Source: Opitutia bacterium
GTDB lineage: Bacteria; Verrucomicrobiota; Verrucomicrobiia; Opitutales; T3Sed10-336
Assembly: GCA_003558065.1 (NCBI GenBank)
Contig: PWMU01000179.1
Span: forward strand, 1-64,000
Reading direction: 5' to 3'
Length of the DNA: 64,000 nt
In this document: in pieces, positions 1 through 64,000 of the stretch
Layout: every line of letters begins with the position of its first letter
Numbering within the stretch: the stretch's first letter is position 1
Notes under the pieces: generated by a model
The model's input: only the letters and a program-made list of their open reading frames with translations
Databases searched by the model: none
Told to the model about the DNA's origin: nothing
Program-made: the position numbers and the translations under genes

Positions 1-230
1 GATTCCACCACCTCTCCGAAGTAACGCCAAAGAACTGCGTCCAATCCCCGCGCGCCGCTGGGATCGGTTCCCGCCAACCAGGCGCCAATGTTGGTATCGC
101 GCAGGGCGTCGCGGGCGTCGGCTCCGTTGGAAGCGAAAGCAACCCGCTCAAAGTGGCGCTCGCCCACGAGCGTGTTCTCCCGCGATTTCAGAGAGGCCAT
201 AATAAAGGCGCTTCGGGGATTGAGTATCAT
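1..230 (-). CDS. V/A-type ATPase subunit C (AC39/d-like), N-terminal part, cut by window edge
   Basis: Only the first 76 codons are in the window; the gene continues to the left. It reads from an ATG at 230 and is preceded by a GAAGGAA ribosome-binding site. The visible peptide (MILNPRSAFIMASLKSRENT at the start, later DALRDTNIGAWL) fits the N-terminus of AC39-type subunits, which link the soluble V1/A1 head to the membrane rotor. The assignment rests mainly on context: it follows subunits I, K and E on the same strand with a 12-bp gap, the usual place for subunit C/d. The amino-acid match alone would be weak. Confidence 0.6.
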   Translation of the reverse strand, partial: MILNPRSAFIMASLKSRENTLVGERHFERVAFASNGADARDALRDTNIGAWLAGTDPSGARGLDAVLWRYFGEVVE

Positions 231-242
231 GTTGCGTTCCTT

Positions 243-818
243 CTAAAAAAGCTCCTTTGCCAGGCGGGGCATAATCCGGGGAATCAGCATTTCCAGGCGG
301 GCGGCATGGGAGTTGTCCACGGCGACGGAACCGCTTTCGCTTTCGACCACCACGCCGCCTTCCATCGGCCGTTCCGCCACCTCTTTGACCTTTCCCGAGA
401 TCGACTCGGAACCGGCCACGACCTCCCTGGCCAGCTCGAGATCCCGTTTCGCGACACCGACAATCACCTGCCCCGGCTTGCCCAATCCCGCCAAAGCCTC
501 CTCGATCAGTCTCTCGAGGCATTCGCGCCGTGCCGGTACCTTCTCCAATTCCTTCCGTGCCCGCGCGATAATGTCATCGATCACAGCCACCCTGGCGGCC
601 GCCTTTTTGTTCCGGGCCGCCATCCTTCCCTGCGCCCGGATGCGGACGGCTTCGTTCTCGGCTTCAGCAAGGAGCCGCTTCGTCTCGGCTTCGAGCCTCT
701 CCCGCTGAAGCCGGCGGCCTTTCTCGATTTCACCGGCGGCGGATTCCTCGGCGTCTTTGACGATCTTTCGGGCCTCGTCCGTGACTTTCTTCAGAACCGC
801 ATCGCTGATTTCTTTCAT
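243..818 (-). CDS. V/A-type ATPase subunit E (peripheral stalk)
   Basis: A 191-residue protein of the size usual for subunit E, which forms the peripheral stalk with subunit G/H and stops the catalytic head from rotating. The first ~110 residues are highly charged and Ala/Glu/Lys/Arg rich, as expected for a long coiled coil (KKVTDEARKIVKDAEE). The C-terminal half has the globular E pattern with hydrophobic strands around VIVGVAKRDLELA and GGVVVESESGSVAVDN. I chose the ATG at 818 because GGAAGG lies 9 bases upstream; the frame is open further upstream, but that part overlaps subunit K. It lies 23 bp downstream of the K gene in the same operon. Confidence 0.85.
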   Translation of the reverse strand: MKEISDAVLKKVTDEARKIVKDAEESAAGEIEKGRRLQRERLEAETKRLLAEAENEAVRIRAQGRMAARNKKAAARVAVIDDIIARARKELEKVPARRECLERLIEEALAGLGKPGQVIVGVAKRDLELAREVVAGSESISGKVKEVAERPMEGGVVVESESGSVAVDNSHAARLEMLIPRIMPRLAKELF

Positions 819-841
819 GACCGTGATCCTTCCGTAGGGAT

Positions 842-1321
842 TCAGAACAGACCCAGCAGGTTGAGCGCCATGATGGTGAAGACCAGTCCCAGCACACCCA
901 GCAGTTCGACAAAAACCGCCAGCATCATGGCGTTGGTGAGAATCCCTCCGCGGGTCTTTGAGAGCAGCGAAATCCCGGAGGCGCACACCGCCCCCTGGTA
1001 AGCGGCGGACGCCAGCTGGGCCACGCCGCCGATCAGCCCGCAGGCCAGGGCCATGAAGCCGGCCCCGGCGGCATTCTCCATTTCGGCCAGATTGGGCAGA
1101 ACGGTGGTGATATAAAGAATCAGAATGATAAGCCCGTAGAACGTCTGGGTCATAGGAAGGGAGACCAGCACGATAACATTCCGGAACTGGCCGGGTTCTT
1201 CCGCGAGAGTGGCGGCCCCGGAGGAACCGGCCAGGCCCATTCCGACGGCCGAGCCGGCGAGGCCCAGTGCCAGCGCCAGCGCGCCGCCCAGGACGACAAG
1301 AGATTCAGGACTGATAAGCAT
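842..1321 (-). CDS. V/A-type ATPase subunit K (duplicated c-type rotor proteolipid)
   Basis: 159 residues with four membrane helices arranged as two hairpins, the duplicated proteolipid form typical of V-type NtpK. It forms the rotor ring that carries ions across the inner membrane. Helix 2 carries T58-Q59 (PMTQTFYG), helix 3 Q109 (AYQGAV) and helix 4 E139 (AVFVELLG). These correspond in kind and order to the Na+ ligands known in Enterococcus hirae NtpK, with a single acidic residue in the second hairpin. Sodium rather than proton coupling is therefore inferred. An AAGGGGG ribosome-binding site precedes the ATG. It sits between subunits I and E. Confidence 0.9.
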   Translation of the reverse strand: MLISPESLVVLGGALALALGLAGSAVGMGLAGSSGAATLAEEPGQFRNVIVLVSLPMTQTFYGLIILILYITTVLPNLAEMENAAGAGFMALACGLIGGVAQLASAAYQGAVCASGISLLSKTRGGILTNAMMLAVFVELLGVLGLVFTIMALNLLGLF

Positions 1322-1366
1322 GGACCCCCTTTAGATGCTGTTTGAATTTCAATGTTACCTTCATGT

Positions 1367-3361
1367 TCAACCGCCCGCGCGGACCGGAATCAGTTCCCTC
1401 CGGCGCAGACGAAACGGGCTGTAAGCCCGGCCTCCCCCCTCGTAGAATTTGAAGAGAAATTCGACGAAGGTGAGACGCAGCGAATGCACGAAGCAGGTGA
1501 TGGAACTCAGGACGAGATTCAGCAGGTGGCCGAAAACGAGAACCGCGACAATGATGAGGCTGCCGAACACCAGCCTGAGGATTCCCTCAGGAAGCAGCTC
1601 GGCAATGAGGACGGACATCAGGTTAAAACAGTACGCCAGATAATAGGTGGCCAGGCCCACCCCGGCCAGGCGGGCATAAGACATCACATCGCCCAGGATG
1701 CCGCTGATATCGAAAACCCAGAGGATACTTCCCAGAAACGGGCCCTTTTCGATAAGCGAGGCAGCGATGATGACCACCACGGCGGCCGGCAGGAGGTAGG
1801 ACAGAGCGGAGTAAACGGCTTCGCCGAAGGGCAACAACTCGATGCCCAGAAAACGCAAGAGCAAGGGAATCGCGGCCAGCTGCAGCAGAAAGATGCCCGA
1901 CCGTCCCAGGACATAAGAGACGTTTCGTTCGCGAACCCCGCGGATCAGCATGAGCAGGTGTCCGAAATTAACATGCACGAGCCCGATAAACAGCGACACG
2001 ACGATGATGGCCATCGGGTCGAGATAGACCGCCTGCACGGCCTTCGATACGGCGAGGTTGGGTGCTCCGAAGAAACGCGTCAAAAAGTCCCCCAGGTAGG
2101 CGCCGGTCAGGAGGCCCACGACAATGGCGGAACCCGCACAGATATAAAGCAAGCGACGGAACATCAGGAATCCTTCCGCTTCCGGATCCTCCACCAGCCT
2201 GGCCAGGAAAAAACGGGCCAGGAGCAGAAGCAGGAGTCCGTAGACCGCATCTCCCAGCATGATACCGAAGAAGAAAGCGAAGAAGTAGCCGACGACGGGG
2301 GTCGGATCCCATTCGCCGTATTTCGGCGTGCCAAAAAGATTTACCACAACCTCGAACGGGCGGAGGACCTCGAAGTTGCGCAGCTTGCTCGGCGGTTCCT
2401 CATCGCTTCGCGGAGGACGGGACTCGACATATACGAACCCGATTCTGTCTTCGAGTTCGCCCGAAACGGTTTCGACCGCCTTAACCGGCACCCACCCTTC
2501 AAAAAGAGTCACGTACCTGGCCTCGCAGGCCTTCTCGAGAACCTCCAGACGTTGTTTTCCGGAAACGAGCGCTTCACGAAGGAGCAGCAGCATCTCCAGG
2601 TTGTCTTCCGTCTGCCGCTCGATCGCGGCGCGCAGCCTGGCCGCCTCGGCATCGAGACGTTCCGACTCGGTCCCGGCGTGAGCGACAAATTCACCGAGTG
2701 ACAGGCGCGTCCCGGGCACCGCCAGGAAACGGGCTCCGCGAGCAATCACCCACCGCTCAACGGCCGCCCGAGAACCCGTTTCACCAACGAGAAACACGTA
2801 CACTTCTTCGCCACGCTCGACAACTCCACAAACCAGTGAGAGTCCCGCAAGCTGTTTTCCAGGGGCTTCGCAGGCCTCTTTCCGAACGGCAATGAGGCGG
2901 GAAAACAGGTACGCGCCGGAAAAATCGAAGTCCGCCGTGGTGAGATCCATCCGCGCGGCGAGCTCCTCCGCCACCTGCCGCCGTTCCTCCAGTGCCTCGC
3001 GTTCCTCCCGGATCTTTTGTTCCTGCCGGTGCATCGCGCCGAGCCGGGTGCACAACGTACGGGTTTCGCCGGCGATTTCGGCAAGCGGTCTTGTCAGAAA
3101 CACGTCGACATCCCGTTCCACTCTAACCAGGCGGTCCGAGTCGACGTGCTTGAGCGCGTCACCGATGGTCGTGCGGAGTTCGCTGACCTCTCGCATCTCC
3201 CGCTCGATCGCATCCCGGTCGGCGGGTTTGAGTTCGCTGCTCTGTTCCGCATGGAGCACGCCTGCGACCTGAAGGATCGAGAGTGTGTCCACGGCACGGT
3301 CCGTCGTGACCACCACCCGCATCCGCCTCATCGGCTCCGTGCTGTTGACGACGGCCCCCAT
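1367..3361 (-). CDS. V/A-type ATPase subunit I (membrane stator)
   Basis: 664 residues with the two-part layout of subunit I (a-subunit homologue). Residues 1 to about 340 are a soluble, coiled-coil-rich domain that contacts the peripheral stalks. From about residue 350 there are seven or eight membrane segments (VVGYFFAFFFGIMLGDAVYG, DPMAIIVVSLFIGLVHVNFG, SLIIVAVLVFGHLLNLVLS) that make the ion half-channels against the K ring. The ATG at 3361 follows GAGGG by a few bases. Its start overlaps the end of the upstream H-like gene by 34 bp, which suggests translational coupling. Confidence 0.9.
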   Translation of the reverse strand: MGAVVNSTEPMRRMRVVVTTDRAVDTLSILQVAGVLHAEQSSELKPADRDAIEREMREVSELRTTIGDALKHVDSDRLVRVERDVDVFLTRPLAEIAGETRTLCTRLGAMHRQEQKIREEREALEERRQVAEELAARMDLTTADFDFSGAYLFSRLIAVRKEACEAPGKQLAGLSLVCGVVERGEEVYVFLVGETGSRAAVERWVIARGARFLAVPGTRLSLGEFVAHAGTESERLDAEAARLRAAIERQTEDNLEMLLLLREALVSGKQRLEVLEKACEARYVTLFEGWVPVKAVETVSGELEDRIGFVYVESRPPRSDEEPPSKLRNFEVLRPFEVVVNLFGTPKYGEWDPTPVVGYFFAFFFGIMLGDAVYGLLLLLLARFFLARLVEDPEAEGFLMFRRLLYICAGSAIVVGLLTGAYLGDFLTRFFGAPNLAVSKAVQAVYLDPMAIIVVSLFIGLVHVNFGHLLMLIRGVRERNVSYVLGRSGIFLLQLAAIPLLLRFLGIELLPFGEAVYSALSYLLPAAVVVIIAASLIEKGPFLGSILWVFDISGILGDVMSYARLAGVGLATYYLAYCFNLMSVLIAELLPEGILRLVFGSLIIVAVLVFGHLLNLVLSSITCFVHSLRLTFVEFLFKFYEGGGRAYSPFRLRRRELIPVRAGG

Positions 3362-3678
3362 TGTTCCCTCATCTTTCCGGAAATGATGTCGACCACCTGC
3401 CCCGCATATTCGTCGAGCTTTCCCCGTGCCCCTTCCCTGATTCCTGCCGCCTCCTGATCCGCCCGCTTCATTTCGGCGTCGGCCTTCTCCCGGGCTTCTT
3501 TCACTATCCGGGCCGTCTCCGCTTTGACCTCGTCGAGGAGCAACTCAGCGGTCGCGATAGCGTCCGCTTCTTGGCGTGCCTTCCCGAGTATGCCCTCCGC
3601 CCGGGATTCCGCCTCCTCAAGAACCCGCGCCGCCTCGGTTTCCATGGCCTGCACACCGCCCGTGATGCCACTGCTCAT
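3328..3678 (-). CDS. V/A-type ATPase subunit H/G-like coiled-coil protein
   Basis: A 116-residue, almost wholly helical and charged protein (AARVLEEAESRAEGILGKARQ in essence, then KAETARIVKEAREKADAEMK), the pattern of the small H/G peripheral-stalk partner of subunit E. It is the first gene of the visible ATPase operon. I chose the ATG at 3678 because GGAAGGGGGG stands just upstream; the frame stays open to 3963 but that part has no family character. The last ten codons lie inside the first codons of subunit I. Confidence 0.75.
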   Translation of the reverse strand: MSSGITGGVQAMETEAARVLEEAESRAEGILGKARQEADAIATAELLLDEVKAETARIVKEAREKADAEMKRADQEAAGIREGARGKLDEYAGQVVDIISGKMREQWGPSSTARSR

Positions 3679-4130
3679 AGCACCCCCCTTCCGGGGATTA
3701 CGGACTGTACTGCGGGATATATGTATAAACGTCCGGCAAGAGAAGTGCTCCTGTTCGCAACAGCTCTGTCGGCCTCGTTCGTTTTTTTCATGATCGGAAA
3801 TCGCTTTTGGAACGAGAACGCATGGCAGCCGCTTTTCGAACTGGAATCCTGCCTGTGAAGGAAACACAACCGGACCGCGCTCGAACCGCTGCCTTTGTAC
3901 CAGAAACGAGACATAAATACAAGAATGAAAAGATCTTTGTTTTAAGGACCCGGGTCGACGCATGCAGACCCGCGGCTAGTCGTTTCTTGCCCAAACTACC
4001 CCGGTACGGCGGGAACAAATCCGACTGCGCCCTTGAGATATCCCGAAAATCAATACATGATATTCGGTAAAACCACGGTTCCGAGCCGGAGCGAACAGCC
4101 TCCCGGCGCCAATCGAACACAGAAGTTCCC
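3679..4130. other. Divergent intergenic region, 452 bp, between the ATPase operon and the sugar dehydrogenase
   Basis: No convincing gene is present. The small open frames here are not supported by start sites or composition. The region must hold promoters for both flanking genes. On the minus strand there is an AT-rich stretch near 3716-3728 (TTTATACATATAT read on that strand) about 40 bp before the H-like gene, a possible -10 area, but I see no good -35 partner. An imperfect inverted repeat lies at 3824-3893 and is listed separately. Confidence 0.5.
3824..3893. repeat. Imperfect inverted repeat of the kind that encodes a spurious TGILPV peptide
   Basis: GGCAGC..CTTTTCGA at 3824-3839 is complementary, with a short insertion, to TCGAACCGCTGCC at 3881-3893. 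Between them lies GGAATCCTGCCTGT, which in one frame reads RTGILPV. From general experience, peptides of this type come from dispersed non-coding repeats in PVC genomes. Only one copy is visible here, so the repeat status is an inference. Confidence 0.3.
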
Positions 4131-5324
4131 ATGACCGAAAATCCAGTCACGATCGCGTTTCCCTCGAAATTCCGCCCCGCCCGTCTCTTCTCCCGATGGG
4201 CCGTTGTTGTCATTGTTGCGCTCGCTGCCTCAACCCCCGCCGCGGCGGGGGAAGTGGTCGAGGCAAGTATCGGTACGCAGTACGAGGACATCCGGCTCTT
4301 GCGCGTGGCGGACGGATTGCAGAATCCGTGGAGCCTGACGTTTCTCCCCGACGACCGAATGCTGGTTACGGAACGGTCCGGACGCCTCCAGTTGATTGAG
4401 GACGGGGAGAAGACCGAAATCTCCGGTTTGCCCGATGACCTCCTCGCCTCGGGCCAGGGTGGATTGATGGAAGTGCTGGCGCACCATGATTATGAAGCCC
4501 AACCGTGGATTTACCTCACCTACTCCCGTCGTGACGGCCGTGAAACCGCCACCACATTGATCCGCGGGCGTCTCGAAGGAACGGAACTGGTCGAGGTCGA
4601 ACAGCTTTTCACCCAGGACCGCACCTCCAGACCGGGACGCCACTACGGCTCGCGTCTCGCCTGGACTCCGGAGGGCCATCTCCTGATGAGCGTCGGCGAT
4701 CGCGGCGCCGACCCCCCGCGTGCACAGGATCTGAACGACCACGCGGGAACCCTGCTCCGTCTCAACGACGACGGCACCGTCCCCTCCGACAATCCGTTTG
4801 TGGGCGACGATGGGGCCCACGCGGAAATCTACACCTACGGCCACCGGAACATCCAGGGCCTGGTGGTCGACCGGGAATCCGGCGAGATCTGGTCCACCGA
4901 ACACGGCCCCCGCGGGGGTGACGAACTCAACGTGCACCGGGCGGGTGAAAACTACGGCTGGCCGGTCGTCACCCTGGGGCTCGATTACGGCAGCGAAGGC
5001 AAATTTCCCCACGCGGAGGCTCGCACGAGGGAAGGCATGATCGACCCGGTCTACGAGTTTCTCCCCACCCTTGCTCCCTCGGGCCTGGCACTGGTCACCT
5101 CGGACAAGTTTCCGTCCTGGGAGGGCAACCTCCTGGCCGGCGGCCTGCGCAGCGAACGGATTCGCCGCGTCGTCATCCGCGATCAAGAAGTCCTCCACGA
5201 AGAGGAGCTGCTTCTCCAGAAGATCGGTCGCATCCGGGATGTACGGGAAGGGCCCGACGGCTACATTTATATCCTAAACGACGAGTCCAACGGTGGAGTT
5301 TACCGAATCGAGCCCGCCGATTGA
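4131..5324 (+). CDS. PQQ-dependent aldose sugar dehydrogenase-like protein (YliI/Asd family), secreted
   Basis: 397 residues. An N-terminal signal peptide (hydrophobic core VVVIVALAASTPAAA, about residues 24-40) is followed by a six-bladed propeller of the soluble quinoprotein glucose/sorbosone dehydrogenase family. Family motifs are NPWSLTFLPDDRMLVTER near residue 65, RPGRHYGSRLAW near 178, the YGHRN segment and EHGPRGGDELN near 260 and ENYGWPVVTLG. These proteins oxidise aldoses in the periplasm with pyrroloquinoline quinone. No PQQ biosynthesis genes are in the window. It is divergent from the ATPase operon and sits 53 bp upstream of the protease gene, possibly co-transcribed with it. Confidence 0.85.
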   Translation: MTENPVTIAFPSKFRPARLFSRWAVVVIVALAASTPAAAGEVVEASIGTQYEDIRLLRVADGLQNPWSLTFLPDDRMLVTERSGRLQLIEDGEKTEISGLPDDLLASGQGGLMEVLAHHDYEAQPWIYLTYSRRDGRETATTLIRGRLEGTELVEVEQLFTQDRTSRPGRHYGSRLAWTPEGHLLMSVGDRGADPPRAQDLNDHAGTLLRLNDDGTVPSDNPFVGDDGAHAEIYTYGHRNIQGLVVDRESGEIWSTEHGPRGGDELNVHRAGENYGWPVVTLGLDYGSEGKFPHAEARTREGMIDPVYEFLPTLAPSGLALVTSDKFPSWEGNLLAGGLRSERIRRVVIRDQEVLHEEELLLQKIGRIRDVREGPDGYIYILNDESNGGVYRIEPAD

Positions 5325-5377
5325 CGCCAGTCCGAAAACCATCCTGTTCCTGTTTTGAAAACCGGTTCCGCAATCAC

Positions 5378-6658
5378 ATGGTCCAACGAAACCTGACGCT
5401 CCTTCTGCCGCTTGTGCTGGGAACCGCCCTGGCTGTCGGGAGTCCCGGTTATCCTCAGAGCCGGATTCCCTCGTTCGAGAACGAGCACGACCGCCAGGTG
5501 GCACGCTTTGGCGAGGTCCTTCGCATCCTGGGCGAGGAATACGTCGACGAGGGCAAGGCTGATTATGACACTTTGACCCGTGCCGCAATAGAAGGGATGC
5601 TCGAATCACTCGACCCCTACTCCCAATACCTTACCGAAGAAAAATTCACCCAGCTCCAGGAGCAGACACGACAGGAATTCGGCGGGATCGGAATACGCAT
5701 CGAGAGACGGGACGATCACATCACCGTGGTCTCCCCGATTGCCAACACCCCCGGGGAACGGGCCGGTATCCTTTCCGGCGATCAAATCGTAAGCGTCGAC
5801 GGAACGGAAACCTCCGGTTACAGTACCCGTCGTCTCAGCGAACTGCTCCGCGGAAACCCCGGATCAGAGGTCTCGATCACCCTGTATCGGCCCATGAAGG
5901 ATGAAACCATCGAAGTGAATGTGGTTAGAGAGATCATCAAACTCGAGAGTGTTTCCGACGGCCGCATTATGGAAGAAGGTATCGGCTATGTCCGGATCAA
6001 CCGGTTCGGCCAACGCACCGGTGCCGAATTCAAGGAAACCCTTGACCGGCTGGAAGCGGAGGGAATGACGGGGTTGGTTATCGATCTCCGGAACAATCCG
6101 GGCGGACTCCTCTCAGCCGCAGTGGACGTCGCCGGCCGGTTCTTCGATCGCGGTGAAGTTGTGGTTTACACACAGGGCCGGGACAGGGAAAGCCGGAATG
6201 AAATCAAGGCACGTACGTCGGGCCGCAACAAAACGTACCCCCTCGCCGTACTGATCAATTCGGGCTCGGCCAGCGCCGCCGAAATCGTGGCTGGAGCACT
6301 CAAGGATTCCCGGCGGGCCATCATCGTGGGAGAAACCTCCTTTGGCAAAGGATCGGTTCAGCGGATTGAAGCGCTCCGCGATGGAGCCGCCCTCCGATAC
6401 ACCTCCGCGCGGTACTACACACCTGGCGGGGTCACTCTTCACGAAAAAGGAGTGGAGCCGGACATCGAAATCACCGTTCCGACCGAGGACGCCGGCCTGC
6501 TTCTGCGCCAACGAAACCGTGCCCATCTCGCCCCCGGCGAGTTCGCCGAGCTTTACGGATTGGAGCCGATCGACGACATTCAGCTCCAGGCGGCAATAAA
6601 CTCCTTGAAAGAGCTCTTTCTCAGGGCGGAGATCGAGGACTCCGCGCCCGACAGTTAA
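5378..6658 (+). CDS. S41 family C-terminal processing peptidase (CtpA/Prc-like), exported
   Basis: 426 residues from the ATG at 5378, which gives a clean signal peptide (LTLLLPLVLGTALAVG). A TTG start at 5321 would put extra charged residues in front and overlap the previous gene, so I prefer the ATG. Order: signal peptide, helical N-domain, PDZ domain at about 100-185 (GGIGIRIERR to LYRPMK) and S41 protease domain. The Ser-Lys dyad is visible as S299 in NSGSASAAEI and K324 in SFGKGSVQ, with Q328 four residues later, matching the spacing in E. coli Prc. It probably trims or degrades periplasmic proteins. Its 3' end faces the ABC exporter gene across 13 bp. Confidence 0.92.
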   Translation: MVQRNLTLLLPLVLGTALAVGSPGYPQSRIPSFENEHDRQVARFGEVLRILGEEYVDEGKADYDTLTRAAIEGMLESLDPYSQYLTEEKFTQLQEQTRQEFGGIGIRIERRDDHITVVSPIANTPGERAGILSGDQIVSVDGTETSGYSTRRLSELLRGNPGSEVSITLYRPMKDETIEVNVVREIIKLESVSDGRIMEEGIGYVRINRFGQRTGAEFKETLDRLEAEGMTGLVIDLRNNPGGLLSAAVDVAGRFFDRGEVVVYTQGRDRESRNEIKARTSGRNKTYPLAVLINSGSASAAEIVAGALKDSRRAIIVGETSFGKGSVQRIEALRDGAALRYTSARYYTPGGVTLHEKGVEPDIEITVPTEDAGLLLRQRNRAHLAPGEFAELYGLEPIDDIQLQAAINSLKELFLRAEIEDSAPDS

Positions 6659-6671
6659 TCCGCGAGTCGCG

Positions 6672-8426
6672 TCAGGCCATCACGGGACGGTCCTGGGCGG
6701 AAAGCAGTTCTTTGAAGTAGCCTCCCTGTTCGACGAGATTCTCGAAGCTTCCGGATTCGATGATCCTGCCCTTACGCAGAACAACGATCCGGTCGGAATT
6801 GCGGATCGTGCTGAGACGGTGGGCGATGGTGATCACGGTGCGGCCGTGGGCAAGCCGCTCCAGTGCCTCCTGGATCAGGCGCTCGCTCTCGTAATCGAGC
6901 GCGGACGTCGCCTCATCGAGGATCAGGACCTTAGGATTGCGCAGGATCGCCCGGGCGATGGAAATACGCTGGCGCTGGCCACCCGAGAGGCTCACGCCGC
7001 GCTCGCCTACCTCGGATTCGTACCCCTCCGGCAGTTCGTTGATAAAGACCTCCGCGTTCGCCTGGCGGGCGGCCTCGCGCACTTCTTCATCGGTCGCGTC
7101 CGGCTTGGCGAAACGGATGTTTTCCCGGATCGAACCGGACAGGAGCAGACTCTCCTGCATGACGATGGCTACCTGACGCCGGAACCAGCGCAGGTTCATC
7201 GTCTCCTGGGGGCGATCGTCGATCTTGATGACGCCGAAGGTCGGCTTGTACAGGCCGAGGACCAGGTTTGCCAAAGTGCTCTTGCCGGAGCCGGACGGGC
7301 CGACGAAAGCGATGTGCTCGCCCGGCCGCACATGCAGGTTGAAGTTCTCAATCACCCGCTCGTCCTTGTTCGGATAGGAAAACGAGACATTCTCAAACTT
7401 GATATCACCGCGCAGATTGGGAATCCGCTCCCGGCCCTGCCACTCCTCGACATAGGTTGAATTGAGCAGCTCCTTAATACTCCGGTAGGCCTCCTGTCCG
7501 ATAAAATACTGCTCGCTTACCTGGGCAAACATCTGGACCGGCTGCAGGATGATGGGCATGGCCACCATAAAGGCGAACAGGGTGCCCAGGGTGAGCATCC
7601 CGTTCATCACCAAAATGGCTCCGCCGGCAATGACGAAAAGCGAAAGCGCCTGGGTGCTTACTTGGGTGAAGGCGCCGAACGACTGATTGACGCTGATCAG
7701 CTCGAACCGCGAACGGGCCAGGTTTTCGCTGGTCACATCCAACTGCTCACGGGCCTGTTTCTCCTCCCCGAAACTCCGCACCAGACGCAGGGCGGTAATG
7801 AGTTCGCTGGCGGTTCCTGTCAGGTGCTCCTGGGCCAGACGTGCCTGCTGGTTGCGAAACCGGAATTTCCCGAAGAAGTAAAAGCGTGCGAATCCGTAAA
7901 GAGGCAACATCGCCAACAGCACCAGCGACAGCTGCCAGTTCATGGTCAACAGCAGGCAAATGATCATCAAACTGTAGAGCACGTTGGGCAGAAACTGGTT
8001 GAGCAACTGCATCAGCGTCTGCTCCACCTTCAGGGTATCGAACGCGTACTTGGAAATCAGGCGTCCGGTCTTCTGCTGGTCCAGAAATCCGAAACTCAGG
8101 AACTGGAGCTTGTGGTAGATCATGCTTCGCATGTCCATGTTTATATTCGCCATTACCCGCGCAATCGCCCGCGCACCTTTGACAGCGAAAACGTAGTGAA
8201 GAAAGAGCAGCCCGATAAAAACAAAAACGACGCTGGCGATTCCCAGCATGTCCGCCGCCGCAAGATGCTCGTCGACGATCAACCGAAACAGCCAGGGCAG
8301 CGGCGCCAGCATGAGCGAACGGAGGAACGCGAATGACAGTCCCGGCACCAGGCGCTTACGATAGGCCCAAACGTACTGGTAAATTGTATCCGCTTGAGCG
8401 GCGTAACCATTGATAGTGTTCTTCAT
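6672..8426 (-). CDS. ABC exporter, fused permease and ATPase (MsbA/LmrA type)
   Basis: 584 residues. The first ~320 form a six-helix type I exporter membrane domain. The ATPase domain follows, with Walker A GPSGSGKST, the Q-loop, signature LSGGQRQRIS, Walker B VLILDEATSAL and the H-loop ITIAHRLS. It acts as a dimer in the inner membrane. Its ATG overlaps the stop of the upstream HlyD-type adaptor gene by 4 bp (ATGA), so the two products very likely work together as an export system. The substrate cannot be told from sequence; there is no N-terminal C39 peptidase domain and no outer-membrane TolC partner nearby. Confidence 0.9.
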   Translation of the reverse strand: MKNTINGYAAQADTIYQYVWAYRKRLVPGLSFAFLRSLMLAPLPWLFRLIVDEHLAAADMLGIASVVFVFIGLLFLHYVFAVKGARAIARVMANINMDMRSMIYHKLQFLSFGFLDQQKTGRLISKYAFDTLKVEQTLMQLLNQFLPNVLYSLMIICLLLTMNWQLSLVLLAMLPLYGFARFYFFGKFRFRNQQARLAQEHLTGTASELITALRLVRSFGEEKQAREQLDVTSENLARSRFELISVNQSFGAFTQVSTQALSLFVIAGGAILVMNGMLTLGTLFAFMVAMPIILQPVQMFAQVSEQYFIGQEAYRSIKELLNSTYVEEWQGRERIPNLRGDIKFENVSFSYPNKDERVIENFNLHVRPGEHIAFVGPSGSGKSTLANLVLGLYKPTFGVIKIDDRPQETMNLRWFRRQVAIVMQESLLLSGSIRENIRFAKPDATDEEVREAARQANAEVFINELPEGYESEVGERGVSLSGGQRQRISIARAILRNPKVLILDEATSALDYESERLIQEALERLAHGRTVITIAHRLSTIRNSDRIVVLRKGRIIESGSFENLVEQGGYFKELLSAQDRPVMA

Positions 8427-9571
8427 CTGTCTTCGCCCTCCGAACCGCCCCCGCGTCCCCCGGCAGGACGTCCCGTTAACAACTCCAGAATATTGCGCTG
8501 CCCGATAATCAGACGCACGTCCACGGTCGATCCCAGAACGAGAGGATAGGGAGTGTCGGTGACCTTGATCGTTACCTCGAAACGCGGACTTTCCCAGTCG
8601 GTTCCCGACTCGGCGCCGCGGGCTGCTTCGACCACATTGAGCACCCTCCCGTAAAGATAACCTTCGAGAACCGAATCGAAAACGCCCGACTCCATCCGAA
8701 CCTCGAGTCCGGGTTGGAGGAGGTCGACATTGCGCTGTTCGACATAGGTTTTGATCCGGTAACTCAGATTCTCCGGCGCCATCGTGACCAGCAAATCGCC
8801 TTCCTTCGCGGCCATCCCCTCGTAGCGTTTATGAATATCCAGAATCCTTCCGTCCACCGGGGCCCGGACCGTGTAGGTGTCCCGCTCGCGTTCCAGCAGC
8901 TCCAATTCGCGCTGCAGGGCCGTTTTCCGATTTTCGAGACGCCCGGCCGCGATCTCCAGTTTCCGCCGCTCGATTTCGGCCAGCCCGTCCTTTTTCCACC
9001 GGCTGTACACCTCGGCGCCGAGACCGGCCAGCTCGGAATTGATCACGGCCAGACGCTGCCGGTTCAACTCCAGGGAACGGATGGCCCGAACCGCCTCCAG
9101 CTGCTGGAGGGAGGCCATGATATCCTCGTTGATCTGACGAATCACGGAAATCAACTCCAGGCGCTGATCGGCGGAAGCCACCTCCGCCGGCAACGGACGC
9201 ACATCCAGCTCCCGGTGGGCGAGTTCATTCTCCTCGAGGAGGCCCTCCACCTCCTCGATCTCGCGGCGGAACGAGGAGATTTCCCGCTCCACCCCCAGCG
9301 TGTCCATTGACACCAGAGGGGCCCCGGCCTCGACAACCTCTCCAATCCCGGCGTGATGCTCGCGGAGCACCCCGTCCGTTCCGGCGTAAACATACCGCTG
9401 ACCCTCCGCGTAAACGGTACCCGTGCTCCGGACCGTCATTTCCATCCGGGCCATGAGGACCCCGATGACAATGAGCACGAAACCGATCGCTCCGAAAACC
9501 ACGAACGATTTCTTTTTTGTTAGACCAAACTCCGTATCATTGCTCTTCTGACTATTGGCGTCGGGATCCAT
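8423..9571 (-). CDS. HlyD-family periplasmic adaptor (membrane fusion protein)
   Basis: 382 residues from the ATG at 9571. An upstream TTG could add four residues. One N-terminal membrane anchor (about 22-40, FVVFGAIGFVLIVIGVLMA) is followed by a barrel-sandwich hybrid split by a long coiled coil (about 90-240, rich in Glu, Arg and Leu: RREIEEVEGLLEENELAHRE) and a beta-barrel. VRAPVDGRILDIHKRYEGMA is the classical second half of the lipoyl-like domain. Such adaptors couple an inner-membrane ABC exporter to an outer-membrane channel. Translationally coupled to the downstream ABC exporter. Confidence 0.88.
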   Translation of the reverse strand: MDPDANSQKSNDTEFGLTKKKSFVVFGAIGFVLIVIGVLMARMEMTVRSTGTVYAEGQRYVYAGTDGVLREHHAGIGEVVEAGAPLVSMDTLGVEREISSFRREIEEVEGLLEENELAHRELDVRPLPAEVASADQRLELISVIRQINEDIMASLQQLEAVRAIRSLELNRQRLAVINSELAGLGAEVYSRWKKDGLAEIERRKLEIAAGRLENRKTALQRELELLERERDTYTVRAPVDGRILDIHKRYEGMAAKEGDLLVTMAPENLSYRIKTYVEQRNVDLLQPGLEVRMESGVFDSVLEGYLYGRVLNVVEAARGAESGTDWESPRFEVTIKVTDTPYPLVLGSTVDVRLIIGQRNILELLTGRPAGGRGGGSEGEDR

Positions 9572-9621
9572 GACTGAACACAAGAGTATGGCAAAATTTC
9601 ACTCGTAAAGTAAAGAACCGC

Positions 9622-9650
9622 TTCATTTTGTACGGAAAAGAGGCTAGAAT
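9622..9650 (+). promoter_or_regulatory. Candidate sigma-70-type promoter for rpe-nadE
   Basis: TTCATT at 9622-9627 and TAGAAT at 9645-9650 are 17 bp apart. The -10 matches the consensus at five of six bases; the -35 is poor. Transcription would begin near 9657, leaving a leader of about 25 bases before the rpe ATG. The position is plausible in a divergent gap, but the evidence is only the motif. Confidence 0.35.
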
Positions 9651-9681
9651 CCCCCGTGCCAGCCAACTCAACCAGCTTTTT

Positions 9682-10365
9682 ATGCACTCATTGCAGCAAA
9701 ACGTTCTCGCTCCGTCCCTGTTGGCCGGAGACCACTCCCACCTCGCCCGCAGCGTGCGGGATGTCGAAGCCTACGGACTCCAGTGGCTCCACATCGATAT
9801 CATGGACGGGCATTTCGTGCCGAACCTGACCTTCGGTCCTGCAACGGTCGCGGCTCTGCGAAATAATTTTTCACTCTTTTTTGACGTGCACCTCATGCTC
9901 GACAATCCGCATAATTACGTAAAGCCCTTTGCCGACGCGGGCGCGGACCTGATCAGCATCCACATCGAGCCCGAGTACGACCACGGTGAAACCCTCCGCC
10001 ACATCAGCGACCTCGGCTGCCGCAAAGGCATCGTTCTCAACCCGGGCACGCCGGCGGATTCCGTGGAAGGGCTCCTCGATGCCGTCGATCTGGTCCTGGT
10101 CATGACGGTCCAGCCCGGTTTCGGGGGTCAGAGTTTTCGGGAGGATATGCTTCCGAAACTTTCCCGGATCGACACCTGGCGGCGGGAACGAAACCTGCGT
10201 TTTCGTCTGGAAGTGGACGGGGGCATCAACCTGCAAACAGCGGGCCAATGCCGTGAACACGGTGCCGACACCTTCGTCGCCGGCACCGCCTTCTTCAACG
10301 CGGAAGACAAACAGGCGTTCGTCCGCTCCATCGAATCGCCCGGCTCCGCTCAACCCCTGGGCTGA
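9682..10365 (+). CDS. rpe: Ribulose-phosphate 3-epimerase
   Basis: 227 residues, the normal length for this TIM-barrel enzyme, which interconverts ribulose-5-phosphate and xylulose-5-phosphate in the pentose phosphate pathway. Key segments are the start APSLLAGD, the metal and catalytic residues in HIDIMDGHFVPN (H37, D39), FDVHLM, VMTVQPGFGGQ with the second catalytic Asp region, and the phosphate-binding EVDGGIN and GTAFF. I start at the ATG at 9682. The frame also opens from a TTG at 9628, but that adds 18 residues with no family character and would start upstream of the likely promoter. It is followed after 39 bp by nadE. Confidence 0.94.
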   Translation: MHSLQQNVLAPSLLAGDHSHLARSVRDVEAYGLQWLHIDIMDGHFVPNLTFGPATVAALRNNFSLFFDVHLMLDNPHNYVKPFADAGADLISIHIEPEYDHGETLRHISDLGCRKGIVLNPGTPADSVEGLLDAVDLVLVMTVQPGFGGQSFREDMLPKLSRIDTWRRERNLRFRLEVDGGINLQTAGQCREHGADTFVAGTAFFNAEDKQAFVRSIESPGSAQPLG

Positions 10366-10404
10366 GATCGGCCGGCGATTCGGTTTCCTCACCAGGCACT
10401 TCAC

Positions 10405-12048
10405 ATGCGCATCGGGTTCGGCCAAATCAACACCCTCGTCGGCGACCTCGCCGGGAACCGGGAGAAAATCCTGCACGCGTACCGGACACTCGTCGGGCAG
10501 GGAGCCGAACTCGTCCTTTTTCCCGAACTCGCGGTCTGCGGCTACCCGCCGCGCGACCTCCTGTTCAAACGCCGCTTCGTCCCCGATGTCGAGGAATCGC
10601 TTACGGAAATCGCGGCAGCGACCGGCGAGGTGCCGGCGCTGGTCGGATTCGTCGAGACCAACCCCGCCCCCAATGGCCGGTCGTTTTTCAACAGCGCCGC
10701 CTGGTGCCAGGACGGCGAAGTGAAAATCTGCGCGCGCAAATGCCTGCTGCCCACCTACGACGTCTTTGATGAAGACCGCTATTTCGAGCCCGCACCCGCC
10801 CCGGTCACCTGTAAATGGCGCGACCTCAACGTGGGATTGACGATCTGTGAAGACCTCTGGGCCAACCCGCGTTTCGCCTTTCACCATCATCACGAGTTCG
10901 ATCCGGTGGAAACCCTGGCAGCGCGCGGCGTCGACCTGCTGATCAACATTTCCGCCAGCCCCTGGCATTGCGGAAAGACGGAGCTCCGGGAATCCTTCGT
11001 CGGGGAAGCCGCGCGTAAATGCGGTTGCCCCACCCTCTACTGCAACGCGGTAGGGGGCAACGACGAGCTGATTTTCGACGGGCGCAGTTTGGCCGCCGGC
11101 CGCGACGGCAACCTGGTCGCAGCCTGTGCCGGATTCCGGGAAAGCCTGGCGGTCGTCGATATAGACGCTCCCTCCGCCACCCCGCTCCATCCCACCTACC
11201 GGCAGCGGGAAATCGAGGACATTCACGACGCCCTCGCCCTGGGGCTTCGCGATTACGTTGTGAAGAGCGGCTTCGAGAAGGTCATCGTCGGGCTGAGCGG
11301 GGGAATCGACTCCGCCGTCACCGCCGTTCTCGCGGTCGAGGCCCTGGGCCCGGAGAACGTGACCGGGGTCGCCCTGCCCTCCTCGGTCTCCAGCGAGCAC
11401 AGCCGTGACGACGCCCGGGGGCTGGCCGGCAATCTCGGCATCACCTTCCACGAACTGCCCGTGGCGGCAATCGTCGCAGCGGCGGAGGAGGCGCTCGCGC
11501 CGCTTTTCAAAGATCTGCCGCGTGACGCGACGGAAGAGAACCTGCAGGCCCGAAGCCGCGCGCTGCTGTTGATGGCGCTCTCCAACAAGTTCGGCTCGCT
11601 CCTCCTGACCACCGGCAACAAGAGCGAGCTCTCAGTCGGTTACTGCACCCTTTACGGCGACATGTCCGGCGGACTCGCCGTCATTTCCGACCTGCTCAAA
11701 ATGAAAGTGTATGCACTCGCCGAATACCAGAACCGCGATCGCGAGATCATCCCCCGATCCACCCTGGTCAAACCACCGTCCGCGGAGCTCAGCCCCGACC
11801 AGAAAGACGAGGACACGCTCCCCCCGTACCCCGTACTCGACGCGATTCTCGAAAAATACGTCGAAGAAGGCTGGTCGAGCCGCGACCTGATTCGCGAAGG
11901 CTACGACGCGAAGATCGTTCGCGACATTATCCGCCGCGTCGACCTGAACGAATACAAGCGCAAACAGGCGGCCCCGGGCTTAAAGATCACCCCGCTCGCC
12001 TTCGGCGTCGGCCGGCGCATCCCGATCGTTCAGAAGTACGTCAATTGA
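10405..12048 (+). CDS. nadE: Glutamine-dependent NAD+ synthetase
   Basis: 547 residues in two domains. The N-terminal nitrilase-type glutaminase has the triad E41 ([15 protein letters not shown]), K112 ([13 protein letters not shown]) and C148 (LTICEDLW). The C-terminal synthetase has the pyrophosphatase P-loop SGGIDSA at 298-304. It amidates nicotinic acid adenine dinucleotide to NAD+ with ammonia channelled from glutamine, the last step of NAD synthesis. Length and domain order match the shorter bacterial glutamine-dependent form. Probably in one operon with rpe. Confidence 0.95.
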
Positions 12049-12155
12049 AACGAACTGGAACCGTGCACGCGGAACCGAAAACGTTTTGATCGGTGTCCCG
12101 TTTTCAGGGCGAGTTATGCCGGGCCACCTTTCTTTCCTTTCCCCTCGCCCCCTGG

Positions 12156-12851
12156 CTATTCCGCCACACTCTCGGGACTTTCAAATTTACCCAGTTTCAG
12201 CAGCAGTTCCCGGTCAGTGCTTCTGGCGTGGGTTTTGTTGTGGGTGACGAGCACCAGAGAGGCCCCCTGTTCCCGGCAGACGGTGAGAAGGAGGTTCATA
12301 ATCACGTTGCCGGTGAGTTCGTCCAGGTTCCCGGTGGGCTCATCGGCCAGGATAACCGAGGGACGGTTCATCAGGGCCCGGGCCACGCCGACCCTCTGTT
12401 TCTCCCCCCCGGAAAGCTGGGAGGGAAGATGATGCGTGCGCTCCCCCAGCCCGACCCGCTCCATCATTTCCACCGCCCGTTTCCGCGCCCCCTCGTCCGG
12501 CCGTTCGATCATCCGCCGTGCCATCAAAACATTGTCGAGGGCGTTGATTTCCGGAATCAGGTAGAACGACTGAAAGACCATGCCGAGAAACCCGGCCCGT
12601 TCCCGGGCGAGCGGCCCCCGGCGACGTCCCTTGAGCGATTTTCCACGCCAGCACAGCTCTCCGGTATCGAACGCCTCGAGACCCGCGAGAATATGGACAA
12701 AGGTGGTCTTTCCGGAACCGGATTCCCCGCGAATGCTGATGCTTTCGCCGATATGAAGGGACAGCTCGACGCCGCGCAGGACCTCGATCGTGTTCTCGCC
12801 GCTGCGGAAACTCTTGTACAGCCCGCTGACTGTCACCACCGGCTCACTCAT
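12156..12851 (-). CDS. LolD-type ABC transporter ATPase
   Basis: 231 residues, a stand-alone ATPase of the LolD/MacB/FtsE class. Walker A is GESGSGKTT, the signature LSGGEKQRV, Walker B VILADEPTGNLD and the H-loop LVTHN. The segment FYLIPEINALDNVLMARR is typical of the LolD branch. The start lies 8 bp inside the end of the permease gene, so the two are translationally coupled. Expected role: power release of lipoproteins from the inner membrane to the outer-membrane Lol route. Confidence 0.85.
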   Translation of the reverse strand: MSEPVVTVSGLYKSFRSGENTIEVLRGVELSLHIGESISIRGESGSGKTTFVHILAGLEAFDTGELCWRGKSLKGRRRGPLARERAGFLGMVFQSFYLIPEINALDNVLMARRMIERPDEGARKRAVEMMERVGLGERTHHLPSQLSGGEKQRVGVARALMNRPSVILADEPTGNLDELTGNVIMNLLLTVCREQGASLVLVTHNKTHARSTDRELLLKLGKFESPESVAE

Positions 12852-14076
12852 TGCGAAACGCCTCCGTCGGTTTCATGCGGGAGGCCCGCAGGGCGGGTAT
12901 CAACCCCGCCAGGGTTGAAATGATGATCGAGCACGTCACGATGACCGCGAAATCCTGCGTCGAGTAGTGCAGCGGAATATAGGCGAACTCGTAATACCGC
13001 TGCAGCGCTTCCTCGCTCTGGGTCAGGCTCGCAAACCGGTAAACGATGTCGTTGCGGAAGTGCAGCAGCACCAGTGCGAGAAGGATCCCGAACACGGTCC
13101 CGACCACCCCGATAAAGAACCCCTGAAAACAAAAGCAGGCGGCGATCTGCCGGGGACGCCCGCCCAGGGAGCCGAGCAGACCGATCTCCCTGGTCTTGCG
13201 CACGACCGTTATCAGGAGCGAACTGGTGATCGCGAACGCCGCCACCACGATGATAAAGAGCAGAAGGAAAAAGAGAACATTCTTCTCCAATTGCAGGATC
13301 CAGAGAAAATCCCGGTTGGCGTCCATCCAGGAAACCGCGCGGGGGGAACCCGCGAACTCGCGGTTGAGTTGCGCCGTAACCCGGTCGACATCGTGACCCT
13401 CGTGGAGCCGCAGCGTGACGCCGTGCACCCCGCCGTTCAGGCCGTAAAGATCCTGCATCAACCTCAGCGTCACGACCATGCTGTTCTCGTCGACCTGGTG
13501 CCAGCCGGTTTCGAAGATCCCCACGACCTCCAGTTCCCGGGGCAACAGAATTTCGTCGCGTTTGATTCGTTCGAGAATCAAAGGCGTATAAACCTCGATG
13601 ACCGACCCGACCCTCGCGCCCAGCGCCGAAGCCAATCCCGAACTCAAAATGACCCCGTCGTCGTAAAGGTCGTCGATGCCGCCGCCGATGATATACTCAT
13701 CGATCGGGACGACGGCTCCTTCGCGGAGGGGGTCGATGCCACGGACGGTCGGCAGCGACGGGCGGCGCTCGCTCTGGACCATCACGACCCCTTCCCCGTA
13801 CGGGGTGGCGGCCTTGACCTCTTCGAACGCCTCCACCCGATCGATGAGGCTCTCGTAGTCCCGGATAATATCCCCGCTCATCACCCGGATATGACCGCCC
13901 GTATCAATAATCTTGGTACGTATCTCCTCCCCGAACCCGTTCATGACGCTCTGGACGATGATCAGCAGCATCACCCCGAGCGTCACCCCGCAGGCGGAGA
14001 CAACGGTGAAAAACGAGATGAATTTCCCTGAAGGGAAAAGCTGCTTGAGTGCGAGATAAAAATACCAGGGCATCAC
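12844..14076 (-). CDS. Lipoprotein-releasing ABC permease (LolC/LolE-like)
   Basis: 410 residues. One N-terminal membrane helix is followed by a large periplasmic domain (about 45-270) and three C-terminal helices (FFLLLFIIVVAAFAITSSLL and two later), the FtsX/LolCE topology. The N-terminal stretch LALKQLFPSGKFISFFTVVS fits the family. Only one permease gene is present, so a homodimer of this subunit with the neighbouring LolD-like ATPase is likely, as in lineages with a single LolF-type protein; that is inference. It lies 7 bp downstream of lysS in the same direction. Confidence 0.85.
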   Translation of the reverse strand: MMPWYFYLALKQLFPSGKFISFFTVVSACGVTLGVMLLIIVQSVMNGFGEEIRTKIIDTGGHIRVMSGDIIRDYESLIDRVEAFEEVKAATPYGEGVVMVQSERRPSLPTVRGIDPLREGAVVPIDEYIIGGGIDDLYDDGVILSSGLASALGARVGSVIEVYTPLILERIKRDEILLPRELEVVGIFETGWHQVDENSMVVTLRLMQDLYGLNGGVHGVTLRLHEGHDVDRVTAQLNREFAGSPRAVSWMDANRDFLWILQLEKNVLFFLLLFIIVVAAFAITSSLLITVVRKTREIGLLGSLGGRPRQIAACFCFQGFFIGVVGTVFGILLALVLLHFRNDIVYRFASLTQSEEALQRYYEFAYIPLHYSTQDFAVIVTCSIIISTLAGLIPALRASRMKPTEAFRNE

Positions 14077-14083
14077 CTGAAAC

Positions 14084-15544
14084 CTACCTCAACTGCGGAA
14101 ATAAAATGACGTCACGGATATTCTCGGCACCGGTGAGCAGGATAACCAGACGGTCGATCCCGACCCCCATACCCCCGGCGGGAGGCATACCGTGCTCGAG
14201 GGCGGTTAGGAAATCCTCGTCCATTTTCTGAATATCTCCGCCCACCTGGGCCTCAAACATCTCCCGCTGCACCAGAGGATCGTTCTGCTCGGAATAGGCG
14301 GGCGCGATTTCCTGGCCGTTGATACAGAGCTCGAAGACATCAATCGTGGTCGGGTCATCGGGAGTGATTTTGGCAAGCGGACACAATTCTTTCGGCAGGT
14401 GGGTGACAAAGGTCGGTTGAATCAAAGTCGGCTCCACGCGTTTCTCGAAGAGATCATCGGTGATTTCGTGGTCCTCGAGCTCCGGATCGACTTCGATGCC
14501 CATGGCGCGAACCTTCTTGATCTTCTCCTCGCGATTGCGCAGGAACCAGCCGGGATCCCCGGCGGCCTCGCATACGAGGTCCTTGTACTTCGCCTCCCGC
14601 CATTGACCTCCGAGGTCAATCACGGTTCCGTCAGGCCGCGCGATTTCCCTGGTTTGCAGGACCTCGTCGCAGACGCGCTGGATCATCTCGTAGACCAGGC
14701 GCATCATGCCCCGGAAATCGGAATAGCCCTGATAGACCTCCAGCATGGTGAATTCCGGATTGTGACGCCGGGAAAGGCCTTCGTTGCGGAAATTCTTGCC
14801 AATCTCGAAGACACGGTCGAATCCCCCGACGAGCAGCCGCTTCAAGTAGAGCTCCAGGGCAATCCGCAAATAAAAGTCCTTTCCCAGCGCCTGGTAATGG
14901 GTGACGAACGGCCGCGCCGCCGCCCCGCCGGGAACCCTCTGGAGCACCGGCGTCTCCACCTCCAGAAAATCGCGCTCCTCGAAGAACCGGCGGATACAGC
15001 CGATAATCCGGCTGCGCGTGCGGAAGCGCTCGCGGGAGGCCGGGTTCATCACCAAATCAAGGTAGCGCTGACGGTAGATTCTTTCGCTGTCGGTAAGTCC
15101 GTGCCACTTTTCCGGCAGGGGCCTGAGGGACTTGGACACCAGCTTGAAATCGGTCAGGCGAACCGTGATCTCGCCGGTTCTCGTTTTGAACAGGGATCCC
15201 TCGCCGCCGAGAATATCCCCTATATCCAGCTTCTTGAACGCGGCAAACCGTTCCTCTCCCAGTTCGTCCTTTTTCGCGTAGAGCTGGATCCGCCCGGCAC
15301 GGTCCTGGATCTTGGAAAAGATGCTCTTGCCCATCACCCGGTGAGCCATCAGCCGTCCGGCAACGGCGACGGTTTCGCTGTTCTCCTCGTCCTCGCGGTA
15401 AAGCGCGACGGCTTCGGCCGAGGTATGGGCGGGATCGAAGCCGGAGCGGAATGGATCGACCCCTCCTGCACGCAGCTGCTCCAGCTTGCCCAGACGGACA
15501 GCGTACAAGTCGTGAGTGTTGTCGCTTGCGGAAGATTCACTCAT
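14084..15544 (-). CDS. lysS: Lysyl-tRNA synthetase, class II
   Basis: 486 residues, close to the usual ~500. The N-terminal OB-fold anticodon-binding domain (about 55-150, VAGRLMAHRVMGKSIFSKIQ) is followed by a class II catalytic core: motif 2 in FRNEGLSRRHNPEFTMLE and motif 3 in GMGVGIDRLVILLTG. It charges tRNA-Lys. It is upstream of and nearly touching the Lol-type transporter genes, and downstream of the uncharacterised kinase-fold gene by 45 bp. Confidence 0.96.
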   Translation of the reverse strand: MSESSASDNTHDLYAVRLGKLEQLRAGGVDPFRSGFDPAHTSAEAVALYREDEENSETVAVAGRLMAHRVMGKSIFSKIQDRAGRIQLYAKKDELGEERFAAFKKLDIGDILGGEGSLFKTRTGEITVRLTDFKLVSKSLRPLPEKWHGLTDSERIYRQRYLDLVMNPASRERFRTRSRIIGCIRRFFEERDFLEVETPVLQRVPGGAAARPFVTHYQALGKDFYLRIALELYLKRLLVGGFDRVFEIGKNFRNEGLSRRHNPEFTMLEVYQGYSDFRGMMRLVYEMIQRVCDEVLQTREIARPDGTVIDLGGQWREAKYKDLVCEAAGDPGWFLRNREEKIKKVRAMGIEVDPELEDHEITDDLFEKRVEPTLIQPTFVTHLPKELCPLAKITPDDPTTIDVFELCINGQEIAPAYSEQNDPLVQREMFEAQVGGDIQKMDEDFLTALEHGMPPAGGMGVGIDRLVILLTGAENIRDVILFPQLR

Positions 15545-15589
15545 AAGCGGACCAACCTACCCTTCTCTATGAGGAAAACTCAACTCCAA

Positions 15590-16660
15590 TCACTTGAAAT
15601 CAAAAATCTGCCTGGTGGTGGCCGGATCGTGCCGCCGAACGTTGCGTGAAAGCGTTTGCAGGCTCTCCGCCACCAGTTCGCCCATGGTCGAGCAGCGCTC
15701 GAAAGCCGGATTCCCGTAGTGCTCGCGCAGAGACGCCCGCAGAGTTTCCACATTTTCAGCCGGAGCGATCTCGTCCCGGCCCATGACAGCCAGCAGCCGT
15801 GCGAGGCGGTCCCGGCTGATCTGCACGCGCCGGTAAATCAGCGCCTGTTCCTCGCGCTGGTACTGGATGGCCGTCGTTCGATTCAGACGCTCCATGCAGT
15901 ACACCGCCAATTTGCTGTTCTCCTTAAAAAACTGGGGAAGATAAAAATTCTTCCGACCGTCGTAGGATTGCTGGTCGAAATCCATGCACCGGATGCGAAC
16001 CTGAACCCCCTCGAAGTCGGGAGTTACGTCGACCACGAAATTGTAGGAACGCATGTCGCCGAGGAGCCGGATAAAACAGCGCTCGTTGAATTTCACCAGT
16101 TCCTTGGCCACGCGCACCGGGTTGAGCCGTTCGCTGTACAGCCAGTCATCGATAAACACATCGCCCGGAATGCCGCTGATGTGTTCCTCCACCAGGTTCG
16201 TGCCGCAGGTGAGGTAATTGATACGGTTGGGCGAAAGCAGGTGTTCGAGCTCGAGGCCGTAGACGCGGGAGGCGTCGGCCTTTTTCACGTAGTAATAGTC
16301 CTGATTGTCGTTGTACGCGTTGACGATCCGGATTCGGAACGGATGGGAGTTGCCGAACGTACAGAAATCGACCCGGTCGACGTACAGGTGCTGCATGACG
16401 CTGAGGTCGCCGTCGACCTTCAGAACCGCATAGATCTCCGTCAGGTCCCGGTTGAGCCGGCGCATCTCCTCCGGATCGTAAATCACGGTCTCCCAGAGTG
16501 TGTCGCGCCCGTGGGCATCGCGCAACGGCATCGATTCACGAAATCCTTTCAAGTCCTCGTAAACCAGCGGTAATTCCATCTCCCGGTTGTAGTCCGTCAA
16601 ATACGTCCTCAGGTCGGGAATGATCGGAAAGGTCGGTTTGCGTTTGGTTTCCGGAATCAT
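15590..16660 (-). CDS. Uncharacterised protein with protein-kinase-like fold motifs
   Basis: 356 residues from an ATG at 16658-16660 preceded by GGGAG. I do not recognise a named family. A set of motifs appears in the order and rough spacing of a kinase-like phosphotransferase: a strand with lysines YYYVKKADAS (K126/K127), an acidic helix GLELEH (E137/E139), a hinge-like TNLVEEHISGIPGD (about 154-167), a catalytic-loop-like LGDMRSYNFVV (D202 and N207, five residues apart as in aminoglycoside kinases), and a DFG-like CMDFDQQ (D227). The C-terminal ~110 residues are helical. There is no signal peptide. It lies 45 bp upstream of lysS, same strand. Kinase activity is inference. Confidence 0.75.
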   Translation of the reverse strand: MIPETKRKPTFPIIPDLRTYLTDYNREMELPLVYEDLKGFRESMPLRDAHGRDTLWETVIYDPEEMRRLNRDLTEIYAVLKVDGDLSVMQHLYVDRVDFCTFGNSHPFRIRIVNAYNDNQDYYYVKKADASRVYGLELEHLLSPNRINYLTCGTNLVEEHISGIPGDVFIDDWLYSERLNPVRVAKELVKFNERCFIRLLGDMRSYNFVVDVTPDFEGVQVRIRCMDFDQQSYDGRKNFYLPQFFKENSKLAVYCMERLNRTTAIQYQREEQALIYRRVQISRDRLARLLAVMGRDEIAPAENVETLRASLREHYGNPAFERCSTMGELVAESLQTLSRNVRRHDPATTRQIFDFK

Positions 16661-16756
16661 ATCTCCCGATCCTGGCAGGCCGCAGGCCGGTTCGCGACTC
16701 CTTTTTGGGCCCCGAACATCTCCCGGCTCATGCTCAACGGCTTGACCGGGGATTGA

Positions 16757-17449
16757 ATGCGAATGAGAGTAAGCCCTATGCAACAACCGTCGACAGCGTC
16801 GAGCCGGACCGGAAAAGCCTCCGAAACCCTCGATTGGGGACGCACCCGCTACCGGGACGCGTGGGAGCGCCAGAATGAGCGGGTCCGGCAGAGACAGGAG
16901 GGGACGGCTCCCGACGCGCTGATATTCACCGAGCACGAGCCTGTTTACACGCTGGGGAAGCGAATGGGCGCGGCCGCCCACCTGGTCTGGTCCGAGCCCG
17001 AACGATCGCGGCATGGCATCGAGATCGTCGAAACCAACCGGGGAGGCGACGTCACCTATCACGGCCCGGGACAGATCGTCGGCTACCCCATCGTCAGCCT
17101 GGAGGAAATCCGTGATCTCCACCGTTACCTGCGCCTGCTGGAGCAAACGGTCATCAACACGGTTGGCGCGCTGGGCCTGGCGGCCTCGCGCCGCGAGGGG
17201 AAGACCGGCATTTGGCTGGGGGAGCGCAAACTGGCGGCGATTGGCGTGGCGGTCAAGCGCTGGGTGACGCTGCACGGTTTCGCCCTCAACCTCGACCCGG
17301 ACCTGTCGCATTTCTCGGGCATCATCCCCTGCGGCATCACCGACGGTTCGGTCACCTCAATCCGCAAGGAACTCGGCGCCGCGCCCGATCCCGCCGAGGT
17401 CAAAGACTTGCTGGCAAAGGAGTTCTGGAGACTGTTCGAGAGAATGTAG
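16757..17449 (+). CDS. lipB: Octanoyl-[acyl-carrier protein]:protein octanoyltransferase
   Basis: 230 residues, full length for LipB. The cofactor-transfer fold shows TEHEPVYTLGKR, the RGGDVTYHGPGQ motif (95-106), lysine K158 in ERKLAAIGV and the catalytic cysteine C192 in SGIIPCGI. LipB moves octanoate from acyl carrier protein to the lipoyl domains of 2-oxoacid dehydrogenases and the glycine cleavage H protein. Starts at 16757, 16763 and 16778 are all possible; the first gives the longest product but the N-terminus is unremarkable. It is divergent from the kinase-fold gene (96-bp gap) and followed by lipA, which completes the pathway. Confidence 0.95.
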   Translation: MRMRVSPMQQPSTASSRTGKASETLDWGRTRYRDAWERQNERVRQRQEGTAPDALIFTEHEPVYTLGKRMGAAAHLVWSEPERSRHGIEIVETNRGGDVTYHGPGQIVGYPIVSLEEIRDLHRYLRLLEQTVINTVGALGLAASRREGKTGIWLGERKLAAIGVAVKRWVTLHGFALNLDPDLSHFSGIIPCGITDGSVTSIRKELGAAPDPAEVKDLLAKEFWRLFERM

Positions 17450-17563
17450 AGGGGCGGCCCAATCTTCGGGGTTGAACAAATCCACGACTGCCGCCAACGT
17501 GGGTTTGCGGTGTTGTCGGGGGCCTTGCGTTCGAGCCGCCTTATAACGAAACAGCAATTTGTC

Positions 17564-18451
17564 ATGTCGAATCGAAAACCAGAATGGCTGCGGGCCAAGC
17601 TTCCGGGCGGCCCCGAATACAAAGAAGTCCGCAAGATCGTGGACGACCACAAGCTGCACACGGTCTGCGAAAGCGCCCATTGTCCGAATATGGGCGAGTG
17701 TTGGGCGCGCGGGACCGCCACGGTGATGATCCTGGGCAACGTCTGCACGCGCTCGTGCCGTTTCTGCAATATCGAGACCGGTCGTCCGACCGAGCTCGAT
17801 CTTGGCGAGCCCGCCCGCGTGGCGGAATCGGTGGCTAAGATGAATCTCAAGCACTGCGTCATCACCTCGGTTGCCCGCGACGAACTCGAGGACGGCGGCG
17901 CTTCGGTCTGGGCGGCGACTATCCGGGCGATCCGGCGCCTCAATCCCGGGACGGCCATCGAGGTTTTGATCCCGGACATGCAGGGGAAGCAGGCAAGCCT
18001 CGACACGATTCTCGATGCCGAGCCCGAAATCCTCAACCACAACGTCGAAACCGTGGAGCGCCTTCAGAAAGCGGTCCGGGTTCAGGCCCGCTACGACCGC
18101 TCCCGCTGGGTTTTGCGCCACGCCAAGGGCCGCGGGTTCGTCACAAAGACCAGCCTCATGCTCGGAGTCGGCGAGACCAGGGAGGAAGTCGTCAGAACGA
18201 TGAGGGACCTGCGCGACGACGACGTGAATATTCTGACGCTCGGCCAATACCTGCAACCCACCGCGAAGCACCTTCCCGTCGACCGCTGGGTGACGCCGGA
18301 AGAGTTTCGGGAATGGCATGAGTACGGGCTTTCCCTTGGGTTCGGCGTCGTTGAGTCCGGGCCTTTGGTTCGCTCCTCGTACCACGCGGAGGAACAATCG
18401 GACCTTTATTTCGGCAGGAACCACGCCGGCGGATCGCTGGCCAGCGCGTAG
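17564..18451 (+). CDS. lipA: Lipoyl synthase
   Basis: 295 residues. Both iron-sulfur clusters are visible: the auxiliary cluster cysteines C35, C40 and C46 ([13 protein letters not shown]) and the radical SAM motif C61-x3-C65-x2-C68 (CTRSCRFC). The C-terminal RSSYHAEE supplies the serine ligand of the auxiliary cluster. It inserts two sulfurs into protein-bound octanoyl groups. I use the ATG at 17564, which begins the conserved N-terminus ([12 protein letters not shown]); an upstream TTG-type start adds non-conserved residues. It follows lipB by 114 bp. Confidence 0.96.
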
Positions 18452-18514
18452 CCGCGGGCGGCACGGACCGGCGCCGGGATTGAAATTCCTCCACGGCTCC
18501 TTCATGCTGCCTTC

Positions 18515-19519
18515 ATGGAATCGCGTTCGGAAATTCGCCGTGTGGAAAAAGGGAAGAAGCGGGGGATGGTCCTCGCCGGCGACCGAGTTATCCCGGCGTT
18601 CCCGAGCATCGGCCGCATTTACCACCTGGAAGCGGGGTTAAGGGACTATGCGCCCCGATTTTACATCGAAGAGAAGCTGGATGGATTCAACGCGCGTTAC
18701 TTCCTCCATAAAGGCAAAATTTACGGACTCACGCGCGGAGGATTCATCTGCCCGTTTCTCACGGACCGCACCGACCTGATCGACCCCCGGTTCTTCAAAG
18801 ATTATCCCGATTGGATCCTCTGCGGCGAAATCGTGGGCGGCTCCAACCCCTACCTCTCGGAATCTCACCTTGATATCGAGGATGTCGGATTTTTTGTGTT
18901 CGCTATCGTGAATGAAAAAGGCCGCTTTCTCACCCCTGAGAAACGCTACAGGCTCCTGGAAAAGTACTCCATGCACACGGTGCGAAACTTCGGCCGATTC
19001 ACTGGAAACGCTATCGAAAAGGTCAAGGCAATCATCCACGAACTGCACCGCGACAAACGCGAAGGCGTCGTCATCAAAGATGCCCGCGGCCTGCGCCGCT
19101 CCCGCAAGTACGTCACGCCGTTCTCCGACCTGAACGACCTCCGTCACATTTCCTCGCTGCTGGGTGAGACGGCTCCCGGCTATTTCACGGAGCGGATCCA
19201 GCGATTGCTCGCTCATTGCTGGGAGTTCGACGACCCGTCGCACCTCGACCACCTGGGCGAATCGTTCCGGCCCGCTCTCGATGCATTCGGACAGGTGGCG
19301 CGGGGAGAAAAGGTGTCCGAGCGCTACACGATGAACGTTCACTCCCGCGAGACGGCGGAAACCTTCAAGGCTTTTCTGTCGCATTCACACCAGGTCGAGA
19401 TCCAACCCGTAAGCCTCGAACAGCGCAACGGTTTCTGGCGCTTCGTGTTCGATCGCCGTTTCCCCAAGGCGACCGGCCGGTTGCGGCGGATGCTGGGCGG
19501 AAAACTATTCTACGATTGA
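18515..19519 (+). CDS. Rnl3/Pab1020-family RNA ligase (ATP-dependent)
   Basis: 334 residues with the nucleotidyltransferase motifs of ATP-dependent RNA ligases: motif I EEKLDGFNAR with the adenylated lysine K54, TRGGF (73-77), motif III LCGEIVG (E105), IIIa FFVFAI, motif IV EGVVIK (E183, K188) and motif V SRKYV (K198). The ~130-residue C-terminal domain is all the family type has, with no DNA-ligase OB fold recognisable. The family is best known from archaea (Pyrococcus, Methanothermobacter), where it joins or circularises RNA. It overlaps tail-to-tail by 10 bp with the HARP gene, whose archaeal relatives were long called RNA ligase partner proteins. An alternative ATG is at 18566. Confidence 0.85.
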   Translation: MESRSEIRRVEKGKKRGMVLAGDRVIPAFPSIGRIYHLEAGLRDYAPRFYIEEKLDGFNARYFLHKGKIYGLTRGGFICPFLTDRTDLIDPRFFKDYPDWILCGEIVGGSNPYLSESHLDIEDVGFFVFAIVNEKGRFLTPEKRYRLLEKYSMHTVRNFGRFTGNAIEKVKAIIHELHRDKREGVVIKDARGLRRSRKYVTPFSDLNDLRHISSLLGETAPGYFTERIQRLLAHCWEFDDPSHLDHLGESFRPALDAFGQVARGEKVSERYTMNVHSRETAETFKAFLSHSHQVEIQPVSLEQRNGFWRFVFDRRFPKATGRLRRMLGGKLFYD

Positions 19520-20085
19520 TTCTCCCCGGGACTTTCCCGCGGAGAACCCGGAGCAAACAGATCCCGCAGGTGACGATTGTCCATGACCCGCAAGCCCATC
19601 TTGTCGGCCCACTTGTTAACCCCCTCATCCGCGGAAATCACGTTCGCACCCACTTCTTTGGCCAGAAGGATGACATCCATATCCTCCTTGCTGTCGATAA
19701 TCCCGTGCCGGAGCGAATCCCGGTACTGCTCCCGCAGGGCACGCACGTCTTCCTCGCTCATGGTTCGGGCGGCCCTCTCCGCCACGCGAAGCCCCTTGTC
19801 GATCCGCACCCGCATCTCGTCGACAAATTCATAGAAGAGCGCCGAGGGAATGAACAGTTCGTACCGATTGGGAGAGCGAACGATTCCCCCGCGCTCAACC
19901 ACCCGCGAGGTTTCCGGAGTAATGAAATGATCCAATTCCTTCTTGATGCTTCGGGGCAGATAGACGTCGTGACGGCTCTGGCGCGCGAGCTCGAAAAACA
20001 CCCGGGTCGCTTGATCCGGAAGCTCCCCGAAGTACTGGTAAATATCGGGGTTCGTAAAAATACTGGTGTCGACGACGAATTTCAT
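19510..20085 (-). CDS. RNA-free ribonuclease P (HARP; PIN_5 / RNA-ligase-partner family)
   Basis: 191 residues, the size of Aquifex-type minimal RNase P (HARP, formerly UPF0278). The PIN-like nuclease core is clear: MKFVVDTSIFTNPD with D6, a central helical spike region (about 75-125), then IIDSKEDMDVILLA with D131, D135 and D137, and ISADEGVNKWADKMG with D153 and D161. Members of this family cleave the 5' leader from precursor tRNA without an RNA subunit. Most bacteria instead use rnpA/rnpB, which cannot be checked in this window. It lies 45 bp downstream of the hybrid kinase gene on the same strand and overlaps the RNA ligase 3' end. Confidence 0.88.
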   Translation of the reverse strand: MKFVVDTSIFTNPDIYQYFGELPDQATRVFFELARQSRHDVYLPRSIKKELDHFITPETSRVVERGGIVRSPNRYELFIPSALFYEFVDEMRVRIDKGLRVAERAARTMSEEDVRALREQYRDSLRHGIIDSKEDMDVILLAKEVGANVISADEGVNKWADKMGLRVMDNRHLRDLFAPGSPRESPGENQS

Positions 20086-20130
20086 GATGGTGTCAGTGCT
20101 TGCGGGAACGAAAGGATGGTATTCAAAATG

Positions 20131-22911
20131 TCAATCGGGCACGGAACCCGGAAAGCGTTTCCTCAGCCAGGGTTCGATTTCGGCAAACCCGCACTCAATC
20201 CGTTCGATCACCGTCCCGGCACCTTCCAACGCCCCCTGCCGTCCCATTGATTCCAGCCGTCGGCAGTCCTCCTGAATCCGTAGTGCCCCGAAATTGGAAC
20301 TGCTTCCTTTCAATGAGTGGGCCGCATTGGCCAAAGCATCGCCCTCCTTCCGCTCGAGAGCCTGCCGCATGGCCGCGATTTGACCGGGAGCGTCCGCGAG
20401 GAATATTTCCACGATCTCACGCAGAAACGCTTCCCCCTCACTGCCGCCAAGCTCTTTCAGTTCGCCCAATCGTTGCTCGCAGATTCCCGGATTACCGGCT
20501 GCCCCGCCCGAATCAGGTTCACCTTTTTCCTCTTCCTCGGTTGGCATGCGCCGGAAAACCGCGGTTAGATCGATACTTCTTATCGGCTTGCTCAAATAGT
20601 CGTTCATTCCCGCGCGGATACAACGATTGCCGTCCCCGGTCATCGCATCGGCGGTCACTCCCACCACCCAGGGTTTCCGCGGATCACGGCTGATCCGGCG
20701 CAGCTCACGCGTTGCTTCCAATCCGTCCATCACCGGCATGTGAACATCCATCAAGACGACATCATGCCGTCCCGTTTTCCACTGTTCGACGGCATCGCGT
20801 CCATTCGCCACGGTATCGGCCTCAAGCCCCAGCTGTTTCAGCAAATTGACGGCCACCTTGAGATTGACGGAATTATCTTCCGCCAGGAGGACACGCAAGC
20901 TGCCGTCAAGCTTGCCGGTTTCGAATCGGCTGACAGCCTCTCGCGCCGACCCCGGCTCTTGCTCCAGGTTGAAGATTTCGCTCAACAGGGCATTCAGTTG
21001 AAATTGACGAAAGGGCTTGAACACAGAAAAAAAACCATACTCCGCGATCGTTTCCTTGAAGTTACTGTGAACGTCCCGGGAAATAGCTAGAATGATCGCC
21101 CGCTCCCCTCCGCCGGGCGGATCCCGGAGCTGCTGAATCCGCCTGAGAGCCGCTTCGTCCGGCATCTGCAGATCCACTACCAGAACATCGTAACGGGCCC
21201 CGTCCTCGAGTCTCCCAAAGGCTTCGTCCAATCCGGAGGCCTCGTCCACCCCTATCCCAAGTCGCTCCGCCTGGTGTCGCACCATTGAACGACTGACCGC
21301 ATGGTCATCCACCACCAGAAGCGTTCTCCCGGTCAAATCCGGCCCCCGGAGACCCGGACGGGCGCCGGCCGTGTCCACTTCCGCCGGCACGGTGAAAAAG
21401 AATTCCGTTCCCTCACCCACACCGCTTTCCATCCAGATCTCCCCGCCGAGGGCTTCGACCAGCCGGTGGCAGATCGACAGCCCCAATCCACTCCCGCCGT
21501 ACCGCCGGGTAGTCGAGGGATCGACCTGGCTGAAGGGCTGAAACAGTCGATCACTCCCCTCTTCAGGAATGCCAATGCCCGTATCGCGGACGCTGAACTG
21601 AAGCGTCAGGGTATCCGGCGAATCATCCCCTTCGGACGCCGCTCCGGAAGGGCGGATCCGGACATCGAGGACAACCTCACCTTTCCCGGTAAACTTGACG
21701 GCATTCCCCAACAGATTGATCAACACCTGGCGAATCCGGTTCTCGTCGCTGACGAGCCTTTCAGGCAAAGCGGAATCCACCGTATAACCCATATCCAGAT
21801 CTTTCGATGCACGGTGCATCCCTGCCACGGCCAGGGAATCCTCGATCAGTGAATGCAGATCGAAAGCCCCCTTGTCGAGTTCCAGCCTTCCCGACTCGAT
21901 TTTTGACAGGTCGAGCAGATCGTTGACCAGCACCAGGAGATTGTCCCCGCTCGTTTGAACGGAGGAAAGGAAATCGCGCTGTTCATTCGTCAACTCGGTC
22001 TGCAGAAGAATCTCCGTCAATCCGAGGATCCCGTTGAGTGGCGTCCGGATCTCATGGCTCATGTTGGCGAGAAACTGAGATTTGGCGAGATTGGCGGCTT
22101 CGGCCTCCCGGCGCGCCTCGGCCATACGCTGTTCGAACCCCCGCTGCTCCGTGATATCGGTGAAGTACCAGAGCCACCCGTAAAACCGGCCTTCGGGCGA
22201 CCGGGTCGCCACGCAGTAACGCTCAAAAACCCGCCCGTCGATCAAATTAACCTCGTCGTTGAACCGTTTCTCACCGGAACGGTAGAACGCTTCGAGCTTG
22301 GAATCAAGTGTTTCCGGATTCTCCAGTTTCTCCCTCGCATGGCGGATCAAATCCCGCTCGTCACCCCCGGAAAACGCTTCGAGAGGTATCCCCCACATCT
22401 CCTGAAAGCGGCCGTTGTAGGCAATGACATTTCCCTCCACGTCCACCACAAGGATCCCGTCGGGGGACAGTTCCATTTGGACCGAGAGGATGGCATTGAT
22501 ACGCTGCATTTCGTCCGCCCACCGCCGCTCATGCGTAACATCCCGCTGGACGAAAATCCAGCGGACAACCTCCTCCCCTGCGTTGCGGACCGGGGTGATT
22601 GTCAGTTCGGCATTAAACGAGTTTCCGTCCTTCCGGTAACTCAGCAGTTCCCCCCGGCACTCCTCTCCCGCGGCCAGGGAGTCGCGCAGCCGGTCCAGCA
22701 CGGCCCGGTCGGTTTCAGGTCCCTGGAACAGCCGCGGCGACGCTCCGACAAGCTCGTCGCAGTCGTAACCCGTCATAGCGCAAAAGCGTTGGTTCGCGTA
22801 AATTATCCGGGGTCCGGGCGGTTGGAGATCCGCGTCGGTTATCAGAACGGCCACCCCCATGGTGTCCATTGCCGACCGCCAGATTTCCCACTCGTTGTTC
22901 TCCTTCGTCAT
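20131..22911 (-). CDS. Hybrid sensor histidine kinase (PAS-PAS-HisKA-HATPase-REC-REC-Hpt)
   Basis: 926 residues with no membrane segment, so probably cytoplasmic. Order: PAS1 (about 12-128), PAS2 (about 140-257), HisKA with H286 in [12 protein letters not shown], HATPase (N-box [15 protein letters not shown]-boxes [10 protein letters not shown] and GGSGLGLSI), REC1 (D580 in VVDLQMPD), REC2 (D722 in [11 protein letters not shown]) and a C-terminal Hpt with H865 in [13 protein letters not shown]. This is a full internal phosphorelay. PAS1 resembles a LOV domain ([13 protein letters not shown]) but has proline where LOV has its photoactive cysteine. It is downstream of the GspE-like ATPase in a five-gene signalling operon. 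Confidence 0.93.
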
Positions 22912-22934
22912 GGCTGTTCGCCTCGGTGGCCCGC

Positions 22935-24638
22935 CTAAATCGGCATTTCCTCCATCGTTATCCTCTCGATTTCGTCGATCGTGGTGAGTCCAAGCAGGAC
23001 CTTTTTGAGGCCGTCGTAACGCATCGGATGGTATCCGGCGCGACGGGCGGCACGCGCCAATTCCACGAGGTCGGCTCCCCCGGAAATCATCGCCCGCATT
23101 TCCTCGGTCACGATAACGAGTTCATGAACCGCAACCCGCCCCTGGTACCCGCTGTTCCCGCATTCGGAACATCCGGCTCCCCGGTAAAAGGCGACCTTCT
23201 CAAGGCCTTCGTCCAGAAAATGACGCCGCAGTTCTTCCCGGGGCGGGTAGTACGGTTCCCGGCAGTTTTCACAGATACGGGCCGCCAGGCGCTGGCTGAG
23301 CACTCCCAAAATGGAAGGGGCCACGATAAACGGCTCCACCCCGAGCTCGATCAGCCGCACGGTCGCCTGAACGGCGTTATTGGTGTGGAGGGTGGCAAAC
23401 ACCAGGTGGCCGGTCAGGGCGGCCTCCGATGCGGTTTTCGCCGTTTCGAGGTCGCGAATCTCCCCCACCAGGATCACGTCCGGATCCTGGCGCAGGGTCG
23501 AGCGAAGCACGCGGCCGAACGTAAGGCCGATTCCCGGTTTCACCTGAACCTGTGTCAAGCCGTTGAGCTGATACTCCACGGGATCCTCAATGGTCACGAG
23601 GTTCTGTCCGACAACATTGATCTCATTGAGGGCACCATAGAGAGTGGTGGTTTTTCCCGAACCGGTGGGACCGGTAACGAAAATGATCCCGTTGGGTCGC
23701 TGAATCATTTTGCGGAACGGCTGGAGGACGGTCTGCGAGAAAAACATTTTCTCCAACTCCATCACCTGCTTGACTCCTGAAACGTTAAGGACTCGGATCA
23801 CGACCTTCTCGCCATGAATCGAGGGCATGACCGAAACGCGGAAATGGGCGGTGTTGCCACCGAGGTCGAAGGAGAAACGACCGTCCTGGGGAAGGCGCCT
23901 CTCCGATATGTCCAGGTCACACATCACCTTGACGCGCGCGGCCAGCGCCGGACCCAGTGTGCGTGGGAAGCGGATTCCCTCGCGCAGAATCCCGTCGACC
24001 CGTATGCGCACGGAAACAGCCTCCTCCTGGGGCTGAATGTGGACATCCGACGCCCTTTCGCGAAGGGCATAGTACATGAGTGATTCGAAAAGCTCCACCA
24101 CCGGAACGGCTTCCGCCATGACCGCCACCTGGTCGCCCGACTGCGCTTCGTCGATCCGAAACCCTTCTTCGGTCAGACTCTTGAGCCGGTTGACGAGGTC
24201 ATTCCGGGTCTGGTACTGGATGGCAATGGCGGTTTCAATCTCCGAGGGAAGGCCAAACAAAGGACTGACCGGCCCCTGAACAATCTTTTCCAGTCGCTCC
24301 AGAAACTCGACATCGTAGGGATCGGGCAGGGCCACGCTGAGGACATTTCCAAAGCGATACAGGCCGAGCACGGTTTTCTTGGTCGCGATCTCGTAGGGAA
24401 TGGAATTCACCGCCTCGCGACTGACAATCAGCTCAAACGGATCCACGTAGGCCTTGCCGATCGAATCACCCCACATCCGGCAGGCCCGGGATTTACCTAG
24501 GTATCCGTCCTGGATCACCGCCCTCAACAGCTCGAGGGTGCCCCCGTGATGCCGATCGACAAGACGTTCGAGCGCGGCCTTCGGGATGGCGTCGCTCTGT
24601 CGAAGTGCTTCCAGGAAGGCCTCGTTACTTTGCGTCAT
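22935..24638 (-). CDS. GspE/PilB-family type II secretion / type IV pilus ATPase
   Basis: 567 residues from the ATG at 24638. An N-terminal GspE/MshE-N-like domain (to about 160) is followed by the hexameric motor: Walker A GPTGSGKTTT, Asp box, Walker B DPDVILVGEIRD, His box LHTNNA, and a zinc-binding insertion with two CxxC pairs (CENC and CSEC). The frame is open further upstream to 24740 but that part is antisense-like and overlaps the small upstream gene. No other secretion or pilus gene lies nearby. Instead it is embedded between response regulator and histidine kinase genes, so its assembly partners must be encoded elsewhere. Confidence 0.9.
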   Translation of the reverse strand: MTQSNEAFLEALRQSDAIPKAALERLVDRHHGGTLELLRAVIQDGYLGKSRACRMWGDSIGKAYVDPFELIVSREAVNSIPYEIATKKTVLGLYRFGNVLSVALPDPYDVEFLERLEKIVQGPVSPLFGLPSEIETAIAIQYQTRNDLVNRLKSLTEEGFRIDEAQSGDQVAVMAEAVPVVELFESLMYYALRERASDVHIQPQEEAVSVRIRVDGILREGIRFPRTLGPALAARVKVMCDLDISERRLPQDGRFSFDLGGNTAHFRVSVMPSIHGEKVVIRVLNVSGVKQVMELEKMFFSQTVLQPFRKMIQRPNGIIFVTGPTGSGKTTTLYGALNEINVVGQNLVTIEDPVEYQLNGLTQVQVKPGIGLTFGRVLRSTLRQDPDVILVGEIRDLETAKTASEAALTGHLVFATLHTNNAVQATVRLIELGVEPFIVAPSILGVLSQRLAARICENCREPYYPPREELRRHFLDEGLEKVAFYRGAGCSECGNSGYQGRVAVHELVIVTEEMRAMISGGADLVELARAARRAGYHPMRYDGLKKVLLGLTTIDEIERITMEEMPI

Positions 24639-24825
24639 GGCCGCCTTTCCCGCGGTGGCTCGAGAAAAGCGCGGCAATCTGCTCCTGGTCCAGGAGCTTT
24701 CCCGCCGCGCGGATCGATTCCCGGTCCTTCGAGATTTCATCCAACAGGCGGGGCAGCGAATAACGCACCGCGACCGTCGGGGACTCCCCCTCCAGCTGTT
24801 CGTCAGGCGCCTTCTTCTGATTCAT
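24625..24825 (-). CDS. Small uncharacterised protein, 66 residues
   Basis: A short open frame from an ATG at 24825 that fills the gap between the response regulator (stop at 24840) and the GspE-like ATPase, overlapping the start of the latter by 14 bp. The tight packing suggests a real, translationally coupled gene. The product is charged and mostly helical (SLPRLLDEISKDRESIRAAG then KLLDQEQIAALFSSHRGKG). The segment LLDQEQIAALFSS resembles the short helical motif found at the ends of some flagellar and chemotaxis proteins, but I would not assign a function from that. Confidence 0.55.
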   Translation of the reverse strand: MNQKKAPDEQLEGESPTVAVRYSLPRLLDEISKDRESIRAAGKLLDQEQIAALFSSHRGKGGHDAK

Positions 24826-24839
24826 AGCGGACCCCGGTC

Positions 24840-25232
24840 TCATTCGGATTGATCGTGAGTGTCGCCGGCCAGGGTTTCCTGCAGCAAAGCAAGAATCCGC
24901 TCTTTCGGCGTGTCTTTGCGGATAAAATTCGAAGCACCCGCGTGCAGGCATTCCCGTACCGCATACTCCGTGGCCTTGGCTGTCAGCATGACCACTACGG
25001 CCTCCGGATCCTGTTCCCGCATTTGGCGAAGGGCGCTGACTCCGTCCATTACCGGCATGTTAATATCCATCATGACGGCGTCCGGACGTTCCGATTCGAA
25101 TAGGGCGAGGGCTTCGTTGCCATCACGGGCTTCCACCACGCGATATTGCCCGGATTGCTTCAGGAGTGCTTTCAGGAAAGCCCGGATATGGTCCTCGTCG
25201 TCGACCAACAGAATCTTCGTCTGCTCACTCAT
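24840..25232 (-). CDS. Single-domain response regulator (REC only)
   Basis: 130 residues forming one receiver domain: acidic pair in LLVDDEDHIR, the phosphorylated aspartate in VMMDINMPVMDG, the switch threonine in VVMLTAKA and the conserved lysine in FIRKDTPKE. There is no output domain, so it must act by protein contact, CheY-like or as a phosphorelay shuttle. The ATG overlaps the stop of the upstream kinase gene by 4 bp, and the small 66-residue gene and GspE-like ATPase follow. It may pass the signal of the upstream kinase to the ATPase; that is inference. Confidence 0.9.
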   Translation of the reverse strand: MSEQTKILLVDDEDHIRAFLKALLKQSGQYRVVEARDGNEALALFESERPDAVMMDINMPVMDGVSALRQMREQDPEAVVVMLTAKATEYAVRECLHAGASNFIRKDTPKERILALLQETLAGDTHDQSE

Positions 25233-26434
25233 CCCTCTTCGCCCTTTCTCCCGAGGTCCGGCGCCGGTATCGCAACCTCGAACCGGCAACCCTTCGCGGG
25301 CAGATTGTTCACTTGAATGGCGCCCCCGTGGGCGTCGACGATCTTGCGGCAGATGGCCAGACCCAGGCCCGTGCTTGCCTCGCCTCCCGTCGGAAGAACC
25401 GAGGTTTTCCCGTAGTCCCGAAAAAGCCGCCCGCGTTCGGCCTCCGGAATTCCGGGCCCTTCATCACTGACCGAAAAAGCGATACCTCCGTCACGCACGC
25501 CCCAGTCGACGGCAACTTTTGTGTTCGGGGGCGAAAACTTGATCGCGTTGCCGATCAGATTTTCCGCGACCTGCCTGATCCTGCCCTCATCGAACGCAGC
25601 GATCACCGGCTCGGAAGAACCGTTCAGGTCGATTTGGATTTCTTTTCGCTCGGCTTGGCTCCGGTAAAGAAAGGACGCCCGGTTCATGAGTTTACCGAGA
25701 TCGTTCTCGCGAATCGACAGTTTCAGCTCACCGGTTTCGATAGCCGACAGATCGAGCATATCATTGATCAACTCCAGCATGGAAGTTGCCGCGGATGCGA
25801 TGCAGGAAGCCATCTCCTTCTGGTCGCCGTTCACCTTTCCCGCGGCTTCATCCCGGAGCATCTCGGCAAAGCCCTGGATGGAGATCATCGGATTCCTGAG
25901 GTCGTGAGCGGTCACGCCGAGAAGCCGGTTACGGGAGTGGACCGCGGCGTCCAACTCTGAAATCATCTTCGCCTGACTGGCATGAAGGGCTCGCAATTGC
26001 AGATGGGTCCTCACCCGCGCAAGCGTCTCGCGCGGCCGAAAAGGTTTGGGAATATAGTCGGCTCCCCCGGCCTCAAAGCCGGTCACCACATCGTCGGGCT
26101 CGTGACGGGCCGTGATAAAAATGACCGGTATCTCGGCGTTCTCGTTCGACTCCTTCAGGCGCCGGCACACTTCAAATCCGTCGATCCCCGGAAGCACGAC
26201 GTCCAGCAAAATGAGGTCGCATGCCAATCCGCCCGACTCCGCGAAAAAAAGTTCGCCCGATTCGAACCAGGAAACCGTATGCCCCTCCTGCTCCAGAATT
26301 TTACGAATAATCCTGGCGTTGAGCGCGTCGTCCTCGATCAAAACAACATGGCGCCCTTCCGCCCCGGAATCCTCTGAAACCGCCCGGGTATCCTTTTGCA
26401 CTTCACCGTCCGCTTCCAGACCTGTCTTTCCCAT
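25229..26434 (-). CDS. REC-HisKA-HATPase histidine kinase
   Basis: 401 residues from the ATG at 26434 (a GTG at 26467 is also in frame). An N-terminal receiver domain (phospho-Asp in LILLDVVLPGIDG, conserved Lys in YIPKPFRPRE) is followed by HisKA with LGVTAHDLRNPMIS and an HATPase domain (AENLIGNAIKFSPP, DEGPGIPEAE, STGLGLAICRKI). The protein has no membrane segment. Having the receiver in front of the kinase means its activity is probably set by phosphorylation from another kinase, such as the hybrid kinase at the end of the operon. First gene of the signalling operon. Confidence 0.92.
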   Translation of the reverse strand: MGKTGLEADGEVQKDTRAVSEDSGAEGRHVVLIEDDALNARIIRKILEQEGHTVSWFESGELFFAESGGLACDLILLDVVLPGIDGFEVCRRLKESNENAEIPVIFITARHEPDDVVTGFEAGGADYIPKPFRPRETLARVRTHLQLRALHASQAKMISELDAAVHSRNRLLGVTAHDLRNPMISIQGFAEMLRDEAAGKVNGDQKEMASCIASAATSMLELINDMLDLSAIETGELKLSIRENDLGKLMNRASFLYRSQAERKEIQIDLNGSSEPVIAAFDEGRIRQVAENLIGNAIKFSPPNTKVAVDWGVRDGGIAFSVSDEGPGIPEAERGRLFRDYGKTSVLPTGGEASTGLGLAICRKIVDAHGGAIQVNNLPAKGCRFEVAIPAPDLGRKGEEG

Positions 26435-26485
26435 AACCACTTGTCCGGCATTGTCCCCGAATGCCACAGCCGATTCAATGATAAA

Positions 26486-26517
26486 GGAACCCCCCCCTGG
26501 GGCCGGAACGGGGTTCC
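26486..26517 (-). terminator. GC-rich hairpin with short T stretch after the HTH-MBL gene
   Basis: GGAACCCC at 26486-26493 and GGGGTTCC at 26510-26517 form an 8-bp perfect stem. Read on the minus strand it begins four bases after the stop of the HTH-MBL gene and is followed by TTTAT. This fits a weak intrinsic terminator separating that gene from the signalling operon downstream. Confidence 0.5.
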
Positions 26518-26520
26518 GGT

Positions 26521-27357
26521 TCAGTAATTGAAGACGTTATAGCGCCGCTCGTTCTCGATTGTCGTCAAGGGCCCGTGGCCGGGCGCCACGACGGTCTCGC
26601 CTTCCATCTCGGCCAGGACGCGCCGGACGTTTGCCAGGAGCCGGTGCGGCGAGTAGAACGCGCACGCCACCGACCCCGCGAAAACGAGGTCCCCTGAAAC
26701 CAGCACGCCAGGACCGGGTTTCGCGGCCGAGCGCACATGGTAAGAATGGTGGTGCTCGGAGTGGCCCTGGGTGCTCATCACCTGAATCCGGAACCCCGGC
26801 AGACGGATTTCCTCGGTGCCCGCAAGCACGGTGAAGCCGGAAACCGGGGCCGGTGGCGCGAATACCCGTGCTTCCGGGTGGTGTTCACGGACCTCTTTCA
26901 GTCCCCCCGAGTGATCGGCGTCCCAATGGGTCAGAAAAATAGCCGAGAGCCTGCGAATGCCCTCCGGCCAAACGGGAGTCAGGTCCTCAAAATGACACCC
27001 GGTATCGAACAGAATGCCGGTATCCGATCCGCGCTCGGCGATCAGGTAGGCATTGACCCGTCCCACCCCGAACGGCATCGCCAGCGTGTGGAGTTCAAAG
27101 GGCAGTCCTTTCAACTCGGGACGCGGATAACAGCCGCCGCTCAACGCCGAAAGCCCGATCTCGTTCAACTTGAGCACGTCGGCCAGGCTGTGCAGCTCGG
27201 CGGGAGCCAGGTCGTAACGGTAGTCTTCCGCATCCTTGATTTTAGTCACGGGAACTCCCGACCTTCGAGCCAGCACCTCCGCGGTCATTCCGGCGTGCTT
27301 CATCGCTTTCTCCAGAATATCCCCGAGTTCGTCCTCCAGCTCTGCCTCATTCACCAT
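26521..27357 (-). CDS. HTH domain fused to a metallo-beta-lactamase-fold hydrolase
   Basis: 278 residues. Residues about 5-75 look like an Xre-type helix-turn-helix (GMTAEVLARRSGVPVTKIKD), with the usual short spacing between recognition helices. From about 88 an MBL-fold hydrolase follows: FDTGCH, metal motif H144-x-D146-x-D148-H149 (LTHWDADHSGG), H199 in TQGHSEHH, D223 in VSGDLVFAGS and H261 in APGHGPLT. All metal ligands for a binuclear site are present, in the H-x-D-x-D-H variant. Starts at 27357 or 27372 are both possible. Divergent from pyrE. Known MBL relatives act as thioesterases or glyoxalase-II-like enzymes; the substrate here is unknown. Confidence 0.82.
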   Translation of the reverse strand: MVNEAELEDELGDILEKAMKHAGMTAEVLARRSGVPVTKIKDAEDYRYDLAPAELHSLADVLKLNEIGLSALSGGCYPRPELKGLPFELHTLAMPFGVGRVNAYLIAERGSDTGILFDTGCHFEDLTPVWPEGIRRLSAIFLTHWDADHSGGLKEVREHHPEARVFAPPAPVSGFTVLAGTEEIRLPGFRIQVMSTQGHSEHHHSYHVRSAAKPGPGVLVSGDLVFAGSVACAFYSPHRLLANVRRVLAEMEGETVVAPGHGPLTTIENERRYNVFNY

Positions 27358-27445
27358 GACTGCGGGCAACATAAAGGATAAACCCCAAATCTGGCAAAAT
27401 TTGATTTTGTTTTCTCTACCGGCCTTCGCCATGATTTGAAAGTAC

Positions 27446-28015
27446 ATGAACGCAAACGACCAAGAAGCTCTCGAGCTTTTCCGAACGAGCGGCGCCCTCC
27501 TGAAAGGGCATTTTCTCCTGCGCTCGGGGCTGCACAGCGAATACTTCTTCCAGTGCGCGAAAGTCTGCCAGAACATGGAGTACGTGGAACGGCTGGCGGA
27601 GCTCCTGCTGTCGAAACTCACGGGGATTTCCTTCGACACGGTTCTCGCCCCGGCGATGGGAGGCCTGGTCATCGGCCAGGAGGTCGCCCGGCAAAGCCGA
27701 AGCCGTTTCATCTTCGTCGAAAAGAACGATGACCGCCTCGAACTGCGTCGCGGGTTCAAGATCGAGCCCGGAGAAAGAATCCTGGTGGTGGAAGACGTGG
27801 TGACACGCGGGGGACGCGCGCGGGAAGCCATTGACATCGCAGCGAAGACGGAAGGCGTCCCGCAGGCCCTGGCGGTCCTGGTCAACCGGAGCGAAGGAGC
27901 CGCGACCTTTCCGGTCCCCCTGATTTCCCTGGTCAACCTGAGTTTCCCGACCTATACGGCGGACTCCCTTCCCGAGCACCTGGCAGCCATTCCGGCCGTG
28001 AAGCCCGGGAGTTGA
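27446..28015 (+). CDS. pyrE: Orotate phosphoribosyltransferase
   Basis: 189 residues, the normal size. N-terminal motif GHFLLRSGLHSEYFFQCAKV and the 13-residue PRPP-binding motif ILVVEDVVTRGGR (about 112-124) identify it. It makes orotidine 5'-phosphate in pyrimidine synthesis. It stands alone, with no other pyr gene near, divergent from the HTH-MBL gene and 70 bp ahead of hrpB. Confidence 0.95.
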   Translation: MNANDQEALELFRTSGALLKGHFLLRSGLHSEYFFQCAKVCQNMEYVERLAELLLSKLTGISFDTVLAPAMGGLVIGQEVARQSRSRFIFVEKNDDRLELRRGFKIEPGERILVVEDVVTRGGRAREAIDIAAKTEGVPQALAVLVNRSEGAATFPVPLISLVNLSFPTYTADSLPEHLAAIPAVKPGS

Positions 28016-28085
28016 GGGCGGATTCCGCCGCACAAAGTTTCTCTGTGCCTTTCGGGCGAGACTCTCCTAACATTTCTTGAGAAGC

Positions 28086-30635
28086 ATGAGTCAGGACCGC
28101 CTTCCCGTTCGGGATCTAGAAGATGACCTTGCGGCGGCATTTCGGGAAAACAGCCGGCTGATCCTGGAGGCGCCGACAGGGTCGGGAAAATCGACGCAGG
28201 TTCCCCAGATTCTGCTGGAACAGGGATTCTGCCGGGAAGGCGAAGTAGTCATTCTCCAACCCAGGCGTCTGGCCGCTCGGATGCTGGCAAGCCGGGTGGC
28301 GCGGGAACGCGGGGTGGCGCTCGGCGACGAAGTCGGCTATCAGATCCGCTTTGACCGGAAAGCCTCCGCCCGCACCCGCATCCGCTTCGTCACCGAAGGG
28401 ATTCTCCTCCGGCAGATCATGGACACCCCCGGCCTTCCGGGGGTGGCGGCGATTCTGTTCGACGAATTTCACGAGCGGCACCTCTTCGGGGACCTCACCC
28501 TGGCGCGGGCGGTGCAGGTGCAGGAGGAGCGCCGCCCGGACCTGAAACTCGCGGTCATGTCGGCCACTCTGGACCGCACGGCGATTGAGGCCTACCTGAG
28601 TCCCTGCCGAACACTGCGTTCCGAAGGACGCACTTACCCGGTCGAGACCGGGTACCTTCTCCCCTCCGCCAAACCTCACCAGCACCCGCCCTGGGAACTC
28701 GCCGCGCGGGAGCTCGACCGCCTGGTGCGGGAGGGGACCGAAGGCGACGCGCTCGTCTTCATGCCGGGCGCCTATGAAATCCAACGCACGCTGCGGGCAA
28801 TCGAAGGCTGCGGGTCGCTGAAATCCTTTGCCGCCTTTCCGCTCTACGGCGACCTGCCGCCGAATGCCCAGGACGCAGCCCTCGCTCCGTGCGACCGTCG
28901 CAAAATCGTCGTGGCCACCAATGTAGCGGAGACCTCGCTCACCATCGACGGCATCCGGATCGTCGTGGACAGCGGCCTCGCACGCACAGCCCGATTCGAT
29001 CCACACCGGGGCATCAACACCCTGCTGGTTGAAAAGATCAGCCGCGCCTCGGCGGATCAAAGGACGGGGCGGGCCGGACGAACGGCGCCCGGGCACTGCC
29101 TGCGCCTTTGGACCCAGGACGATCACCTTCACCGCCCGGCCGCGGAGCTTCCCGAAATCAAGCGCCTCGACCTCGCCGAGACCGTGCTCACCCTTAAGAA
29201 CAGCGGGATCGACAATCTGGAGACGTTCCCCTGGGTCGAGGCCCCCGAACCCGTCGCCCTCGAACGGGCTCAACGGCTGCTGCGGGAACTCGGCGCCCTG
29301 GAGGCCGGGTCGGGAAGACTTACCGAAACGGGCCGCGCCATGGCCGCGTTCCCGGTTCATCCGCGCTACTCTCGCATGCTGATCGCCGCCCGCGAGTACG
29401 GCTGCGTCCCGGAAATCGCGCTTATCGCAGCCCTCACCCAGACCCGCGACCTCCTGGAACGACGGGTGGGCGAGCGAACGGAAGCCCGGCGTGACGACCG
29501 GCTGGGCGAGGAAACCGAATCCGACTTCTTTGCCCAGATACGCGCCTGGAACCACGCGGCGAAGCACCGGTTTTCCGTAGACGAATGCCGCGAGGTCGGC
29601 GTCCATGCCGGGGTCGCCCGCCAGACGGCCCAGGTCTACCGGCATTTTCTGGGCATTGCGCGTAACACGGATCCGGATACGAAGGAACACCGGGCTCCTT
29701 CGGAAGCCGTCCGCCGCTGTTTGCTCCTCGGCTTCTCCGATCAGGTCGCGCGGAGAGCCGCGCGCGGCACCGCCCAATATGAAATGGTCCACGGCAGACG
29801 CGGCGCCCTCGCCCGGGACAGTGTCGTCCGGGACGCCCCGCTCCTCGTCGCGTCGGAGGTGCGGGAAGTTCAGACCGGGGGCCGGGGCTCGGAGGTCGCG
29901 GTCCGGCTCGGCCTCGCCACCGCCGTCGCGGAAAGCTGGCTGGAGGAACTCTTCCCCGGCGACTGCCGGACGGAACGGGTTGTCCGTTTCGACCCTTCAA
30001 CCCGCCGGGTGGTCGGAGAGGAACAGCGGTTCTTCCGGGACCTGGTTCTGCACACCAAACCTGTCGAGGAGCCGCCCCTGGAGGAGGCCGCGTTTCTCCT
30101 GGCCGATGAGGTTCTCGCTGGCCGGTGTCCCCTGAAGCACTGGGATTACGCCGTTGAGCAATGGATCGCCCGCCTCAACCGCCTGGCCGCCTGGATGCCC
30201 GAACTGGAGCTTCCCCCGATCGCGCCGGACGACCGCAAGGCGCTGATCGAACAGATCGTGTACGGGGCTCGCGGCTACAAGGAAATCAAGGACCGCCCGG
30301 TACTGCCCACAGTCAAGGGCTGGCTGGCCCCGGAGCAGGAAGCTCTGCTGGACCATTACGCACCCCAAACGGTCGCCCTCCCGCGCGGACGAAAGGTTAA
30401 AATCGTCTACTCGGAAAGCGAACCACCGGTCCTGTCAGCGCGAGTCCAGGATCTGTACGACCTTGAAGAGAACATCCGGATCGCCGACGGGCGGGTGGAG
30501 CTTCTGGTGCACGTTCTCGCCCCGAATCAACGGCCCGTCCAGATCACCAGCGACATCGCCGAATTCTGGAAGACGAGCTATCCCTCCATAAAAAAACAGC
30601 TCCAGGGCCGCTATCCGAAACACGAGTGGAGGTGA
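28086..30635 (+). CDS. hrpB: ATP-dependent helicase HrpB (DEAH family)
   Basis: 849 residues. Two RecA-like domains carry motif I EAPTGSGKST (about 29-38), motif II FDEFHERH, motif III VMSATLD and motif VI DQRTGRAGRTAPG. A helicase-associated domain and the HrpB-specific C-terminal domain (ending near PKHEWR) follow. The DEFH form of motif II is usual in HrpB. The biological role of HrpB is poorly known even in E. coli. I use the ATG at 28086; a TTG three codons upstream is less likely. Confidence 0.94.
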   Translation: MSQDRLPVRDLEDDLAAAFRENSRLILEAPTGSGKSTQVPQILLEQGFCREGEVVILQPRRLAARMLASRVARERGVALGDEVGYQIRFDRKASARTRIRFVTEGILLRQIMDTPGLPGVAAILFDEFHERHLFGDLTLARAVQVQEERRPDLKLAVMSATLDRTAIEAYLSPCRTLRSEGRTYPVETGYLLPSAKPHQHPPWELAARELDRLVREGTEGDALVFMPGAYEIQRTLRAIEGCGSLKSFAAFPLYGDLPPNAQDAALAPCDRRKIVVATNVAETSLTIDGIRIVVDSGLARTARFDPHRGINTLLVEKISRASADQRTGRAGRTAPGHCLRLWTQDDHLHRPAAELPEIKRLDLAETVLTLKNSGIDNLETFPWVEAPEPVALERAQRLLRELGALEAGSGRLTETGRAMAAFPVHPRYSRMLIAAREYGCVPEIALIAALTQTRDLLERRVGERTEARRDDRLGEETESDFFAQIRAWNHAAKHRFSVDECREVGVHAGVARQTAQVYRHFLGIARNTDPDTKEHRAPSEAVRRCLLLGFSDQVARRAARGTAQYEMVHGRRGALARDSVVRDAPLLVASEVREVQTGGRGSEVAVRLGLATAVAESWLEELFPGDCRTERVVRFDPSTRRVVGEEQRFFRDLVLHTKPVEEPPLEEAAFLLADEVLAGRCPLKHWDYAVEQWIARLNRLAAWMPELELPPIAPDDRKALIEQIVYGARGYKEIKDRPVLPTVKGWLAPEQEALLDHYAPQTVALPRGRKVKIVYSESEPPVLSARVQDLYDLEENIRIADGRVELLVHVLAPNQRPVQITSDIAEFWKTSYPSIKKQLQGRYPKHEWR

Positions 30636-30694
30636 GGGGGGTTATACTCTCCGTCATCAAGACTTTCGAAAACAGCGGCACTCCCGTGGTTGTG

Positions 30695-30755
30695 GCGACC
30701 GGGTTTATCCCGGGAGATCCGGGGACCCGGAGAATCGGGGGATAAACCCCCTCGC
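30695..30755. repeat. REP-like inverted repeat in the hrpB/aspS convergent gap
   Basis: GGGTTTATCC at 30701-30710 pairs with GGATAAACCC at 30740-30749; outside them GCGA and TCGC (30695-30698 and 30752-30755) extend the stem. The loop holds a second small hairpin, CCGGG-GA-CCCGG at 30719-30730. The structure, a large cruciform-like element between convergent genes, resembles repetitive extragenic palindromes. Only one copy is in the window. Confidence 0.5.
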
Positions 30756-30790
30756 TACGAAGAAATCCGAAAACCTGGCGACGGGAAGTA

Positions 30791-30832
30791 TATTCGTTAT
30801 CCGTTGTCCGTTATCGGTGCCTGGTGATCAGC
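30791..30832. repeat. Heptamer repeat array (TATYCGT type)
   Basis: Four consecutive 7-bp units, TATTCGT, TATCCGT, TGTCCGT and TATCGGT (30791-30818), then two more degenerate ones. It lies in the gap between the convergent hrpB and aspS stops. Same repeat class as the arrays near 38.9, 50.3, 56.1 and 60.9 kb. Confidence 0.6.
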
Positions 30833-30897
30833 GGTTGAGCGGGGTTTCACGGCGTTCCATCTTCGCCAAAGCGCTTCGGTCGACAAAAAAACCGCTC

Positions 30898-32697
30898 CTA
30901 CTCCCGCTCGCGGGCGGTATCCGTAAGCTGGATATGGAGGTCGCGGAGCTGCTTCTCGGTCACCGGGCCCGGACTATCGGTCATGAGACACTGGCCTTTC
31001 TGGGTTTTCGGGAAGGCAATAACGTCGCGAATACTGGTGACCCCGGACAGAATCGCCACCAGGCGATCGAAACCGAGAGCGATCCCGCCGTGCGGCGGCG
31101 CCCCGTATCCGAATGATTTCAGCATGTACCCGAAGCGATCCTCGGCAACCTCCGGCGGAATCTTGAACACGTCTTCGAAAAGTTTTTTCTGAAGAGCCTG
31201 CTGGTGCACACGAATACTGCCCCCGCCCAGTTCGACGCCGTTGAGCACAAGGTCGTAATGCTGTCCCCGAACAGCCCGGGGATCACTGTCCAGCAACCCG
31301 ATATCCTCGGGCACCGGCGCGGTGAAGGGGTGATGGGCGGCCACGTAACGGCCGGCTTCCTCCTCTAAAACCAGGAGCGGAAAGTCCACCACCCACAGAA
31401 AGTCGTACCGGCCGGGATCGATCTCCAGGCGGCCCTTCTTTTTCAAAAGTTCCGCAGCTTCGAGACGTATCCGGCCCATGACCGTGCACGCTCGATCCCA
31501 TTCATCCGCGGCAAAGAAAACGCTATCGCCCTCCTCAATACCGAGTTTCTCCGCAAGCGCGGCCTTCTCGTCCTCCGAGAAGAACTTGACGATGGGGGAT
31601 TTCCATTCGCCTTTTTCGGCCTTGATAAAGGCGAGCCCTTTCGCGCCCAGGCTCCGGGCCGTTTCCGTGAGGTGATTCAGTTCGCCCTGGGTGAGGTCGG
31701 CAAGCCCCTTTGCGTTGAAAGCCTTGATCGCGCCGCCGGCCTTCAGGGTCGAGGCGAACACCTTGAACTCCGATTTGGCGAATACCTCGCCGAGGTCGAC
31801 CATCTCCATCCCGAATCGCGTATCCGGCTTGTCGCTGCCATACCGGTTCATGGCATCGACGTAGGGCATCCGGGCAAAGGGAGCCGTCACTTCGACGTCG
31901 AGCACTTCCTTCCAGATCCTGCGGATCAGCCCCTCGATCAGGGCGTACATCTCCTCCCGGTCGATGAAGGACATTTCCAGATCGATCTGGGTAAACTCGG
32001 GCTGCCGGTCGGCGCGAAGGTCCTCGTCCCGAAAGCACCGGGCCAATTGATAATATTTCTCCACACCCGCCACCATCAGCATCTGCTTGAACTGCTGCGG
32101 AGACTGGGTCAGCGCGTAGAATTCCCCGGGGTTCAGGCGGCTGGGGACCAGGTATTCGCGAGCGCCTTCGGGGGTGCTCTTGAAAAGGAACGGCGTCTCC
32201 ACTTCGAGGAACCCCTCTTCGTCGAAATAATCGCGGGTGGCTTTCCCGGCCCGGTGACGGTTGCGGAAGATCCGCTGCATTTTCGGCCGGCGAAGGTCCA
32301 GGTACCGATAGGTCAGCCGGAGGTCCTCGTTGACCTTATCCCCCTTGGCATCATCGATCGGGAACGGGGGGGTCTGGGCGACGTTGTGCACCTCAAGGAC
32401 TGCGGCGGTCACCTCGATTTCCCCGGTCACCAGTTTTCGGTTGATCGTTTCCTCGGGACGGGGACCGACGGTGCCACGGATTCCTATCACCGACTCCGGC
32501 TTGAGGACCGAGGCTTCCTCGGCCAGCGCCCGGTTGTCTTCGGGGTTGAAAACCAGCTGCGTCAGACCCTCCCGGTCCCGCAAATCAACAAAAATAATGC
32601 CTCCGTGATCCCTGATGGAGTCGACCCAACCGATGAGATGGACTTCTTCTCCAACCGATTCTTTGGTCAACTGCCCGCAATGATGGGTTCTCTTCAT
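30898..32697 (-). CDS. aspS: Aspartyl-tRNA synthetase, bacterial type
   Basis: 599 residues. The N-terminal OB-fold (LIGWVDSIRDHGGIIFVDLRDREG region), class II core (motif 2 around ARCFRDEDLRADRQPEFTQ) and a bacterial-specific GAD insertion domain (about 290-430) are present, with motif 3 in GIALGFDRLVAIL. It charges tRNA-Asp. Whether it also charges tRNA-Asn cannot be told. It is the downstream end of a minus-strand series; the preceding gene lies 120 bp away. Confidence 0.96.
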   Translation of the reverse strand: MKRTHHCGQLTKESVGEEVHLIGWVDSIRDHGGIIFVDLRDREGLTQLVFNPEDNRALAEEASVLKPESVIGIRGTVGPRPEETINRKLVTGEIEVTAAVLEVHNVAQTPPFPIDDAKGDKVNEDLRLTYRYLDLRRPKMQRIFRNRHRAGKATRDYFDEEGFLEVETPFLFKSTPEGAREYLVPSRLNPGEFYALTQSPQQFKQMLMVAGVEKYYQLARCFRDEDLRADRQPEFTQIDLEMSFIDREEMYALIEGLIRRIWKEVLDVEVTAPFARMPYVDAMNRYGSDKPDTRFGMEMVDLGEVFAKSEFKVFASTLKAGGAIKAFNAKGLADLTQGELNHLTETARSLGAKGLAFIKAEKGEWKSPIVKFFSEDEKAALAEKLGIEEGDSVFFAADEWDRACTVMGRIRLEAAELLKKKGRLEIDPGRYDFLWVVDFPLLVLEEEAGRYVAAHHPFTAPVPEDIGLLDSDPRAVRGQHYDLVLNGVELGGGSIRVHQQALQKKLFEDVFKIPPEVAEDRFGYMLKSFGYGAPPHGGIALGFDRLVAILSGVTSIRDVIAFPKTQKGQCLMTDSPGPVTEKQLRDLHIQLTDTARERE

Positions 32698-32817
32698 GTG
32701 TCTTATCGAGTGTGAAACGAACGAGAGAAGCAGGCGCCCGCGGATGGGTCAATCCTTAGTCGCCGATTTCGCAGCCGTCTGACCGGGAGGGCGGAAAAGC
32801 CCCCGGGCGGCAGCCGA

Positions 32818-35103
32818 TCAATCCACGGTGAAATGGATTTTTCGGACCCGTTCGTTACCGGCCTCGTCTTCGGCTACGACAATCATGCTGTAGCTGCCGG
32901 GGTCGAGATCGTTGAGCTCTATCTTGAAGGTTTCGCGGCGCGAATCAAAAAAGCCGTCCTCGGGGAAAAGGGGGGTTCGTTCCCCGCCGTTAAGGTAGTA
33001 GCGAGCGTCTTTGATGATACTGACCGGATCCTCCACTTCGACCCGGAGCACGACGTTGTTCCCGCCTGCCAGCTTTTCCAGGACATCGACGGCGGGACCG
33101 GTGTTGTCGATCAGAAAGGCGTCGCTTTGCCGGGACGCAGTCCGGGCTTTGCCGGGTGGATTGGAGAGGTGATCGCTGGCAATCACTTTCGCATAGTAAC
33201 GGCCCTCCTCAAATCCCGAGGTATTGAACGAGAAGAAATTCTCCCGCAAATCCTCCGCCAGCGTACTCCACCGGGTTTCACCCTCGGAACGAATCTTCAA
33301 GGTGAAACTGAGAGTATCGTCGTTTGGATCGGTCGCTTTCCACGCCAGAGTCGCCAGACCCGGTTTCTCCTGGACGCGCATCTGCCCGCTCCGGTTTTGC
33401 CGGTTGCCCGAACGCCCTTCCCGCCCCTCGGCAAAGAGCTGGTCCAGGTCGATGCCGGGGGGTTGGGGAGCGGCCGGAACCCGCTCCAGGGCGACCTCGT
33501 GGGGAACCAATTTGACCCCGGCGATCACCGGAGCGGCGTTGAACTTTCGAAAGAACAGGCGGGTTCGATCGACACGGGGAAGCGGATTGCCCGCCTCATC
33601 TCCGCTCTCCAGGTAAATCCGGTACTGGATATACCGCGCCGCCGGGCTTTCGACGGCGAGGTGCCCGGAAGGAGCCACGGGTTCGGTCCACTCGCTCCAG
33701 GTCTTCTCAGGCTTATCCGTATTGCCGCTGCGGGTGGCGACACGGACCCCCTGACCCGCGCCGTCCAAATGAAGCCGCCCCCAACGCGCGGTCTGTTCCG
33801 CGTCGTAAACCCTGGATGTGAAATGCCCTTCGGACGCACGGCTGAAATCCATTCGGTAGATGTGCGCGGGGTTGCTGGTGAGAGCGTAAACTTCGCCTTC
33901 GTTCTCCGATCCGGGCAGGAGAACCGAAACCTCGCCTCCGTTTTCCAGTTTCTGAAGGAGTTTCCAGTCCTCCGGGCCCGATACCGAAAAGATCCGTCCC
34001 TCGGTACCTGTGCCGACCAGGAGGCTGCCGTCCGGCATCCTGAGCATCGAATGAATCGCGTACCGCGGCAACACCCAGTGCGGCTCGGAGAACCCGTCCG
34101 GATCCACCCGGTAAATCATACTGATCTTTCCGTCGTCGCCGCGCTGTGCCTGGCTCCGTCCCTCATTGTTTTCGTCGCTGTCGCCGGTTCCGATAATCGC
34201 GGAAATCACGTTCGCGATATTCCCGGTCGGGCGGGACGGCGCCGCACGCCCGCTTCCGTCGCCCGTGAACGTCGCCACATAGAGCGTTCCGTCTTCCGCG
34301 GTCACGATCCGCTTGATTTCCTGGTCCTCGGTATTGAGAATGGCGAACGGCTTGCCCTCGTCATCGAAGCGAAACACGAGCCCGCCGGGACTGGTCCCGG
34401 CCAGCAGCCGGTCTTCCCCATCCCAGGTCAACGTGGAGATGTGGGTTTCTTCGCTGTCAAAGAAGACCTCGACGGCGTCGCCCGGTTCATGATCCGCCTC
34501 CAGTCTGTAGATGCGTCCCCTGGCGCCGGTGGCGACAAAGATATTGCCCTCGCCGTCGAAGACCACGTCCCAGATGTAGTGCTCCTCCGGTTCGAAAAAG
34601 ACTTCGACCTCGCCGCCTTCAGGGATGCGGTACAGCTTGCCTTCGGGCGACGTCCCGACGTAGAGCGTGCCCTCCTCATCCACGGCCAGGGAACGGGACA
34701 ACACCTGTTCGGGCTTGAAGATTTCTTCGAGTGCGCCGTCCTCGGACAGGTGGTAAACCTTCCCCTTGTTGCCGGTGCCGAAAAAGAAACCGCCGTTGCG
34801 GTCCGAGGCGGCGTTCCAGATAATCGGCTCGTCCGGCCCGACGAGGCGATCAGCCCTGGGGGCGAGAATGAGCTCGCCGTAACTGCTCAGAGAAACGTTC
34901 TCGAATTCGCCGTCCAGAAAATCCCTGAACGTCTCGTGGGTCAGCGATTCGGTCCGCACGGCAAAAAGCGCCGCCGGCGACAGGAGGCAGATCCCCAATG
35001 CCGCCGTCACTCCCAAGCGGAGACCGCAAAAATCCAATGACCCAAACAAAGTCCCGACCCGCGGCTCACGGCCCGGCTTATGGTATCCTGACTTTAAATA
35101 CAT
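32818..35103 (-). CDS. Exported beta-propeller protein with C-terminal beta-sandwich domains
   Basis: 761 residues from the ATG at 35103, chosen because GGTGA (which includes the stop of the upstream gene) lies 8 bases ahead; a GTG at 35115 is also in frame. A signal peptide or anchor (VTAALGICLLSPAALFA) is followed by repeated blades with Asp/Gly-rich turns (GTLYVGTSPEGKLYRI, GNIFVATGARGRIYRL, DRLLAGTSPGGLVFRF), then from about 590 Fn3/cadherin-like repeats (LAWKATDPNDDTLSFTLKI, VDVLEKLAGGNNVVLRVEVE). It looks like a periplasmic or outer-surface scaffold. It is 8 bp downstream of the S55 peptidase gene, so both are probably made together. No enzyme motif seen. Confidence 0.75.
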   Translation of the reverse strand: MYLKSGYHKPGREPRVGTLFGSLDFCGLRLGVTAALGICLLSPAALFAVRTESLTHETFRDFLDGEFENVSLSSYGELILAPRADRLVGPDEPIIWNAASDRNGGFFFGTGNKGKVYHLSEDGALEEIFKPEQVLSRSLAVDEEGTLYVGTSPEGKLYRIPEGGEVEVFFEPEEHYIWDVVFDGEGNIFVATGARGRIYRLEADHEPGDAVEVFFDSEETHISTLTWDGEDRLLAGTSPGGLVFRFDDEGKPFAILNTEDQEIKRIVTAEDGTLYVATFTGDGSGRAAPSRPTGNIANVISAIIGTGDSDENNEGRSQAQRGDDGKISMIYRVDPDGFSEPHWVLPRYAIHSMLRMPDGSLLVGTGTEGRIFSVSGPEDWKLLQKLENGGEVSVLLPGSENEGEVYALTSNPAHIYRMDFSRASEGHFTSRVYDAEQTARWGRLHLDGAGQGVRVATRSGNTDKPEKTWSEWTEPVAPSGHLAVESPAARYIQYRIYLESGDEAGNPLPRVDRTRLFFRKFNAAPVIAGVKLVPHEVALERVPAAPQPPGIDLDQLFAEGREGRSGNRQNRSGQMRVQEKPGLATLAWKATDPNDDTLSFTLKIRSEGETRWSTLAEDLRENFFSFNTSGFEEGRYYAKVIASDHLSNPPGKARTASRQSDAFLIDNTGPAVDVLEKLAGGNNVVLRVEVEDPVSIIKDARYYLNGGERTPLFPEDGFFDSRRETFKIELNDLDPGSYSMIVVAEDEAGNERVRKIHFTVD

Positions 35104-35111
35104 AATGTGTT

Positions 35112-36941
35112 TCACCGTTCGAGGCTCAATGTTCTCCTGTAGCTTCCCCGGAATTCGCCGTCAAGGGTCAGCCGATCCTCCCAGAGCGTTCTCATATTCG
35201 TCCGGCTGCTGCCGGTTTCCACGCCCTGCGACCCGTAGAGCGCCCCGACCGAAGGAAGAACATCGGAAAGGAATTGCCCCTCCACCGCCAGGCCCGGCGC
35301 CTCTTCGAGCACCTTGATGGTTATTTCCCGGTGCGAATAGTGATCCCGCATACGGTCCAGCAATTGGGAAAAGGTTTGCGGGGTAGCCCGCCGTTCCGGA
35401 CTCACGCTACGGGCGGCACGGGCGTCGCCGACGAAGAGAGTGAAGTTGCCGTTGCGTGTTTTTTCGGGGATCGGAACCCGCACCCGCTCGACTGTCTCTT
35501 CTCCCCGGTAGTTGCGCAAACGAAGCAACACCTCCAGTTCATCGCCCCCCCGGAATCGCGTGCGATCAAGCTGCACGGATTCGAGCCGGGACAGGCGCAG
35601 CTCGGTCTTCGGCGTGACGTCAACGGTAACGCTTTTCACCCGGGGAAAAGTAAACGGGTTGGCGAGCAGGCGGTCGTAGAGGAACAAATGGTCGAAGGCG
35701 AGAATCAGGGGAGCGGAGGCGCCGGCCGCGGCGTCTTTCAACACGATGGATTCCTCGCCCTCGATGTCCCAGCGGCTTTCGACAAACATGGTTTTCTCGC
35801 CCCCCGCCGGTTTCGCCTGCAACAGCGCCTCCATCAGTGCCATCGCGGAAATCAGGGGCGACATGAACTCGTCCTCGAACAAGTCGCCCCGGTAAACCTC
35901 GGGGTTCCCGGGCCGGCCGTGTACACGTATTTCCATTGCCGTGACCGGGGCGTTTCGACCGAGGGTGCCGGCAATGCCGCTCTGCCGGTCCTGGTGGATC
36001 GAGCCGATCACGGGCCCGGGATTGCTGAGCTTGAAGGAGCTGACCACCGACTGCACCACCGTCATTACTTCGGCTGGAGCCATGGGAATGTCGACCTCCC
36101 CGTCCCCGAAAAACGAGTGTCCGAAGGCAAGTATCCGGTCCCCCATCCGGTGCGTCACAGTACCGGTGGCCGCAAAGCTGAAGTCGCCCGACATCAGAAC
36201 CCCCGCGACGGCCGACCCGGGCTGGAGGTCGGCGTCCATGTGCTCGGCCCCTTTACCCATGGGAGCCGACTGCAACTCGATTCCCCGGCGCCGGAACCTG
36301 GATTCGAATTCCGCAAGGACGGCAGGGGATATCCCGGAAACAAACAGCGGAGTCGGCAGCGGCTGGATTCCCTCGCGCAAGCGGTCGTTCGAGGGCGGCT
36401 CGGCGTCCGCGGACGCCCGCCAGGTTCCCGCGGCAATCTCCTCCCGGGGAATACGCTCGGCCAGCGTCGGACGGAACCCGCCGCGCTCCCCGCGGCGACG
36501 CGCGGTCGCGTCGCGCTCCCCCGCCTCCGCCCAGTCCCAGACCTCCAGCATGTCCTCAACGGGAGTCACTCCTATGAGCGCCTGCTCCTTGGCCCAGCGA
36601 AAGCCGTAGGCGTAAGCGCCGACGAGTTTGCCGTCGATGAAGACGGGACTCCCGCTCATCCCCGAGACCGGACCGGTAACCAGGCTCTGCTCGTCGAGCG
36701 CCTTGCAGATAATCAGGGACCGTTTCGGCCCGATGAAATTTTCCCCCACGCCGACCACTTCGAGCGGAAACGACTCGATCTCGGTTCCGGACACGACCGT
36801 TTTCCACTCGCCCCGCATCCCCGGTTCAACCTCGGACAAAGGCAGGATTTCGGGACCCTCTTCCCCGGCCGCGGCGAAACTCGCCGCGAAAACGGCAAGG
36901 ACTCCGGACCCCCAACAGCGAAAACGGAAAAAATGGGACAT
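35112..36941 (-). CDS. SpoIVB-like S55 family peptidase, exported
   Basis: 609 residues from the ATG at 36941 (a TTG at 36962 is in frame). A signal peptide (VLAVFAASFAAAG) is followed by the S55 domain: serine motif GMSGSPVFIDGKLVGAYAYGF near 94-114 with S98, and later RILAFGHSFFGDGE, the probable histidine motif. In Bacillus SpoIVB the GH motif precedes the GMSGSP motif; here the order is reversed, as in other Gram-negative members. There is no PDZ domain that I can see. It probably works in the periplasm. Tightly coupled to the propeller gene downstream. Confidence 0.78.
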   Translation of the reverse strand: MSHFFRFRCWGSGVLAVFAASFAAAGEEGPEILPLSEVEPGMRGEWKTVVSGTEIESFPLEVVGVGENFIGPKRSLIICKALDEQSLVTGPVSGMSGSPVFIDGKLVGAYAYGFRWAKEQALIGVTPVEDMLEVWDWAEAGERDATARRRGERGGFRPTLAERIPREEIAAGTWRASADAEPPSNDRLREGIQPLPTPLFVSGISPAVLAEFESRFRRRGIELQSAPMGKGAEHMDADLQPGSAVAGVLMSGDFSFAATGTVTHRMGDRILAFGHSFFGDGEVDIPMAPAEVMTVVQSVVSSFKLSNPGPVIGSIHQDRQSGIAGTLGRNAPVTAMEIRVHGRPGNPEVYRGDLFEDEFMSPLISAMALMEALLQAKPAGGEKTMFVESRWDIEGEESIVLKDAAAGASAPLILAFDHLFLYDRLLANPFTFPRVKSVTVDVTPKTELRLSRLESVQLDRTRFRGGDELEVLLRLRNYRGEETVERVRVPIPEKTRNGNFTLFVGDARAARSVSPERRATPQTFSQLLDRMRDHYSHREITIKVLEEAPGLAVEGQFLSDVLPSVGALYGSQGVETGSSRTNMRTLWEDRLTLDGEFRGSYRRTLSLER

Positions 36942-37085
36942 AGAGGACAATCGACAGTTCAAAGCTTAACTTTTTCGAAGCAAGGAATAAGGAAATGAAA
37001 GAGAATCAACTTCGCAATGATATTAAATCGGATCCCGACCGGGATAGAATTGTTCCGCGCGGCCACCGGTTCCATTCAGCCGGTG

Positions 37086-38666
37086 TCAACGGTCGATCAG
37101 GCTCTTACCGGTCATCTCCGAGGGAACGGGAAGTTCCATGAGTTCGAGCACGGTCGGGGCGATATCGGCAAGCCGCCCCCCTTCGCGGAGTTTCAGGCTC
37201 TCGCATCCCTGTCCGACCAGGAAAAGCTCCACGCGGTTGAGAGTGTGGGAGGTGTGGGGACCGTTTGAGGCGGGGTCGTACATCTGTTCCGCGTTGCCGT
37301 GATCGGCGGTGACGATCGCATGGCCCCCGACGGAAGCCAGCGCGTCGAGAAGGGCGGCCACGCACGCATCGACAGTCTCCACCGCCTTCACGGTTGCTTC
37401 GAGACTCCCCGTGTGCCCCACCATATCCGGGTTGGCGAAATTCACGACCAGAAACCCGTACCGCCCCGACAGGATCGCGGCCTTCGCCAGTCCGGTGACT
37501 TCGTCAGCGGACATTTCCGGCTGCTGGTCGTAGGTCGAGACTTTCGGACTCGGCGCCATCTTCCGGTCCTCCAGGGGAAACGGCTCCTCCCGGTAATCGT
37601 TGAAAAAGAAGGTGACGTGCGGGTACTTCTCGGTCTCCGCGCAGCGGAACTGGGGAATGCCCTTTTCGGCCAGCACCTCGCCGAGGATATTCTTCATTTT
37701 TTCGGGCTTGGAAAAGAGTCGTTTCACCGGCAGTCCCTTTTCGTATTCGGTCATCGTGGCGAAGGACAGGACCGGTTTCTCGCCGCGATCGAACCCATCG
37801 AAATCCTCGGCCACGAAAGCCTTGCAGAGCTCTCTCGGGCGGTCGCCCCGATAATTGTGGAAAACGACGCTGTCCCCGTTGGCGATGGTGCCCAGGGGCT
37901 TGCCGGCCTCGTCCACGATCCAGCACGGAGTGACAAACTCATCCCCCTGACGGTCGCTGTCGACCGGATTCTCGTAGTACGCCTCAACCGCCTCGACCGC
38001 GCTCCGGGCGGTGCGCTCGGCCTTCCGGCCGGTGAGGCAGTTGTAGGCCCGCTCGACCCGATCCCACCGGTTGTCCCGGTCCATGCTCCAGTAGCGCCCG
38101 CAAACCGTGGCGACCTGTCCGAGCCCGATCTCCCGGCACTGCTCCTCGACCTGCCGGAGATAGCCGGCGCCGCTCCGGGGGCTGGTGTCGCGGCCGTCGG
38201 TAAACGCGTGGATCAGGACCTCTTCGACGCCCGCCGCCTTCGCCTCCCGAAGCAGGCCGTACAGGTGCTCCAAAAGCCCGTGCACCCCCGCGTCGGAAAC
38301 AATTCCCATCAGGTGCAGGCGATTCCCCTCCCGGCTCCTGACGTTATCAAAGACCTCGCGCAGGGCCGGGTTGTCCGCCATGATCCGATCGCGAAACGCC
38401 TTGCTGATCCGTACCACCTCCTGGTCCACGATCCGCCCGGCGCCGATGTTCTGGTGCCCGACCTCGCTGTTCCCCATGACTCCCTCCGGAAGCCCGACAT
38501 CGAGACCCGACGCGGTGATTTCCGTAACCGGCCAGGTCGCCCGGAGCCCGTCGTCGCACGGCTTTTTCGCCAGCTTGACCGCGTCACAGGACTCCTGCCC
38601 GGAATCGTGATTGGCACCCCAACCGTCGCGAATAATCAAAAGAACCGGTTTTCTTTTCTGAGTCAT
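37086..38666 (-). CDS. gpmI: 2,3-bisphosphoglycerate-independent phosphoglycerate mutase
   Basis: 526 residues from the ATG at 38666, the normal length. The alkaline-phosphatase fold has DGWG with the metal-binding aspartate near residue 14, the phosphorylated serine S67 in [35 protein letters not shown] and the metal-binding DHGNAEQM near the C-terminus. It interconverts 2- and 3-phosphoglycerate in glycolysis using two manganese ions. A short perfect palindrome (ATCCCG-AC-CGGGAT, 37032-37045) lies downstream. Confidence 0.96.
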
Positions 38667-38870
38667 GCCTCCCAACAAGCCAGAGTTTGGGGAAAAGGAA
38701 AACGATATTCCGCAACCGCAAACGGCCGGGACGCTTGGAGGTCCTTGTGGGAGTCGCGTTATTGGGTCTTGGTAGGATGATTGCCGCGCAGTGGTGACAA
38801 GAATCAGGGATTGCGGGGTCGGGTTTCAAAGCTCGGGCTTCAGGTTGCAGATCGCGCAATCCCCCTTCCT

Positions 38871-38912
38871 CCCGACCCCGCTCGACCAACAACCCGACAA
38901 CCAATAACCGCC
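38871..38912. repeat. Heptamer repeat array directly after the adenylate cyclase stop
   Basis: Six 7-bp units: CCCGACC, CCGCTCG, ACCAACA, ACCCGAC, AACCAAT, AACCGCC. It ends 4 bp from the stop codon of the cyclase gene. A longer inverted repeat with 9-bp arms (38807-38815 and 38855-38863) lies just beyond it. The rest of the 250-bp gap to gpmI holds nothing I recognise. Confidence 0.5.
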
Positions 38913-38916
38913 CCCG

Positions 38917-40788
38917 TCACTTCGCCCATCCGGTGAGGGCGTAGAGCGTGAGGGAACGTTCCCGGCCGCGCACTTTGATTTCCCCGAGGAAATCCGCGTC
39001 GACCGTGTCGTTGAGGAGTTGATACACCTCTTCCGAAAGGAGGACATCGCGGCCGTAGTTCCTGGTCTCCCCTTCCAGGCGTGCCGCGACGTTGACGGCG
39101 TCGCCGATAGCGGTGAACTCCAGCTTGCGCCCGGGCGAGCCCATGTTGCCGACGATGGCCTCGCCCGAATTGATCCCGACCCCGATAGCGAACTCCGGCT
39201 TTCCCGCCCGTTTCCAGGACGCGTTGAGCTCTTTGAGTTTCTCCCGCATGGCCAGTACCGCCGCCACCGCGGACCGGGCATCCGCCTCCGGCCCCTCGGT
39301 GTGCACTCCTCCCCACACCGCCATGACCGCGTCGCCCACGAATTTGTCGAGCGTGCCCCGGTGCTCAAAGACGCACTCGACCCAGGCGGACAGGTATTGG
39401 TTCAGTTGCTCCACCAGGGCTTCGGGACTCTCGGCCTTTTCGGTTATGGCCGTGAAGCCGCGTATGTCCCCGAACACGACCACGCACCGCCGGCGTTTGC
39501 CGACAGCGGCATCCCGGTAATCCTCCGGGTGCTCGATCAGGTACTCCGCGACATCGGGCGAGACAAAGGTGCCAAAGGTCCGCCGCAGGCGACGTTTCTC
39601 CACCTGCTCGGACGTAAACTGGATCGCCAGACCCGTCAGTCCGGCACCGAACAGGGCGACATAAGGGTGGGGGGCGACCAGCACCCAGCCATTCGTCGCG
39701 AAGAGGCTGTAGGCAATCAGAAACCCGCCACCCCCTGACAGAACAATCAGGCCGAACTTGACGGCGTACGGCCCGCCCCAAATCAGAATACCGGTGGCGA
39801 GACACATCGCCGAGGCCAGGGTCAGCCCGATCCTGGTCCACCGCGACGCCTCCCGCAGATAATCGGCCTCCAGCAACATTTCGATCGCGTTGGCATGAAC
39901 CTCCACCCCGGCCATCATTCCCCAGGGAGTTGGATGCATGTCCTGCATGAACCCCGCCGTCGCCCCGACGAGCACCAGCTTGTCGCGGAAGACCTTGCCT
40001 CCTTTCAGGTTCTGTTCCCAGTACCGGTCGTGAAACACCTGGAAAACGGGAAACTGCGGAAACGTCCGGCGCGGCCCGGTGTAGTTGGTCAACGGCCGTT
40101 CGTCCCAGCCGGGAACGGCAATCTTCCCGTCAAACTTGGTCGCCGCCAGAGCGGCGAATGAGAGGAGTTGTTCTTCTCCTCCCAGCGGCCGGGAACTGAC
40201 TCCTGCCGCGACGGTCGGAGTGGTCTGAAACCCGGCCCGACGGATGACCCCGTCGCGATCCGGCCAGTAATTAACGTACCCCGCCACCTCCCCCTGCAAT
40301 TCCTCCGGCAACACCGTGTCCACCGGCATCATCAACTGGCCCCGTCGACGGACCTCATCGAGGTCCTCGAAATCGGATCCGATCACCACACGGTCGCGGT
40401 GGCGCGACAAAGCCTCGCGAAACCGGGCGTCGTCCTCCTCGCCGTACAAGCTGGGAGTCAGAAACAGCACGTCGAAAGCCACCACCCGCGCCCCCGCCTC
40501 CATCAGTCGGTCGAGCAGCCGGGCGTGGACCTGCCGGGGCCACGGCCAGTCGGTGAGCAACCCAAGCTCCGGGTGTTTTTCGACCTCGTCCTCGAAGAAC
40601 TCCATCGACTCCGAGTTGATCCCGAGGATCACGATGTCGTCACGTACGTCTTGCTCACCCCGCCACTGAAAAAACGAATCGAGAATCGACCCTTCCCACG
40701 CCGCGTGCCAGGGCGTTTCCACCAGCGCCAGCATTCCGAACCCGACTCCAGCGAGGATGACGGGCAAACTGAATCGGCGCCGGCTCAT
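38917..40788 (-). CDS. CHASE2-domain class III adenylate cyclase
   Basis: 623 residues. A signal-anchor helix (about 9-25) is followed by an extracytoplasmic CHASE2 sensor (about 35-310), three membrane helices (about 318-395) and a cytoplasmic class III cyclase (about 430-620). Metal-binding D441 (VVFGDIRGFT) and D486 (KFVGDAV), adenine-selecting K482 and D562, and the transition-state pair N565/R569 (GDAVNVAARL) are all present, so it should be active and ATP-specific. It would make cAMP in response to an unknown periplasmic signal. No cAMP-binding regulator is in the window. Confidence 0.92.
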   Translation of the reverse strand: MSRRRFSLPVILAGVGFGMLALVETPWHAAWEGSILDSFFQWRGEQDVRDDIVILGINSESMEFFEDEVEKHPELGLLTDWPWPRQVHARLLDRLMEAGARVVAFDVLFLTPSLYGEEDDARFREALSRHRDRVVIGSDFEDLDEVRRRGQLMMPVDTVLPEELQGEVAGYVNYWPDRDGVIRRAGFQTTPTVAAGVSSRPLGGEEQLLSFAALAATKFDGKIAVPGWDERPLTNYTGPRRTFPQFPVFQVFHDRYWEQNLKGGKVFRDKLVLVGATAGFMQDMHPTPWGMMAGVEVHANAIEMLLEADYLREASRWTRIGLTLASAMCLATGILIWGGPYAVKFGLIVLSGGGGFLIAYSLFATNGWVLVAPHPYVALFGAGLTGLAIQFTSEQVEKRRLRRTFGTFVSPDVAEYLIEHPEDYRDAAVGKRRRCVVVFGDIRGFTAITEKAESPEALVEQLNQYLSAWVECVFEHRGTLDKFVGDAVMAVWGGVHTEGPEADARSAVAAVLAMREKLKELNASWKRAGKPEFAIGVGINSGEAIVGNMGSPGRKLEFTAIGDAVNVAARLEGETRNYGRDVLLSEEVYQLLNDTVDADFLGEIKVRGRERSLTLYALTGWAK

Positions 40789-40864
40789 GAGGACGCATCA
40801 CCGCCGGCCGGAACCCACTGCCGCGGCTTGATTCCCGGAAGCCGGCAGGACCTGCGCAACCGCC

Positions 40865-41074
40865 TCACTCATCCAGTGTGAACCCGACACGGATCGTCAC
40901 CTGCCAGTGCCCGATTTTCCCGTCTTCGATGTGTCCGCGCGTCTCCACGACCTCGAACCAGCGCATATTGCGAATGGTCTTTGAGGCCCGCGCCAGGGCG
41001 TTTTCCACAGCCTTCTCCACGCCGTCGGGAGACGATCCCACCAACTCGATCTTTTTGTATATATGGTCGGCCAT
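40865..41074 (-). CDS. Dodecin (flavin storage/buffering protein)
   Basis: 69 residues, the usual dodecin length. The sequence [20 protein letters not shown] at the start is the typical N-terminus, and W39 in RNMRWFEV is the tryptophan that stacks on the flavin. Q58 in [11 protein letters not shown] completes the binding site. Dodecamers bind riboflavin or FMN dimers. The frame extends upstream to 41110 but the conserved start is the ATG at 41074. It lies upstream of the cyclase gene. Confidence 0.93.
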
Positions 41075-41126
41075 GTCGTGGATTCTCAACAATTTCCCGG
41101 AATATGACAAAGGAAAAAAACGAGGA

Positions 41127-42437
41127 TCAACGGCCCTCGGCTCTGTCCTCGTCCGGGGCCGGCGTAAACGGCTTGACGCGGGCGCTCAAGACACGTTTTT
41201 CGCTGACTCCGGTTACCGTGACTTCCAGCCCTCCGAGGCGAAAGGTCTCCTGTGCTTTGGGCATTCGTCCCAGTTCCGATGTAATCAATCCGCCGAATGT
41301 GGAGACCTCCTCGTCCGACAGCTCCACCCCCACCATTTCGGACACCTCGTGAATGGGCGTCAGGCCGTCGACGAGGTAGTCGCCGTCCTTGAGGGTCTGA
41401 ATCTGGTTCTCCTCACGGTCGAACTCGTCGTGAATCTCGCCGACCAGCTCTTCGAGGACATCCTCCAGGGTGATGACCCCGACAGCTCCGCCGAATTCGT
41501 CGACCGCCAGGGCCATGTGCATCTTCTGCTGCAAGAGTTTCTCCAGGACAAAATCCAGCGCGTCATCCACGGAGAAACGCAAAATGTCGCGGCGGAATTG
41601 CCGGAGATCAAGATGGTGCAGCTCGCTTCGCTGGCGGAACAGGTCCTTGATGTGCACCAGCCCGACACACCGGTCGAGGTCTCCCTCACAGAGAGGAAAC
41701 CGGGTATGCCCGCTTTTCCGGGCGATCTCGATATTAACTCCACCGCCGTCATTAATATCAAAATACTGGATACGATTTCTCGGGATGAGGACATCCTGCA
41801 CGACCAGCTTCCTCAACTGCAGCGCATTGCTGAGGATGCGCTCGGTAATCGGAGAGACCTCGTCGCCGTCGCTCAGGAGCGAACGGATCTGCACCTCGAC
41901 GTCGATCACACTGGTTTCCTCGCCAGCCTCGGCTTTGAGCACTTTGAGCACCCCCGCCGCCGAGCGGTCCAGCAACCGGGACAGGGGAGAAATCAGCACG
42001 GAGAACAACCGGACGAACCAGGAGGAACCTCTGAGAGTTTCGACCGGGTACCGGATCCCCAGCGCCCGCGGCACGAGTTCGCCCACGATGGTATGGATGC
42101 CGAACGCCAGCAAAAAGCTTCCCGTCCAGACCAGCAACTTCATCCCCGAACCCATCGCCGCGGCGTCCCCAAGGTCCATCAAACGGTCCATCAGGACGAC
42201 CAGGAGCACCCCGACTCCCAGAGTGCAAGCCATGCTCCCGAAACGGATCGCGCGAGAAAAACGGTTGACCGCCTCCAGCAGCTTGAGGATCGGACGGCGG
42301 CTCCTGGCCCGTTCCAACAGACCGGTGTCGAAACGTGTGAAATGGAGTTTGATCAGCGCGAAATCGGCAGCCACAAAAACGGCGTGGAGAAACACCAGCA
42401 CCAGGATGACCGACAGTGGCCAGAGAATTTGCATCAT
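41127..42437 (-). CDS. CNNM/CorC-HlyC-type membrane protein with CBS domains
   Basis: 436 residues. An N-terminal DUF21/CNNM transmembrane domain has about four helices ([53 protein letters not shown]). A CBS pair (about 200-330: [44 protein letters not shown]) and a C-terminal CorC_HlyC domain (about 340-425) follow. Relatives are linked to magnesium or cobalt efflux, although they are often annotated as haemolysins. Two ATGs lie in tandem at the start. Confidence 0.9.
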
Positions 42438-42487
42438 GATTGCGCTCGATTACGACGGCAACGGGATTCGCCTGTCCCGGGGACAAG

Positions 42488-43573
42488 TCAACACCGGCAG
42501 GTCTTGAGGGTTCTCAAAAAACGTTCGTTCTCCTCGGGCGTCCCGACCGAGACCCGCACGAACTCCGGCAGCCCGTACCCGTCCAGCGGACGCACGATCA
42601 CTCCTTCACGCTGCAGGCGTTCAAAAAGTTTTCGTCCGTTACCGACTGTGAGCATGACGAAATTGGCCTCGCCGGCCACGCACTCCACCCCGGCCGCGGC
42701 GAGGGCGCTCTCCAGATGCTCCCTTCCCTCCCGGTTTTTGCGCCGGCAATCCCTGACGAACCGGGTATCATCAAGGGCGTCCAACGCGGCCGCCTGGGCG
42801 ACGGCGTTCGTATTGAAGGGCTGGCGCACCCGGTTCAGGAGAGACGCCCACTCGGTGCCGCCGTACCCGTAGCCGATACGGAGCCCGGCGAGCCCGTATA
42901 TCTTGGAAAAGGTCCTGAGGCAAACGACGTTCCGGCCTTCCTCGATGAGGGGTCGCAGATCGGGAGGCGAATCCAGGTATTCGGCGTAGGCCTCGTCGAA
43001 AACGAAAATCACATGGGGAGGCAGGTCCCGCGCAAAGGCGACAATGTCCTCCTCCCGATTGGCGGTTCCGGTCGGGTTGTTCGGACTTGGAAGAAAGACC
43101 ATGCGGGTCCGCTCGGTGACCCGGGCGGCCATGGCATCCAGGTCGTGACGATGCTCCGCCAACGGCACTTCAACGGGAACAGCTTCAAACAACAGCGTCA
43201 CCAGCTTGTACACGATGAACGCCGGTGTGCCCATCACCACTTCGTCACCTTCGCGCAGAAACACGTGCCCGAGCAACTCGATAATCTCGTTGGACCCGTT
43301 GCCGACGACGATCTGGTCCGGCCGCAGTGAAAGTTTCCCGGCGATCCTCTCCTTCAGGTAGGTCGCGTTGCCGTCAGGATAAAGATGTCCCCGGCTCAAC
43401 GCCTCGCGCGCCGCCCGCACGGCCGCGGGCGAGGGACCGAAGGGACTTTCGTTGGATGCCAGTTTGATAATGGATTCAAGGTCAAGGCCCAGCTCCCGTG
43501 CGACATCGTCGAGGGGCCGGCCGGGCTCGTAAACCGGTTGCCTGGCGACCAGTTGCTTGGCTAGCTGCTTCAT
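42488..43573 (-). CDS. hisC: Histidinol-phosphate aminotransferase
   Basis: 361 residues, fold-type I PLP enzyme. The signature includes LASNESPFGPSP, HLYPDGNA, GNGSNEIIEL, SPNNPTG, DEAYAEY and the PLP lysine K224 in TFSKIYGLAGLRIGYG. It converts imidazole acetol phosphate to histidinol phosphate and may also transaminate aromatic amino acids. It stands outside any his operon here, next to the CorC-type gene. Confidence 0.93.
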   Translation of the reverse strand: MKQLAKQLVARQPVYEPGRPLDDVARELGLDLESIIKLASNESPFGPSPAAVRAAREALSRGHLYPDGNATYLKERIAGKLSLRPDQIVVGNGSNEIIELLGHVFLREGDEVVMGTPAFIVYKLVTLLFEAVPVEVPLAEHRHDLDAMAARVTERTRMVFLPSPNNPTGTANREEDIVAFARDLPPHVIFVFDEAYAEYLDSPPDLRPLIEEGRNVVCLRTFSKIYGLAGLRIGYGYGGTEWASLLNRVRQPFNTNAVAQAAALDALDDTRFVRDCRRKNREGREHLESALAAAGVECVAGEANFVMLTVGNGRKLFERLQREGVIVRPLDGYGLPEFVRVSVGTPEENERFLRTLKTCRC

Positions 43574-43906
43574 TCAATAAATCCGTTCACGCCGGTCAAA
43601 CCCTCATTAGGACCCAACTCAAGCGGAAAAATCAAGATTGAAAACCGGACGGCCGTTTTCCGAAACACCGCAACAATTACATTGAGTCGCTCTGGGTTTC
43701 TGCCCTAGTAACCTTCCGGAAACAACGAAGTTTCGCCGGGTTCGGTGAAATTCTATTCGTCAAGAGATGCCGGGAATCATTAGAAAACAAAGAAAACCGG
43801 TCCCGCCAAACGGCAAATGGGACAAGACGGCGGAGACCCGCCTTTTTCGGAAGATCCACCGGCAACCCCGCCGGGACTGCGGTGTTTTTTTTCAAGCAAT
43901 CACGAT
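43574..43906. other. Divergent intergenic region, 333 bp, hisC / O-antigen ligase
   Basis: No gene is supported. It contains a hairpin GAAAAC (43640-43645) / GTTTTC (43655-43660), an AT-rich stretch (CAACAATTACATTGAG near 43671-43686) that could hold a promoter, and a GC hairpin with T5 at 43829-43847, listed separately. A T8 run lies about 20 bp before the ATG of the ligase gene. Confidence 0.5.
43829..43847 (+). terminator. Short GC hairpin followed by T5 in the leader of the O-antigen ligase gene
   Basis: GGCGG (43829-43833), loop AGAC, CCGCC (43838-43842), then TTTTT. A five-base stem is weak, but the arrangement is that of an intrinsic terminator and it lies 60 bp before the start codon. 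It may be an attenuator, or part of a dispersed repeat. Confidence 0.3.
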
Positions 43907-45355
43907 ATGAGCGACAACTCCTTACCCTCCGATGACTTTGATCCGAGCATTCCGCCTCTGGAAAAGACCCTCCTGGGGTTCCTGGGGCTGTTGCTCGTCT
44001 TCCTCCCCTGGGCCCTCGGAACCATGCACGTATGGAGCCAGGTCGCGGCGCTCGGAATCGCGGCGATCTGCTTCCTGCTCTCCATACTGCCCCGCGGAGG
44101 CGACCCGGTCACGCCGGGAATCATCAAACTGATCCGTTTTCCCGTCTTCTACGCGGGCCTGCTTCTGCTGGCGTATGTCGCGATCCAGGGGTCGAACCCG
44201 GCCTGGAAGTACCTGGAACTGGCCGGACGCTGGTTCATGATCCCGATCGAAGGTCACATTTCCTGGCTTCCGACAGGGACTCAAACCGCCTTTGAAGCCG
44301 CGAATCCCTTCCGGTACCTGATCATTTTCGGCATTCCTTTCCTCGCTATCTGCGCCATCTGGTGCGGCTTGACTCGAAAGGAATCGGTTTACTTCATATT
44401 GATACTGCTCGTACTGAACGGCGTTGCGCTCGCGCTGCTCGGACTCGTGCAGATCTTCACCGGTGCGGAAAAGATCTTCTGGCTGATCGATCACCCCGCC
44501 AGTAACACCGTCGCCAGTTTCATCTACCGCAATCACGCGGCCGCCTATTTCAACCTGATCATCGGGTTGAGCGGGGGAATGGCCCTGTACTACTTTCACG
44601 AAGGCCGGCTGATGCTGAGGCGTTCCGACCCCAGCGGAATCTTTTTATTCTTCGCGGTGGTGATTTTCATCATCGTGGTCCTGTCCCTGTCCCGCGCCGG
44701 CGTCGTTATGGCCACGGTAACTCTGCTCGGACTGTTTTGCGTTTTTCTTTTCTTCGCCCTCTTTCAGAAGAGCACGGCTGCCAACAAATCGATAGCCGTG
44801 TCGATCATGGCGATGGTCGTCGGGTTCGGGGGCTATGTCGCCGGCCGGATCGACTATGATGCCCTGATCGGCCGATTCGACCGGATGTCTCGGGTCGACG
44901 ACTTCGCGTGGGACATCCGTTGGAGCGCGACGGTTTCGACGGCTCAGATGTTCGCGGACAACTGGCTTTACGGGTGGGGAGCGGGCAGCTTCAGGTGGAT
45001 GTTCCCCGCCTACATGGACCGCGAGTCCGGACACGAGGCCTTCCAGGGCGAGCGCCTCTGGGAGTTCGCCCACAACGACCTGATCCAGTTTCCAGCGGAG
45101 CTCGGCGTCGTCGGAATGGCGATCGTCCTCTTCATACTCGGGTTCTATGGGTGGCAAATGGTCTCCCGCCAGGTCTACCGGAATCCCCTGATCTTTTTCA
45201 TCCTGTTCAGCCTTGGCATCACTGTCCTGCACAGCACGGTGGACTTCAATTTCCAGAACCCCGCCATCCTGACGACCTGGTGGGTCCTCCTGGCTCTGGC
45301 CACCCTCCTGGTCCGGATGGAACGGGTCTCGGAAAGGCGCCGAAGACGGCGATGA
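43907..45355 (+). CDS. O-antigen ligase / Wzy_C-family membrane protein
   Basis: 482 residues with about ten to twelve membrane helices, beginning around residue 18 (LLGFLGLLLVFLPWALGTMH). The Wzy_C-type central region contains a loop between helices (RNHAAAYFNLIIGLSGG) and ALSLSRAG-like VVLSLSRAGVVMATV; a late periplasmic loop has WGAGSFRWMFP and FAHNDLIQFPAELGVVG, both typical of ligases and polymerases that move glycans to an acceptor. The ATG at 43907 was preferred to an upstream in-frame start that has no such character. It is followed by an RmlD-like sugar gene, fitting a surface-polysaccharide role. Confidence 0.85.
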   Translation: MSDNSLPSDDFDPSIPPLEKTLLGFLGLLLVFLPWALGTMHVWSQVAALGIAAICFLLSILPRGGDPVTPGIIKLIRFPVFYAGLLLLAYVAIQGSNPAWKYLELAGRWFMIPIEGHISWLPTGTQTAFEAANPFRYLIIFGIPFLAICAIWCGLTRKESVYFILILLVLNGVALALLGLVQIFTGAEKIFWLIDHPASNTVASFIYRNHAAAYFNLIIGLSGGMALYYFHEGRLMLRRSDPSGIFLFFAVVIFIIVVLSLSRAGVVMATVTLLGLFCVFLFFALFQKSTAANKSIAVSIMAMVVGFGGYVAGRIDYDALIGRFDRMSRVDDFAWDIRWSATVSTAQMFADNWLYGWGAGSFRWMFPAYMDRESGHEAFQGERLWEFAHNDLIQFPAELGVVGMAIVLFILGFYGWQMVSRQVYRNPLIFFILFSLGITVLHSTVDFNFQNPAILTTWWVLLALATLLVRMERVSERRRRRR

Positions 45356-45424
45356 GGCGACGCTTTCGCTCGCTGAGCGACAAATTTCCTTGTTTCGCGA
45401 ACTGAAAGTTTCGACAAAGGCAGG

Positions 45425-46345
45425 ATGCACATCTTCCTGACCGGAATTACGGGATTGACGGGCAGTGCGTTTGCCCGGGCGGCAAAACGTCGCGGCCACA
45501 CAATAACCGCCGTGGTTCACAGGACACCGATTCCGGATGATATCGCCGCTGATCAGATCCTCGAGGGAGATCTCAGGAATCAGAACTGGGTCCTCCAGGA
45601 GGTGCTGGACAAATTCCCCCAGGTCCTCGTCAACGCGGCGGCGGTGTCGAGCCCCGCCGCCTGCGTCGCGGATCCCGAGACCTCCCAGGCCCTGAATGTC
45701 GACCTTCCCGCCCAATTGGCACAGCTGGCCCACCACCTCAGCGCCCGGTTCCTCCATCTCTCATCGGATACGGTCTTCGACGGTGAGCGCGGCAACTACG
45801 CGCCGACGGACGAACCGGGTCCCACCACCCTTTACGGCTGGCAAAAGTTGGAGGCCGAGAAGGCCGTCATGAAAAACGCCCCGGACTTCGCCACCGTTCT
45901 CCGTCTTCCCCTCCTCAACGGCAACAGTCCCGCCGGCGACCGCAGCGTTCATGAAAAGCTTTTCGCCCGGTGGTCGCGCGGCGAAACCGTCCGGCTCCAC
46001 GAAGACGAGCTCCGCCAGCCCTGTCTGGCCGACAACGCCGCCGAAGTTCTGGTCGAACTCTGCGAACGAGAAGATTTTCATGGAATCCGCCATTGGGCGG
46101 GGGCCGAACCCGTGAGCCGGTGGGAACTGGGACAACGGATTATCAAGCACTTCAACCTGCCTGAAAATCTCGTCGAAAGGGTATCCCGGCGTGACAGCGC
46201 GGAAGGACAAAATCGTCCGGCCGACCTGACCCTGAACTGCACGAGCCTGAAAGCCAAGTTAAGGACTCAACCCCAGTCCCTCGACGAGCAATTCGCCCCC
46301 CTCATCATCCCGCACGCCGCCCGGAAATGGTACCATTCCCTCTAA
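45425..46345 (+). CDS. RmlD-like NAD(P)-dependent sugar-nucleotide reductase (extended SDR)
   Basis: 306 residues. A Rossmann N-terminus (IFLTGITGLTGSAFARAAKR) is followed by the SDR active site with serine in LHLSSDTVFDGERGNY and YGWQKLEAE (Tyr-x3-Lys is YGWQK). This is the layout of dTDP-4-dehydrorhamnose reductases, which make dTDP-L-rhamnose. The other rml genes are not in the window, so the exact substrate is uncertain. It sits between the O-antigen ligase-like and lipoate-ligase-like genes. Confidence 0.8.
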   Translation: MHIFLTGITGLTGSAFARAAKRRGHTITAVVHRTPIPDDIAADQILEGDLRNQNWVLQEVLDKFPQVLVNAAAVSSPAACVADPETSQALNVDLPAQLAQLAHHLSARFLHLSSDTVFDGERGNYAPTDEPGPTTLYGWQKLEAEKAVMKNAPDFATVLRLPLLNGNSPAGDRSVHEKLFARWSRGETVRLHEDELRQPCLADNAAEVLVELCEREDFHGIRHWAGAEPVSRWELGQRIIKHFNLPENLVERVSRRDSAEGQNRPADLTLNCTSLKAKLRTQPQSLDEQFAPLIIPHAARKWYHSL

Positions 46346-46415
46346 TCGGCAAGCACATGGAAACCACCCGCCAGGCCCGGCCGCCATTCACCCGGAAAAC
46401 CGAAAGACGGCCGAC

Positions 46416-47126
46416 ATGAAATTCCATCTCCTGCCCGCCCGTACCGGTTCGGCCGCGGAAAACATGGCCGCCGATTTCCTGCTGCTCCAACGCTATCCCG
46501 AGCCGGAGGCGATCCGTTTCCGGCACTACGACTGGCGGAACCCGGCTTTTACCTTCGGCTACAGCCAGAAGATCGCCCATATCCGCGAGCAGCTGCCCGA
46601 AACCGACGCGGAACTCTGCCGCCGGCCGACCGGTGGCGGTCTCGTGGATCACCGCAACGACTGGACCTACGCACTGGTGATCCCCCGCCGTCACCCGCTG
46701 TGCTCCGCACGGGCGGGGGAATCCTACCGGATCGTTCATGAAGTCATCCGCGATACCCTGGCCGCCCGGGGACACCCGGTCGCGCTGCAGGAGCCTTCAA
46801 AGGAATCCAAACGGAAACGTCCCTCATCCAACGGTGTCTGCTTCCGGAAAGCTGAAAATTACGATGTGATCCACCGCGAAACCGCCGCCAAGGTGGCCGG
46901 GGCCGCCCAGAAGCGCACCAGCAGGGGACTTCTCTTCCAGGGGTCCCTGGACCGCTCGTCGATCCCGGATTGTGCCTGGGAACACTTTTTCGACGACCTC
47001 CCGCGCAACCTGGCCTCCGCGGTCTCCGCGGAGCTCGTCGCCACCGGCTGGCCCGACCTTGAACCCGAGGAGGAAAGTTATCTCGTCGAGCAGTTCGCCT
47101 CGGGCGAGTGGCTGGAACGAAGGTGA
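46416..47126 (+). CDS. Lipoate-protein ligase A / octanoyltransferase-like protein
   Basis: 236 residues of the biotin/lipoate ligase fold. Motifs are RRPTGGGLVDHRNDWTYALV (the RRxxGGG loop), a cysteine in NGVCFRKAENYDVI, and KVAGAAQKRTSRGLLFQGSL, which carries the lysine expected to bind lipoyl-AMP. The protein is shorter than E. coli LplA and lacks its C-terminal accessory domain, so it may be a transferase of the LipM/LipL kind rather than an ATP-dependent ligase. It gives the genome a second lipoate attachment route besides lipB/lipA. Convergent with the RlmD-like gene, 3 bp apart. Confidence 0.78.
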   Translation: MKFHLLPARTGSAAENMAADFLLLQRYPEPEAIRFRHYDWRNPAFTFGYSQKIAHIREQLPETDAELCRRPTGGGLVDHRNDWTYALVIPRRHPLCSARAGESYRIVHEVIRDTLAARGHPVALQEPSKESKRKRPSSNGVCFRKAENYDVIHRETAAKVAGAAQKRTSRGLLFQGSLDRSSIPDCAWEHFFDDLPRNLASAVSAELVATGWPDLEPEEESYLVEQFASGEWLERR

Positions 47127-47129
47127 GTT

Positions 47130-48341
47130 TTACCCTTTCTGCAGCGTCACCACGCATTCGAGGTGTTTGGTCTGGGGGAACAGGTCGAACGGCTGCACTT
47201 TTTCGATTCTGTAGCCGTGCTCGCGAAACGCCTTCAGGTCCCGGATCTGGGTGGCGGGGTTGCAGGAAACGTAGACCACCCTGCAGGGGCCGTAGTTGAA
47301 AAGCTGGCCCAGAAAACGTTCGTCGGAGCCCTTGCGCGGCGGATCGATGATGACCGCGGTCTCCCGGGGCGGAAAATCGATGCCGGAAAAGATGGAGGCG
47401 GCGTCGCCGAGCAGAAAATCGCAGTTCCCGATGCCGTTGAGGAGGGCGTTCTCCCTGGCCCAGCGGATCGAGTTCTCGCTGATTTCGATTCCCGCCGCCC
47501 GCTCGACGTTCCCGGCCAGGCTCAAACAGAACAACCCGGACCCGCAGTAGGCATCGATCAGAAAACGCATCCCGCCGAGCCCCGCCTCGCCCCGGACGTG
47601 TTCGATCAGTCGCTCCAGGATAAACGGATTGTTCTGAAAAAACTCGCCCGCCTGGAAACGGAACCGGAGCGGACCCACGTTTTCGGTGATGAGCGCCCGG
47701 GGATCCGTCACCACTCCCTCGGCCCCCTCGCGGAGCAAAAGCGTCGCCCCCTTGCGGTACCGCTCGATCCCGGCAATCACCCGGGAACGGATCTCCGGCA
47801 AGGCGCGATTGATGCCGTCCATGGCGATCGGACACTGCTCCATGTCGACAATCCCCCGCCGCGAGCCGTGCGCCAGAAAGCCGATCGCCGGCGTCTCGCC
47901 CTCCCTGGGTTTCCGGAAATGGGGAGTCAGCTTGGACCGGTAGCCGTAGGTTCGAGGCGAGGGAATCACCGGCGCCACCTCGGCCTCGATGCCCGCCATT
48001 CGCTCGAGGAGCTCCGCCACCTGCCGGCGCTTCCAGGCCAACTGTTCGCCGTATTCAAGGTTCTGGTACTGGCATCCGCCGCAGGTTCCGAACAACGGAC
48101 AGGCAGCTTCCACCCGGTGCGAAGAGGCGCGCAACACCTCGACCAGGTCGGCTTCCGAATAGTTACTGTGATTCCGGAAAACCCGGGCCCGGATCCGTTC
48201 CCCGGGCAGCGCGAACGGCACCATCACGACCCATCCGTCCGCCCGCCCGACTCCCTGTCCCCTGTTGGTGAGGGACGTGATTTCCAGCTCCAGCTCGTGG
48301 TGGTAGGAGAACGGGTGATCGTTGAATTTCTTTCGCCGCAT
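47130..48341 (-). CDS. RumA/RlmD-family RNA (uracil-5-)-methyltransferase
   Basis: 403 residues from the ATG at 48341. An N-terminal TRAM domain (about 14-70) is followed by an iron-sulfur cysteine set (CPLFGTCGGCQYQNL and the cysteine in MEQCPIAMDG) and an SAM-binding methyltransferase with DAYCGSGLFCLSLAG, the catalytic DPPRKGSD and the nucleophilic cysteine in VYVSCNPATQIRDL. It methylates uridine in 23S rRNA or tRNA; which position cannot be told. The frame remains open upstream but that part is antisense to the next gene. It follows the SpoU-type gene after 10 bp. Confidence 0.9.
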   Translation of the reverse strand: MRRKKFNDHPFSYHHELELEITSLTNRGQGVGRADGWVVMVPFALPGERIRARVFRNHSNYSEADLVEVLRASSHRVEAACPLFGTCGGCQYQNLEYGEQLAWKRRQVAELLERMAGIEAEVAPVIPSPRTYGYRSKLTPHFRKPREGETPAIGFLAHGSRRGIVDMEQCPIAMDGINRALPEIRSRVIAGIERYRKGATLLLREGAEGVVTDPRALITENVGPLRFRFQAGEFFQNNPFILERLIEHVRGEAGLGGMRFLIDAYCGSGLFCLSLAGNVERAAGIEISENSIRWARENALLNGIGNCDFLLGDAASIFSGIDFPPRETAVIIDPPRKGSDERFLGQLFNYGPCRVVYVSCNPATQIRDLKAFREHGYRIEKVQPFDLFPQTKHLECVVTLQKG

Positions 48342-48351
48342 AGTTCTAAAA

Positions 48352-49155
48352 TCATATCCCCCTCTGGCGGACCGCCTCAAAGAGCGTAATAATGGTCGCC
48401 ATGGAGACATTGACCGAATCGGCCCGGCCGGCCATCGGGATGCGCACTTTCTCGTCGGCCTCCCGGAGCCACGCATCGCCCAGCCCGTACCGCTCGCTCC
48501 CCATGACGAGGGCCAGGGGGCCGCGCAGGTCGGCATCAGTGTAAAGCCGTTCAGCGGCGGGCGTTGTCGCCACGGTTCGGATACGTTTCTCTTTGAGAAA
48601 GCGGATGGCGGCGGACGTGTCGGCGACGGCGACGGGCATCGAAAAGAGAACTCCTGTGGAGGCCCGCACCACGTTCGGGTTGAAGAGGTCGGTGACCGGA
48701 TCGCAGAGCAGCACCGCATCGACCCCGGCGGCGTCGGCCCCGCGCAGGAGCGTGCCCAGGTTTCCCGGTTTTTCAATGCCTTCGGCCACCAGCACCAGAG
48801 GATCCGGCGGCAGTTCCAGTTCGTACGGTCCTTTTTCCCACTGAGGCGCAACCCCGAGCAGGCCGTCGGGACGTTCGCGGTAGGCGCATTTGGAAAAACT
48901 GTCGCGGGAAAGCCTGAACAAACTCGCTCCCGCGGCTTCCGCACGGCGAAGCAGGGCCTCCTCGTTGCTCCCCAGGAACCACTCGGGAGAAAAATAGACT
49001 TCCGCAACCGGAATCTTCGTTTCGAACGCCCGGAACAGCTCCCGGTAGCCCTCGATCAGAAACACCCCCTGCCGGTCGCGCTGGCGGCGTTCGCGCAGCT
49101 TGACCAGGTTCTTGACCCTCGGATTCCGCAGGCTGGTTATGGTCTCGATCGGCAT
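48352..49155 (-). CDS. TrmH/SpoU-family RNA 2'-O-methyltransferase
   Basis: 267 residues. An N-terminal substrate-binding domain begins ITSLRNPRVKNLVKLRERR, characteristic of the RlmB/TsnR/AviRb branch. The C-terminal knotted SPOUT domain shows motif 1 EGIEKPGNLGTLLRGADAAG, motif 2 LVMGSERYGLG and motif 3 IPMAGRADSVNVSMATIITLFE. It methylates the ribose of a ribosomal or transfer RNA nucleotide. I start at the ATG at 49155; a TTG at 49227 would add 24 residues without family character. Confidence 0.9.
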   Translation of the reverse strand: MPIETITSLRNPRVKNLVKLRERRQRDRQGVFLIEGYRELFRAFETKIPVAEVYFSPEWFLGSNEEALLRRAEAAGASLFRLSRDSFSKCAYRERPDGLLGVAPQWEKGPYELELPPDPLVLVAEGIEKPGNLGTLLRGADAAGVDAVLLCDPVTDLFNPNVVRASTGVLFSMPVAVADTSAAIRFLKEKRIRTVATTPAAERLYTDADLRGPLALVMGSERYGLGDAWLREADEKVRIPMAGRADSVNVSMATIITLFEAVRQRGI

Positions 49156-49257
49156 TACGGCGAAGCCTTCACGGAAATCATAAACGGGCGGAAAAAGGAA
49201 GGGAAAATCGATCCCAGAAAGTCTCAAGGGTTTTCATACCTGCTGAGACAGCCTATC

Positions 49258-50313
49258 ATGTTCCCTCATTTCATGCGTGTGGATTATCTCATTATCGGTC
49301 AGGGTCTCGCCGGGACCGCACTCGCCACAGTGCTGATCGAGACCGGGAAGCGGGTGCTCGTGGTGGACGACGGGCACCTGTCGGCGGCTTCACGGGCCGC
49401 GGCGGGAATCATTAATCCGGTCACCGGCAAACGGCTCGCCAAAAGCTGGAAGGCGGACCTCCTTCTGCCGTCGGCGCTGGAATTCTACCGCGAGTGGGAG
49501 GGCCGGCACGGGACAAAGGTATTTCACGCGCGCTCGGTCCTGCGGTTTCTGAGTCCCGAACAGGAGCGCCGCCACTGGCCGCGGAGGCTGGCCTCCGGGG
49601 AACTGGAAGGTTATTACTCGGAGGAACCGGCCGGCGTGGAGCCGTGGGTTCGGGCGACCGGAAAACCGGTCGAATTCCACCCGGCCGGGTATGTCGACAC
49701 AGGCACGTTTCTCGCAGTGAGCGCCCGCGAGCTGGCGGGAAAAGGCAGCTTACGCCGGGAACCCTTTGACTGCGCGCAGCTCCGTATTGAGAATAACGGG
49801 GTTTGCTGGAGAGACGTGCGGGCAAAGAAAGTGATTTTCTGTGAGGGCTACAAAGCAGCGCGGAATCCCTACTTCGACTGGCTCCCGTTCACGTCCTCAA
49901 AAGGGGAAATCCTGACCCTGAACGCGCCGCGGATTCCCCCGACCAGGATTTTAAACAACGGGAAATGGCTGCTGCCAACCTCCGGCGGGGAAGTCCGGGT
50001 CGGAGCGACCTACGCATGGGATCGCCTGGATGAACGGCCGACCGACACGGGGAAACGGGAGCTGCTCGGGGCCTACGAGACCCTGGTCAACCTGCCGCCT
50101 GAAGTAATCGACCACCGGGCGGGCGTCCGTTCCGCGGTCAAGGACACCAAACCCGTGATCGGCCTGCATCCGGGACACTCAGCGATCGGCATCTTCAACG
50201 GGCTCGGGTCCAAGGGTGTCCTGACCGCCCCCTGTTTCGCCCGCCAGTTCGCCGCCTACCTGGAAACCGGCGCCCCGCTGGACGACGAGGTCGACGTCCG
50301 GCGAAATTTCTGA
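49258..50313 (+). CDS. FAD-dependent oxidoreductase, DAO family
   Basis: 351 residues from an ATG at 49258 (or 49273). The N-terminal dinucleotide fold VDYLIIGQGLAGTALATVLIETGKRVLVVDD and the ATG-like C-terminal GLGSKGVLTAPCFARQFAAYL are as in glycine oxidase and the C-terminal half of MnmC. The middle substrate domain carries ARSVLRFLSPEQ and a Cys-Glu-Gly motif FCEGYKAARN. It oxidises an amine or amino acid; the substrate is unknown. It starts 102 bp from the divergent SpoU-type gene. Confidence 0.85.
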   Translation: MFPHFMRVDYLIIGQGLAGTALATVLIETGKRVLVVDDGHLSAASRAAAGIINPVTGKRLAKSWKADLLLPSALEFYREWEGRHGTKVFHARSVLRFLSPEQERRHWPRRLASGELEGYYSEEPAGVEPWVRATGKPVEFHPAGYVDTGTFLAVSARELAGKGSLRREPFDCAQLRIENNGVCWRDVRAKKVIFCEGYKAARNPYFDWLPFTSSKGEILTLNAPRIPPTRILNNGKWLLPTSGGEVRVGATYAWDRLDERPTDTGKRELLGAYETLVNLPPEVIDHRAGVRSAVKDTKPVIGLHPGHSAIGIFNGLGSKGVLTAPCFARQFAAYLETGAPLDDEVDVRRNF

Positions 50314-50318
50314 CGCCA

Positions 50319-50395
50319 GCAACCGGCGACTGACAAGGTACAGCTGCCGACTCCGATCCCCCGGTCTCCGATCCGGCAACCGACAACCAATCCCC
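50319..50395. repeat. Degenerate heptamer array after the FAD oxidoreductase gene
   Basis: About eleven units with a period of 7 bp and one phase slip: GCAACCG, GCGACTG, ACAAGGT, ACAGCTG, CCGACTC, CGATCCC, CCGGTCT, CCGATCC, GGCAACC, GACAACC, AATCCCC. It begins 6 bp after the stop codon. The remaining 87 bp up to the MFS gene show nothing clear. Confidence 0.45.
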
Positions 50396-50482
50396 CGCCC
50401 CTTCCGCGACGGCGGGAAAGGATCCCGGACTATTCGACTTGCACCCTTGGCTATTCTCTGAGTTTTTCTCCTGATCGCAGGC

Positions 50483-51826
50483 ATGAACGACAGTGTATCC
50501 GGCAGTCCGCCCGCCCAGACGCAGAAGCTTTCGCTGGGAGTTATTTTCCTGACGCTCTTTATCGATCTCATCGGCTTTTCCATCATTTTCCCGCTGTTTC
50601 CGGGGATCCTGGATCATTATTTGGCGAAAGAGGGGGAAACCGGCCTGCTCGGGGCGCTCCTGTCCTTTCTGGAGGCCTTTGATCAGCCCGGGGAAGGAAG
50701 CGGCCATTTTACCGCGGTGCTTTTCGGCGGCGTGCTCGGGTCGGTCTACTCGTTCCTGCAGTTTCTGACCGCGCCCTGGTGGGGACGCCTTTCCGACCGT
50801 TACGGCCGGCGGACGATTCTCCTCTACACGGTCAGCGGGACGGTACTCAGCTACGTACTCTGGTTCTTCAGCGGTTCGTTTCTTGTCTTTATCCTGGCGC
50901 GTCTCCTCGGCGGGGCGATGGGCGGGAATCTGTCGGTGGCGTCGGCCGCGATTGCCGATGTCACCCCTCCCGACCGCCGGGCCAAAGGGATGGCTCTGGT
51001 CGGGGTGGCCTTCGGGCTCGGCTTTATCATGGGGCCGGTCATCGGCGGCCTCAGCGTCCACATCGACGTCCTCGCCCTCGCCCCGGGTCTGGCGGCGCTG
51101 GGGGTGAATCCGTTCTCCGGGGCGGCCCTGGTCGCCTTCGGCCTATCCGCGATCAATCTGGTGTGGGTGTACCTGCGCTTCCGCGAAACCCTCCCGCCCG
51201 ACCGCCGCAGCGAGCATTTTTCGAAGCGCAGCCCCGGACAGATCTTCAAGGCCCGACTCCAGCCGGCCGTCCGGAAGGCCAACTGGGTGTTTTTCGTCTA
51301 TATCCTCGCCTTCAGCGGCATGGAGTTCACCTTGACCTTTCTCGCCTGGCAGCGTTTCGAGTACGGACACCTGCAACTGGCTTACATCTTCGTCTACGTC
51401 GGATTCCTGATAGTCCTGACTCAGGGCCTGATCGTGCGCAAGGCGGTGCCCTGGATCGGTGAAAAGGCGGTAGCCGTCTGGGGATTGGCTTTCGTCATGA
51501 TCGGCCTTTTCGTCATCGGCTGGGCGCATACCCCCGGCTGGCTGTACGGGGGGCTGACGTTCATGGCGGTGGGCTCGGGCCTGATCAATCCGGCCCTTTC
51601 GGCCCTCGTCTCCCTCTACGCCGCAGCGGAAAAGCAAGGGGAAACGATGGGGGTATTCCGGTCGCTCGGCTCCCTGGGACGGGCGATCGGCCCGATTCTT
51701 GCCAGTTTCGTGTTCTGGTGGTATGGATCGACCGTTTCCTACGCGCTCGGAGCAGTGATGCTCCTTCTTCCCCTGGGCATTGCTTTCCTCCTGCCCCGGC
51801 CGGGCACGAACCAGGCTTCGGGGTAA
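50483..51826 (+). CDS. Major facilitator superfamily transporter (TetA/DHA1 type)
   Basis: 447 residues with twelve predicted membrane helices. The DHA1 motif A between helices 2 and 3 is visible as GRLSDRYGRRTILLY, and an antiporter motif C-like VGVAFGLGFIMGPVIGG appears in helix 5. Helices 1 and 2 are separated by an unusually long loop (about 45 residues, ILDHYLAKEGETGLLGALLS onwards). Members export drugs or metabolites by proton antiport; the substrate cannot be predicted. Convergent with rsmB, 11 bp apart. Confidence 0.85.
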   Translation: MNDSVSGSPPAQTQKLSLGVIFLTLFIDLIGFSIIFPLFPGILDHYLAKEGETGLLGALLSFLEAFDQPGEGSGHFTAVLFGGVLGSVYSFLQFLTAPWWGRLSDRYGRRTILLYTVSGTVLSYVLWFFSGSFLVFILARLLGGAMGGNLSVASAAIADVTPPDRRAKGMALVGVAFGLGFIMGPVIGGLSVHIDVLALAPGLAALGVNPFSGAALVAFGLSAINLVWVYLRFRETLPPDRRSEHFSKRSPGQIFKARLQPAVRKANWVFFVYILAFSGMEFTLTFLAWQRFEYGHLQLAYIFVYVGFLIVLTQGLIVRKAVPWIGEKAVAVWGLAFVMIGLFVIGWAHTPGWLYGGLTFMAVGSGLINPALSALVSLYAAAEKQGETMGVFRSLGSLGRAIGPILASFVFWWYGSTVSYALGAVMLLLPLGIAFLLPRPGTNQASG

Positions 51827-51837
51827 AGCTCTATCCC

Positions 51838-53151
51838 TTATCCCGCCGCTCTCCGGCGCAGGAGGAAGGCCCCGCCCCCGTCGTGCCCGGTTTTCCACGG
51901 AAAATGCTCCGTTGCCTTCTCCAGGACAAACCGACCCCGGCTCTCCGCCGCAAAGGCCTCGGCGACCTCCCGGTTTTCCTCGGCCTCGACACTGCAGGTA
52001 CTGTACACGATCCGGCCTTCGGGACGAACCAGACCCGCGGCGACCCGGAGCAAACGCAGCTGCAAAGCCGCCAGCTCGGCTATTTTCGGGGGCTCCAACA
52101 GCCAGCGGGCATCCACCCGGCGGCGAAACACACCTGTGTTTGAGCAGGGCGCATCGAGCAGCACCGCGTCGTAGGCGCCGGGGAGTCCGCGTTCTTCCAG
52201 AGCGTTCGAAGACGCCTCCAACAGGTCCATCCCGACCACCCGGGTCTCCCGGCTCCGGGGATACCGGCTGAGATTCTCCTTCAACCGCTCCAGCCGGCCT
52301 CCCGGGAGATCCAGACTGACCAGCGTCCCTCCCGCATCTCCTTTCCCAGCCACTTCGGCCAACCACAGGCTCTTTCCGCCGGGTGCCGCGCAAAGGTCGA
52401 CAACCGACTCGCCGGCCTTCGGGGCCAGCAGCTCCGGCCCCAGCCGGGTCGACGGATCCTGGGAATAGCCCCGGCCCGCCTCCATCAACCGCTCCGCGAT
52501 TTCCCGGCCGCCGCCGGGGACGCGGTAAAATCCCGCCCACCGCGAAGCCTCCAGAATCCCGGCCTCGTCATCGGAAAGCTCGCCGAAAACCCGCAAGTAC
52601 CAGGGCGCCGGCTCCTGGTTCCAGCGGAGAAGCTCCCGGGCCCGGTCCCACCCGAACGCGCCGATCCAGCGCGAAACCAGCCATTCCGGGTGGCTGTAGC
52701 GCAGCGCGAGCCCGCCGGAACCCCGGGCCTCCGCAGCCATGCGGGAGCCCAGGGTCTCCGGAAGCCGCCTGAGGACAGCGTTGACCAGGCGCACTTCCGG
52801 CGCCGTGACCAGCTCCTTGGCCCGCTCGACGGCGTGATGCACCACCAGGGGATCGGCTTGAGGGGCGCGTTCCCTCCCCTCCAGAAGCTCGAATCCGGCA
52901 ACCATCAGCAACGCCCTGAGGCGGCCCCTGGGGAGCACCCGAACATTTTGTTTGATAGCCCACTCAATCAGCGTTACATTCCTTAAGACGCCAAAAAAAA
53001 GGTTCCGGCAGCGACGTCTCTCATTGTCGTGAAGACGACCGGTGGTTCTCTCCCAGAGACTATCGGCACGTTCATTCGTTTTCAGGAACTGATCCGTCAA
53101 TTCAACGGCTTCGCACCACGCATTCGGCGTTTGTTTCTTTTTCCTTTTCAT
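51838..53151 (-). CDS. rsmB: 16S rRNA m5C967 methyltransferase (RsmB-like)
   Basis: 437 residues. An N-terminal NusB-like RNA-binding domain (about 10-150, LFFGVLRNVTLIEWAI, LVNAVLRRLPETL) is followed by an m5C methyltransferase: motif I VVDLCAAPGGKSLWLA, motif IV with catalytic-site cysteine LLDAPCSNTGVFRRR, and motif VI with the nucleophile YSTCSVEAEEN. Fusion of NusB-like and Nol1/Nop2/Sun domains is diagnostic of RsmB. Divergent from the GreA-like gene. Confidence 0.92.
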   Translation of the reverse strand: MKRKKKQTPNAWCEAVELTDQFLKTNERADSLWERTTGRLHDNERRRCRNLFFGVLRNVTLIEWAIKQNVRVLPRGRLRALLMVAGFELLEGRERAPQADPLVVHHAVERAKELVTAPEVRLVNAVLRRLPETLGSRMAAEARGSGGLALRYSHPEWLVSRWIGAFGWDRARELLRWNQEPAPWYLRVFGELSDDEAGILEASRWAGFYRVPGGGREIAERLMEAGRGYSQDPSTRLGPELLAPKAGESVVDLCAAPGGKSLWLAEVAGKGDAGGTLVSLDLPGGRLERLKENLSRYPRSRETRVVGMDLLEASSNALEERGLPGAYDAVLLDAPCSNTGVFRRRVDARWLLEPPKIAELAALQLRLLRVAAGLVRPEGRIVYSTCSVEAEENREVAEAFAAESRGRFVLEKATEHFPWKTGHDGGGAFLLRRRAAG

Positions 53152-53211
53152 CCAAGTGTAAAAGGTGACAGAATTATTGTTTACAATTCAATAAAACCTC
53201 TCAGATCCATT
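53152..53211 (+). promoter_or_regulatory. AT-rich promoter region between rsmB and the GreA-like gene
   Basis: A stretch much richer in A and T than the surroundings (GAATTATTGTTTACAATTCA near 53171-53190) lies 20-40 bp before the ATG of the GreA-like gene. It contains TACAAT, close to a -10, but no well-spaced -35. I call it a probable promoter region rather than a defined promoter. Confidence 0.35.
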
Positions 53212-55062
53212 ATGACCGAGGAAGTAATTCAAGAGCTCATCGAGAAAAACCCGCAACTGAAGGCGGCAAAAGACAAACTGCTGCAAATGCAGCCGGGATG
53301 CTACTGTATTCATCAGAGCTGGGGGTTCGGCCGGATCAAGGAGTACCGGGAGGGGCAGAACCGTATTGTCATTGATTTTGAAGACAAGGAGGAGCACCCC
53401 ATGGACCCGGCGTTCTGCGTCACCACCATGGAAATCCTCTCGGACAAGCATCTCCTGGTCCGCCAGCAGACCGAGCCGGCAGTGATCGCGGAAATGATCA
53501 GCAAGGATCCGGTGGGGCTGGTCAAGGCCGCCCTGAGCCAGTACCCGAATCAGGCCGCCACCGGGAACGAACTTGAAAACCTTTTTTCCCGGGTGCTGGG
53601 TCCTGCCAGGTTTAAAAAATGGTGGACCCCGACCAAGAAACTTTTGGCCAAAGATCCGCATGTTGCGGTTCCCGCAAAGAAAACCGAATGCTACTACATC
53701 CGTGAAGACGCCCTCAACGCGGAACAGGAAATCCTGGAAAACTACCAGAGCACCCAATCAGCCAAGCGGAAAATCCGCCTGTCCCGCGAGCTCCTTGAAT
53801 ACGCTGAGACCCGTGAGGATATGAAGGAGTCTCTGGGCGAAGTCCTGGACGACCTCAGCCATGTGATCCGCGAGAGCAACCAGCTCACCGCCTCCGAAAG
53901 ACTGCAGGGCTCCTGGAGCCGGGACGACCTCGCCAAACTTATCGGCCGCGAAACCGAAGTTTTCTCTCCATCGACAGCCTCGCTCATCCAGGAGACCGCC
54001 GACCTGCCGGAGATCGCGGCTCACCTCCCCGGTAACCAACAGAAGCGGCTCCTGCTGCTCATCAAGGAAACCCACCCCGGCGAGTGGAAGCCCCTGGTTT
54101 TTGACCTCCTTAAGAACAGCCACGGCAAATTCACCACCGAGTGCGTTAACTTTCTTCTCGAGAATGACTGCGAGGACGAGCTGGCGGCCACGCTTAAGAG
54201 ATGGCTGCACGAGCAGAATCTCCGTTCCCCGGTACTCTACTGGATCGTCAAGAACCGCCATTCGCGGAAGTTCTCGCGCTCACTGGAGGGACTCATCACG
54301 CCCCGGTTCCTCAACGCCATCTTCTTCGCCATCGACTACGAAGCTCTGCAACTGTCGGGCGCCCGGAAGATTCCGCTTGCCGAGATTCTGCACGACGACA
54401 AGGACCTGATACGGGATCTGCTCCTGACCGCCGATACGGAAATCGCCCGCGACCTGGCCAACAATCTCCTGATCAACCAGGGATTCGAGGAGCTGACCAA
54501 GAAATCGCTGCTCGCCCGATTCATCAAGCATTTCCCGAGCGTGCAGACGCTGGTATCCGGAGACAGCGAATCGGAAGACGAGCGCCTCATCGTCTCCCGC
54601 GAGAGCTATGAGCGGCGCGGCAAGGAGTACGAGGAGATCGTCAGCAAGAGGATCCCCGAAAACAGCAAGGCGATCGCGGCCGCGATGGAGCACGGCGACC
54701 TCCGGGAGAATTCCGAGTACAAGATGGCCAAGCAGGATCAGCAGATGCTCCTCGCCAGAAAGGCAAATCTCGAGAAGGATCTGTCCCGGGCCGAGATCAC
54801 GGACTTTTCGCAGGCACCGACCGATCAGGTGGGTATCGGCAGCGTCGTCGGACTCCGCCAGGGCTCCACCAACCGCAAAGTGGTCTATTCCATCCTGGGT
54901 GCCTGGGACAGCGATCCGGAGAACAACGTCCTGTCCTACAAGACGCCGCTCAGCCAAAGCCTCCTCGGGCAAAAGGAAGGCGACACCATCGAACTTGAGA
55001 TCGCCGACACCAAGGAATCCTGGAAAATCGAGTCCGTCTCCCGTTACCACAAGGGAGACTGA
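53212..55062 (+). CDS. GreA/GreB-family transcription factor with a long N-terminal extension
   Basis: 616 residues, about four times the length of GreA. The C-terminal ~165 residues are a complete GreA: coiled coil with the acidic tip GDLRENSEYK (D496 and E499, the residues that place Mg2+ in the RNA polymerase active site), then the FKBP-like domain (VGIGSVVGLRQGSTNRKVVY to LGQKEGDTIELEI). The ~450 N-terminal residues are mostly helical; residues about 30-65 (PGCYCIHQSWGFGRIKEYRE) look like a small beta domain. GreA with a long N-terminal extension is known from chlamydiae and relatives. The ATG at 53212 begins the conserved part and follows the AT-rich promoter region. Confidence 0.88.
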   Translation: MTEEVIQELIEKNPQLKAAKDKLLQMQPGCYCIHQSWGFGRIKEYREGQNRIVIDFEDKEEHPMDPAFCVTTMEILSDKHLLVRQQTEPAVIAEMISKDPVGLVKAALSQYPNQAATGNELENLFSRVLGPARFKKWWTPTKKLLAKDPHVAVPAKKTECYYIREDALNAEQEILENYQSTQSAKRKIRLSRELLEYAETREDMKESLGEVLDDLSHVIRESNQLTASERLQGSWSRDDLAKLIGRETEVFSPSTASLIQETADLPEIAAHLPGNQQKRLLLLIKETHPGEWKPLVFDLLKNSHGKFTTECVNFLLENDCEDELAATLKRWLHEQNLRSPVLYWIVKNRHSRKFSRSLEGLITPRFLNAIFFAIDYEALQLSGARKIPLAEILHDDKDLIRDLLLTADTEIARDLANNLLINQGFEELTKKSLLARFIKHFPSVQTLVSGDSESEDERLIVSRESYERRGKEYEEIVSKRIPENSKAIAAAMEHGDLRENSEYKMAKQDQQMLLARKANLEKDLSRAEITDFSQAPTDQVGIGSVVGLRQGSTNRKVVYSILGAWDSDPENNVLSYKTPLSQSLLGQKEGDTIELEIADTKESWKIESVSRYHKGD

Positions 55063-55071
55063 TTTTTTCCC

Positions 55072-55122
55072 GGCGCCCGGCCGAAGTCCCGGTCATTCCA
55101 TGACCTGGGGTCGGCCGGCGCC
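55072..55122. promoter_or_regulatory. Long imperfect hairpin between the GreA-like gene and the ArsR-methyltransferase gene
   Basis: GGCGCCCGGCCGA... (from 55072) pairs with ...TCGGCCGGCGCC (to 55122); the stem closes at GGTCA (55091-55095) / TGACC (55101-55105) with loop TTCCA. It starts 10 bp after the GreA-like stop and ends 14 bp before the GTG of the next gene. A T6 run stands before, not after, the stem, so it is not a classic forward terminator. It could be a leader structure, a protein-binding site or a mobile palindrome. Confidence 0.55.
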
Positions 55123-55136
55123 CATCACCACCTGAC

Positions 55137-56075
55137 GTGCCTGATCCCTGGGATACTTTAAAACTCCTCTCCGATCCCACGCGCCTCCGGCTCATGGCAT
55201 TGTTGAGACGCGAAGAACTCTCGGTCGCGGAGCTTCAGGAAATTCTCGATATGGGGCAGTCACGCATCTCCTCTCATCTGGCGCTCCTGCGGCAGGGCAG
55301 CCTGGTCACGGACCGCCGCCAGGGAAAGAAGACCTTCTATTCCCTCAGCCCCAAGCTTTCTCCCGGCAATCTCGAACTGGTCCATTCCTCCTGCCGCGCG
55401 ATCGAGAGTCTCCCCGAGATCAAATCGGATGAACAGAATCTCGAACGAATCCTGGAACGTCGCCAGCGTTTCGCGGCAGAGTACTTCAACACACTGGCCG
55501 GGCGCCTGGGCAAGAACTACTTCCCGGGCCGTTCCTGGGAGGCCTTCGGCCACTTTCTACTCAAGATCACCCCCCGGATCAAGATCGCCGATCTCGGCGC
55601 GGGCGAGGGCCTGATCTCCCAGCTGCTCGCCCCGAGAGCCGAGCATGTCTATTGCATCGACCAATCGCAACGAATGGTGGAAGTGGGAGCTGAATTGGCC
55701 AAAAAGAATGGCTTGAGCAATCTCGAATACAAACTCGGCAACATCGAAAATGTTCCCTTACCTAATCGCTCCGTCGACGTGGCGCTGCTCAGCCAGGCGC
55801 TGCACCACGCCCGCCACCCCCAGGCCGCGGTCAATGAAGCCTACAGGATACTGAAACCGGAAGGCCAGATCATCGTCCTCGACCTGAAAGAACACGATTT
55901 CGAGAAAGCGCGCGAATTGTACGCGGATCTCTGGCTCGGATTTCCCGAAAACACGCTTTACACGTTTCTCCGCGAGGCGGGTTTTCAGAATATAGAGGTC
56001 AGCATCGTCAGTCGCGAAAAACAGGAACCGTTCTTTCAGACGGTTCTCGCCGCCGGGATCAAGACGGGAGCGTAA
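55137..56075 (+). CDS. ArsR-type HTH fused to an SAM-dependent methyltransferase
   Basis: 312 residues starting with GTG. Residues 1-75 are an ArsR winged helix (LLSDPTRLRLMALLRREELS, then ELQEILDMGQSRISSHLALL). From about 140 a class I methyltransferase follows: IADLGAGEGLISQLLA (SAM motif I), acidic end CIDQS, ALLSQALHHARHP and an RILKPEGQIIVLDL loop. No metal-binding cysteine pair of arsenic sensors is visible in the HTH. Such fusions are common in PVC bacteria and others; the ligand and methyl acceptor are unknown. It follows the GreA-like gene by 74 bp that contain a large hairpin. Confidence 0.85.
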   Translation: MPDPWDTLKLLSDPTRLRLMALLRREELSVAELQEILDMGQSRISSHLALLRQGSLVTDRRQGKKTFYSLSPKLSPGNLELVHSSCRAIESLPEIKSDEQNLERILERRQRFAAEYFNTLAGRLGKNYFPGRSWEAFGHFLLKITPRIKIADLGAGEGLISQLLAPRAEHVYCIDQSQRMVEVGAELAKKNGLSNLEYKLGNIENVPLPNRSVDVALLSQALHHARHPQAAVNEAYRILKPEGQIIVLDLKEHDFEKARELYADLWLGFPENTLYTFLREAGFQNIEVSIVSREKQEPFFQTVLAAGIKTGA

Positions 56076-56085
56076 GGGGGAAAGG

Positions 56086-56178
56086 TTATTCGTTATTGGT
56101 TATCGGATATCGGCGATCACGTGATCGGTTGTCGGAATTCCGCCATGACACGAATAACGATCAACCGATAACCGATCG
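56086..56178. repeat. Two opposing heptamer arrays around a perfect palindrome
   Basis: Left arm: TTATTCG, TTATTGG, TTATCGG, ATATCGG, then the 14-bp perfect palindrome CGATCACGTGATCG (56114-56127), then TTGTCGG. Right arm, in inverted order: CGAATAA, CGATCAA, CCGATAA, CCGATCG (56151-56178). The two arms are largely complementary, so the whole 93 bp can fold back. It fills the gap between the convergent ArsR-methyltransferase and phosphoesterase stops. Confidence 0.65.
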
Positions 56179-56184
56179 CCCCGC

Positions 56185-57111
56185 TCACCCCAGCGTAACC
56201 AGGGCGATCTCGGGACGGCAATTGATCCGGACCCGCGTCCGGATGACTCCGAGGCCGCGATTGACCAGCATGGTCCGCCCGCCCTCCTGGAAAAGGCCCT
56301 CGGCATAACGGCTTCCGTATCTGGAGGGGATATGCCCGGGAAGAGCTCCGTAGAAGGGAATTCGCACCTGGCCGCCGTGAGTGTGCCCGGCAAAAATCAG
56401 GGCATTCCGGGGGTCCTCCATCTCAGGAAAAAGGTCCGGATTGTGCATAAGGACAATTGCCGGAGCGGCGGGATCGATTCCCTCAAAGGCTTTCCGCAAA
56501 TCAATCACCTCGGTCCCAAAGTCACGCAATCCGACCAGCGGCAGGTGCTGACCTGCCCGTTCCAGCAGAATATTTGAATCCTGCAAGAGCGGAATCCCGG
56601 CGCGAGCCATTACTTCGGTCACCTCATGATAAGCTGCTGCAACATCATGATTTCCCATCACGGCATAAACGCCAAGATCCGCCCGAAGCCGGCCCAGTAA
56701 CGATTCGAGCGGCTCGACAAAACGCTTCCGGATCTCCGGCCGCCCGACATCCTCATCCATCGTAACGTAATCGCCGGTCAGCACGACAAGGTCGGGGTTC
56801 AGTGCATTTGTGATTTCAATACACTCATCCAGGTAACCGAGCGGGACGATGTCGCTGTGATGCAGATCGGTAAGTTGCGCGATCCTCAAACCGCTGAATG
56901 CCTCCGGCAGCCCTTCCAGCGTGATGCGTCGCCGGCTCACGACCGGGTTGTAAGGCGAGTAATGAAAGGCATTCCAATAGCTTCCCGCCCCGGCTGCAGC
57001 GGTCACCCCGAGAATCTTCAAGAATCGCCGGCGGCTCAACCGACGCCCATCCCTCCCGCCGGCGGCGGGCATTTGCATGAGATAAGGGCGTTCGCGTTCC
57101 CGTTGATTCAT
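56185..57111 (-). CDS. Tat-exported calcineurin-like metallophosphoesterase (YkuE type)
   Basis: 308 residues. A twin-arginine signal (LSRRRFLKILGVTAAAGAG, about 25-43) directs it to the periplasm folded. The metallophosphoesterase core shows AQLTDLHHSD, LTGDYVTMD, GNHDVAAA, LMHNPDLF and GHTHGGQVRIP, all metal ligands present. Relatives hydrolyse phosphodiesters such as UDP-diacylglucosamine or phospholipid groups; the substrate here is open. Confidence 0.9.
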   Translation of the reverse strand: MNQRERERPYLMQMPAAGGRDGRRLSRRRFLKILGVTAAAGAGSYWNAFHYSPYNPVVSRRRITLEGLPEAFSGLRIAQLTDLHHSDIVPLGYLDECIEITNALNPDLVVLTGDYVTMDEDVGRPEIRKRFVEPLESLLGRLRADLGVYAVMGNHDVAAAYHEVTEVMARAGIPLLQDSNILLERAGQHLPLVGLRDFGTEVIDLRKAFEGIDPAAPAIVLMHNPDLFPEMEDPRNALIFAGHTHGGQVRIPFYGALPGHIPSRYGSRYAEGLFQEGGRTMLVNRGLGVIRTRVRINCRPEIALVTLG

Positions 57112-57260
57112 GATCCGCTTATTGATAAATCCGAAGTCGAAGCAAAATCCCGGACGCGCCCGGGGGGAACGCGACAGATGAACCTCGGCATGAAGGTCAT
57201 CATCCGGAAATCCGGGACAGACGCAAGCCTGTGCGGTTTCAACAAGAGGTAAAAAACCCT

Positions 57261-57289
57261 TTCACAATTGTTTAATTTTCCTTTTGAAT
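57261..57289 (+). promoter_or_regulatory. Candidate promoter of the DUF2062 gene
   Basis: TTCACA at 57261-57266 (five of six consensus bases) and TTGAAT at 57284-57289 (four of six), 17 bp apart, in an AT-rich patch. Transcription would start near 57296. This argues for the ATG at 57351 rather than the one at 57288 as the start of the following gene. Confidence 0.4.
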
Positions 57290-57350
57290 GAACCTTTCCC
57301 TGCCGGCCGGTTCCATTTACCGGACGGTGGATTCTCTTGCGTATCTTTGC

Positions 57351-57911
57351 ATGGACAGCGAGCACGACAGATTAAAAATGCTGCGACACGCCCGAATTCG
57401 GCGGGTGAAGCAGCTTTTGCGATGGCTCCCCCGCCGCACCAATATCCAGCGCTACCCCGTGCTCAAGTGGTTTTCCGAACGGGCACGCAAACACCCCTTT
57501 CTCTGGTCGTTCAAAGTCGCGAACACGACGCCCGCCTTCTATGCCGGCTCGATCATCGCCTTTCTCCCCCTGTACGGCATCCAGCTTGGCCTGGCGTTTT
57601 TTGCCGCCGTTTTTTTCCGCGCGAACCTTCCGATCCTGTGCGGGCTTCAGTTACTCAGCAATCCCCTGTCGGTACCGATCATTTACCCGCTCAATTTTTT
57701 TGTCGGCAAGCGGGCCATTCATTTCTTCGCCTTCGGTGGCGACCCGGGCAACTGGGCCAACTGGTTCAATTCCCTCATGGTGGGCGGGTTCATCATCGGC
57801 CTCATTTTCGGAGCCGTGATCGACTGCCTGTACCGGGTCGCCGCCTGGCAGGCGGCGACACAGTACCAGAGAATCAAAGCGCACCGTGAGACAACGCGGC
57901 ACGAGGATTAA
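57351..57911 (+). CDS. DUF2062 family membrane protein
   Basis: 186 residues from the ATG at 57351 (alternatives at 57288 and 57378). A basic N-terminal segment (HARIRRVKQLLRWLPRRTNI) is followed by the DUF2062 core with FAGSIIAFLPLYGIQLGLAF-like helices, LLSNPLSVPIIYPLNFFVGK and a last helix VGGFIIGLIFGAVIDCLYRV. DUF2062 proteins are small inner-membrane proteins of unknown role. The 239-bp gap upstream holds the candidate promoter and nothing else clear. Convergent with the M16 peptidase, 12 bp apart. Confidence 0.78.
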   Translation: MDSEHDRLKMLRHARIRRVKQLLRWLPRRTNIQRYPVLKWFSERARKHPFLWSFKVANTTPAFYAGSIIAFLPLYGIQLGLAFFAAVFFRANLPILCGLQLLSNPLSVPIIYPLNFFVGKRAIHFFAFGGDPGNWANWFNSLMVGGFIIGLIFGAVIDCLYRVAAWQAATQYQRIKAHRETTRHED

Positions 57912-57923
57912 TGGCTCTGGCGT

Positions 57924-60812
57924 TCAATAAACGGATTCGGCCGGAACCCCGCCCTCATCCGGTTCAAGGACCTCGCCTTCCGCATCCACCGGAATCACCA
58001 AAACCCGCAGGGCCTGATCCGGGTGTAGGTAGTCGCGGGCCAGGGATTCCAGATCCCCGGCGGTTATCGACTCGAAGTCCTCGGACATCCGCCGCGCCCA
58101 TTCGAGGCGCTGCGGATACTCCTGGGAACTGGCGAGGACCGAGTTGATCCAGTAGCTGTTCTCCCGAACGGTATCGCGCAACGAGGTCAGCACGGGGCGC
58201 AGGGCCCGCTGGAGTTCACTCTCGGAAATTTCACCTCCGTGAAGCTCGCCGGCGATCTCCACAACAACAGCCGCGACCTCATCCGCTTTTTCCGGATCGA
58301 CGCCGACGAAACCGAAAAACCAGCCGTAATCGCGGTAGGTGTCGCTCGTGTCGCTGACGGCCCGGGGACTGTAGGCCTCGCCCATTTCCTCGCGGATGCG
58401 CACCCGCATCCGGTCCGAAAAAACGCGGGAGAGGACGCTCAACCGGCGATTCCGTTCGATATCCCACATGTCGGTTGTGGGCCAATAGACGGCAGCCACG
58501 GCACTCGGAATCCGGGATTCGAATTCAAACCGCTTTTCGCGGCCGCCTTCCGGCTTAGAAACTACCCGTTTACCGGAGAGCTCTTCCTTCTCCGAGGCCC
58601 GCTCCGGCAAGGCCCCCAGCGTGGCGGCCACTTTTTCCACAACCGCGTCCGGATCCCCGAAATCGCCCACCAGGGAAATTTCCAGGTAGCCGCTGTCGAG
58701 CGGCTTTTCAAGCCAGGAGCGCACATCGCCCAGATCCAGCTCGAGCACCGCCTCTTTTGGCGGCAACCCGAACCGGTAATCATCGCCGGCCAGGAAACGC
58801 GCGACACGGTCCCGCAGGACTCCGCCGGCCGTGTGACTGGCTTCCGTGTACACCTCGTCAAACCGGTCCCGGGCACGGCGCAAGGCCTCGTCCCGATACC
58901 CCGGATCCGCAATATACGCCGCCAGCAAGTGCAACTGGGCCTCCAGATCGTCCGGGGTCGTGGTTCCGCGGAAGGAGAAGGCGTCGTCTGAGACGGAAAA
59001 ACGCCACCCGACGTTGCGACCGGCGAAAATCCGGCGGAGTTGATCGGATGAATGTTCGCCGAGACCGCCGCGAATGAAGGTTTCCGAAGCGAGCAGCGCC
59101 AGGCCCGGCTGCTCTTCCGGCTCGGTCAACCGGCCTCCGCCCAGCCGGACCGCCAGCCGCACCTCGTTCGACGAAAAATCGGTCTGTTTCAAGTTGAGCC
59201 GAACCCCGTTCTCAAAGGCAAGCTGGTGGATATCGAGATCCTCGATGTGCTTCCGTTCCGCAACGCTCCCCGGCGCGCCGAACGAATCGTAAGCAAACGC
59301 TACGTCCTCGAACGCTTCGGGCGGTTCCACTTCGGTGGCGGCGCTTTTCCGGTAAACGGCCAGGATCGTTTCCTCGGGATCGGGGAATTCGACATTGCCG
59401 GCCACGAAAAAAAACCGGTTTCCCTCCGGAAACGCCTCCCGCAGGGCCTCCCGGCACGCCTCCACGGTCAGATTCTCCAAAGCCGGCTTCATGAGCGCCA
59501 GCTCGGAATGGGGGTCGGTAAAAACCGTGTTTCCGGAAAACGAAGCTACCAGGCCCTCGGCGAGATCGCGCGAGCGGCGGGTCGGCGCCTGCCGGGCGGC
59601 TTCTTCGAAAGAATTGATGAGATTGGCACGAACCTCCCGCAGTTCTCCCTCCCGAAACCCGAAATCGAGCGCCCGGCGAAGCTCGCGTTCGCCCGTTTCG
59701 AGCGCCTCTTCCCAGTCGCCCGGACGGGAATGCAACTCGACTGAGGCGTTGGTGAAAAAGTCGAAAAGGTCGTAGGCGGCCACCGAGGCCCGTGAAAACG
59801 GCGCGCCCTCCTCCTGCGCCAGTACGTCGAGTCGCCGGTTCAGCATCTGCATGGCGACCGAACGCTTCAGTTTCTCAAGGCGATGGGCGGAAGTGTCCGG
59901 GCGCGGTTCGTAGGCCTGCACGCTCTGGATGGCCACCCGGGTGGTTGACGCTTCCGTTTCGGAATGCAGGCGGGCGGCGCCGTCCCGGGCCGCCACCCGG
60001 CCGAGTTCCGGCTCATCCGGCTCCGGGCGCTTCGCTTCAAACCCCCCGAACTGTTCTTCGATCAGCGGCTCGACGTCCTCCGGGTCCACTTCGCCCACGA
60101 TGACAATCCCGGTACGTTCCGGACGGTACCAGGACTCGAAAAAATCGAGCAAATCCTCGCGCCCCGCACTCTCGAGCACCTCCCGTGCCCCGATGGGAAA
60201 ACGATCAGGGATGATCGAATCGGGCAACAGAAAGGCAAATTCTTCGAGGGCGGTGCGAAAACGGACGGAATCGCGGGAGCGCTTTTCACTGAGAATGACT
60301 CCGCGTTCGGACTCCACCTCTTCCTCTTCGATCAGCATCCGGTCGACAAAATCACGCAGGACCAGGAGGGCCTCGTCGACCGAGGAACGGTCGTTGTCCG
60401 GCAACTCGATCTGGTAAACGGTTCTGTCGAACCCCGTGTACGCATTGGTGTCGGCGCCGAAACTCATTCCCAGGTTCTGAAAATACTCCACAAGCGTTCC
60501 CGCTTCGAAGTTTTCCGTTCCGTTGAACGCCATGTGCTCCAGATAGTGCGCCAGTCCCCGCTGGTCCTCGCGCTCCTGCAGCGAACCCGCACGAACAAAA
60601 AGGCGAAGACTGACCCGGCCGCGCGGCTCCTGATTCGGCATGATCGCGTAACGCAGCCCGTTTTCCAGTTCGCCGAACACCACGCTCGCATCCGGCGAAA
60701 GGTCGCTTTGTTCAAAAGGCCAGGATTCGGACTCCGCCGCTCCCTGCAGGAGTACGGAGCCGCACAGCAGGACGGCAACGGTCGCGAAAAGGTTTCTCCA
60801 GATCATAATCAT
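57924..60812 (-). CDS. M16 family zinc metallopeptidase (pitrilysin-like), exported
   Basis: 962 residues, a full two-half M16B-type enzyme. A signal peptide (LFATVAVLLCGSVLLQGA) is followed by the inverted zinc motif H89-x2-E92-H93 (LAHYLEHMAFNGTENF) with the third ligand E169 76 residues later, within VESERGVILSE, the normal spacing. The later half has the inactive M16_C layout. Relatives degrade peptides in the periplasm or process outer-membrane components. It is followed downstream by the convergent DUF2062 gene. Confidence 0.92.
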   Translation of the reverse strand: MIMIWRNLFATVAVLLCGSVLLQGAAESESWPFEQSDLSPDASVVFGELENGLRYAIMPNQEPRGRVSLRLFVRAGSLQEREDQRGLAHYLEHMAFNGTENFEAGTLVEYFQNLGMSFGADTNAYTGFDRTVYQIELPDNDRSSVDEALLVLRDFVDRMLIEEEEVESERGVILSEKRSRDSVRFRTALEEFAFLLPDSIIPDRFPIGAREVLESAGREDLLDFFESWYRPERTGIVIVGEVDPEDVEPLIEEQFGGFEAKRPEPDEPELGRVAARDGAARLHSETEASTTRVAIQSVQAYEPRPDTSAHRLEKLKRSVAMQMLNRRLDVLAQEEGAPFSRASVAAYDLFDFFTNASVELHSRPGDWEEALETGERELRRALDFGFREGELREVRANLINSFEEAARQAPTRRSRDLAEGLVASFSGNTVFTDPHSELALMKPALENLTVEACREALREAFPEGNRFFFVAGNVEFPDPEETILAVYRKSAATEVEPPEAFEDVAFAYDSFGAPGSVAERKHIEDLDIHQLAFENGVRLNLKQTDFSSNEVRLAVRLGGGRLTEPEEQPGLALLASETFIRGGLGEHSSDQLRRIFAGRNVGWRFSVSDDAFSFRGTTTPDDLEAQLHLLAAYIADPGYRDEALRRARDRFDEVYTEASHTAGGVLRDRVARFLAGDDYRFGLPPKEAVLELDLGDVRSWLEKPLDSGYLEISLVGDFGDPDAVVEKVAATLGALPERASEKEELSGKRVVSKPEGGREKRFEFESRIPSAVAAVYWPTTDMWDIERNRRLSVLSRVFSDRMRVRIREEMGEAYSPRAVSDTSDTYRDYGWFFGFVGVDPEKADEVAAVVVEIAGELHGGEISESELQRALRPVLTSLRDTVRENSYWINSVLASSQEYPQRLEWARRMSEDFESITAGDLESLARDYLHPDQALRVLVIPVDAEGEVLEPDEGGVPAESVY

Positions 60813-60910
60813 TTCAGTGTGAATTCAAATTGCGGATTCTACGAGTAGACGACAGGAAAAACAGAGCTTTGCTCAATTTTTATAAAAACCCGGTCTGTGA
60901 CATTGTGACA

Positions 60911-61008
60911 TTCCCGTCCCCTGCCTCCCGTCCCCTGTCCCCTGTCTCCTGCCCCCTGTCCCCTGCCTCCCGCCCCCTGTCCCCTGCCTCCTGCCTCCCG
61001 TCCCCTGT
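60911..61008. repeat. Heptamer tandem array, 14 units of consensus CYCCYGY
   Basis: An unbroken 7-bp period for 98 bp: units include TTCCCGT, CCCCTGC, CTCCCGT, CCCCTGT, CTCCTGC and CTCCCGC. The array ends five bases before the stop codon of the GHMP kinase gene, on whose sense strand it would be a G-rich tail (units such as ACAGGGG and GCAGGGG). Between the array and the M16 gene (60813-60910) there is nothing clear. Confidence 0.85.
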
Positions 61009-61012
61009 CCCT

Positions 61013-62281
61013 TCAGTGAACCAGGCGCGGCGGCTCCTCTCCGGGCGGTGTCGTCCGAGCCAGCATCGCCTGTGCGTGGGAAAGACCCTGCCGACTCACC
61101 AGGGCCACCACCGTGCCCTCGACGCCGTCGCCGCAAAGCCGCGCCCCGTACACGCCCCGGTCCGGTCCCAGGTCCATGAGGGCATCGACCCGGCGGTCCG
61201 CTTCCGCGCATCCCAAACCGGCCGGGGCCAACCCTTCGTGGGATTGAAGCATGAGCTCCCCGACCTGACCGAGAATCTCCTCACGGTTGTCCGCGTCCAG
61301 CCCGCGCAACAATGACAGCGCCAGCGTGCAGCGAAAATGTTCTTCAATCGGAAAGCGCAGCGCCGCGTTCACTTCATAGGTTTCCGATGGACACACCCGG
61401 AGCGGGGGTTCGATCGCGGTGTCGACCAGCTCTGTAAACAACGAACCCTTCATGCGCAGCGGAACGTTTTCCCGCGCGTGACGCAGGAACAGGGACAGGG
61501 GGATTTCCGCCGAGTAATGCCAGGCCCTCCCGAGGCACCGCTCAAGAATCTTTCGTCCCATGAAGGCGGCCGTGCGTGAGCGCAGAAGAGCTTCGCGCCT
61601 GGCTTTCCCGGCTTCGGCCCCCGGCCACCCAACCACCAGCAGATCCTCGGGCATCCGCGCCAACGGAAACAATTCATCCGGACGGCACAGGACCGGAAGC
61701 AGGGCCCCCGCCTCGGCGTGCGCGGGAGCCAGCTTGTCCGCCAGCGTCGAAGAATCCCCTATCAAATCCCTCCGTGCCTGGTGCGCGATGCGGCCGGCTT
61801 CGGTACTGAGGAACTGGCGCCCGGCGACCTTTTCCAACGCCAGCAAGACCGCGATCTGCACGGCCGAGCTCGCGCCGAGCCCGCCCCCGGCGGGAACCTC
61901 CGAGCGGATGGAGATCCGCAGCCCCTCCCCGAACACCCACACCCGCGTCTCGGAAAAAATCAGAAGACTGCCCAGCGGTAAACGCGCCCTCTCCGGCACC
62001 TCCGCCCGCTTGAACAGTGCCCGCAACTGGTGACGCGGAGCCCGGCGGCGCAGCGCCTCCTTAAAGGGTCGAAAATCGAGTTCGACCGGTTCCCCGCCCG
62101 CCTGTTCAACCGTGACGCCGTGCCCCTCGACCTCCTCAACGGTTACATGGACCTCGCGCGACAGAGGCATCTGGAGGACCAGCGCCCCCTGATGCCGGCT
62201 CGGCCCGCCGAGAAGGTCCACCCATCCCGGCGCCCGCGCCTCGGCCCTGGACCGCTGCCTGGCAGCACGATTAAAAAACAT
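61013..62281 (-). CDS. GHMP-superfamily kinase, galactokinase-like
   Basis: 422 residues from the ATG at 62281. The N-terminal substrate motif APGWVDLLGGPSRHQGALVL resembles the galactokinase-type GRxNLIG signature, and the ATP-binding motif 2 is clear in EVPAGGGLGASSAVQIAVLL. Motif 3 near the C-terminus reads LCGDGVEGTVVAL, where GGGFGG would be usual, so it is divergent. It should phosphorylate a sugar or related alcohol; the divergent substrate motifs make galactose uncertain. An in-frame extension upstream to 62380 covers a divergent promoter region and is not used. Divergent from the metal-uptake operon. Confidence 0.82.
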   Translation of the reverse strand: MFFNRAARQRSRAEARAPGWVDLLGGPSRHQGALVLQMPLSREVHVTVEEVEGHGVTVEQAGGEPVELDFRPFKEALRRRAPRHQLRALFKRAEVPERARLPLGSLLIFSETRVWVFGEGLRISIRSEVPAGGGLGASSAVQIAVLLALEKVAGRQFLSTEAGRIAHQARRDLIGDSSTLADKLAPAHAEAGALLPVLCRPDELFPLARMPEDLLVVGWPGAEAGKARREALLRSRTAAFMGRKILERCLGRAWHYSAEIPLSLFLRHARENVPLRMKGSLFTELVDTAIEPPLRVCPSETYEVNAALRFPIEEHFRCTLALSLLRGLDADNREEILGQVGELMLQSHEGLAPAGLGCAEADRRVDALMDLGPDRGVYGARLCGDGVEGTVVALVSRQGLSHAQAMLARTTPPGEEPPRLVH

Positions 62282-62331
62282 GGCACCTATCCCAAAACAC
62301 CGCGGGAGAACGGCGCGAGGAAAAATAATTT

Positions 62332-62347
62332 CAACAGTCAGCTGTTG
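62332..62347. promoter_or_regulatory. Inverted repeat CAACAG-TCAG-CTGTTG upstream of the metal ABC operon
   Basis: Six-base perfect arms with a four-base spacer, and near-symmetric flanks (TTT and CAAA). It lies 60-75 bp before the start of the metal-binding lipoprotein gene, a usual operator distance. A metal-dependent regulator is plausible but not shown. Confidence 0.4.
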
Positions 62348-62371
62348 CAAATTCCTGATAGAAGGCTTTTG

Positions 62372-62385
62372 TTTGATCAATCAAA
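62372..62385. promoter_or_regulatory. Palindrome TTTGAT-CA-ATCAAA overlapping the candidate -35
   Basis: Arms TTTGAT (62372-62377) and ATCAAA (62380-62385) with a 2-bp centre. It covers the -35 element of the candidate promoter at 62373-62401, so a protein bound here would block transcription. This fits repression by a metalloregulator such as MntR or Fur, which is inference from context. Confidence 0.45.
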
Positions 62386-62401
62386 TTACCAACAATCTAA
62401 T
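62373..62401 (+). promoter_or_regulatory. Candidate promoter of the metal ABC operon, possibly giving a leaderless mRNA
   Basis: TTGATC at 62373-62378 and TCTAAT at 62396-62401, 17 bp apart; the -10 matches five of six bases. Transcription would start near 62408, at or just before the ATG at 62409. No ribosome-binding site is visible before that ATG, which fits a leaderless transcript or a different promoter upstream. Confidence 0.4.
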
Positions 62402-62408
62402 AATAGAA

Positions 62409-63359
62409 ATGAGAAACCGCTTCCGCCAAAAATTTGACCGTCTGCTCAAAACCGGCGCGATTGCGCCACTCCTGCTCATCCTTTTCGGCTGCGGCCCCAA
62501 TGACCACGGCTCGGCGAATGACGACCGCCCGGTCGTGGTGACGAGCTTCACGGTTATTGAGGATTTCACCAGGCAGGTGGCCGGAGACCATATCAACGTG
62601 CGCGTCCTGGCGCCCGCGGGTGCCGAAGTTCACGAATGGGAGCTCTCTCCGCGGAATTTCATTGACCTGGAACGGGCCGACCTGGTGTTCACCAACGGTT
62701 TCGGCCTCGAACAATGGATTCCCCAACTCCGGGCGACTCTCTCGGACGGCGTCGACATCGTCCCTGTCGCTGAAAAGAGCGGTTACGAGACGATCCCCAT
62801 TCGCACGGGAGATCTGGAGGGCAACCCGGATCCTCACCTGTGGATGGATCCCCGGGCGGTGGCGGCCTACGTCGAGGTCATCCGCGACCGGCTGATCGAA
62901 CTCGATCCCGCCCACGAAGCGAGCTACCGTGAGAACGCGGAAAACTACCTGGAGAAACTCGACACCCTCCATTCGGAGTTGGAGCGTCACTATTCCGCCA
63001 TTGCGGAAGACAAACGACTGCTGGTTACCAGCGAGGCGGCCTTTCTCTACTTCGCCAAGCGCTACGGATTTCGTCACGAGGGCATCTGGGGAAGCAATGC
63101 GGAGGAAGAAGGCACGCCCCGGCAGATCGCCCGGATCATTGATCTGATCCGCGAGCGGGAACCGGCCGCGCTTTTCTGGGAAAGCACGATTACCGACCGC
63201 TACGTGCAAAGCGTCTCGGAAGAGACCGGCGTCCCGATCGCCGGCCCGCTCTACGTCGACTCGCTGGGCGGGCCCGGCTCGGGCGCCGAGTCCTACCTCG
63301 ACCTGATGCGCTCCAACGCGAAGCTGATCGTCGAAGCCTTGACGGGAGGAGACGCATGA
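62409..63359 (+). CDS. Metal ABC transporter substrate-binding lipoprotein, Mn/Fe type (cluster A-I)
   Basis: 316 residues. A lipoprotein signal with lipobox LFGC (LLLILFGCGPND) anchors it to the membrane. The fold and ligand set follow PsaA/MntC: H in GAEVHEWELSPRN, H in NPDPHLWMDPR, E in the SEAAFLYFAKRYGF and EEEGTPRQIA region, and D in STITDRYVQ. The third position lies in SEAAF, as in manganese binders, and there is no His-rich loop, so zinc is less likely. The start at 62409 gives the lipoprotein signal; an open frame further upstream covers the divergent promoter region. The ATGA overlap with the ATPase gene shows co-translation. Confidence 0.85.
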   Translation: MRNRFRQKFDRLLKTGAIAPLLLILFGCGPNDHGSANDDRPVVVTSFTVIEDFTRQVAGDHINVRVLAPAGAEVHEWELSPRNFIDLERADLVFTNGFGLEQWIPQLRATLSDGVDIVPVAEKSGYETIPIRTGDLEGNPDPHLWMDPRAVAAYVEVIRDRLIELDPAHEASYRENAENYLEKLDTLHSELERHYSAIAEDKRLLVTSEAAFLYFAKRYGFRHEGIWGSNAEEEGTPRQIARIIDLIREREPAALFWESTITDRYVQSVSEETGVPIAGPLYVDSLGGPGSGAESYLDLMRSNAKLIVEALTGGDA

Positions 63360-64000
63360 TTCAAAACCTGCACCCAACGATGACAGTGGAATCGAGCGAC
63401 CGGAAGTTTTCCCGGAATCAGCCCCGTCCCGCCGAAACCAAGCCGCTGCCGCCGGCGATCGCGGCGGAAAACCTGTCGGCCTCCTACGGCGGCCCTCCCG
63501 TTCTCCACCGATTCAATCTGACCCTTCCGCAGGGAGAGCTCGTGGCGTTGATCGGTCCCAATGGAGCGGGCAAGTCGACCTTCTTCAAACTGCTGAGCGG
63601 CGTTATGCGTCCGACGGAAGGAAGTATTTCCGTATTCGGAAAACAGGTACGCGACCAGCGGCGCCGCAGCACGGTCGCCTACGTTCCCCAGGAGGAGCAG
63701 ATCGACTGGGATTTTCCGATCTCGGTCTGGGACGTGGTTCTGGCCGGACGCTTCGGGCGGATCCGCGAGGAAGGATTTCCGCGGCGCCTGGCCCCGCCGT
63801 GGTTTTCATCATCCCTTCACCACGATGCGGCGCACGAGGCGCTCTCGGCGGTCGAGATGCTCAAGCTCGCTTCGCGCCCGATCGCCGCGCTTTCCGGTGG
63901 ACAGAAAAAGAGGGTTTTCCTCGCCCGCGCGCTGGCCCAGGAAGCCCGGATGCTCCTGCTTGACGAACCGCTGGCGGGGGTTGACGGGCGCTCGGCGGAA
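63356..64000 (+). CDS. Metal ABC transporter ATPase, cut by window edge
   Basis: 215 codons are visible before the window ends. It starts with ATG inside the ATGA overlap with the binding-protein gene. Walker A is GPNGAGKST (from about residue 77), the signature LSGGQKKRV and Walker B MLLLDEPLAG. A ~40-residue linker at the N-terminus (rich in Pro and Ala) precedes the ATPase core, longer than usual. A segment between Q-loop and signature (RREEGFPRRLAPPWF-like) is also typical of the manganese/zinc ABC ATPases. It powers the import system whose permease should lie just beyond 64000. Confidence 0.88.
   Translation, partial: MIQNLHPTMTVESSDRKFSRNQPRPAETKPLPPAIAAENLSASYGGPPVLHRFNLTLPQGELVALIGPNGAGKSTFFKLLSGVMRPTEGSISVFGKQVRDQRRRSTVAYVPQEEQIDWDFPISVWDVVLAGRFGRIREEGFPRRLAPPWFSSSLHHDAAHEALSAVEMLKLASRPIAALSGGQKKRVFLARALAQEARMLLLDEPLAGVDGRSAE

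Follow-up and report, generated by a model that had tools for sequence, protein, structure and literature searches.

The window analyzed here, a 64,000-nucleotide stretch of contig PWMU01000179.1 (assembly GCA_003558065.1, positions 1 to 64,000 of the forward strand), comes from an Opitutia bacterium, a verrucomicrobial origin that an earlier note made from the DNA alone had already suspected and that is confirmed. It carries the gene of a protein-only RNase P of the HARP family and that of an archaeal-type RNA ligase, which converge and share their last bases, in the following context:

16757 to 17449, plus strand: octanoyltransferase gene lipB (context only).
17510 to 18451, plus strand: lipoyl synthase gene lipA, upstream of the ligase gene and co-directional with it across a 63-bp gap (context only; not kept in relatives).
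18515 to 19519, plus strand: Rnl3/Pab1020-type ATP-dependent RNA ligase, 334 aa, with the nucleophile K54 in EEKLDGFN, the TRGG, REGVVIKD and RKYVTP motifs, and a short N-terminus.
19510 to 19519, no strand assigned: tail-to-tail overlap of the HARP and ligase coding sequences, 10 bp, CTACGATTGA.
19510 to 20085, minus strand: HARP (protein-only RNase P, PIN_5/RNA_lig_partner), 191 aa, with catalytic D6, D131, D135 and D153.
20131 to 22911, minus strand: hybrid histidine kinase, upstream of the HARP gene and co-directional with it (context only).

Both reading frames are uninterrupted and have the coordinates assigned to them in the earlier note, with the ligase ending in a TGA at 19517-19519 and the HARP in a TAG on the complement of 19510-19512. 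Their G+C contents at the three codon positions (0.60/0.40/0.73 for the ligase, 0.63/0.38/0.71 for the HARP) are typical of the neighboring genes. The start codon of the ligase was assigned mechanically, and upstream of it no ribosome-binding site is obvious; a scan for promoters and terminators gave no signal above shuffled sequence. Elsewhere in the window, a long frame at 15590-17311 on the minus strand, partly antisense to lipB, has no Pfam or NCBIfam match; its C-terminal part, between 15,590 and about 16,700, reads as a real, uncharacterized protein, and its N-terminal part, antisense to lipB, is probably non-coding.

Assignment of the PIN-fold protein to the HARPs is supported at the levels of family, fold and active site. 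In profile searches it scored 177.7 bits against TIGR03875 (RNA_lig_partner; E-value 2e-52, curated cut-off 95.3) and 174 bits against the Pfam family PIN_5 (3.6e-51, cut-off 27), and its seven sequence matches in the PDB are each named RNA-free ribonuclease P (E-values 2.6e-44 to 2.8e-40). When an AlphaFold2 model of the monomer (pLDDT 80.8) was compared with PDB structures, the first 34 matches were HARPs without exception, the best being 7e8o (TM-score 0.83, E-value 1e-16). Alignment to the Aquifex and Planctomycetes HARPs shows all four active-site aspartates to be kept, and R92, R100, R107, R118, R122 and R126 correspond, six of six, to R108, R116, R123, R138, R142 and R146 of PbHARP. Of these PbHARP arginines, four bind the T-loop of the tRNA and two are required for cleavage (PMC9051087). 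Given the aspartates and arginines on which characterized HARPs depend (PMC9051087, PMC8266387), the window protein, as judged by alignment, carries the residues known to be necessary for pre-tRNA cleavage. The model also predicts the spike-helix hairpin, with helices at residues 81-108 and 111-125. Between the GLRVAE and LRxxYR motifs its tip spans 13 residues, the shortest of the set, as against 17-22 in the other HARPs compared. A tip 4-9 residues shorter than in those HARPs (window HARP residues 101-122) is seen in all three members from the window's family.

The ligase is equally well placed. It scored 277.6 bits against TIGR01209 (1.3e-82, cut-off 136.9) and has both the RNA_ligase and the Lig_C (Pab1020 C-terminal) domains, the latter at 44.3 bits against a cut-off of 25; the closest solved structures are Pab1020, Aquifex 3qwu and the Palaeococcus Rnl3. 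K54 is invariant across nine relatives, as are R182-E183-G184, K188 and K198 and the TRGG, REG and KYVT motifs. The protein lacks about 30-40 of the N-terminal residues of archaeal Rnl3 (the TIGR01209 match begins at position 37 of 375), and the ligases of the window's own family, f1, do not align with the N-termini of those from a second verrucomicrobial family, f30. This N-terminal region is not known to be required in Rnl3 and, because all other defining sequence features are present, the assignment stands despite the short N-terminus. The earlier note's identification of a HARP, of an Rnl3/Pab1020-family ligase with K54 as its nucleophile, and of the 10-bp overlap between them was thus correct on each count.

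Among 388 genomes of the phylum, the HARP scored above cut-off in seven, and the ligase was found in exactly those seven. Omitted from the HARP count are weak, sub-cut-off TIGR03875 matches in G410 and G624 that cover the C-terminal part only, and from the ligase count weak TIGR01209 matches in six genomes. At the corresponding loci of G410 and G624 (L014 and L072, from one genus) a 338-aa frame carries the sub-cut-off match, possibly representing a different PIN protein. The pair is present in two families, f1 and f30, the latter presumably Methylacidiphilum-like given the HARP known in that genus. Within f1, three of eight genomes have both genes and five have neither, in a sample that includes some incomplete MAGs, and among 373 genomes of the order the HARP is confined to those three. 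Since the scores lie far above curated cut-offs and the two genes co-occur exactly in relatives, chance is excluded as an explanation for the pair. Nor are the genes scattered in relatives, in keeping with the pairing put forward in the earlier note: they are adjacent, convergent and overlapping in nine of nine genomes, by 10 bp in f1 and by 39-54 bp in f30. The genes flanking the pair vary, with lipA beside the ligase in the window, an MBL-fold-like gene in G001, and, close to the pairs of f30, frames that resemble nadA and lspA. On the HARP side, G003 (L007) shares with the window a run of type II secretion/pilus-type ATPase, hybrid kinase, HARP and ligase, in that order, which G001 (L006) lacks; the stretch from ATPase through hybrid histidine kinase to HARP is thereby kept between two genera of the family (window 20131-24740, minus strand; L007 1349-5852, plus strand).

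In phylogenetic trees f1 forms a long separate branch and falls outside the grouping of Aquifex with f30, for the HARP (support 95/91; this group also holds Halorhodospira) and for the ligase (99/97) alike, an agreement that fits joint inheritance of the pair. A single verrucomicrobial clade was rejected for the ligase (p-AU 0.017) and not significantly so for the HARP (p-AU 0.078). These trees, which are small and have few outgroups and long branches, suggest two separate acquisitions of the pair in Verrucomicrobia. Outside the phylum, two haloarchaeal plasmids have the HARP and ligase genes side by side in divergent orientation, and three further haloarchaeal plasmids carry a HARP with no ligase match on the plasmid. 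At L069-L071, on haloarchaeal megaplasmids, the HARP gene is in two cases divergent from an RNA ligase gene, and in one, from Salinigranum, no ligase is annotated within 5 kb. Searches of 50,697 phage records matched neither protein and none was confirmed in viral contigs, and an origin from phages or viruses was dropped on that account.

HARPs occur sporadically in Verrucomicrobia among other phyla, and rnpA and rnpB are likewise present in most of the bacteria concerned (PMC10941002). The window's host conforms to this pattern. Its genome (4.13 Mb, 97% complete) contains a full-length rnpB (1-367, 188.2 bits) and an rnpA (68.1 bits) in the usual order rpmH-rnpA-yidD, with frames judged by eye; rnpB was recovered from 10 of 10 genomes examined, both HARP-bearing and HARP-free. 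The possibility that the HARP is the sole RNase P, as in Aquifex, is ruled out by these two genes; the search for rnpA and rnpB that the earlier note proposed, by which their absence would have made the HARP the likely main RNase P, gave a negative answer. Splicing of tRNA introns is unlikely as a substrate class given that the 36 tRNA gene models, spanning 71-87 bases, are all intron-free; an encoded CCA is absent from most tRNA genes fetched, by a crude check. A fibrillarin search gave no match in G000, G001, G003 and G059; weak, partial matches in G090 and G306 were taken as other methyltransferases, the control set also matching in Thermotoga.

We propose, with a probability of about one half, that the pair constitutes an accessory, co-inherited RNA cut-and-join module operating beside a normal RNA-based RNase P. 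The HARP, as a metal-dependent PIN nuclease, would cut structured and probably tRNA-like RNA to leave a 5'-phosphate and a 3'-hydroxyl, and the Rnl3 ligase would join such ends with ATP via a lysine-AMP intermediate at K54, so that breaks would be resealed or the product circularized; the two would act alongside the RNA-based enzyme and would not replace it. RNase P products carry a 5'-phosphate and a 3'-OH (PMC10652100), and ATP-dependent Rnl enzymes join a 5'-phosphate to a 3'-hydroxyl (PMC9014305); because the ends produced by the one are the substrate ends of the other, no end-healing step would be needed between them. It is from this end chemistry and from the gene linkage that we infer a common pathway in which both enzymes would work on one RNA. 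The candidate substrates left are tRNA and rRNA that have been cleaved or damaged, or else some undescribed RNA.

Several lines argue for the cut-and-join module. The nine pairs are all adjacent, convergent and overlapping, with overlap lengths that differ between the two families and with differing outer neighbors; co-occurrence in the same 7 of 388 genomes, both-or-neither presence in the family and agreeing trees point to inheritance as a unit; and the family and fold assignments, retention of all four aspartates and all six arginines, rnpB in every genome examined and the matching end chemistry also speak for it. Other observations weaken it. No RNA family or tRNA was found in a search of the window, the orientation of the pair is not universal because it is divergent on the two haloarchaeal plasmids, and the three HARP-bearing plasmids with no ligase match depart from strict pairing. 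Convergent genes, moreover, need not be co-expressed. Four bacterial HARPs, including that of the verrucomicrobial Methylacidiphilum infernorum, are reported to show no pre-tRNA cleavage in vitro (PMC12153264), and a ligase knockout of Thermococcus kodakarensis is described as having no growth defect (PMC12153264; PMC9014305). The cut-and-join proposal of the earlier note survives in part: its pairing is confirmed, intron-bearing tRNA and C/D-box substrates are unlikely, and the joint function is still something that we infer.

The best-surviving alternative, which we regard as rather unlikely, is that the HARP serves as a backup RNase P trimming pre-tRNA leaders under salt or alkali stress while the ligase repairs broken RNA independently, with nothing but a common selective regime to link the two. 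It gains from the full conservation of the tRNA-elbow and cleavage arginines and from the close relatives in f1, the MAGs T3Sed10_319 and CSSed165cm_470, whose names belong to soda-lake sediment series; the reported enrichment in habitats that are saline, alkaline or hot (PMC12153264) points in the same direction. However, a shared regime poorly explains why the genes are adjacent and overlapping in nine of nine genomes with differing neighbors, or why they are inherited as both or neither within the family. A more specific form of the cut-and-join module, which we advance tentatively and consider unlikely as it stands, is that in hosts with a ribonucleoprotein (RNP) RNase P the HARP no longer serves mainly in tRNA 5' maturation and instead makes defined cuts in another RNA, to be rejoined or circularized by the ligase, with the short spike tip tuned to that substrate.

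It is distinctly improbable that the HARP is a VapC-like, stress-triggered RNA toxin with the ligase as an antidote undoing the damage. HARPs do fall within the VapC group of PIN domains (PMC10941002; PMC12153264) and their distribution is patchy, but the layout is convergent and not operonic as in toxin-antitoxin systems, the T. kodakarensis ligase knockout is reported to be viable (PMC12153264), and the phage and viral searches recovered no copies. We give hardly more than passing credence to the absence of any functional tie, in which accessory genes would have hitch-hiked together since being acquired as neighbors: joint activity is reported for no organism in the published work consulted, yet the link extends across archaea, including the divergent plasmid pairs (PMC12153264), and the pair recurs in two separate verrucomicrobial branches. 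Circularization of C/D-box-type guide RNAs, a role proposed for HARP and Rnl3 jointly in archaea (PMC12153264) and in keeping with the circularization of C/D-box sRNAs by Rnl3 in Thermococcus (PMC9014305), is strongly disfavored here, since the lack of a fibrillarin match in G000, G001, G003 and G059 implies no known C/D-box machinery in the host.

It is still not understood why prokaryotes that possess the ribozyme RNase P retain a protein-only one as well. With the ribozyme present and fibrillarin absent, the pair must serve neither essential tRNA maturation nor C/D-box circularization, and a HARP tied strictly to an RNA ligase in such a host narrows the possible answers. Cultured relatives bearing the pair could allow direct testing.

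Compared with known systems, the window HARP resembles those in the PDB in fold, in its catalytic aspartates and tRNA-binding arginines and at about 43-45% identity, and departs from the HARPs compared in its shorter spike-helix tip; its host has an RNP RNase P, whereas Aquifex does not. The ligase shares both domains (catalytic and C-terminal) and the motif I lysine with the Rnl3/Pab1020 archaeal RNA ligases (PDB 2vug, 8uce, 5d1o) and Aquifex 3qwu, at 30-36% identity over about 325 residues, and differs from archaeal Rnl3 in its shortened N-terminus and in residing in a bacterial host with no fibrillarin. The f30 pair has the convergent overlapping arrangement, the class and the RNP RNase P RNA in common with the window pair, but groups with Aquifex and not with the window branch in both trees. 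The HARP-Rnl3 association is itself already known: Seshadri and Gopalan (mBio, April 2025; PMC12153264) describe co-occurrence and adjacency of the identical two families across 751 HARP-positive genomes, with about 80% of the bacterial cases co-localized. The main text of that article names no Verrucomicrobia among its bacterial orders, and its C/D-box proposal does not fit the window's host. New here are a second, divergent branch of the pair in Verrucomicrobia, its inheritance within one family as both genes or neither, the convergent overlap seen throughout, and a host that allows two popular accounts of the pair to be set aside.
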